Source: a virus
Virus record (IMG/VR): IMGVR_UViG_3300044639_001241
Location: 1 to 21,385 of that record
DNA: 21,385 bases
Direction: 5' to 3' (one strand)
Shown: positions 1 through 21,385 of the stretch, one piece after another
How the letters are laid out: every line of letters starts with the position of its first letter
How positions within the stretch are numbered: position 1 is the stretch's first letter
Made by a program: the position numbers and the translations under genes
Notes under the pieces: generated by a model
What the model was told of the DNA's origin: nothing
The model's database searches: none
Seen by the model: only the letters and a program-made list of their open reading frames with translations

Positions 1-1
1 T

Positions 2-1951
2 AGCCAACCTATTGGTAACAACTTTAACTATACTTTTACAAACAATATTATCAATACGGGAACTTATTATTTTGCTTACCTTGTTGGTAATGAAATTGGG
101 CAATCTGCTTTAAGTACGGCAAGTAGCGCATTTGTTTGGACACCCGTAGCGGGCGCGGGCGCGGCAGGGCCGTTTGTAGATATATCAGGGTTTACAGTAT
201 TTTCACGGTCAAGCGGCGGGACTGTTACGCCATCTACGGCTACGCTTACCGCGGTAACGCAAAATGTTACATCGCCTACATACGCATGGACAATTACTAA
301 CGCAACGCCAACAACGGGTTCTGCTTCTACTATTACCATTACGCCCGATTCAGGCGCAACAGATGTAACCGCATCTTTAGTTGTTAACGGTAGTAATTTA
401 ACAAGTGCAATTACAAGAAGCATCACAATGGCAGTTGTTGATGATGGAAGTTCCGGAAGTACGGGTCCTCGTAATGCACAAGTATATTTTTTCTACAATA
501 CGGGGCAATCAACCGCACCAACCGCACCAACAACATCCGAAGTTGCGTATAACTTTTCATCGCAAACCGCAACTACAACTGCAAGCGGATGGGCTACAAC
601 ATTTAGCCCAAGCGCGGTTTCAACAACATCTGCTAACAATAAATATTGGGCGGTTCTTGTTGTGTTTCAAGAAAACACTTTTGGCGGCACTTATAGCGAA
701 ACAATTAGTACGGTATTTACTTGGCAAAACTTAAATGGTTTGGTTACTTTTACCAACCTTTCAAATTCCGTTGGTTCAGGCGGCACAACCACTACGTTTA
801 TTGATGGCGGTGCAATTACCGCAAACAGTTTGACGGTTGACAAAATTACATCAGGAACAACTAGCACATTAAACGGCGGGGTTTTTACACTTGGTAATGC
901 GGGTGTAGTTCTTAATGGTTTTTCAGGTGTAGGCGGTTTTGAATCAACAACAAACAATCGTTTTGCGTTAATGGCGTTCCAAGAAACACCATCATCAAAT
1001 CAAGCGGCGGCTTTTGGCGCATCTACTTATTCAAATGGTGCGGCGGCAATTGCGGCGTTTGCAACTTATGATTTAAACTACAATTCTTTTTATACATCGT
1101 GTTCCTTATCTACAAATACATCTGCATTTAATAGCCGATACAACCGAAGCATTGGAACTGCGGGCAACCTTTCTTTAGTTCCTTTTAATGCAACAACATT
1201 AGACGGTCAAGACAATGCGGGTTATTTTGCATATTACGGTGCTACGGCAACGGCAAGAATTGCAGAAGCGTTTGTAGCCAACACAACAACAGAAAGCGCA
1301 ATAGTTACGCGCCGCTATGATACAAGCGGTGTAACTTTGCTATTTGATGCCTACATTTGTAATGCTAGTTATTCATTGCAAACTACAACAGGCGGCATTT
1401 ATTCTGCGGGCGGTTACTTGCCGTTTACAGGAACGCACGATGGTTTGATTGAAGTAACTGAAACGCCGATTGTTGGCGACATTGTTGTTGATTACCAAAT
1501 TGAAGCGGTGTTAGATGTTTCAAACATTGTTATGCTTTACAAGAAAAGCACAACCGCAAACCAAAAGGGCGTAATTGGCGTTTGTATCCAAGTGTTTGAT
1601 GTACCGCCAACTGATTGGAATGAATATTTAGATGCAGGAGAAATTGACCCCGTTACAGGCAACCCCGTACCAAACCCTACGCCTATCCCTAACCCAATGT
1701 ATTACCCTATCCCTGCGGGGCAAAAGGTAATCCACATAAACGCTTTGGGTGAAGGACTTATCAATGTATGCGGCGAAGGCGGTGACATTGAAATTGGCGA
1801 TTTAATCGTTACAAGTTCCATTGCTGGCAAAGGTATGAAACAAGCGGATGATTTTGTTCGTTCTATTACAGTTGCAAAATCCCGTCAGGCAATAACTTTT
1901 TCTAGCCCAACTGACATACAGCAGATTGCTTGTATTTATTTGGGCGGTTAG
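2..1951 (+). CDS. Phage tail tip / host-specificity protein J-like, C-terminal part (5'-truncated by window edge)
   Basis: The reading frame is open from base 2, so the ATG at 428 is internal and the gene starts outside the window. The 649 visible residues are rich in Thr, Ser, Asn and Gly. The segment FIDGGAITANSLTVDKI (about residue 266) matches the 'I-D-G-x-I-T-A-x-x-L' pattern seen in the C-terminal region of lambda J-like central tail fibre proteins, which sit at the tail tip and contact the host receptor. The last 150 or so residues form a separate segment with a Pro/Asn-rich linker (PVPNPTPIPNPMYYPIP), followed by 'GDLIVTSSIAGKGMKQ' and 'TVAKSRQAITF'. That style is shared by C-terminal chaperone-like ends of phage fibres. 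Downstream genes are also fibre genes, which fits. The J-like role is fairly secure; the chaperone idea is inference. Confidence 0.75.
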   Translation, partial: SQPIGNNFNYTFTNNIINTGTYYFAYLVGNEIGQSALSTASSAFVWTPVAGAGAAGPFVDISGFTVFSRSSGGTVTPSTATLTAVTQNVTSPTYAWTITNATPTTGSASTITITPDSGATDVTASLVVNGSNLTSAITRSITMAVVDDGSSGSTGPRNAQVYFFYNTGQSTAPTAPTTSEVAYNFSSQTATTTASGWATTFSPSAVSTTSANNKYWAVLVVFQENTFGGTYSETISTVFTWQNLNGLVTFTNLSNSVGSGGTTTTFIDGGAITANSLTVDKITSGTTSTLNGGVFTLGNAGVVLNGFSGVGGFESTTNNRFALMAFQETPSSNQAAAFGASTYSNGAAAIAAFATYDLNYNSFYTSCSLSTNTSAFNSRYNRSIGTAGNLSLVPFNATTLDGQDNAGYFAYYGATATARIAEAFVANTTTESAIVTRRYDTSGVTLLFDAYICNASYSLQTTTGGIYSAGGYLPFTGTHDGLIEVTETPIVGDIVVDYQIEAVLDVSNIVMLYKKSTTANQKGVIGVCIQVFDVPPTDWNEYLDAGEIDPVTGNPVPNPTPIPNPMYYPIPAGQKVIHINALGEGLINVCGEGGDIEIGDLIVTSSIAGKGMKQADDFVRSITVAKSRQAITFSSPTDIQQIACIYLGG

Positions 1952-1978
1952 AATATACAAAAGACAAGACACATTCCC

Positions 1979-1992
1979 CCGCGAGTACGCGG
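1979..1992. other. Short GC-rich hairpin between tail genes
   Basis: The perfect inverted repeat CCGCG-agta-CGCGG lies in the 71-base gap after the J-like gene. No T-run follows, so it is not a standard intrinsic terminator. A second weak pairing (GTTCC at 1995-1999 with GGAAC at 2012-2016) would cover the ribosome binding site of the next gene. Either could tune translation or RNA processing. Confidence 0.3.
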
Positions 1993-2022
1993 ATGTTCCA
2001 CCTATGTATAGGGAACGCAACG

Positions 2023-2508
2023 ATGGCGCTCTTTTCCAAAAATGTCATAACGCAAGTTAGCGGCTTTGACAACCCACTGATTACTGGCGAGTTGGTTTAT
2101 AACCAACGATGGTATTGGAATCTGACGATTCTTGATGTTGCCGGCGCACCCGTAAATTTGACCACTGCAACTATTACGGCGGACATTGCTCGTAGGCAGA
2201 TTTCAAACCTAGTGGATACCCGTAATGGGTTATCGTTTGACGTTGCCAATTACGCAACAGTTCCTACGCCTATCAACTTAACGATTGCCAACAAGGTTAA
2301 TGCCGCCGGTTCATTCACGCTGGTCATTGACGATACGGCTTGGGGTTTGATTAACTCTGACCCACAGTTAAAAATTGACGAACAAAATCCTGTATGTTTT
2401 ACAGGAAAAATTAAACTTGCATTTGCCGCCGCTTCCCCAACGCCCGCCGAAGATGACATCATTTTCTTGATGTTCTTGGTTCGTTCGGATGGTGTTACTG
2501 TTCTTTAA
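2023..2508 (+). CDS. Hypothetical structural/tail-associated protein
   Basis: Predicted 161 residues. The ATG at 2023 was chosen because AGGGAA (2010-2015) lies 7 bases upstream; the frame stays open upstream but has no equally good site. The protein has no membrane segment and looks like a small beta-rich domain: an aromatic stretch (YNQRWYWNLTILD), then PVNLTTATITADI, and an acidic C-terminal part ending FLMFLVRSDGVTVL. I recognise this type from tail-fibre loci of environmental phages, where the 'Q-W-W-L-I-D..G.PVNLT' style recalls the N-terminal domain of baseplate or fibre-associated proteins, but I cannot name a family. It ends 10 bases before the large tail-fibre gene and is probably co-transcribed with it, so a tail or baseplate role is inferred from position. 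Confidence 0.7.
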   Translation: MALFSKNVITQVSGFDNPLITGELVYNQRWYWNLTILDVAGAPVNLTTATITADIARRQISNLVDTRNGLSFDVANYATVPTPINLTIANKVNAAGSFTLVIDDTAWGLINSDPQLKIDEQNPVCFTGKIKLAFAAASPTPAEDDIIFLMFLVRSDGVTVL

Positions 2509-2518
2509 GGGGTAAAAA

Positions 2519-5500
2519 ATGGCTATACAAAAAATTGTTGTTGTTGACGGAAACAACCTTATTGTTCGCGTTGACAGGGGCGTCTCGGGTCGTGGTGTAA
2601 CTGATGTTGAACCCGTTGTTATTGATGGTTCGTTGTACCTTGTTTTTACATTTTCTGATGGCACTACCGACACGGTTGGTCCTATTAGCACAATTCAATA
2701 CGTTGGAACGTCACCAATTGTTGTAAACGGCTCAACAATTAGTTTGACAACAGTTCCAGTTAATTTGGGCGGCACAGGTCAAATTACCGCTAACGCGGGA
2801 TTTAATGCTCTTGCACCTACGCAAACAGGCAATACGGGTAAATACTTAAAAACCGATGGCACTAATAGTGCATGGGATTTATTGGACATTTCCACCGCAG
2901 ACATTACGGGCACGTTGCCAATCTTAAACGGCGGTACTGGACAGACAACTGCTAACGCAAGTTTTAATGCGCTTGCACCAAATCAAGCAACTAATACTGG
3001 TAAATATCTTAAAACGGATGGCACAAATACATCTTGGGATTTGTTGGATATTTCCACGGCAGATATTACTGGTGTTTTGCCTATTGCTAACGGCGGTACT
3101 AATGCATCTACAATAAGCGCGGCACGTACCAATCTTGGTTTGGGAACTATCGCTACGCAAGATGCAAGTAGCGTTGCTATTACAGGCGGCACAATTACAG
3201 GTATTACAGACCTAGCCGTAGCCGATGGCGGTACGGGTTCATCGACAGCGGCTGGCGCGATGGTTAATTTGTTGCCATCATATACAGGCAATGCAAACAA
3301 ACGTCTTGGTTTAGATGGTACGGCTACGGGTCTGGAATGGGTTACTGATGGCGGTGGTACAGTTACATCAATTGATGTATCGGGCGGCACTACGGGTATG
3401 TCATTTACCGGTGGACCTGTAACCACTAGCGGCACAATTACATTAAGCGGTACATTGGATTTAGACAATGGTGGCACAGGGGCAACAACCGCTTCCGGCG
3501 CACGTACAAATTTAAATGCCGCAGACCAAGCGACCACAATCAGCGCGGGAACTGGTTTATCGGGCGGTGGTGATTTAAGTGCAAACCGCACATTGAGCAT
3601 TGCAAACACAGCAGTAACGGCGGCGGCATACGGTTCGGCAAGTAATACGTTAACAGCAACTGTTAATGCGCAAGGTCAACTGACAGCGTTAGCGGCTACG
3701 CCCATTGCAATCGCCAATACACAAATTTCCGGCTTGGGAACAATGTCCACGCAAAACGCAAATGCGGTTGCGATAACGGGCGGTTCAATTACAGGCATAA
3801 CGGATTTAGCGGTCGCAGACGGTGGAACTGGAGCAAGCGATGCGGCGGGTGCAAGAACAAATTTAAACGCGGCTGACCAAGCCACAACCATCACTGCGGG
3901 CACTGGCTTGTCAGGCGGTGGTAATTTGTCAGCCAATCGCACAATCGACATTGCCAATACAACGGTAACGGCGGGTGCATTTGGTTCTGCATCTAATACT
4001 TTAACGGCAACTGTCAACGCACAAGGTCAGTTAACCGCATTGGCGGCAACACCGATTGCGATTGCAAACACTCAGGTATCCGGCTTGGGTACGATGTCAA
4101 CGCAAAATTCCAATGCCGTAACAATTACGGGTGGAAGCATTACAGGCATTACAGACCTTGCGCTTGCTGATGGCGGTACAGGTGCATCCAACGCCCCTGA
4201 TGCGCGTTCTAATCTTGGCTTGGGTAGTGCGGCAGTATTGAACGCGGGCGTTGCCTTAGGCGTTGCTACTCTAGATGCGGGCGGTACTGTGCCTTTGTCA
4301 CAAATTCCCGCTTCCATTCAAGGCGGTGTAAGTTATCAAGGTGCATGGAACGCATCAACCAATACGCCTACGCTTGTATCTAGCGTTGGTAGCAAAGGTT
4401 ATTATTATGTTGTTTCCGTTGCGGGCAATACAAACCTTAACGGTGTAACCGATTGGTTGGTAGGCGATTGGGCAATCTACAATGGTACGGCATGGGAAAA
4501 GATTGATAACACCGACCAAGTGGCAAGCGTTAACGGCTACACAGGCGTTGTTGTTTTGTCTAACACCGATGTTGGCGCACCGCCTACAAGCCTAACAATC
4601 AGCGCGGGAACGGGTTTAAGTGGTGGTGGTAGCCTAGCCGCCAACCGCACCCTTTCAATCGCTAATACAACCGTTACCGCCGCGCCTTATGGAACTGCAA
4701 GCGCAGTACCTACATTTACTGTAAATGGGCAAGGTCAACTAACCGCCGCATCTGATGTAACGATTGCCATTGCCAATACGCAAGTATCAGGGCTTGGCAC
4801 GATGTCAACCCAAAACGCAAATAGCGTTGCCATTACAGGCGGTAGCATCACGGGCATTACAGATTTGGCTATTGCTGATGGTGGAACGGGTGCAAGTACG
4901 GCGGGCGGCGCATTAACTAACCTTGGTGCGATTGGTTCTATTACATCTACAGATGGTTCTATTGTTGTAACGCCATCAGGAACAACGGTTAACTTAGCGG
5001 TATCGGAAGCATCCCCCGCTTCTACTTTGTTAACGCAAATTCGTAACACTACGGGCGCGACATTAACTAAGGGTACGGTTGTTTATATCTCAGGTGCTAC
5101 GGGTCAGATTTCAACCGTATCAAAAGCCATTGCATCGGGTGATTCAACATCAGCGCAAACCTTGGGCATGATAACAAGCAACCTAGCAAACAATACAAAC
5201 GGATATGTAACCGTTTTTGGTTTGCTTACAAACATGGATACATCGGCATACACCGATGGCGCACAACTTTACTTAAGCGGTACGGTAGCGGGCGCGGTAA
5301 CGGCTACAAAACCATCTGCACCTATCCACTTGGTTTATGTTGCCGTTGTTGAATACGCGCATCCAACGCAAGGTAAATTGTTAGTCAAGGTTCAAAACGG
5401 ATATGAACTTGATGAAATACACGATGTATCAATTGTTACGCCCGTAACAGGACAAACACTTGTTTACAACTCAAGCACCGATTTATGGGTTAACAATACC

Positions 5501-7273
5501 GTATCTTTAACCGCGGGCGTTAATGGTACATTGCCAATTGCTAACGGCGGTACAGGGCAAACAACGGCGGCAACGGCTATTACCGCGTTGTCGGGTACGC
5601 AAACATCAGGCTATTATTTGCGTTCAGATGGAACTAATACGGCACTTGCGGCAATCGTTGCGGGTGATGTACCAACGCTAAATCAAAACACGACAGGCAC
5701 GGCGGCAAACATTACCGCATCAAGCAATGCAACGCTAACAACTTTAAGTTCTTTAAGTTTGGCAGGGTCGCAAGTAACAGGCAACATTTCAGGCAATGCC
5801 GCAAATGTTACGGGTACGGTTGCTATCGCTAATGGCGGTACGGGTCAGACTACGGCTAACGCGGCGTTTAATGCTTTAGTGCCAAGCCAAACGGGTAACA
5901 ATGGTAAGTACCTTACAACCGATGGTACTGATACATCTTGGGCGGCAAACCCATTAGGTACGGTTACAAGCGTTGGCGGTACAGGAACGGTTAGCGGCAT
6001 TTCATTGTCGGGAACTGTTACAACATCAGGCAATTTAACTTTAGGCGGTGCGCTTAATTTATCTAGCCCGCCCGCGATTGGTAACACAACGCCAAGTACG
6101 GGTAACTTTACAACGCTAACTGAAAATGGCGTTGCAGTAGTTACGCAATCCGATATTGGTAGCGCACCTAATGAAATCCCATTGAATCAATACTTAGGTT
6201 CATTGGCTTATCAAAATGGCGATGCGTATTTCAATACGGGCATGACTGTAGGATTTCGCAATCGAATCATTAATGGCGGGATGATGATTTCACAAAGAGG
6301 CGTAAGCCCAACACAATCGGGTGGTGGTGATTATTCGGTTGATAGATTTTTAAATTATTACTCAGGTAATGTTTACACATCCGTTCAATCAACAACTGCG
6401 CCATCAGGATTTATAAACAGTTTGTTGTTGACTAACACAACGGCATCAGCATCCCCATCATATAGTTTTTTTGGGCAAAAGATTGAAGGATTAAATTGCA
6501 CCGATTTAGGTTTTGGAACTTCTAATGCTTCAATAGTTACATTGTCATTTTGGGTTCGTTCAAGCGTAATTGGTATCTATTCTTTTTCGTTAAGTAATTC
6601 AGATAATAATAGGTCTTATGCGGCTCAATACACTATTAATACTGCAAATACTTGGGAATTGAAAACAGTAAGCATTGGTGGCGATACAACTGGAACGTGG
6701 TTAACAACGAATGGCACAGGAATCTTTATTCGTTGGAACATGGGAACAGGACAATCGGGTAGGCTTATTTCTGCGGGTTCTTGGCAAGCGGCTAATGCTG
6801 ATGGAACAACGGGTTCAACTGGTGCAAACACTTGGGCTAATACTGTAGGCGCAACCTTTTACATTACAGGCGTTCAACTAGAAAAAGGCAACATAGCAAC
6901 ATCGTTTGATGTGCGACCTTACACAACTGAACTTCAACTTTGTCAGCGGTATTTTGTAAAATTTGGTGGTGAAGTGTCTGCTGAAGTGGTTGCCCCAAGC
7001 GGTATGGGTGCGGGCGATACATCAGGGCAATTTTTTAATTTGTATCCAGTTCGTATGCGAACACAACCTACCGCTACTTTTAATTCACTTACTCTTGCGG
7101 ATACTGTTAATCCAGCCGTAGCCGTGACAAGTATTGCATTTGGTACGGCAGTAGGTAGTTCTCAAATATCGGCAGTAACAATGAATGTTGCCAGTGGGGT
7201 TGCGGCAAATAGACCTTTATATGCTAGAACATCAGGCACAGGTGGTTTTTTAGCCTACTCAGCGGAGTTATAA
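2519..7273 (+). CDS. Large repeat-rich phage tail fibre protein with C-terminal carbohydrate-binding-like domain
   Basis: 1584 residues, with a strong Shine-Dalgarno site (AAGGGG, 2507-2512) before ATG 2519. After an N-terminal region of about 80 residues comes a long array of fibre repeats built on 'LPIANGGTGQTTA', 'ADGGTGAS', 'SAGTGLSGGG' and 'GSITGITDLA', typical of trimeric tail fibres. Residues about 605-690 (SYQGAWNASTNTPTL, DWAIYNGTAWEKIDN) form a recognised inserted fibre domain. From about residue 1245 (NRIINGGMMISQRG) to 1460 is a jelly-roll-like domain with the hallmark motifs 'TLSFWVRSS', 'GTWLTTNG', 'FYITGVQLEKG' and 'ELQLCQRYF', widespread at the tips of phage tail fibres and thought to bind surface glycans. 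The last 120 residues form the distal tip. The protein presumably mediates host recognition. Tandem DNA-level repeats inside it are listed separately. Confidence 0.9.
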   Translation: MAIQKIVVVDGNNLIVRVDRGVSGRGVTDVEPVVIDGSLYLVFTFSDGTTDTVGPISTIQYVGTSPIVVNGSTISLTTVPVNLGGTGQITANAGFNALAPTQTGNTGKYLKTDGTNSAWDLLDISTADITGTLPILNGGTGQTTANASFNALAPNQATNTGKYLKTDGTNTSWDLLDISTADITGVLPIANGGTNASTISAARTNLGLGTIATQDASSVAITGGTITGITDLAVADGGTGSSTAAGAMVNLLPSYTGNANKRLGLDGTATGLEWVTDGGGTVTSIDVSGGTTGMSFTGGPVTTSGTITLSGTLDLDNGGTGATTASGARTNLNAADQATTISAGTGLSGGGDLSANRTLSIANTAVTAAAYGSASNTLTATVNAQGQLTALAATPIAIANTQISGLGTMSTQNANAVAITGGSITGITDLAVADGGTGASDAAGARTNLNAADQATTITAGTGLSGGGNLSANRTIDIANTTVTAGAFGSASNTLTATVNAQGQLTALAATPIAIANTQVSGLGTMSTQNSNAVTITGGSITGITDLALADGGTGASNAPDARSNLGLGSAAVLNAGVALGVATLDAGGTVPLSQIPASIQGGVSYQGAWNASTNTPTLVSSVGSKGYYYVVSVAGNTNLNGVTDWLVGDWAIYNGTAWEKIDNTDQVASVNGYTGVVVLSNTDVGAPPTSLTISAGTGLSGGGSLAANRTLSIANTTVTAAPYGTASAVPTFTVNGQGQLTAASDVTIAIANTQVSGLGTMSTQNANSVAITGGSITGITDLAIADGGTGASTAGGALTNLGAIGSITSTDGSIVVTPSGTTVNLAVSEASPASTLLTQIRNTTGATLTKGTVVYISGATGQISTVSKAIASGDSTSAQTLGMITSNLANNTNGYVTVFGLLTNMDTSAYTDGAQLYLSGTVAGAVTATKPSAPIHLVYVAVVEYAHPTQGKLLVKVQNGYELDEIHDVSIVTPVTGQTLVYNSSTDLWVNNTVSLTAGVNGTLPIANGGTGQTTAATAITALSGTQTSGYYLRSDGTNTALAAIVAGDVPTLNQNTTGTAANITASSNATLTTLSSLSLAGSQVTGNISGNAANVTGTVAIANGGTGQTTANAAFNALVPSQTGNNGKYLTTDGTDTSWAANPLGTVTSVGGTGTVSGISLSGTVTTSGNLTLGGALNLSSPPAIGNTTPSTGNFTTLTENGVAVVTQSDIGSAPNEIPLNQYLGSLAYQNGDAYFNTGMTVGFRNRIINGGMMISQRGVSPTQSGGGDYSVDRFLNYYSGNVYTSVQSTTAPSGFINSLLLTNTTASASPSYSFFGQKIEGLNCTDLGFGTSNASIVTLSFWVRSSVIGIYSFSLSNSDNNRSYAAQYTINTANTWELKTVSIGGDTTGTWLTTNGTGIFIRWNMGTGQSGRLISAGSWQAANADGTTGSTGANTWANTVGATFYITGVQLEKGNIATSFDVRPYTTELQLCQRYFVKFGGEVSAEVVAPSGMGAGDTSGQFFNLYPVRMRTQPTATFNSLTLADTVNPAVAVTSIAFGTAVGSSQISAVTMNVASGVAANRPLYARTSGTGGFLAYSAEL
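2768..3091 (+). repeat. Two tandem 162-bp repeats within the tail fibre gene
   Basis: Units begin at 2768 and 2930, with a third partial unit from 3092. Each encodes 54 residues: GGTGQ, FNALAP, GKYLKTDGTN and WDLLDISTADITG. The period is exactly 162 bp, a whole number of codons, and the copies differ mostly at synonymous or conservative positions. This is a protein-coding tandem duplication. Confidence 0.85.
3470..4171 (+). repeat. Two tandem 351-bp repeats within the tail fibre gene
   Basis: GGTGA units start at 3470, 3821 and 4172, exactly 351 bp (117 residues) apart. Each repeat carries NAADQATTI, AGTGLSGGG, NRT-IANT, TATVNAQGQLTAL, ANTQ-SGLGTMSTQN and ITGGSITGITDLA. A diverged third copy follows the inserted domain at about 4600-4900. 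The copies are similar enough at DNA level to recombine. Confidence 0.85.
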
Positions 7274-7444
7274 ATGATTCAATACAAACTTCAAAAAGAT
7301 AAAGACGGTAATCTTTGTTCAGTAACTATCGTTGGTCAGAACATAAGCATACCTATCGCACCCGATAACACCGATTACCAAGCCTACCTAAAGTGGCTTG
7401 CTGAAGGCAATACACCCGAACCCGCTGATGGAGAACAAGCATGA
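7274..7444 (+). CDS. Small conserved hypothetical protein in tail-fibre locus
   Basis: 56 residues starting MIQYKLQKDKDGN and ending NTPEPADGEQA. The ATG follows directly on the TAA of the tail fibre gene, and GGAG at 7264-7267 gives a good ribosome binding site 6 bases away. Its TGA overlaps the ATG of the next fibre gene (ATGA at 7441-7444), so translation of the three genes is probably coupled. The segment 'IPIAPDNTDYQAYLKWLAEGNTPEPAD' is an acidic, aromatic tail that I have seen in small proteins between tail genes of environmental phages. It may be a fibre-assembly chaperone by position, but nothing in the sequence proves this. Confidence 0.75.
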   Translation: MIQYKLQKDKDGNLCSVTIVGQNISIPIAPDNTDYQAYLKWLAEGNTPEPADGEQA

Positions 7445-9204
7445 GCATACAAGCCAACTTTCCCGCTATTGCGCCAAGCCTATTGTTGGACTTTGCTAAC
7501 ACCAAGCAATTAGACAATCGCATTACTTTTACCCGTTCAACCCCTGCGGTTTACTACGATGGTAAAACTACTGCAATGGCAGAACAAAATACGGTTCTTT
7601 ACTCACAAGATATTGCCAATGGGTATTGGACAAAATACCAAGTTTCACTTAGTTCTGCAACTGCCCCCGATGGAACTTCAACGGCAAGCACATTAACAGA
7701 AGCAATAACCGATAATAATCATGCAATTTGGACAACTGCAGGGCCAATTGTTACCACTACAGATATTTCATCTACGTTTTCTATCTACGCAAAAGCGGGT
7801 ACGTGTTCTACGTTTGCAATTCAAATTTATCGTACAGGAGTTGGTTTTTTTATTGATTTTGATTTGACTACAGTTGCAAGTAACATAAGAAGTGGTGGAA
7901 CTGGTACATCTTCTATTACTGCGGTGGGTGGTGGATGGTATAGATGTACCGTAACATCAAGTTCTTTAGGGTCAAATACGTGGCAATTTGAAGTTTATAT
8001 GACATTAACTTATGGTGGTTCTTCTTCTTATTTAGGTACTGGTCGCACGTTGTCTTTGTGGGGCGTACAAGCCGAACAACGTAGTTCAGTAACCGCATAC
8101 ACAGTAACAACAACGCAAGCCATCACAAACTACATCCCCGTTCTACTAAGTGCGGGCGGTAATCAAGCAAGGTTTGACTGCAACCCTACTACGGGTGAAT
8201 CATTAGGATTGTTGATTGAAGAACAGAGAACAAATTTAGTTAGTTACTCAGCAGATTTTAGTAATGGGGCGTGGGTTCCTGATTCAGGTGTAACCATTAC
8301 TGCCAACACAGTAATAGCACCTGACGGCACTTTAAGCGCAGATACTTATTCAAGCACAACAAATGGGTTGGTTCTTTATCGAGGGACTCCAAGCACATTA
8401 AGCGTAAACGCTTTTACTGTAAGTGTTTATGCAAAAACTTATTCAGCAACATCTTTAGATTTATATCTTGTAACTTCAGGCTATACCGCAGGTGCGGGTT
8501 GTACTTACAATTTAATTAATGGCACGTCAAGTGCCGTATTAAATTATGGGGCAACAACTGGTAGCACGTCAACAATTACTTCTGTAGGTAATGGTTGGTA
8601 TCGTTGCACCCTTACAATTACTGCAATTGCTTCTGCATACTATTTTCAAATTGGCAGTTCTGTAGGTTCAATTTCAATTTGGGGCGCGCAACTAGAACAA
8701 GGCGCATTTGCAACTTCATACATAGCAACAACTTCAGCAAGTGTTACAAGAACACAAGATAACGCAAGCATGACGGGAACTAACTTTAGTAGTTGGTACA
8801 ACCAAGGGCAAGGCACTTTTTACGCGCAAGCAAATTTAAGTAACGGCGGTAGATATTTCAATACATATAAATCCTCATCTCAATTTCAAATTGAAGGTGT
8901 GCAAGGGCCAACTTATTATGAAAGTTTTGTTTATGATGGCGCAGTACAAACGCAAATACAAATTACTGCCGCACAATTTATAAGCCATAAAGTTGCCACT
9001 GCGTATGCAGTAAACGACATTGCGGGTTGTGTTGATGGTGGTACTGTTGGCACTGATACAACGGCAGTTTTACCAATTGGATTAGATACCTTAAACATAA
9101 ATGCATACACAAGTGGTGGCCCATACGGTTCAGGAACAATTAAAAAGATTGCGTATTACCCAATTCGTTTGTCAAATACAAACATCCAAGCCCTAACAAG
9201 TTAA
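7441..9204 (+). CDS. Second tail fibre / receptor-binding protein with two carbohydrate-binding-like modules
   Basis: 587 residues. The N-terminus (SLLLDFANTKQLDNRITFTRSTPA) matches the opening of phage fibre or head-spike proteins that carry concanavalin-like domains. Two homologous modules follow, at about residues 50-215 and 265-430. Each runs from 'YSQDIANGYWTK' or 'YSADFSNGAWVP' through 'APDGT' and 'FSIYAKAG' or 'VSVYAKTY' to 'GGWYRCTVT' or 'GNGWYRCTL', and ends with 'WGVQAEQ' or 'WGAQLEQGAFATSYI'. These hallmarks suggest a jelly-roll carbohydrate-binding fold. The last 150 residues look like a LamG-type concanavalin domain. The start is set by the ATGA overlap with the preceding small gene. 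It is probably a virion surface protein that binds glycans, and would be a second adsorption determinant beside the 1584-residue fibre. Confidence 0.85.
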   Translation: MSIQANFPAIAPSLLLDFANTKQLDNRITFTRSTPAVYYDGKTTAMAEQNTVLYSQDIANGYWTKYQVSLSSATAPDGTSTASTLTEAITDNNHAIWTTAGPIVTTTDISSTFSIYAKAGTCSTFAIQIYRTGVGFFIDFDLTTVASNIRSGGTGTSSITAVGGGWYRCTVTSSSLGSNTWQFEVYMTLTYGGSSSYLGTGRTLSLWGVQAEQRSSVTAYTVTTTQAITNYIPVLLSAGGNQARFDCNPTTGESLGLLIEEQRTNLVSYSADFSNGAWVPDSGVTITANTVIAPDGTLSADTYSSTTNGLVLYRGTPSTLSVNAFTVSVYAKTYSATSLDLYLVTSGYTAGAGCTYNLINGTSSAVLNYGATTGSTSTITSVGNGWYRCTLTITAIASAYYFQIGSSVGSISIWGAQLEQGAFATSYIATTSASVTRTQDNASMTGTNFSSWYNQGQGTFYAQANLSNGGRYFNTYKSSSQFQIEGVQGPTYYESFVYDGAVQTQIQITAAQFISHKVATAYAVNDIAGCVDGGTVGTDTTAVLPIGLDTLNINAYTSGGPYGSGTIKKIAYYPIRLSNTNIQALTS

Positions 9205-9212
9205 GGAACATC

Positions 9213-9584
9213 ATGGATTACAGATTCACATTCACCGATGAAGCCCAATGGGTAGAACTTGCTGATGCAAATGGTTGGGTTCAATACGAGTACGAACCAC
9301 AACCGCCTACACCGATTGATGAACCGCAACCCGAACCCGTTGTTAAACGCAAATGGATTGCATATCCTGACATTGACTTTGTGGTTATTGGTACGGTGTA
9401 CGAACCATTGCCGCCTACGCCGCCCGATGAACCCCCGCCTACGCCTATTCCCTACGATGGCTATGCCGTAAACATTCGGTTTAACAACGGTTCTGTTTTG
9501 CCATCTAACTTGGTTGCATTTGTTATTGAACCCGCTAACCCTCAATACACTTTTGCGGGTGGTTGGGAACAAGGGGCAATTTAA
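9213..9584 (+). CDS. Proline-rich hypothetical protein
   Basis: 123 residues, preceded by AAGGAA (9203-9208) overlapping the previous stop. The middle is strikingly rich in Pro and Glu, with two similar tracts: PQPPTPIDEPQPEPV, then PLPPTPPDEPPPTPIP. Between them is a short conserved core (KRKWIAYPDIDFVVIG). The ends are ordinary folded-looking sequence (MDYRFTFTDEAQWVELADANG; YTFAGGWEQGAI). It lies between the fibre and lysis genes and has no signal peptide or membrane segment. It could be a minor tail protein or fibre assembly factor. I do not recognise a family. Confidence 0.75.
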   Translation: MDYRFTFTDEAQWVELADANGWVQYEYEPQPPTPIDEPQPEPVVKRKWIAYPDIDFVVIGTVYEPLPPTPPDEPPPTPIPYDGYAVNIRFNNGSVLPSNLVAFVIEPANPQYTFAGGWEQGAI

Positions 9585-9755
9585 ATGAACGAAACTGAAG
9601 CAAGGTTAGATAGCCATGAAGCCGTTTGCACATTGCGTTATGAAATGCTTTGTGCGCGGCTTAAACGGCTAGAAGGAATATTGATTAAAGCGTGCGGTGC
9701 TATGCTTGTTGGCATGGCGGGTGTCGTGTATTCATCGCTTGCGCATTTGAGATGA
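9585..9755 (+). CDS. Small membrane protein, XhlA-like candidate, in lysis region
   Basis: 56 residues starting MNETEARLDSHEAVC. The ATG abuts the TAA of the preceding gene, and AAGGGG (9571-9576) gives a ribosome binding site 8 bases upstream. The N-terminal 30 residues are charged and helical (LRYEMLCARLKRLEG). They are followed by one membrane segment, about residues 33-53 (IKACGAMLVGMAGVVYSSLAH). This build, a short coiled coil plus a single C-terminal membrane helix just upstream of a holin and endolysin, matches the XhlA/haemolysin-like small phage proteins. The role in lysis is inferred from build and position, not shown. Confidence 0.7.
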   Translation: MNETEARLDSHEAVCTLRYEMLCARLKRLEGILIKACGAMLVGMAGVVYSSLAHLR

Positions 9756-9756
9756 A

Positions 9757-10044
9757 ATGCGTTGGTTGCTCCTGTTATTGCTGTTGGCATTGGTAGGAGC
9801 CGTAGCCAAAAATGGCTGTCACGTGCGTGAGTTTTATGGCATAGGTTATACGATACACAATCCGTCTGAACGGCATCAGCAGATGATTGCGTGGTTAAAA
9901 AACAATGCGGCACATTGTGCGTCTGCGGACTATGTGGTTTTGTGGAACAATTTAGCAGAATGGGCGGGCACAGCGGATTCAGCGGAAACAAGAAGTTTAA
10001 TCATCCACGGGTATCAAGAGGCACTGAAGCGTGAAAAAAAATGA
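9757..10044 (+). CDS. Hypothetical exported or membrane-anchored protein in lysis region
   Basis: 95 residues. It opens with an uninterrupted hydrophobic stretch, MRWLLLLLLLALVGAVA, which is a signal peptide or an N-terminal anchor. The rest is a soluble periplasm-like part with 'GCHVREFYGIGYTIHNPSERHQQM' at its start. The Cys at residue 21 lies after the hydrophobic part but does not sit in a good lipobox. It starts 2 bases after the preceding stop and overlaps the next gene by ATGA. No separate spanin genes are visible, so an unusual spanin is conceivable, but it lacks the coiled coil expected of an inner-membrane spanin. Function unknown. Confidence 0.7.
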   Translation: MRWLLLLLLLALVGAVAKNGCHVREFYGIGYTIHNPSERHQQMIAWLKNNAAHCASADYVVLWNNLAEWAGTADSAETRSLIIHGYQEALKREKK

Positions 10045-10277
10045 TTACGTTAGACAAATGGTATCCGTACATTATTGAGCGACAAGGCGTGCAGACAATT
10101 GCGTTTAATGCGGCTGTAAAAAAAGTACAAGAAGAATACGCGCTTGCTGTTGAGGCAAATAAAAAAGAACGTGTGTCAAATGATTTTGTTGTTGATTTAT
10201 ATAATAAAAACGCACGACAAAATACGATTGAACTCGAGATGTTTGAAAACCGCAGACGTTTCCAAATCTTTGTATGA
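10041..10277 (+). CDS. Small hypothetical protein, helical, lysis region
   Basis: 78 residues, MITLDKWYPYIIERQGVQ. It overlaps the preceding gene by four bases (ATGA, 10041-10044), which suggests translational coupling; its own Shine-Dalgarno site is weak. The sequence is charged and probably mostly helical (AAVKKVQEEYALAVEANKKER), ending in FENRRRFQIFV. There are no membrane segments or known motifs. It may be a small cytoplasmic protein. No function can be assigned. Confidence 0.65.
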   Translation: MITLDKWYPYIIERQGVQTIAFNAAVKKVQEEYALAVEANKKERVSNDFVVDLYNKNARQNTIELEMFENRRRFQIFV

Positions 10278-10295
10278 CATGGCCTAAAATATATT

Positions 10296-10601
10296 ATGCA
10301 AAACACCAAAGACAAACTGGTTTACACAGTGACAATTTGCGTAACGCTGACCCTGTGTTTCTCCGTGTTAAGCATGGTGGTCGCCTTTATGTTGGGGCTA
10401 TGGGCAAAAGAGGTGGACAATGCGGAAATTTTCAAAATGATTTCACCAGCGTTCAGCACCCTAATTGGCGGGATGATTGGGTTCCTGAGTGGTATCAAAT
10501 TGAACCAAGACGATTCTGAGAAACCAAAGGAGAACAAAGATGATGGGATTAGATGCACTCTTGCAAGTGGGCGGGAAACTGATAGACAAACTGATACCTG
10601 A
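10296..10601 (+). CDS. Small two-helix membrane protein, holin-like candidate
   Basis: 101 residues. Two membrane segments are visible: about residues 9-36 (TVTICVTLTLCFSVLSMVV...) and 48-66 (SPAFSTLIGGMIGFLSGI), separated by an acidic linker (AKEVDNAEIF). A charged tail follows (NQDDSEKPKENKDDG). The ATG has no obvious Shine-Dalgarno site and lies 18 bases after the previous stop, so reinitiation is likely. The 3' end overlaps the next holin gene by 62 bases. It could be a second holin or an antiholin. The membrane-protein frame is much more convincing than the overlapping ORF in another frame (10274-10519). Confidence 0.65.
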   Translation: MQNTKDKLVYTVTICVTLTLCFSVLSMVVAFMLGLWAKEVDNAEIFKMISPAFSTLIGGMIGFLSGIKLNQDDSEKPKENKDDGIRCTLASGRETDRQTDT

Positions 10602-10947
10602 CCCCGAGGCGAAAGCCAAAGCGCAGTTTGAACTGCAAAAAATGGTACAAGACGGTGAGTTGGCTCGCATGGCTAACGAAACCAAACTGTTTGAGGTTGA
10701 GCAAGAAAACGTCACCAGACGCGTTGAAGCGGATATGGCTAGTGACAGTTGGCTGTCCAAAAATATACGCCCTATGACGCTTATATTCTTGTTGGTTGCC
10801 TATTCCGGCTTTGCTACCGCCTCAATTTTTGATTTTGAAACCCGTGGTGCATACGTTGAATTGCTTGGGCAATGGGGTATGTTGGTTATGTCGTTTTACT
10901 TTGGAGGCAGAACAATGGAAAAAATTGCAGACAGGGTTAAAAAATGA
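10540..10947 (+). CDS. Holin of the 3TM family
   Basis: 135 residues. A strong ribosome binding site (AAAGGAG, 10526-10532) lies 7 bases before the ATG. The N-terminal half is a charged amphipathic helical region (PDPEAKAKAQFELQKMV, ELARMANETKLFEVEQ). The hallmark 'ADMASDSWLSKNIRPMTLIF' then leads into membrane helices at about residues 78-97 and 105-122, with a basic tail. That hallmark is characteristic of the 3TM holin family also found in gene transfer agents (GTA_holin_3TM). It would form the membrane lesion that lets the endolysin encoded immediately downstream reach the cell wall. It overlaps the endolysin gene by ATGA. Confidence 0.85.
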   Translation: MMGLDALLQVGGKLIDKLIPDPEAKAKAQFELQKMVQDGELARMANETKLFEVEQENVTRRVEADMASDSWLSKNIRPMTLIFLLVAYSGFATASIFDFETRGAYVELLGQWGMLVMSFYFGGRTMEKIADRVKK

Positions 10948-11369
10948 CACCACATTTTACGCTTGCGGAATTAACGCATACCGACCACCGCGAACTGGAG
11001 AACATTCCAAATGAAACCGAATTGGCAAACATTCAAAGATTGGCTGAATTCCTTGAAAACCTCAAAACCGTACTTGGCGGTAAGCCAATTATGGTTAACA
11101 GTGCGTTTCGCAGTAAAGCGGTTAACGACGCGGTAGGCAGTAAAGACACATCACAGCATCGCATAGGTTGTGCGGCTGATTTACGCGTGCCTAGCATGAC
11201 CCCTGACGCGGTGGTGCGTGCCATCATTGCATCTGATTTGCCGTATGACCAAGTGATAAGGGAATTTGACCGATGGACACACGTCAGTATTCCAAACGAA
11301 CCCGCCCGCGCACCGCGTAAACAAGCGTTAATTATTGACAAACAAGGAACTAGATTGTTTGTTGCTTAA
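10944..11369 (+). CDS. Endolysin, peptidase M15A-type (D-Ala-D-Ala or L-Ala-D-Glu cleaving)
   Basis: 141 residues, a single catalytic domain of usual size for this family. Zinc-site residues are visible: SQHRIGCAADLRV (His72, Asp79 in the S-x-H-x(2)-G-x-A-x-D motif) and WTHVSI (His113). The upstream 'VNSAFRSKAVN' carries the conserved S-x-x-R. There is no signal peptide, so export depends on the holin. CAGGG at 10932-10936 is a good ribosome binding site, and the start overlaps the holin stop (ATGA). The 3' end overlaps the opposite-strand nuclease gene by 42 bases. It should cleave peptide bonds in peptidoglycan; the exact bond cannot be read from sequence. Confidence 0.9.
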   Translation: MTPHFTLAELTHTDHRELENIPNETELANIQRLAEFLENLKTVLGGKPIMVNSAFRSKAVNDAVGSKDTSQHRIGCAADLRVPSMTPDAVVRAIIASDLPYDQVIREFDRWTHVSIPNEPARAPRKQALIIDKQGTRLFVA

Positions 11370-11615
11370 TTCAAGCAATTCGTGTTCGCTGATGCCGTAG
11401 TGCTTTTCAAATCCTTTGTGTCCAAGCCCATGGACACCCGTGTTACCGCGATGATGTTCTGTGCATAAACCAATGACAGGGGCATTGTCACGTTTACCGC
11501 CAAAGCGTCTGATGTGATGGATTTCACAAGGCGTTTGTCCAAGGTCAAGGTATCGGCATAATATGCACCCCAGTGATGCGACTTGCTCATAATGTTTCTT
11601 TGTAATATTTTTCAT
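11328..11615 (-). CDS. HNH-type nuclease, Ref-like (RecA-dependent nuclease family)
   Basis: 95 residues from ATG at 11615; a TTG one codon upstream (11618) is less likely. Metal-binding residues are clear: GCILC (Cys17, Cys20), Cys30, EIHHIRR (His33, His34), then GLCTEHHRG (Cys51, His54, His55). The C-terminal 'GVHGLGHKGFEKHYGISEHELL' is the pattern of phage P1 Ref and its relatives, which cut DNA at RecA-made displacement loops. It overlaps the upstream gene by 29 bases and is the last gene of the minus-strand run. No strong Shine-Dalgarno site is seen, so translation is probably coupled. Assignment to the Ref family is from motif memory; an HNH nuclease is safe. Confidence 0.8.
   Translation of the reverse strand: MKNITKKHYEQVASLGCILCRYLDLGQTPCEIHHIRRFGGKRDNAPVIGLCTEHHRGNTGVHGLGHKGFEKHYGISEHELLELSNKQSSSLFVNN
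11338..11362. repeat. Inverted repeat at convergent gene overlap
   Basis: ACAAACAA (11338-11345) and TTGTTTGT (11355-11362) form a perfect 8-bp AT-rich stem with a 9-base loop, inside the region where the endolysin and the Ref-like gene overlap tail to tail. No T-run flanks it on either side, so it is at best a weak bidirectional termination signal. Confidence 0.35.
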
Positions 11616-12102
11616 CAAATGACTTTAAAGCAGATTGAGGAACCGAATAAAACTCACCGCGACCAACATTTATTAGATTCTCAGGTCGCAGGAATTTGTC
11701 TCGCCCAATTGAGCCGACAAGCCGCACATGAGATGCGCGAATTTCAGTCAAGACAAAAAAGTCGCATGGCTTTTCGACAGACCAACTCACGGCATTCAGA
11801 TTGCCGCCTTCGGTAAATGTACTTTTAACATCAATTGTTCTGCCATCAGACAATGTTAAATCAGCACCAAATTTTCTAAAGTCGCAGTTTAAATCAAAAT
11901 TTAAATTTAACACTTTTGCGACTGCATATTCTGTAATAACCCCGTCGACAGACATTTGCAAAGCGTTTTGCGTGGGGTCTTGTTTGCGTTCTGTGCCTTG
12001 TTTACTGGTAATTTCGTGCCGTTTTCTGCCTATGAACCAACAAATTTCCAATTCAGTAACCGTAGGGTAAAAATTTAAATATCTTTTATTATGATTGGTC
12101 AT
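11587..12102 (-). CDS. PD-(D/E)XK-like nuclease-fold protein
   Basis: 171 residues. The central part fits a restriction-endonuclease-like core: Glu58 in 'GVITEYAVAKVL', Asp81 in 'FGADLTLSDGRTIDVKST', then Asp91-Val-Lys93 (D-x(9)-D-x-K). The C-terminal 'GRGEFYSVPQSAL' is a recurring ending in small phage nuclease-fold proteins. The start is fixed by a 4-base overlap with the gene upstream on the minus strand (12099-12102). It sits in a replication/recombination operon with RusA and a Ref-like nuclease, so a role in phage recombination or host DNA breakdown is likely. The fold call is from motif spacing only. Confidence 0.65.
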   Translation of the reverse strand: MTNHNKRYLNFYPTVTELEICWFIGRKRHEITSKQGTERKQDPTQNALQMSVDGVITEYAVAKVLNLNFDLNCDFRKFGADLTLSDGRTIDVKSTFTEGGNLNAVSWSVEKPCDFFVLTEIRASHVRLVGSIGRDKFLRPENLINVGRGEFYSVPQSALKSFDEKYYKETL

Positions 12103-12434
12103 GTTGTTGCTCGACCTTCTGCACGTGCTGATGATTCCAAACTACGCCACACTTCAATTTTGGCTTCTGCCGCAATCATTAGCCAGCGCAAACGTTCGCA
12201 TTTGGCAACGGCTTGTTCCAACGCACGCAAATGCGCTTTGTAATCGTCATGTGAATACGCATAAGTTTCTTTTGCCGATTCGGTTCGTTCGCTTGATGAT
12301 GCCATTAGCGACGCTTTAATTGTCTTGCGATACTCAGTCATGTACACGACGTTTGCTTTCGCCTGTGCGTATTCTGATGCGTTGTCGCGTATAAAATCCA
12401 GTGCCTTAAACGGGCTGATGTCTTGTTCTGTCAT
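12099..12434 (-). CDS. Helical hypothetical protein
   Basis: 111 residues from ATG at 12434. This start has AAAGGAAA (minus strand) 8 bases upstream and avoids running through the upstream genes; the open frame could extend to 12737. The protein is almost entirely helical and charged. From about residue 30 on (MTEYRKTIKASLMAS, AHLRALEQAVAKCERLRWL, AAEAKIEVWRSLE) it looks like a helical hairpin or coiled coil. This layout is common in small phage proteins encoded near replication genes. No enzymatic motif is seen and the function is unknown. It overlaps the next gene by ATGA. Confidence 0.75.
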   Translation of the reverse strand: MTEQDISPFKALDFIRDNASEYAQAKANVVYMTEYRKTIKASLMASSSERTESAKETYAYSHDDYKAHLRALEQAVAKCERLRWLMIAAEAKIEVWRSLESSARAEGRATT

Positions 12435-12612
12435 GATTCGTTTCCTTTTGTTGAATGATTGCGGTGTAATACTGTTTTGGCATTGGTGCTTTTTTGTCCA
12501 ACAAATCGCGGAACCATTCAGCCCCGCCAAGTTGGTTAAAAATAATCCATTGCCTATCTGACATTCGTATTTGTCTGCCAATAAGTTTTTCGGGTGGTTT
12601 GGGTCTTGGCAT
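12406..12612 (-). CDS. Small basic hypothetical protein
   Basis: 68 residues. It starts MPRPKPPEKLIGRQIRMSDRQW, continues with 'IFNQLGGAEWFRDLLDKKAPMPKQYY', and ends in a basic tail. The middle ('MSDRQWIIFNQLGGAEWFRDLLD') has the rhythm of a short helix-turn-helix or ribbon-helix-helix protein, which suggests DNA binding, but no definite family is recognised. The ATG directly follows the TAA of the upstream gene (12613-12615), and the 3' end overlaps the next gene by 29 bases. Shine-Dalgarno is weak (AAGAG). Position implies co-expression with the replication genes. Confidence 0.65.
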   Translation of the reverse strand: MPRPKPPEKLIGRQIRMSDRQWIIFNQLGGAEWFRDLLDKKAPMPKQYYTAIIQQKETNHDRTRHQPV

Positions 12613-12828
12613 TTACAACTCTTGAACTGTGACGCGATATTGTTTGCCAAACATATCCAATACATCAATGGTTTTTGTGGTGGAACAAAATTCGCCAAAT
12701 TCGCCGAGGTCAAATTGCACCATGCCAACTTGGTCAATCAAACATTCGGTGTCTCTGTTTATTAATGTTTGATGTATTAGATTGGCTATGTAATCGCAAT
12801 AGGCCAGTTTTAATGTTTTGCTCATCAT
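12613..12828 (-). CDS. Small hypothetical protein in replication operon
   Basis: 71 residues if read from the first of two adjacent ATGs (12828). The second ATG (12825) has better spacing to the AAAGGAAA ribosome binding site (7 rather than 4 bases after GGA), giving 70 residues. The sequence (LKLAYCDYIANLIHQTLI, DQVGMVQFDLGEFGEF, GKQYRVTVQEL) looks like a small alpha/beta protein. It has no recognisable motif and no membrane segment. It overlaps the stop codon of the DUF1376 replication gene by a few bases, so the two are coupled. Confidence 0.65.
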   Translation of the reverse strand: MMSKTLKLAYCDYIANLIHQTLINRDTECLIDQVGMVQFDLGEFGEFCSTTKTIDVLDMFGKQYRVTVQEL

Positions 12829-13583
12829 GATTTCCTTTTTAAAGATGCCAGCATTTCACGCTCGGCTTGGGTTGGGGGTCGAGTTGTTTTTTCATCTGCT
12901 TTAATCTTTTCAAGCGCAGGGTCAGGCTCATTGTTCATCGGCACTGTGAGCCTTGCAACGTCATACAAATTTGGTTTCGCCGCTTTGCTGTTGCGTACCC
13001 AATTGCGCCATGTCGCCGCCCAATCAAGTTTTACGCCTTTTTGTCCCGCTTGTGCAATCCAATAATCTTTAAATTGTTCGGCAACTTGCCTGATGTTTAA
13101 ATCGGGTCGTTCCGTTTGTGCCCATTCACCCAATGATTTTGTCAAAACCCAATCTTGAGCGAGGCGTGTGCCGCGCTGTGACTTATTAATTGTTTTATGG
13201 TTTATGTTTGTTGTTTCTTGTTTAAGGTTATTTTGGGTTTGGTTTGGGTTAACGGTGGGTTTCGTTTGGGTTTTCTTTGGTCTGCCACCCTTGCTACCAT
13301 TGGCTTTTTGCTTTGCCATGTATTCGTGATAACTGCCAATTTCAAGGTCTGCACGATGATTTTTGTACCCATCGGCTGTTAATTCAAAAAATTCATTCAA
13401 TACGTTTTGAACAACATCCGTATCCAAACGTAACCGACGGGAAACCCATGGGATGTCGTTGGGTATTGGCTTTTCTGAATCGTAATAAAAATCAAGCAAA
13501 CGTCGATATGCTAAATCTTCCAATGGCAAAAGATGAATGGTGTTTTTGATGTAATCACCAACATTAAATTGATAGTAGTGCAT
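12825..13583 (-). CDS. DUF1376-domain phage replication initiator (lambda O / DnaT-like layout)
   Basis: 252 residues from ATG at 13583 (GGAGAG 6 bases upstream); a TTG at 13616 would extend it but has no support. Residues 1-95 (MHYYQFNVGDYIKNTIHLLP, EDLAYRRLLDFYYDSEKPIP, VSRRLRL) are a clear DUF1376 domain, a winged-helix-type DNA-binding module of phage replication proteins. Residues 100-140 are a Gln/Asn/Thr/Lys-rich linker. Residues 165-200 (EQFKDYWIAQAGQKGVKLDW, AATWRNWVRNS) match the C-terminal part of DnaT-like or O-like proteins that recruits the helicase. The linker DNA carries an 11-bp iteron array (13221-13286), so the protein may bind its own gene as origin. No helicase loader or helicase gene is visible in the window. 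Confidence 0.85.
   Translation of the reverse strand: MHYYQFNVGDYIKNTIHLLPLEDLAYRRLLDFYYDSEKPIPNDIPWVSRRLRLDTDVVQNVLNEFFELTADGYKNHRADLEIGSYHEYMAKQKANGSKGGRPKKTQTKPTVNPNQTQNNLKQETTNINHKTINKSQRGTRLAQDWVLTKSLGEWAQTERPDLNIRQVAEQFKDYWIAQAGQKGVKLDWAATWRNWVRNSKAAKPNLYDVARLTVPMNNEPDPALEKIKADEKTTRPPTQAEREMLASLKRKS
13221..13286. repeat. 11-bp iteron array with adjoining AT-rich tract: candidate replication origin
   Basis: On the plus strand the GGGTT cores start at 13235, 13246, 13257 and 13268, exactly 11 bp apart. Units read TTTGGGTTTGG, TTTGGGTTAAC, GGTGGGTTTCG and TTTGGGTTTTC, with degenerate units at 13221 and 13276. Because 11 is not a multiple of 3, the repeat falls in all three codon frames of the replication gene and cannot be a protein repeat. 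One flank, 13180-13231, is strongly AT-rich. In phage lambda the origin has four iterons and an AT-rich region inside the O gene, so an origin is inferred. Confidence 0.6.
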
Positions 13584-13615
13584 TGCACTCTCCGCAAATC
13601 TCCCAAAAAGAAACA

Positions 13616-13669
13616 ACGGCAGACGGGGAGTACGCTTTTCGACATGGGGATCAATCCATGCCTAGCCGT
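13616..13669. other. Structured segment between rusA and replication gene (gap 13584-13697)
   Basis: The 114-base gap holds no convincing gene. ACGGC (13616-13620) pairs with GCCGT (13665-13669), enclosing a hairpin CATGG/CCATG (13643-13647 with 13656-13660). On the minus strand a CTCCC within this segment can instead pair with a GGGAG nearer the replication gene's ribosome binding site. Two exclusive folds upstream of an initiator gene would suit translational or attenuation control. No U-run or known riboswitch core was recognised. Confidence 0.35.
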
Positions 13670-13697
13670 GTTTCACACAACTATAAACGGAAATGTA

Positions 13698-14063
13698 TTA
13701 CGGCACAAGTGTTTGAATAATTATTTTTGCCGCGCCCCATTTGATAACGTTTTTTCTTTCAACGTGTAACACATCAATTTGTCCATCATCGTCAAACACG
13801 CCACATTGACACAATGCGTCAAGCGTCGATTTCACCACGTTGTCAATGTCACGTATGCGTTTATCGGGCGGGTACAACTCAATTGTTATGTGAAGCCTTT
13901 TGTTTGCAAAACCATCATGACCATTACGCGTAAATTCTGCATTAACAGCCGTTTTAAACAACGTTGCGCGTGACGTAAGAAAACGCCTTGACCCTTTAAA
14001 ACCCCAATACGTATTGACGCTTGGTGGAAAAGGGATGGTTAAATTTAAAGCGTCACGTGTCAT
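13698..14063 (-). CDS. rusA: RusA-like Holliday junction resolvase
   Basis: 121 residues, the normal RusA length (E. coli RusA has 120). Motifs in order: 'PFPPSVNTYW' near the N-terminus, then 'YPPDKRIRDIDNVVKSTLDAL' with catalytic-type Asp72, Asp74 and Lys78, and 'GVFDDDGQI' with the third acidic group at 91-93. This is the complete active site of the RusA endonuclease family, which resolves four-way DNA junctions made during phage recombination and replication. The ATG at 14063 was preferred to the open upstream frame because the family starts here. There is no good Shine-Dalgarno site, and the leader is very short if transcription starts at the divergent promoter region. First gene of the minus-strand run. 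Confidence 0.9.
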   Translation of the reverse strand: MTRDALNLTIPFPPSVNTYWGFKGSRRFLTSRATLFKTAVNAEFTRNGHDGFANKRLHITIELYPPDKRIRDIDNVVKSTLDALCQCGVFDDDGQIDVLHVERKNVIKWGAAKIIIQTLVP

Positions 14064-14106
14064 ATATTGTAAATTTGTGTATAATACATTCAGCACAATG
14101 GGTGCT
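14057..14106 (+). promoter_or_regulatory. Divergent promoter region for the recombination operon, with 5' hairpin
   Basis: A perfect -10 TATAAT (14080-14085) lies 17 bp after GTGTCA (14057-14062, 4 of 6 matches to -35). The -10 is part of the palindrome TGTATAATACA (14078-14088), so the minus strand also reads TATTAT toward rusA. Predicted transcription starts near 14092, where AGCAC (14092-14096) and GTGCT (14102-14106) form a stem-loop. Confidence 0.6.
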
Positions 14107-14127
14107 ATGTTTAACAACGGAGTAATT

Positions 14128-14430
14128 ATGAGTAGAGTATATGACCAATGGCTTGACAGCCGCAAACACGAATCAGACGAGTTTATGCACGAATTCGAAA
14201 TGCGCACACAACGGCATTTGCAGACTGATTGGAATCCCCAAAATTACGAAATGTTTATGGATGCGTTATTTGACGCAAACCTTGAACCGTACAAAACCCG
14301 ATTAACAGAAGCCATTGAAAAAGGCCACATGGGTGCATTGGAGATTGGCACAATCATTTGTGACATGGTTCACGATTATTGTGAAGACAAGGCAAAACAA
14401 TTAGCAAAACAAGAAATGGGGCAATCATGA
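14128..14430 (+). CDS. Hypothetical protein, first gene of recombination operon
   Basis: 100 residues from ATG 14128, chosen because GGAG (14119-14122) lies 5 bases upstream. The frame is open further upstream, but only across the promoter and the opposite-strand rusA. The protein is acidic and helical (MSRVYDQWLDSRKHESDEF, EMRTQRHLQTDWNPQNYEMF) and ends KAKQLAKQEMGQS. No catalytic motif or membrane segment is visible and I do not recognise a family. Its TGA overlaps the ATG of the annealing-protein gene (ATGA, 14427-14430), so it is expressed together with the recombinases. It may be an accessory recombination factor or a host-takeover protein. Confidence 0.75.
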   Translation: MSRVYDQWLDSRKHESDEFMHEFEMRTQRHLQTDWNPQNYEMFMDALFDANLEPYKTRLTEAIEKGHMGALEIGTIICDMVHDYCEDKAKQLAKQEMGQS

Positions 14431-14984
14431 AAACATTTATTGAATTACGCAAAATCAACGTCAACCCGCACATTGAGAAAAAAGGCAATTTGTCATACTT
14501 ATCATGGGCATGGGCAGTTGATTATTTATTACAAGAAGACCCAACAGCACATTGGGGTTTCCATGAGCCAAGTTATTTTGGTGAAACCGTGATGGTGTCA
14601 TGCACTGTAAACGCGATGGGTAAATCCATGTATATGCATTTGCCTGTCATGGACAACAAAAACAACGCTATAAAAAACCCCGACGCACGCAAAATTTCAG
14701 ACGCAATGATGCGCTGTTTAGCCAAATGCATTGCAACGTTTGGAATTGGTTTATATGTGTACGCGGGCGAAGATATTCCGGCTGTTGACATACCCGAGGA
14801 AGAAACAATTGAAGTTGATGTAATGATTACGGCAATCATGGCATCGCCTACGCTTGAACAATTACGCGAGATTTATTTTGCCACAGTTAAGACAGCACGC
14901 GGTAATCAAGACACGATGAAGCAATTGGAAGCCGCTAAAAACGCACGCAAACAAGAATTAACCGAGGCGGGCATCAATGAATAA
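14427..14984 (+). CDS. Single-strand annealing protein, Sak3/DUF1071-like (Rad52-like superfamily)
   Basis: 185 residues. The N-terminal two thirds match the DUF1071 pattern: 'INVNPHIEKKGNLSYLSWAW', 'DPTAHWGFHEP', 'MHLPVMDNKNNAI', then 'DAMMRCLAKCIATFGIGLYV' and 'YAGEDIP'. This family (also called Sak3) anneals single DNA strands in phage recombination and belongs to the Rad52-like recombinases. The C-terminal 60 residues are a helical extension (PTLEQLREIYFATV, AAKNARKQELTEAG). GGGG at 14418-14421 provides a ribosome binding site. It is followed at once by a YqaJ exonuclease and SSB, the classic exonuclease, annealer and SSB trio that makes and pairs 3' single-stranded ends. Confidence 0.85.
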   Translation: MKTFIELRKINVNPHIEKKGNLSYLSWAWAVDYLLQEDPTAHWGFHEPSYFGETVMVSCTVNAMGKSMYMHLPVMDNKNNAIKNPDARKISDAMMRCLAKCIATFGIGLYVYAGEDIPAVDIPEEETIEVDVMITAIMASPTLEQLREIYFATVKTARGNQDTMKQLEAAKNARKQELTEAGINE

Positions 14985-15606
14985 GCAGTTATACATTGAC
15001 ATTGAGCAAGGCTCAGACGCATGGAAACAAGCGCGTTTGGGTCACGTTACAGCCAGCAACATGGCAGACGTAATGTCCAAAGGCAAAGGCAATGCTGAAG
15101 CCGTTGGGCGTTACAAATACAAAGTCAAATTGGTTGCCGAACGTTTGACAATGACAACGGGTGAATCGTTTACAAATGCGGCTATGGAATGGGGCGTTGA
15201 ACAAGAACAATTTGCGTGCATCGAATACGAAGCGGCTAAAAACGTTTTTGTTGAACGCACAGGCTTTTGGTTGCACCCAACGATGCCGTGGCTTGGCGTG
15301 TCACCAGACCGGCTTGTTGGCGATGATGGCTTGATTGAGGTCAAATGCCCCAACACTACAACGCACCTCGGTTATTTGTTTGACAACAGAATACCGCCCG
15401 AATATTACAAACAAATCCAATGTCAATTGTGGGTCACGGGTCGCCAATGGTGCGACTTTGTGTCTTACGACCCCCGACTGCCAAAGCGCAATCGCTTGCT
15501 GATTGTGCGTGCAGAACGAGATGAAAATCTCATTAAAGAGATGGAAACCGAAACGATAGCGTTTTTGGGCGAAATCAATCAATTAATCATTAAATTGGAA
15601 GGCTAA
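14977..15606 (+). CDS. YqaJ-type (lambda exonuclease-like) viral recombinase nuclease
   Basis: 209 residues, usual length for a YqaJ-domain protein. It carries the 'GSDAWKQARLGHVTAS' start pattern, a Glu-rich helix 'WGVEQEQFACIEYE' (Glu76/Glu78), and the nuclease core 'GVSPDRLVGDDGLIEVKCP' giving Asp111, Glu121 and Lys123 (D-x(9)-E-x-K). 'YYKQIQCQLWVTG' contributes the conserved Gln of the family. It should degrade one strand from double-strand ends, making single-stranded tails for the annealing protein encoded just upstream, which it overlaps by 8 bases. GAGG at 14964-14967 is the ribosome binding site. All expected catalytic residues are present. Confidence 0.9.
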   Translation: MNKQLYIDIEQGSDAWKQARLGHVTASNMADVMSKGKGNAEAVGRYKYKVKLVAERLTMTTGESFTNAAMEWGVEQEQFACIEYEAAKNVFVERTGFWLHPTMPWLGVSPDRLVGDDGLIEVKCPNTTTHLGYLFDNRIPPEYYKQIQCQLWVTGRQWCDFVSYDPRLPKRNRLLIVRAERDENLIKEMETETIAFLGEINQLIIKLEG

Positions 15607-15608
15607 TC

Positions 15609-16010
15609 ATGGCTGTAAATAAATTCATTGGCATCGGCAATTTGGGCAAAGACCCCGAAATGCGTTTCATGCCCGACGGCAAAGCGGTTTGTAATTTTTC
15701 AATTGCAATCAGCGAAAAATACAAAGATAAATCGGGCGAATCCAAAGAGGTAACCGAATGGGTCAACGTGGCGTTGTTTGGCAAATTGGCTGAAATCGCT
15801 GGCGAATACTTAAAAAAAGGTTCAAAGGTTTACGTTGAAGGAAAAATGAAAACGGAAAAATATTCCAAAGATGGTATCGACCGCCACACAACCAAAATTA
15901 TTGGTGAAAAAATGGAAATGTTAAACAGCAAAAGCGAAAGTGCTGACACGCCACGGGCACAAACAAAACCCGTAGAAACATTTGAAATGGATGATGACAT
16001 CCCATTTTAA
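15609..16010 (+). CDS. ssb: Single-stranded DNA-binding protein
   Basis: 133 residues. An OB-fold core runs from 'NKFIGIGNLGKDPEMRF' through 'AVCNFSIAISEKY', 'EWVNVALFGKLAEIAGEYL' and 'KGSKVYVEGKMKTEKY' to 'IIGEKMEML'. A short flexible linker follows, and the acidic tip DDDIPF is the standard SSB tail that recruits partner proteins. It is shorter than typical bacterial SSB (about 170-180 residues) because the linker is reduced, as in many phages. GGAAGG (15597-15602) lies 6 bases before the ATG. It coats single strands made by the exonuclease and during replication, and is the last gene before a terminator. Confidence 0.93.
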   Translation: MAVNKFIGIGNLGKDPEMRFMPDGKAVCNFSIAISEKYKDKSGESKEVTEWVNVALFGKLAEIAGEYLKKGSKVYVEGKMKTEKYSKDGIDRHTTKIIGEKMEMLNSKSESADTPRAQTKPVETFEMDDDIPF

Positions 16011-16058
16011 ATAATGCACAATGCAATTGAGTGCGGTTGCCATTGCGCTCGTTGGTTC

Positions 16059-16092
16059 AAGGGGGATGCTGAAAAGTGTCTCCCTTTTTTTT
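16059..16092 (+). terminator. Rho-independent terminator after ssb
   Basis: The 8-bp stem AAGGGGGA (16059-16066) pairs with TCTCCCTT (16079-16086), with one G-U pair and a 12-base loop. An unbroken run of T follows (16085-16092). It lies 48 bases after the ssb stop codon and ends the recombination operon. Confidence 0.8.
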
Positions 16093-16224
16093 CACCATAA
16101 AACGTTATGTAACCCCACCCCGCACCCGCATTACCAGTTTTAACGCAAGCAATTTGGTTTGAAGACAAAATGTTTCATTGTGTAAAAAGTGTTGTATTTT
16201 CAACAGAAACCAATTTATTTTGCA

Positions 16225-16279
16225 AGAAACGCCAGAAACGCGGTTTTTGGATATAATACTAATCATGACAACACGTCAT
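16225..16279 (+). promoter_or_regulatory. Promoter with direct repeat at -35 position and 5' hairpin
   Basis: TATAAT at 16252-16257 is a perfect -10. No good -35 is seen 16-18 bp upstream; the spot is instead covered by two copies of AGAAACGC 9 bp apart (16225-16232 and 16234-16241), which could be an activator site. ATGAC/GTCAT (16265-16269 with 16275-16279) forms a stem-loop right at the predicted transcript start. The downstream gene starts at 16308. Confidence 0.55.
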
Positions 16280-16307
16280 ACATTAATCATCTAAAAGGAA
16301 ATAAATC

Positions 16308-16526
16308 ATGACACACGTAGAAATCATCCCAACAAAAACTTACAAAACTGCCGCCAACGCACACGCCGCAGTTGCCAAAAAAATCAGCCCTAATTTAGAA
16401 CAGGCTCATTTGGGTGCTATTCGTTACATCGTGACACAGCACACAGATGGTCGTTTTTACCCATTGTTCATTGGTATTAATGCATTGAACTATGGCATCC
16501 ACTTTCACTTCAACGTAATCAATTAA
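16308..16526 (+). CDS. Small hypothetical protein
   Basis: 72 residues, MTHVEIIPTKTYKTAANAHA. It has a strong ribosome binding site of the local type (AAAAGGAAATAAATC before ATG) and its own promoter and terminator, so it appears to be a single-gene transcription unit. The first half is helical and basic (AAVAKKISPNLEQAHLGAIRY). The second half alternates aromatic and polar residues (DGRFYPLFIGINALNYGIHF) and looks beta-rich. No family is recognised. Independent, strong expression signals on a tiny gene are typical of phage host-takeover or early regulatory proteins, but that is only context. Confidence 0.75.
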   Translation: MTHVEIIPTKTYKTAANAHAAVAKKISPNLEQAHLGAIRYIVTQHTDGRFYPLFIGINALNYGIHFHFNVIN

Positions 16527-16536
16527 TAACAGCAAC

Positions 16537-16559
16537 GGGGGTGAAAGCCCCCCATTTTT
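16537..16559 (+). terminator. Probable intrinsic terminator
   Basis: GGGGG (16537-16541) pairs with CCCCC (16548-16552) over a 6-base loop (TGAAAG), followed by ATTTTTA. It lies 10 bases after the stop codon of the 72-residue gene. The stem is short but pure G-C; the T-run is five bases. Confidence 0.65.
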
Positions 16560-16582
16560 AAACATTTAAAAGGAAATTAATC

Positions 16583-16780
16583 ATGATGAAAACATTGCAA
16601 CCCGAAGTTTTGACAAATTTACAGCACACAGAATTTAATTTTTCTGATGCAATTAAATATATGTTGTTGCATGGCAGTCCATTTGAAAAAGCAATGGCAA
16701 CAGCGTATCAATCGCTTGATACATACAGCCGTCGTCGTTTATTAAATGAATTAAGCCATGTTTTTTTGCCTTGGATGTAA
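16583..16780 (+). CDS. Small hypothetical protein
   Basis: 65 residues (MMKTLQPEVLTNLQHTEF), or 64 if the second ATG is used. The leader has AAAAGGAAATTAATC before the first ATG, the same ribosome binding site as the neighbours. The sequence is helical (SDAIKYMLLHGSPFEKAMAT, AYQSLDTYSRRRLLNELSHV) and ends FLPWM. The basic YSRRRLLNEL could touch nucleic acid, but there is no definite helix-turn-helix and no family is recognised. The preceding terminator and following promoter box bracket it as another short unit, read either by leak-through or from an unseen promoter. Confidence 0.7.
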   Translation: MMKTLQPEVLTNLQHTEFNFSDAIKYMLLHGSPFEKAMATAYQSLDTYSRRRLLNELSHVFLPWM

Positions 16781-16798
16781 TACATCACGGATATTTAA

Positions 16799-16838
16799 TA
16801 TAATACTTTCACGACACAATCAAATGTCGTAATTTTTT
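16799..16838 (+). promoter_or_regulatory. Promoter box followed by hairpin with T-run
   Basis: TATAAT (16799-16804) lacks a clear -35. Seven bases downstream, ACGACA (16811-16816) pairs with TGTCGT (16825-16830), followed by AATTTTTT to 16838. The hairpin could end the upstream transcript and also cap the 5' end of the new one that serves the gene at 16861. Confidence 0.5.
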
Positions 16839-16860
16839 AAACATTCAAAAGGAAGAAATT

Positions 16861-17061
16861 ATGAAAAACACAGCATGGAAAAAAGATTATTTAATTGTTT
16901 TGCATAGCGACTATGACAACACATGGCACAAAGTAACAATCCCTTGCACGTTTATGCAAGCAATCCGATTTGCACGTGCCAAAGGCTGGCGCATTGACAG
17001 TCAAAACGTGCGTTTGGTTACATTGACAGAATTTGCAACAATGAACAAGGTGACAGCATGA
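16861..17061 (+). CDS. Small basic hypothetical protein
   Basis: 66 residues, MKNTAWKKDYLIVLHSDYDN. The ribosome binding site AAAAGGAAG lies about 8 bases before the ATG. The layout looks alpha/beta: a strand (YLIVLHSD), a second strand (WHKVTIPC), a helix (FMQAIRFARAKGW), then RIDSQNVRLVTLTEF. The phrase 'ARAKGWRI' and the overall shape suggest a small modular fold, perhaps protein-binding, but no known family is recognised. Its stop overlaps the next start by ATGA (17058-17061), so it is translated together with the small membrane protein that follows. Confidence 0.75.
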   Translation: MKNTAWKKDYLIVLHSDYDNTWHKVTIPCTFMQAIRFARAKGWRIDSQNVRLVTLTEFATMNKVTA

Positions 17062-17228
17062 AATTTATTAAGCAATTAATAATTTGGATATTTCAAGGCC
17101 TTATCAGTTTGGCTTTTGTTGTTGGCGGTGCATTTTTCTTAATTGAATATATGGCCGGATGTGGTGAGCATTACATCGATTCCAAAGGCGTTAGCCACGC
17201 CAACCAATGTTTTTTTATCAATCGTTAA
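17058..17228 (+). CDS. Small single-pass membrane protein
   Basis: 56 residues, beginning MKFIKQLIIWIFQ, identified by reading the frame from the ATGA overlap with the preceding gene. One long hydrophobic segment covers about residues 8-31 (IIWIFQGLISLAFVVGGAFF). After it comes a short polar tail with Cys35 and Cys51 (AGCGEHYIDSKGVSHANQC) that could lie in the periplasm and form a disulfide. It could be a superinfection-exclusion or other host-envelope protein, as such tiny early membrane proteins often are in phages, but nothing in the sequence fixes the function. Confidence 0.65.
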   Translation: MKFIKQLIIWIFQGLISLAFVVGGAFFLIEYMAGCGEHYIDSKGVSHANQCFFINR

Positions 17229-17249
17229 TTATTTAAAAGGAAATTAATC

Positions 17250-18218
17250 ATGGCACACGAACTTACAATCCGCGCTGACGGCTACACAGAAATGGCTTTT
17301 GTGGGAGCAACCCCTTGGCATGGTCTGGGTCAAGCACTTGACCAAAACGCCACCATCGAACAATGGCGCGTTGCCGCTGGTATGGATTGGACTATCGAAT
17401 CATCACCCGTTTGTTTTATGCCTCACGGCTTTTATGGTGACATTGTAAATTTTCCCAAGCAAAACGTATTGTTTCGCAGTGACAATGAACAACCATTGTC
17501 CGTTGTGTCCGACCGTTATCAAGTGGTTCAACCCGCCGATGTATTGGAATTTTTCCGTGATTTGGTCGAAGAATCAGGTTTTCGTTTACATACAGCCGGA
17601 ACATTGTTTGGTGGCAAGCGTTTTTGGGCATTAGCCGAAACGGGCAAATTTGGTGAAGTTTGTGATGGCGATGGCGTTGGTGGTTTTTTATTGTTGTCCA
17701 CATCCGCAGACAAATCATTGGCAACGACTGCCCGCTTTACCAGCGTGCGTGTCGTGTGCAACAATACATTGTCATTGTCAATGCAAGACAACGCGCATTG
17801 CGTGTCATTTACACACGCCCGCAAGTTTGACCACGAATTAATGAAATCAAAATTGGGTGCGGCTGTAGCATCGTTTGATGGATTTATGGAAATGGCTAAA
17901 CACCTTGAACGTCAACGTATTACAACAACGCAAGCAGATAATTTCATTAAGCGTATTTTGTTTACGGCAGACCAATTGCAACAGCCAAATTTTAATTTGG
18001 AAAAAAATCGCACGTACAACAAAATTTTGGATTTGTTTAAAGGCGAGGCAAAAGGTGCTGAATTGGTTGGCGACAGCAAATGGGCGTTGCTTAATTCCGT
18101 AACCGAATATTTTGACCATCATCATCCATCACGCACAGATGATGCTCGATTAAACAATACATGGTTTGGCAATGGCGACGCAATAAAAAATCGTGCTGTT
18201 GCTGTTTTAACGTCTTGA
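17250..18218 (+). CDS. DUF932-family phage/plasmid-like protein
   Basis: 322 residues, full length for the DUF932 (TIGR03299-like) family. Recognisable parts: 'TPWHGLGQALDQNATIEQW' near the N-terminus, 'VVSDRYQVVQPADVLEFFRD', 'RFWALAETG', 'LLLSTSADKSLATTARFTSV', 'RVVCNNTLSLS' and 'ARKFDHELM'. These proteins are widespread in phages and plasmids, lie near recombination genes, and have no settled function; a DNA-metabolism role is the usual guess. Ribosome binding site AAAAGGAAATTAATC directly precedes ATG. It follows the small membrane protein by 21 bases and its stop overlaps the -35 box of the next promoter (18215-18220). Confidence 0.9.
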   Translation: MAHELTIRADGYTEMAFVGATPWHGLGQALDQNATIEQWRVAAGMDWTIESSPVCFMPHGFYGDIVNFPKQNVLFRSDNEQPLSVVSDRYQVVQPADVLEFFRDLVEESGFRLHTAGTLFGGKRFWALAETGKFGEVCDGDGVGGFLLLSTSADKSLATTARFTSVRVVCNNTLSLSMQDNAHCVSFTHARKFDHELMKSKLGAAVASFDGFMEMAKHLERQRITTTQADNFIKRILFTADQLQQPNFNLEKNRTYNKILDLFKGEAKGAELVGDSKWALLNSVTEYFDHHHPSRTDDARLNNTWFGNGDAIKNRAVAVLTS

Positions 18219-18242
18219 CAGATATTACATAACTGCCATAAT
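18215..18242 (+). promoter_or_regulatory. Sigma70-type promoter for the 18272-21340 gene run
   Basis: A perfect TTGACA (18215-18220) and CATAAT (18237-18242) are separated by 16 bases. The -35 overlaps the TGA stop of the DUF932 gene. The predicted start, near 18249, falls inside the hairpin described next. Confidence 0.65.
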
Positions 18243-18243
18243 C

Positions 18244-18271
18244 CCCTCATCTAATACATGAGGGTTTTTTT
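18244..18271 (+). terminator. Intrinsic terminator whose 3' arm doubles as ribosome binding site
   Basis: CCCTCAT (18244-18250) and ATGAGGG (18258-18264) form a perfect 7-bp stem with a 7-base loop, followed by seven T (18265-18271). The next base begins the ATG of the following gene, and GAGGG (18260-18264) is the only Shine-Dalgarno candidate, 7 bases before that ATG. In transcripts that read in from upstream the site would be hidden in the stem. Confidence 0.75.
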
Positions 18272-18520
18272 ATGGCAAATGCGGCAACAAAAATACGAAA
18301 CGTTTTTACATCAGCAGAAACACCATTGACATTGACAGACATACGTCATGCGTTGCCGGAATTGAAATCAAGCCAAATTTCAATGGGACTTTGTTATTTT
18401 ATGCGTCAACGATACATGACGCGTGAACCAATAAAAAATGAACAATCACGTGGTCGCAAGACAGTTTGGCTTTATACGTATCATTTAACAAAATTGCCAA
18501 AACCCGAAATAATTGTATGA
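18272..18520 (+). CDS. Small winged-helix-like DNA-binding protein
   Basis: 82 residues. 'TLTDIRHALPELKSSQISMGL' followed by 'YFMRQRYMTREPI' and 'GRKTVWLYTYHL' has the helix, helix, recognition helix and two-strand wing order of a winged helix. Similar short proteins act as regulators or nucleic-acid-binding factors in phages. The start codon directly follows the T-run of the terminator hairpin, with GAGGG in the stem as its ribosome binding site. It is the first gene of the last run and overlaps the next by ATGA. It could autoregulate the nearby promoter; that is inference. Confidence 0.75.
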   Translation: MANAATKIRNVFTSAETPLTLTDIRHALPELKSSQISMGLCYFMRQRYMTREPIKNEQSRGRKTVWLYTYHLTKLPKPEIIV

Positions 18521-18768
18521 CCTCAATACAAGTCGGCGAAGTGTGTCGGGATTGCACGTATGCGAAAACAAAGCAATATCATGGCGGCTATTCGTTTACT
18601 TGTTATGGGTGCAAACAACGATTGTTGCTTGAGGAGCCATGCAAAATGATGCGTGAAATGTTGTCGTTATCATTGCGTAAATGGGGTAATGTTCCCGAAT
18701 GGAAAATTGAACCAAATTGCGGTTGCATCAAATCGTGCAAACGCAGACAATATCAAAAACAGGGGTAA
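18517..18768 (+). CDS. Cysteine-rich, probable zinc-binding small protein
   Basis: 83 residues from ATG 18517, chosen for its ATGA overlap with the preceding stop; the open frame upstream is in another gene's territory. Cysteines come in pairs: VCRDCTYA, FTCYGCKQR, a single EPCKMM, and PNCGCIKSCKRR. Their spacing suggests one or two zinc ribbons or knuckles. The protein is basic toward the C-terminus. A role in nucleic-acid or protein binding is likely, but the family is not recognised. No membrane segment or signal peptide is present. Confidence 0.7.
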   Translation: MTSIQVGEVCRDCTYAKTKQYHGGYSFTCYGCKQRLLLEEPCKMMREMLSLSLRKWGNVPEWKIEPNCGCIKSCKRRQYQKQG

Positions 18769-18771
18769 TGT

Positions 18772-19263
18772 ATGCCAATTAGCAAAAAAACAGACGGATG
18801 GTATTGGGGTTCAAAAGGACCATTTGCAAGCAAACAAAAAGCAATTCAAGTCGGACAAGCCGCACACGCATCCGGTTTTAAAGAGGAAGCAATTATGGAC
18901 AATCAATTAATTGGCACATTTGTCAGCACATTGTTGCACTCGGCAACGTTGACTCATTTAATGCATTTTAAAACGTTGTCATATTCAGAACACGTTGCCC
19001 TTGCCGGTTATTACGATTCAATTCCCGATTTGGTTGACGGGCTTGTGGAATCAATCCAAGGCGCGTACGAAGTCATCATTGAACCATATCCATCAATGTT
19101 CCGCACAGGCGATGCTGAACCATTGGCATATATGATAAGCCTACGCGATTACGTGCAAAATTACCGCGGTGAAATGCCACAAGACAATGAAATCCAAAAC
19201 GAAATTGACAACGTGGCAAATTTGCTTAATACAACCGTGTACAAATTAAAATTTTTAAAATAA
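18772..19263 (+). CDS. DUF5856-like phage protein with N-terminal extension and internal start
   Basis: 163 residues from ATG 18772 (AGGGG at 18761-18765, 6 bases upstream). Residues 1-40 (TDGWYWGSKGPFASKQKAIQ, AAHASGFKEE) look like a separate small module. From residue 42 on, 'MDNQLIGTFVSTLLHSATLT', 'SYSEHVALAGYYDSIPDLVD' and 'NEIDNVANLLNTTVYKLKFL' match the DUF5856-type helical-bundle proteins of phages, whose shape recalls ferritin-like or Dps-like folds. An in-frame ATG at 18895 has its own strong ribosome binding site (AGAGGA, 18882-18887, 7 bases away) and would give a 122-residue second product. Function unknown. Confidence 0.75.
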   Translation: MPISKKTDGWYWGSKGPFASKQKAIQVGQAAHASGFKEEAIMDNQLIGTFVSTLLHSATLTHLMHFKTLSYSEHVALAGYYDSIPDLVDGLVESIQGAYEVIIEPYPSMFRTGDAEPLAYMISLRDYVQNYRGEMPQDNEIQNEIDNVANLLNTTVYKLKFLK

Positions 19264-19279
19264 TTAACACAAACAAGAT

Positions 19280-19828
19280 ATGACAAAATTAGCAATCAAA
19301 TACAAAAAAACAACCGAACTTACAGCATACGCAAAAAACTCACGCACGCACAGCGATGAGCAAATTGCGCAATTGGTGGCAAGCCTACGTGAATTTGGGT
19401 TTACAAATCCGATATTGATTGACGCAAAAAACAGCATTATTGCCGGTCATGGTCGGCTAAAAGCGGCTCAAGAACTTGGTTACGAAACCGTACCCACAAT
19501 TGAACTTGGCGAATTAACCGAACAACAACAACAAGCGTACATCATTGCTGACAACAAATTAGCATTAAACGCGGGTTGGGATAATGAATTGCTTTTATTT
19601 GAAATCCAACAATTGCAAAACGCTGGATTTGACGTTTCATTAATTGGCTTTAATGTTGATGAATTAAAAGCATTAAATTTTGACGATGCTGAAATTGACG
19701 AAGATTTTAAAGAGCCATCCGATGACAGCCGTAATACATTGTTAATTGAATGTACAGGCGAACGTGAATTGGAAACGCTTTATGAAGAAATGCAAAAGCG
19801 AGGTTTTGAGTGCAAAATTATGAGTTAA
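19280..19828 (+). CDS. ParB/Srx-like N-terminal domain protein
   Basis: 182 residues. The ParB N-terminal nuclease/CTPase-like domain covers about residues 8-95: 'ELTAYAKNSRTHSDEQI', 'SLREFGFTNPILI', 'IIAGHGRLKAAQELG' (the G-x-G-R motif) and 'IADNKLALNAGW'. In many phages this domain is joined to a DNA methylase; here the methylase is missing and only an acidic tail and a short alpha/beta ending (NTLLIECTGERELETLYEEM, GFECKIM) follow. The start lacks a strong Shine-Dalgarno site. Its end overlaps the next gene by 19 bases, so it probably works with the ABC-ATPase/GNAT fusion. A DNA-targeting role is likely; the reaction is unknown. Confidence 0.8.
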   Translation: MTKLAIKYKKTTELTAYAKNSRTHSDEQIAQLVASLREFGFTNPILIDAKNSIIAGHGRLKAAQELGYETVPTIELGELTEQQQQAYIIADNKLALNAGWDNELLLFEIQQLQNAGFDVSLIGFNVDELKALNFDDAEIDEDFKEPSDDSRNTLLIECTGERELETLYEEMQKRGFECKIMS

Positions 19829-20913
19829 CCCTTGCATCGCCTGTAGCCAAATCATTTCGCGCAATTAAAGCGGCAAACAGCCTTGACATTGATGCTGAGA
19901 AAAAATCAACGCATCATTTCCAAGTCAAAGCCGACATACAAAGCGCATACAGCATAGGTTTAATCGTAGGCGCGTCAGGAAGCGGTAAGACGACGTTGGC
20001 AAAGCATATATGGGGTAATGAGTGTTTTAATGAAATACTCGACCCACAACGCCCAATTATTGAGCAATTTCCCGAATCAATGTCATACGACCAATGCGCG
20101 GAAATGTTATGTGGCGTTGGCTTAACAAGCGTGCCATGTTGGATACGACCCGCATACACGTTATCTAATGGTCAAAAGGCACGTGCGGAATGCGCGTTAC
20201 AAATGGCGCGTGAAGATGGAATGATTGTCATTGACGAATGGACAAGCGTTGTTGACCGAACCGTTGCCAAAGTTATGAGCCATTGCATACAGAAACACGC
20301 ACGCAAAACGGCAAAACGCATTGTATTATTGTCATGTCATTACGACGTTGTTGAATGGTTAAACCCTGATTGGGTCATTGACGCTAACAAACAGACGTAC
20401 ACCGACCGGAGGTCACTTTGGCGAGACTATCAACGCACAGAACGGCTTGAATTTAACGTGTATGAGACCGATAGGCACACATGGCGTTACTTTAGCCGTT
20501 ATCATTATTTAAGCGAGAATTTAGCCGGTGGTAAGCAATTGTTTTATGGCTTATGGGATGGCTCAAATCAAATTGGCTTTTTAGCCTTTTCCAATTACGT
20601 GCCACATCGCGCTGGCACAATGATGCAATTACATTTCAATCGTCTTGTAATACACCCCGATTATTGTGGGTTTGGCTTAGGCATACATTTTTTAAACAAA
20701 TGCGCCAAATTGGTACATGAGAAAAATTATGAGGTCATGGGCAAATTTTCAAGCATACCCGTGTATAACGCGTTAAGGCGCGACCCCAAATGGCGATTGA
20801 ACGCTGTGATGCGTCAACATAAGATAAGCGTTGGTGGCAATATGCAACGTAAGGATGGTTTTAGAAAAGATGTTAAAGCGTGGTCATTTAAATATGCCAA
20901 CGATACCAATTAA
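19810..20913 (+). CDS. ABC-type ATPase fused to GNAT acyltransferase domain (predicted DNA-modification factor)
   Basis: 367 residues from a GTG start (19810), supported by GAGG (19800-19803) 6 bases upstream. The N-terminal ABC ATPase has Walker A GASGSGKTT (54-62), signature LSNGQKARAE (118-127), Walker B MIVIDEWTS (138-146) with catalytic Glu143, and His177 in LSCHYDV. There is no membrane domain, so it is not a transporter. Residues about 212-330 form a GNAT fold: 'WRYFSRYHYLSENL', 'QIGFLAFSNYV' and the acyl-CoA loop 'HPDYCGFGLGIHFL' (282-295). The HYL plus GNAT layout recalls phage Mu Mom, which modifies adenine in DNA; a similar role here is inference. It overlaps the ParB-like and HNH genes on either side. 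Confidence 0.85.
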   Translation: MQNYELTLASPVAKSFRAIKAANSLDIDAEKKSTHHFQVKADIQSAYSIGLIVGASGSGKTTLAKHIWGNECFNEILDPQRPIIEQFPESMSYDQCAEMLCGVGLTSVPCWIRPAYTLSNGQKARAECALQMAREDGMIVIDEWTSVVDRTVAKVMSHCIQKHARKTAKRIVLLSCHYDVVEWLNPDWVIDANKQTYTDRRSLWRDYQRTERLEFNVYETDRHTWRYFSRYHYLSENLAGGKQLFYGLWDGSNQIGFLAFSNYVPHRAGTMMQLHFNRLVIHPDYCGFGLGIHFLNKCAKLVHEKNYEVMGKFSSIPVYNALRRDPKWRLNAVMRQHKISVGGNMQRKDGFRKDVKAWSFKYANDTN

Positions 20914-21340
20914 CACCAAATGCGCAACGTTAGGCTGTCATAACATTAAGTCCAAGTTAAACGCTAATTGCATACAACATGGCGGCTATGATGAACGCGT
21001 GTACAACCAAAAGTACAACAGCACTAAACAACGTAAAGATTTCAACGCCAAATACAATACGCGTCAATGGCAAGCGTTACGCCAAATACAATTAAGTAAA
21101 AACCCTATATGTGCAGGGTGCAACGCAAACGGCATCATTACCCCTGCAAACGTTGTTGACCATTTGTTTCCATGGTCTCAAATAAGCGAACAAGCATTTT
21201 TTATTAATCGCTTTCAAAGCCTATGCGTCACACATCACGCAGAAAAAACCCAATTGGAACAAAGGGGCATATACAGGGCATACGGCAACCCATGTATTGA
21301 TTACAAACAAGGCGATTATTTGCGTGTAATGGGCGTTTAA
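20894..21340 (+). CDS. HNH endonuclease, terminase-adjacent type
   Basis: 148 residues from ATG 20894, overlapping the preceding gene by 20 bases; an upstream in-frame ATG at 20831 lies deep in that gene. The HNH core is clear: 'NPICAGCNANG' (Cys73, Cys76), 'VVDHLFPWSQ' (Asp89, His90), 'FQSLCVTHHAEKTQ' (Cys111, His114, His115). An extra N-terminal cluster, Cys10, Cys15, Cys26 and His29, may be a zinc knuckle. HNH proteins of this size are usually encoded directly before the terminase genes and assist DNA cleavage at packaging, so terminase probably follows beyond the window. It could also serve the modification module upstream. Confidence 0.88.
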   Translation: MPTIPINTKCATLGCHNIKSKLNANCIQHGGYDERVYNQKYNSTKQRKDFNAKYNTRQWQALRQIQLSKNPICAGCNANGIITPANVVDHLFPWSQISEQAFFINRFQSLCVTHHAEKTQLEQRGIYRAYGNPCIDYKQGDYLRVMGV

Positions 21341-21385
21341 AGCCCGATTGCCGTTGAAACTTAAATATCTGTGTCACCAAAAGAG
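21341..21385. other. Right window edge, no gene seen
   Basis: The last 45 bases after the HNH stop contain no ribosome binding site with start codon and no hairpin that I can support. A terminase gene could begin just outside. Confidence 0.5.

Follow-up and report, generated by a model that had tools for sequence, protein, structure and literature searches.

An array of four GGGTT words in exact 11-bp steps lies in the middle of a DUF1376 gene of a virus record from IMG/VR, and it likely represents the initiator-binding iterons of a phage replication origin located inside its own initiator gene. The array itself, its phasing, its DNA-level conservation, its recurrence in relatives under other words, the match of these words to a protein tail motif, and a neighboring gene for a helicase, a primase or replication protein P in several phages were all observed directly. 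Since the same arrangement with different, tail-matched words is found in many related phages, the array marks the likely replication start site. The analyzed DNA, here called the window, comprises the 21,385 bases of the record, which is an incomplete fragment without end repeats.

The repeat array and its surroundings

The DUF1376 gene is encoded on the minus strand (12825–13616), and the array reads GGGTT on the plus strand and AACCC on the coding strand. Word positions in the window confirmed the four starts given in a first-pass annotation of this DNA (13235, 13246, 13257 and 13268), and TRF also reported a period of 11 over 13228–13280. In gene order the plus-strand cores are found at 13268–13272 (core 1), 13257–13261 (core 2), 13246–13250 (core 3) and 13235–13239 (core 4), corresponding to gene offsets 344, 355, 366 and 377 of AACCC. 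Each of the four is invariant in the 10 aligned rows that were found by protein similarity. The copies occupy codon frames 2, 1, 0 and 2, in agreement with the claim that the repeat runs through all three frames. Its assignment to linker residues of about 104–117 is right if translation starts from the ATG at 13583, the likely start; the longest ORF begins with a TTG 11 codons earlier. Two weaker flanking units had also been proposed, and one of them could be substantiated. The sequence AGGTT at 13225–13229 (plus strand), 10 bp from core 4, qualifies as a degenerate fifth unit, with a full GGGTT in relatives L014, L026, L055 and L073, where the core spacings are 11, 11, 11 and 10 bp. The other unit, GGTCT at 13279, has no such support.

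A survey of all 5-mers with four equally spaced copies at periods of 6–25 returned this array as the only case among the 21,385 bases of the window; GGGTT and TGGGT overlap and were counted as one array. None of 60 first-order Markov copies of the window contained any 5-mer in four equally spaced copies. Four AACCC at 11 bp never arose in 20,000 permutations of the linker codons, and synonymous recoding with retention of the linker peptide produced them in 299 of 200,000 cases. Chance or base composition as the source of the array is excluded by the window-wide survey, the codon permutation and the Markov copies. Cumulative GC skew, suggested in the first-pass annotation as a check on the origin, was computed across the window and showed no clear turn at 13.2 kb; on this fragment the check is uninformative.

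The AT-rich, G/T-skewed tract that had been noticed beside the array is clearly present, with 78.6% AT in 13179–13234 versus 49.1% in 13235–13289, and is a candidate unwinding element. It has a phase of its own. Between 13194 and 13229 a 7-bp unit, AACCAWW on the coding strand, is repeated, and the peptide TNNHKPI corresponds to three such units. Most DUF1376 linkers (L002–L081, L570–L589) have a 7-bp-phased AT-rich array, likewise a candidate unwinding element, on the 3′ side of the 11-bp one.

The DUF1376 protein and neighboring genes

The protein passes the curated Pfam cut-off for DUF1376 (PF07120) with 73.3 bits versus 30.1 (E 2.2e-20), and the PHROGs families that it matches are annotated as primosomal or replication initiation protein. 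The order on the coding strand is N domain (13338–13580, the span of the PF07120 match), tail motif GGRP (13278–13289) closing this domain and followed by KK, the four AACCC cores, the weak fifth core, the AT-rich stretch with the 7-bp repeat and the C part (12825–13178). An AlphaFold2 model gave a confident helix-helix-helix-helix-hairpin-helix layout for the N domain, with pLDDT values of about 84–94 across most of its length. The linker is polar and predicted to be disordered (pLDDT 37–47), and the C-terminal domain, modeled as helices, is swapped for unrelated domains in array-bearing relatives. The N domain is predicted to be a winged helix: its best structural neighbors are uniformly winged helices, with a best VIA Z of 5.8, which is weak and below the tool's own trust level. 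A Foldseek search gave no match at E 0.001 or less, and a PDB sequence search (alignment A4) gave none at E 1 or less.

In the window the DUF1376 gene has genes for RusA, a Sak annealing protein, a YqaJ nuclease and SSB as neighbors. No helicase, loader or primase was recognized with Pfam or PHROGs among the scanned proteins of this incomplete window. Of 19 annotated phage records, 8 have a gene adjoining the DUF1376 gene that is annotated as helicase, primase/helicase or replication protein P (L570, L575, L578, L581, L582, L584, L585 and L589), and in E. coli K-12 ydaU is followed by ydaV. The same early region of the window encodes a ParB-N protein and then a protein with an ABC-type ATPase match (19280–20913). 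The product of 18772–19263 matches phrog_858, a family of starvation-inducible transcriptional regulators.

Conservation of the 11-bp phase

The first-pass annotation held that selection must act on the DNA, and that relatives which keep the linker residues and lose the spacing would refute the proposed origin. The comparison was made with 80 relatives found by protein similarity, not by DNA pattern, and with 20 phage records plus ydaU; one relative from genome contigs, L082, was left out. The inference of selection on DNA was upheld, the 11-bp spacing persisting with other words in linkers of quite different peptide sequence. All 16 relatives whose N domain is 80% or more identical to that of the window protein carry four AACCC at 11 bp, including three (L026, L055, L073) with an unrelated C part. 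Three or more AACCC at 11 bp occurred in 0 of the other 64, which include 12 with a C part 85–96% identical. Linkers of other lineages contain the word nnnnGTTCAAC (L020, L028, L078), AACGCAAT-like words (L022, L042, L049) or a CCCC-type word (L015, L017). By lineage the DUF1376 words are AACCC, GTTNAAC, GCAAT/AACGCA and CCCC, the first three being spaced at 11, 22, 33 or 44 bp, and peptides as different as GVERALNDGSTDVQ and DANALPTQSE are encoded with the 11-bp phase.

The phase was also detected without reference to any word. In 20 linkers less than 70% mutually identical, DNA self-similarity relative to codon permutation peaked at lag 11 (mean z 3.03), lag 7 (2.66) and lag 22 (2.42). In these genes the neighboring N and C segments had lag-11 means of 1.05 and 0.89 and lag-7 values of about 0, and 600 random ORF segments of the same loci gave 0.20 at lag 11; polar ORF segments, with 8 cases only, were too few to serve as a control. 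For 20 phage records together with ydaU of the Rac prophage of E. coli K-12 the lag-11 mean z of 2.38 was the highest among lags 4–33, and the lag-7 mean was 1.68 in 21 phage genes. The E. coli ydaU linker itself reached a lag-11 z of 4.1; it contains no exact AACCC or GTTNAAC array, its array being degenerate.

At the level of single bases, 0 of 20 core positions were variable versus 11 of 30 spacer positions in the 10 protein-found rows around the window sequence (p 0.0016). Third codon positions at residues conserved in all 10 rows varied in 0 of 6 cases in the cores versus 24 of 39 in the N domain (p 0.007).

Two departures from the common words were seen among the DUF1376 linkers. In Pseudomonas phage MR15 (L588), where the gene is annotated as antirepressor, GTGCAC occurs at 11 and 22 bp in a linker whose tail could be assigned to no class, and forms a class with a single member. 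In the GGRP-type linkers of L574, L577 and L584 the core occurs both as AACCC and as GGGTT, for example AACCCAGTGGGTT in L577, a hint of dyad sites.

Quantized spacing and pattern scans

Pair distances of up to 50 bp were collected between copies of the class words, and protein-found genes were picked for this by tail motif only. In 23 genes with AACCC, 52 of 84 pairs were at exact multiples of 11 (20 at 11, 21 at 22, 9 at 33 and 2 at 44 bp) and 81 of 84 were within 1 bp of a multiple, including 29 of the 32 pairs at other distances. The GTTNAAC class (7 genes) had 28 of 29 pairs at exact multiples, with 11, 9, 6 and 2 pairs at the four distances and one other. With GCAAT or AACGCA (8 genes) the fit was complete, all 16 pairs being exact (11, 3, 1 and 1).

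From the GTTCAAC class as seen in three loci a prediction was made, for which IMG/VR was scanned for three GTTCAAC at 11 bp, with 12 bp as control. Among the matches listed, the array was inside a DUF1376 ORF at 79 of 120 viral loci for 11 bp and at 3 of 105 for 12 bp; the Fisher p of 8e-26 is only nominal because the loci are related. Four GGGTT at 11 bp were inside a DUF1376 ORF at 32 of 119 loci among the matches listed, and the controls gave 0 of 74 at 10 bp, 4 of 120 among the matches listed at 12 bp and 0 of 52 at 14 bp. Four GTGTG at 11 bp did so at 0 of 120 among the matches listed. The GGGTT sets at 11 and 12 bp, the GTGTG set and the GTTCAAC set at 11 bp are samples of the matches, and the viral contigs were not made non-redundant. 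Many of the 12-bp matches are in-frame Pro repeats.

Array-bearing ORFs without DUF1376 were often initiators according to their PHROGs annotation. The PHROGs scans (alignments A1, A2, A3, A5 and A6) left out ORFs under about 80 aa, A3 also overlong ones, and in A1 most same-strand ORFs were omitted and 33 of 48 with an ORF were used; the scans provide family counts, not a count of initiators. Initiators of other families are present in the GGGTT sets at 10, 12 and 14 bp. At 12 bp (L204–L323) replication initiation families phrog_3171, 8064 and 2447 occur, and the 10-bp set (L324–L397) includes DUF6291-type proteins with a GGRP tail. Many ORFs with four GTGTG at 11 bp (L398–L517) code for DnaD-like or O-like initiators whose peptide repeats every 11 residues (TxxxHxxHTxxT), and these arrays, mid-gene as well, may be another iteron class. 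GTGTG, chosen as a null for the GGGTT scan, is a fair one for the link to DUF1376 but, given these initiators, not for initiators generally. The occurrence of initiators in the 10-, 12- and 14-bp sets and in the GTGTG set indicates that equally spaced words often mark phage initiator genes, a period of 11 bp being characteristic of DUF1376 and certain others but not of all.

The tail motif and the repeat word

The word in the array goes together with the motif that closes the N domain. We assembled 175 DUF1376 genes, 93 of which have N domains under 85% identical. The tail–word pairs were GGRP with AACCC (class A), GKASA with GTTNAAC (class B) and ARW with GCAAT (class C). In the 93 genes, GG[RAK][PK] tails occurred with class A in 31 cases (class O in 5), GKASA-like tails with B in 37 (O in 2), ARW with C in 6 (O in 2) and AAKRW with O in 5, and 5 genes had no named tail. 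Word classes and tail patterns were set by eye on the same sequences, and in class A and B genes that were retrieved through a DNA pattern the word was fixed in advance, which leaves only the tail free. Both tail and word could be assigned in 31 of the 47 protein-found genes (A 19, B 6, C 6) and none were discordant; the remaining 16 have no class or no named tail. Among 24 protein-found rows with a GGRP-type tail, 5 lacked an assigned class, and one of these 5 (L018) is a pattern artefact with a GAAKRW tail.

Among up to 80 listed loci per set, a GG[RAK]P tail preceded the GGGTT array in 37 of 53 usable ORFs at 11 bp, DUF1376 ones included, in 18 of 33 at 10 bp and in 4 of 56 at 12 bp. A GKASA-like tail preceded GTTCAAC in 65 of 77 at 11 bp and 0 of 41 at 12 bp (again up to 80 listed loci per set). 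No DUF1376 ORF was found at any of the up to 80 listed loci of the 10-bp GGGTT scan. In a profile comparison DUF6291 and DUF1376 aligned over tail, linker and C part (Prob 98.1, columns 116–249) with the N domains left out; low-complexity linkers may inflate such scores. The AlphaFold2 model of the DUF6291 N domain has three helices and no hairpin. The GG[RAK]P tails outside DUF1376 and the alignment with DUF6291 indicate that the tail and the array act together as one unit, joined to varying N and C domains.

Strict coupling of the word to the whole N domain is not supported, since the word switches on the N-domain tree. Class A required 14 changes and class B 18, compared to shuffled means of 26.8 and 29.2 (0 of 500 as low), so the word is clustered on the tree, with switches. 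This quick tree of 87 columns is poorly resolved and has many open forks. The partner of the word in the N domain thus seems to be the short tail motif more than the domain as a whole. Reading of the word by the tail itself is inferred from the sequence comparison, and close linkage of neighboring segments would yield the same table. A transferable origin cassette with a recognition code is conceivable, and we put it forward tentatively, as something short of an even chance: end-of-domain residues (GGRP, GKASA, ARW, AAKRW) would read the words encoded just behind them (AACCC, GTTNAAC, GCAAT/AACGCA, CCCC), the cassette would be joined to different N domains (the DUF1376 winged helix, the predicted three-helix bundle of DUF6291) and C domains, and origin specificity would be changed by swapping about 150 bp.

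Proposed function and alternatives

In the origin model the four (five) 11-bp sites would be occupied from one face of the helix by the DUF1376 protein, with contacts made by its winged-helix N domain and short closing tail. The bound protomers may then pack into an oligomer, the adjacent AT-rich 7-bp-phased tract would be melted, and the exchangeable C-terminal domain could recruit the helicase. Binding, oligomer formation, melting and use as an origin are all inferred, and no binding, footprint or replication data are available; for binding, the tail–word match is the only support, and an indirect one.

A site for a repressor or host protein (an operator, a nucleoid protein), which would control transcription rather than start replication, is an unlikely alternative that keeps some force as phased wHTH sites serve operators too and origin activity of the array has not been shown. 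The array is, however, in mid-gene and away from a promoter, the AT-rich phased tract is always downstream, the word tracks the tail motif of the protein's own N domain, and similar arrays in other genes are mostly found within initiators. It is very unlikely that the array is mainly a recombination joint for exchanging the N and C halves of the gene, conserved by frequent exchange. The swapped C domains of array-bearing genes, the DUF1376/DUF6291 alignment that omits the N domain and the Sak annealing protein encoded in the window would all fit such a joint, but exchange by homology does not call for an exact 11-bp period across three frames, and changing words that match the tail would be left unexplained. 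The view that the phasing merely accompanies a low-complexity N/Q/T/P/K linker selected as protein, the DNA having no role, is barely tenable: the linker is polar and predicted to be disordered and synonymous recoding produces the array now and then, but codon permutation never did, unrelated peptides keep the phase in other lineages, the core occurs in the reverse orientation as well in some genes (L574, L577, L584), and a protein-level repeat is refuted by a spacing that stays constant while word and peptide change.

With the array taken as initiator-binding iterons, DUF1376, annotated as a domain of unknown function, obtains a testable job as an origin-binding initiator, the binding being inferred. 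The likely origins of many phages and prophages, including Rac of E. coli K-12, become readable from sequence alone. If the tail–word match is a code, it offers a handle on switching of origin specificity and avoidance of incompatibility in phages. Judged by titles and the beginnings of abstracts, the open-access papers found on DUF1376, DUF6291, ydaU, phage iterons within an initiator gene and 11-bp phage origin repeats do not describe such an origin; subscription literature was outside the scope. DUF1376 is mentioned once in PMC5795418, without a description of such an origin.

Comparison with known origins

The Rac prophage has a working origin, oriJ (PMC3945230, PMC11014345); the available passages of these papers do not place it relative to ydaU. 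Rac YdaU shares with the window protein the DUF1376 domain and a linker with an 11-bp signal and TGTTCAAACA-like words, and differs in that the array is degenerate.

The first-pass annotation had likened the array to the lambda origin with a different initiator family and one-turn spacing, and this comparison is supported. In a lambda-type origin, according to the available part of PMC7466680, iterons and an AT-rich tract are located midway in gene O, and the mid-gene iterons of the window with the AT-rich tract on their 3′ side fit that description. Both have four tandem sites in the middle of an initiator gene and an AT-rich tract directly adjoining, and some DUF1376 relatives also share the helicase-loading partner gene next door. 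The window gene differs in belonging to the DUF1376 family, with only primosomal and replication-initiation PHROGs and no O-like PHROG among its matches, in the 11-bp (one-turn) phasing of its sites and in the second, 7-bp phase of the AT-rich tract. The iterons of lambda are longer, about 18–19 bp.

A second parallel is found in RepA_N plasmids. As described in the accessible part of PMC5703833, the winged-helix N domain of pSK41 Rep binds four boxes inside central rep, the origin encodes a linker region of the protein, and in the pPR9 chimera the N domain and origin were exchanged together as a module. The window shares with pSK41 and pPR9 a winged-helix N domain, in our case predicted, four sites in the central part of the gene and a linker encoded by the site region. 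It differs in repeat words, spacing and C domain, and no RepA_N domain (PF06970) was present in the protein, DUF1376 alone being found at E 0.001. By analogy with these systems, our best reading is that the window array works like the lambda and RepA_N origins while belonging to neither family, as a putative DUF1376 initiator-embedded origin with one-turn iterons whose word follows the tail motif, its use as an origin being inferred.

Follow-up and report, generated by a model that had tools for sequence, protein, structure and literature searches.

Among described phage systems, the Mom protein of phage Mu (Pfam PF25680; PDB 8bv8, where it is named methylcarbamoylase) is a GNAT-fold enzyme without an ABC domain, and the Mu record annotates Com (Pfam Zn_ribbon_Com) as its translational regulator. 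A second family, in which a GNAT domain is coupled to an ABC ATPase, was predicted earlier by Iyer, Zhang, Burroughs and Aravind (2013) to catalyse an uncharacterised acyl modification on a DNA base, phage pT24 being one of the carriers, as restated by these authors in PMC7824862; on the terms of that restatement, DNA acylation by ABC-GNAT proteins is not a new proposal. The passages of PMC7824862 that deal with the family mention neither a ParB partner, a tail or a formyltransferase nor an exchange with Mom, some of which the 2013 paper may already describe, and no experimental work on ABC-GNAT turned up in our literature search. A role for ParB-like proteins beside base-modifying enzymes has a precedent in the Dpd system, where the ParB-like ATPase DpdB is the partner of DpdA in inserting 7-deazaguanine (PMC12839542); Dpd differs in exchanging the base by a transglycosylase, without a GNAT.

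The window, that is, the whole 21,385-base virus record analysed here, covers the right-hand portion of the genome of a tailed phage and carries, in order, tail genes, lysis genes, replication and recombination genes (Sak, YqaJ, SSB), DUF932, DUF5856 and then a ParB gene, an ABC-GNAT gene and an HNH gene (Table 1). The first-pass annotation had described the last three as overlapping genes for a ParB-domain protein, a soluble ABC ATPase joined to a GNAT acyltransferase in one chain, and an HNH nuclease, and this description holds: all three reading frames are present on the plus strand, each overlapping the next; ParB_N in P0001 scores 34 bits against a cut-off of 26.3, with GHGR and ADNK motifs visible in the sequence; P0003 matches an HNH family; and P0002 combines an ABC_tran match above cut-off and weak GNAT matches with a full-length match (2e-82) to PHROG 11143, a group of unknown function. 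For the HNH gene, ATG 20894 was preferred over TTG 20831 as the start, matching the relative L007.

Table 1. Features at the right end of the window, and gene content of the corresponding slot in related phages.
Feature	Position or loci	Strand	Remarks
DUF5856 protein	18772..19263	+	Pfam DUF5856 4e-17; left border of exchange slot, outside cassette
P0001, ParB/Srx-domain protein, 182 aa	19280..19828	+	ParB_N ~residues 1-135 plus C-terminal tail domain; Pfam ParB_N 3e-8; PHROG 620 2e-55
ParB C-terminal tail, ~last 45 residues, ...NTLLIECTGERELETLYEEMQKRGFECKIMS	19691..19825	+	Proposed adaptor to ABC-GNAT protein
P0002, ABC ATPase-GNAT fusion, 367 aa, GTG start	19810..20913	+	ABC ~1-200, GNAT ~205-362; PHROG 11143
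P0003, HNH endonuclease, 148 aa	20894..21340	+	PHROG 144 at 8e-24; neighbour outside modification cassette
Slot: ParB+ABC-GNAT	L162, L170		
Slot: ParB+TAGT+radical SAM	L179, L180		
Slot: TAGT	L186, L209		
Slot: ParB+TET/JBP with TAGT-like gene	L217		
Slot: ParB+TET/JBP with unnamed gene	L194		
Slot: Mom with HYL triplet	L234, L227, L232		
Slot: empty between DUF5856 and HNH	L239, L221, others		

P0002 shares with the predicted family both its domain pair and its proposed activity, and phage pT24 (of Tenacibaculum) is among its tblastn matches. The motifs of its ABC part are all intact, comprising Walker A (GASGSGKT), signature (LSNGQ), Walker B (VIDE) and H-loop (H177), and the protein has no membrane domain and a globular model; the AlphaFold2 prediction resolves two confident domains (mean pLDDT 89.8), of which the GNAT was also modelled alone. 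Across 58-60 diverse family members G54-K60, L118-S119-G121, D142-E143 and H177 are invariant in the ABC part, as are R278, P283 and G287 in the GNAT part, where the remainder of the acyl-CoA loop (PDYxGxGxG in P0002) is nearly so; none of 60 diverse homologues departs from the HYL triplet H232-Y233-L234. Relatives of P0002 were found in 80 phage records, 56 viral contigs and at least 325 loci in bacterial genomes, with Planctomycetes, Nonomuraea and Rhizobiales frequent among the 80 bacterial-genome loci that were kept, and the cassette is intact in cultured phages such as Leptospira biflexa phage LE3, Rhodococcus phage Jace and Pseudomonas phage Komp_PAO1_1. Further cultured carriers are Leptospira biflexa phage LE4 and Gordonia phage Mariokart, the latter having the formyltransferase as well. 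Of the 76 cassettes with sufficient flanking sequence, 39 have no packaging gene nearby that our clustering, a coarse one that overlooks divergent genes, could recognise, so that not all cassettes are clearly phage-borne. A tree of 98 sequences features three main groups: the window's group and a large second one, both with ParB plus tail, and a third, 14 rows with full support, that contains all the formyltransferase loci in the tree. In one locus, L057 (916-4044), ABC and GNAT are two separate genes, followed by two consecutive DNA methyltransferase-like genes with nearly identical starts.

A survey of whether ParB and ABC/GNAT genes co-occur, proposed in the first-pass annotation, returned the pair in more than 100 loci with similar gene overlap, which measures 19, 22 or 4 nt at 65 of 117 junctions. 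We took a census of partners at 145 ABC-GNAT loci, one of which is cut off, leaving 144 evaluable (assignments for L070, L078, L079, L082 and L126 were set by hand owing to long spacing or fused ORFs). ParB with a tail and without a formyltransferase occurs at 114 of these, including two (L079 and L126) where ParB, tail and ABC-GNAT form a single chain; ParB, tail and formyltransferase occur together at one, a free-standing tail with a formyltransferase at 11, a free-standing tail alone at seven, ParB without a detectable tail at three, and neither ParB nor tail at eight. ParB plus tail thus lies upstream of or fused to ABC-GNAT at 115 of 144 loci (118 with the three tail-less forms), a pairing far above chance, and the two genes constitute one cassette. 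It was also remarked that the ParB gene lacks its usual methylase partner; a methylase is indeed absent, yet this is not unusual, being the norm for the ParB/ABC-GNAT pair. A 'methylase' annotated upstream of ABC-GNAT in Oenococcus and Streptococcus, considered as a ParB-methylase fusion that might represent the missing partner, consists of ParB plus tail and lacks a methylase domain.

The tail, about 40 residues long, was detected at 133 of the 144 loci and is free-standing in 18, mostly as proteins of 42-85 aa. A profile built from long ParB proteins only recovered most of the free tails, with strong matches in L042 (3e-17), L145 (5e-8), L055 (2e-7) and L031 (3e-6) and weak or no matches in others. 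At a threshold of 1e-4 the tail profile matched ParB proteins adjacent to ABC-GNAT and found no tail in those paired with TAGT glycosyltransferase or TET/JBP oxygenase genes of the same phage lineage, although the latter share the ParB core directly upstream of the modification gene and the same slot in related phages. One 42-aa free tail, in Porphyromonas gingivalis prophages L142 (4837-4965) and L161 (2837-2965), is annotated as an 'acr candidate'; it is homologous to the ParB tail and adjoins ABC-GNAT, and is therefore probably a modification-enzyme partner rather than an anti-CRISPR.

To place the cassette in its genomic setting we surveyed the window's own lineage by scanning with the terminase of the close relative L008 (TerL about 80% identical or more), inspecting the upstream genes and confirming them with Pfam. 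The slot between DUF5856 and HNH-TerS-TerL holds alternative DNA-modification cassettes or nothing (Table 1), and the flanking DUF5856 and HNH genes are homologous across all variants. Gene order varies slightly, the L217 cassette lying to the left of DUF5856, and the TET/JBP matches fall under Pfam's cut-off yet are consistent in three loci. ParB genes also stand beside Mom, TAGT or TET/JBP in other loci. Three side observations concern such neighbours: in L179 and L180 (4008-4964) the radical SAM/SPASM protein adjoining TAGT and ParB is a candidate for another unusual DNA modification; a PAPS-reductase-domain protein occupies the slot in L220 (4067-4798) and may be another modification gene or one related to sulfur; and in the Escherichia phage locus L157 (3034-4708) a ParB annotated as a chromosome partitioning protein lies directly 5' of a TAGT glycosyltransferase.

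A second exchange is found in Mu-like phages. The Porphyromonas Mu-like prophages 011a and 012a are 87.6% identical over the 4.7 kb left flank up to the cassette (81% in the last 91 bp), beyond which 012a carries a bona fide Mom (PF25680, 6e-56) and 011a a tail, ABC-GNAT and formyltransferase. Likewise, the Pseudomonas phages JD024 (Mom) and Komp_PAO1_1 (ABC-GNAT) have a common com-containing leader with 70% identity. Com is found 5' of the tail at 8 of the 14 formyltransferase-clade loci as against none of 84 others (Fisher p 2e-8, kinship ignored), in a search that used Mu Com alone and with L113 taken from an earlier Com profile only, on the strength of a visible zinc-ribbon pattern. The formyltransferases of this clade are PurN-like members of Pfam Formyl_trans_N. 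Read by what we take to be the active-site roles of the PurN residues, they retain HPSLLP (HPSPLP in L142) as well as the D-x-G aspartate, but the asparagine two residues before PurN's histidine is replaced; such genes with an altered active-site asparagine lie 3' of ABC-GNAT in L142 (6089-6562), L145 (6074-6691), L147 (1799-2446) and L130 (6359-6964). Their product may carry out a second step in a hypermodification. Formyltransferase matches in L132, L134, L135 and L138 were rejected as out-of-frame artefacts, arising from stop-to-stop ORFs that overlap the GNAT gene.

These data support a model where ParB and ABC-GNAT together constitute a phage DNA-base modification system, in which an ATP-dependent base acylation would be guided by ParB and its tail, and to which we assign a probability of about 0.78. 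Support comes from the exchange of the cassette with Mom, TAGT and TET/JBP genes, from the com gene kept in its Mu-like forms, and also from the ParB genes beside the same modification genes elsewhere, the single-chain forms, the earlier prediction of DNA acylation and the Dpd precedent. The ParB domain would bind phage DNA or steer the enzyme along it, while the C-terminal tail would dock the ABC-GNAT protein; the ABC domains would dimerise on ATP and so gate access of the GNAT to the target base, whereupon the GNAT would move an acyl group from acyl-CoA onto an exocyclic amino group, either N6 of adenine or N4 of cytosine. This acylation would fall late in infection, before packaging, such that the acylated phage DNA might escape cutting by host restriction enzymes. 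The idea of a DNA-acting acyltransferase protecting phage DNA, as put forward in the first-pass annotation, hence gains from the filling of the same slot by known modification genes and from the replacement of Mom with com retained, but is not new as far as ABC-GNAT is concerned.

The likeness to Mom is partial. Both proteins have the GNAT fold and share an invariant HY in the first loop and an arginine in strand 4 (H232, Y233 and R278 in ABC-GNAT; H58, Y59 and R111 in Mom), and this region, aligned by hhalign (E 2.6e-4 in a single comparison, probability 42%), adds to the case for DNA modification. A Mom profile gives the window's GNAT, like most members of its clade, a higher score than any of 1160 shuffled controls. 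However, the window's GNAT has no match to Pfam Mom (PF25680) at E<=0.1, and the matches found in 7 of 58 ABC-GNAT family members are weak (best 6.5e-5). Mom residues S146 and D149 (SxxD), Y159 and N163, invariant in that family, have no invariant counterpart in the ABC-GNAT alignment; conversely, the GxGxG acyl-CoA loop of ABC-GNAT, which had been taken together with HYL to recall Mom, is missing from Mom, so that of these features only the HY...R region is common to both. The structural comparison does not support a close relationship either: the best 50 PDB matches listed by Foldseek for the GNAT domain alone are generic acetyltransferases of the RimI/NatA/PaiA/SpeG types, with 8bv8 not among them, and in a viral fold library the Mom model ranks 10 (TM 0.64/0.54), no better than other GNATs, while the fold search with full-length P0002 is dominated by ABC transporters. 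Judged by sequence and predicted fold, the GNAT domain of ABC-GNAT is not a Mom family member, because Mom has no GxGxG, ABC-GNAT has no SxxD and the fold comparison shows no preference for Mom; ABC-GNAT may nevertheless work like Mom.

These same findings, namely the Foldseek ranking and the missing SxxD and Pfam Mom match, count against DNA modification, as does the occurrence of some cassettes that are not clearly phage-borne. Most GNATs of known function have proteins or small molecules as substrates, and the enzyme could accordingly acylate RNA polymerase, a ribosomal protein or another host protein to aid takeover, as phage Rac does, with ParB and ABC directing the GNAT to nucleoid-bound targets. 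The generic acetyltransferase folds among the listed matches are in keeping with such a role, and PMC7824862 discusses phage GNATs that target RNA polymerase. We nonetheless consider it unlikely, as the cassette trades its position with Mom, TAGT and TET/JBP, keeps com in the Mu-like forms, and has a ParB partner of a kind common to DNA modifiers.

If the DNA-modification reading is true, an uncharacterised DNA modification is present in hundreds of phages and prophages and would alter restriction, sequencing and phage-host range; its maker would be an ATP-dependent base acyltransferase unlike Mom. A bolder version, which we hold only tentatively and rate at somewhat under even odds, posits a widespread family of ATP-gated DNA acyltransferases that differ from Mom and are recruited to DNA by an interchangeable 40-residue tail, on ParB or free, with one clade adding a formyltransferase-like second step that would yield a formylated or one-carbon-extended base, and thus at least one undescribed DNA base. 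Judged against the PMC7824862 restatement, the swap site for DNA-modification genes, the adaptor tail and the alternative partners appear to be new; the 2013 paper may cover the ParB link. It is these three elements that make the DNA-acylation idea testable, the exchange sites providing matched phage pairs (Mom, ABC-GNAT, empty) for measuring modification and the cassette being already present in cultured phages.

A defence or anti-competitor function, either restriction or abortive infection, in which ParB and HNH would act as nucleases and ABC-GNAT would sense or modify, draws on the adjacent HNH gene and on PADLOC matches to mad3 (2e-11) and mad8 (2e-7) in the ABC part. The latter are confined to residues 113-198 and 33-74 of the ABC core, a generic similarity expected for any ABC ATPase, for which reason assignment to MADS was rejected; moreover, the neighbourhoods have no constant toxin-like or restriction gene and the HNH gene is linked to packaging independently of the cassette, making this function very improbable. 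A service of the pair in DNA packaging or partition, with ParB-like loading, an ATPase for DNA handling and the GNAT as accessory, is suggested by the ParB name and by terminase genes adjoining the cassette in many loci, and is the least credible of all, given that Mu-like phages carry the cassette beyond the tail genes and far from terminase, that relatives without it keep their packaging genes, and that the GNAT domain has HYL and R among its most conserved residues.

The HNH gene itself, counted as part of the system in the first-pass annotation, has to be removed from it. In the window's lineage HNH precedes TerS and TerL with any cassette or none, and the 14 loci where it was found directly 3' of ABC-GNAT are all close relatives. 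The window and two further, independent contigs (L002, L003) end at the identical base (...CACCAAAAGAG), 45 nt past the HNH stop (window 21340-21385), and many contigs (L165, L172-L175 and others) begin at about that point, before TerS and some 525 nt 5' of TerL; these shared ends are probably the cos-type genome end of this phage lineage. Fixed before TerS/TerL and beside this genome end, the HNH gene belongs with packaging, in an arrangement like the HNH-terminase packaging module of HK97-type phages, where the HNH endonuclease likewise lies next to the genome end and terminase genes, which accounts for its standing apart from the cassette.
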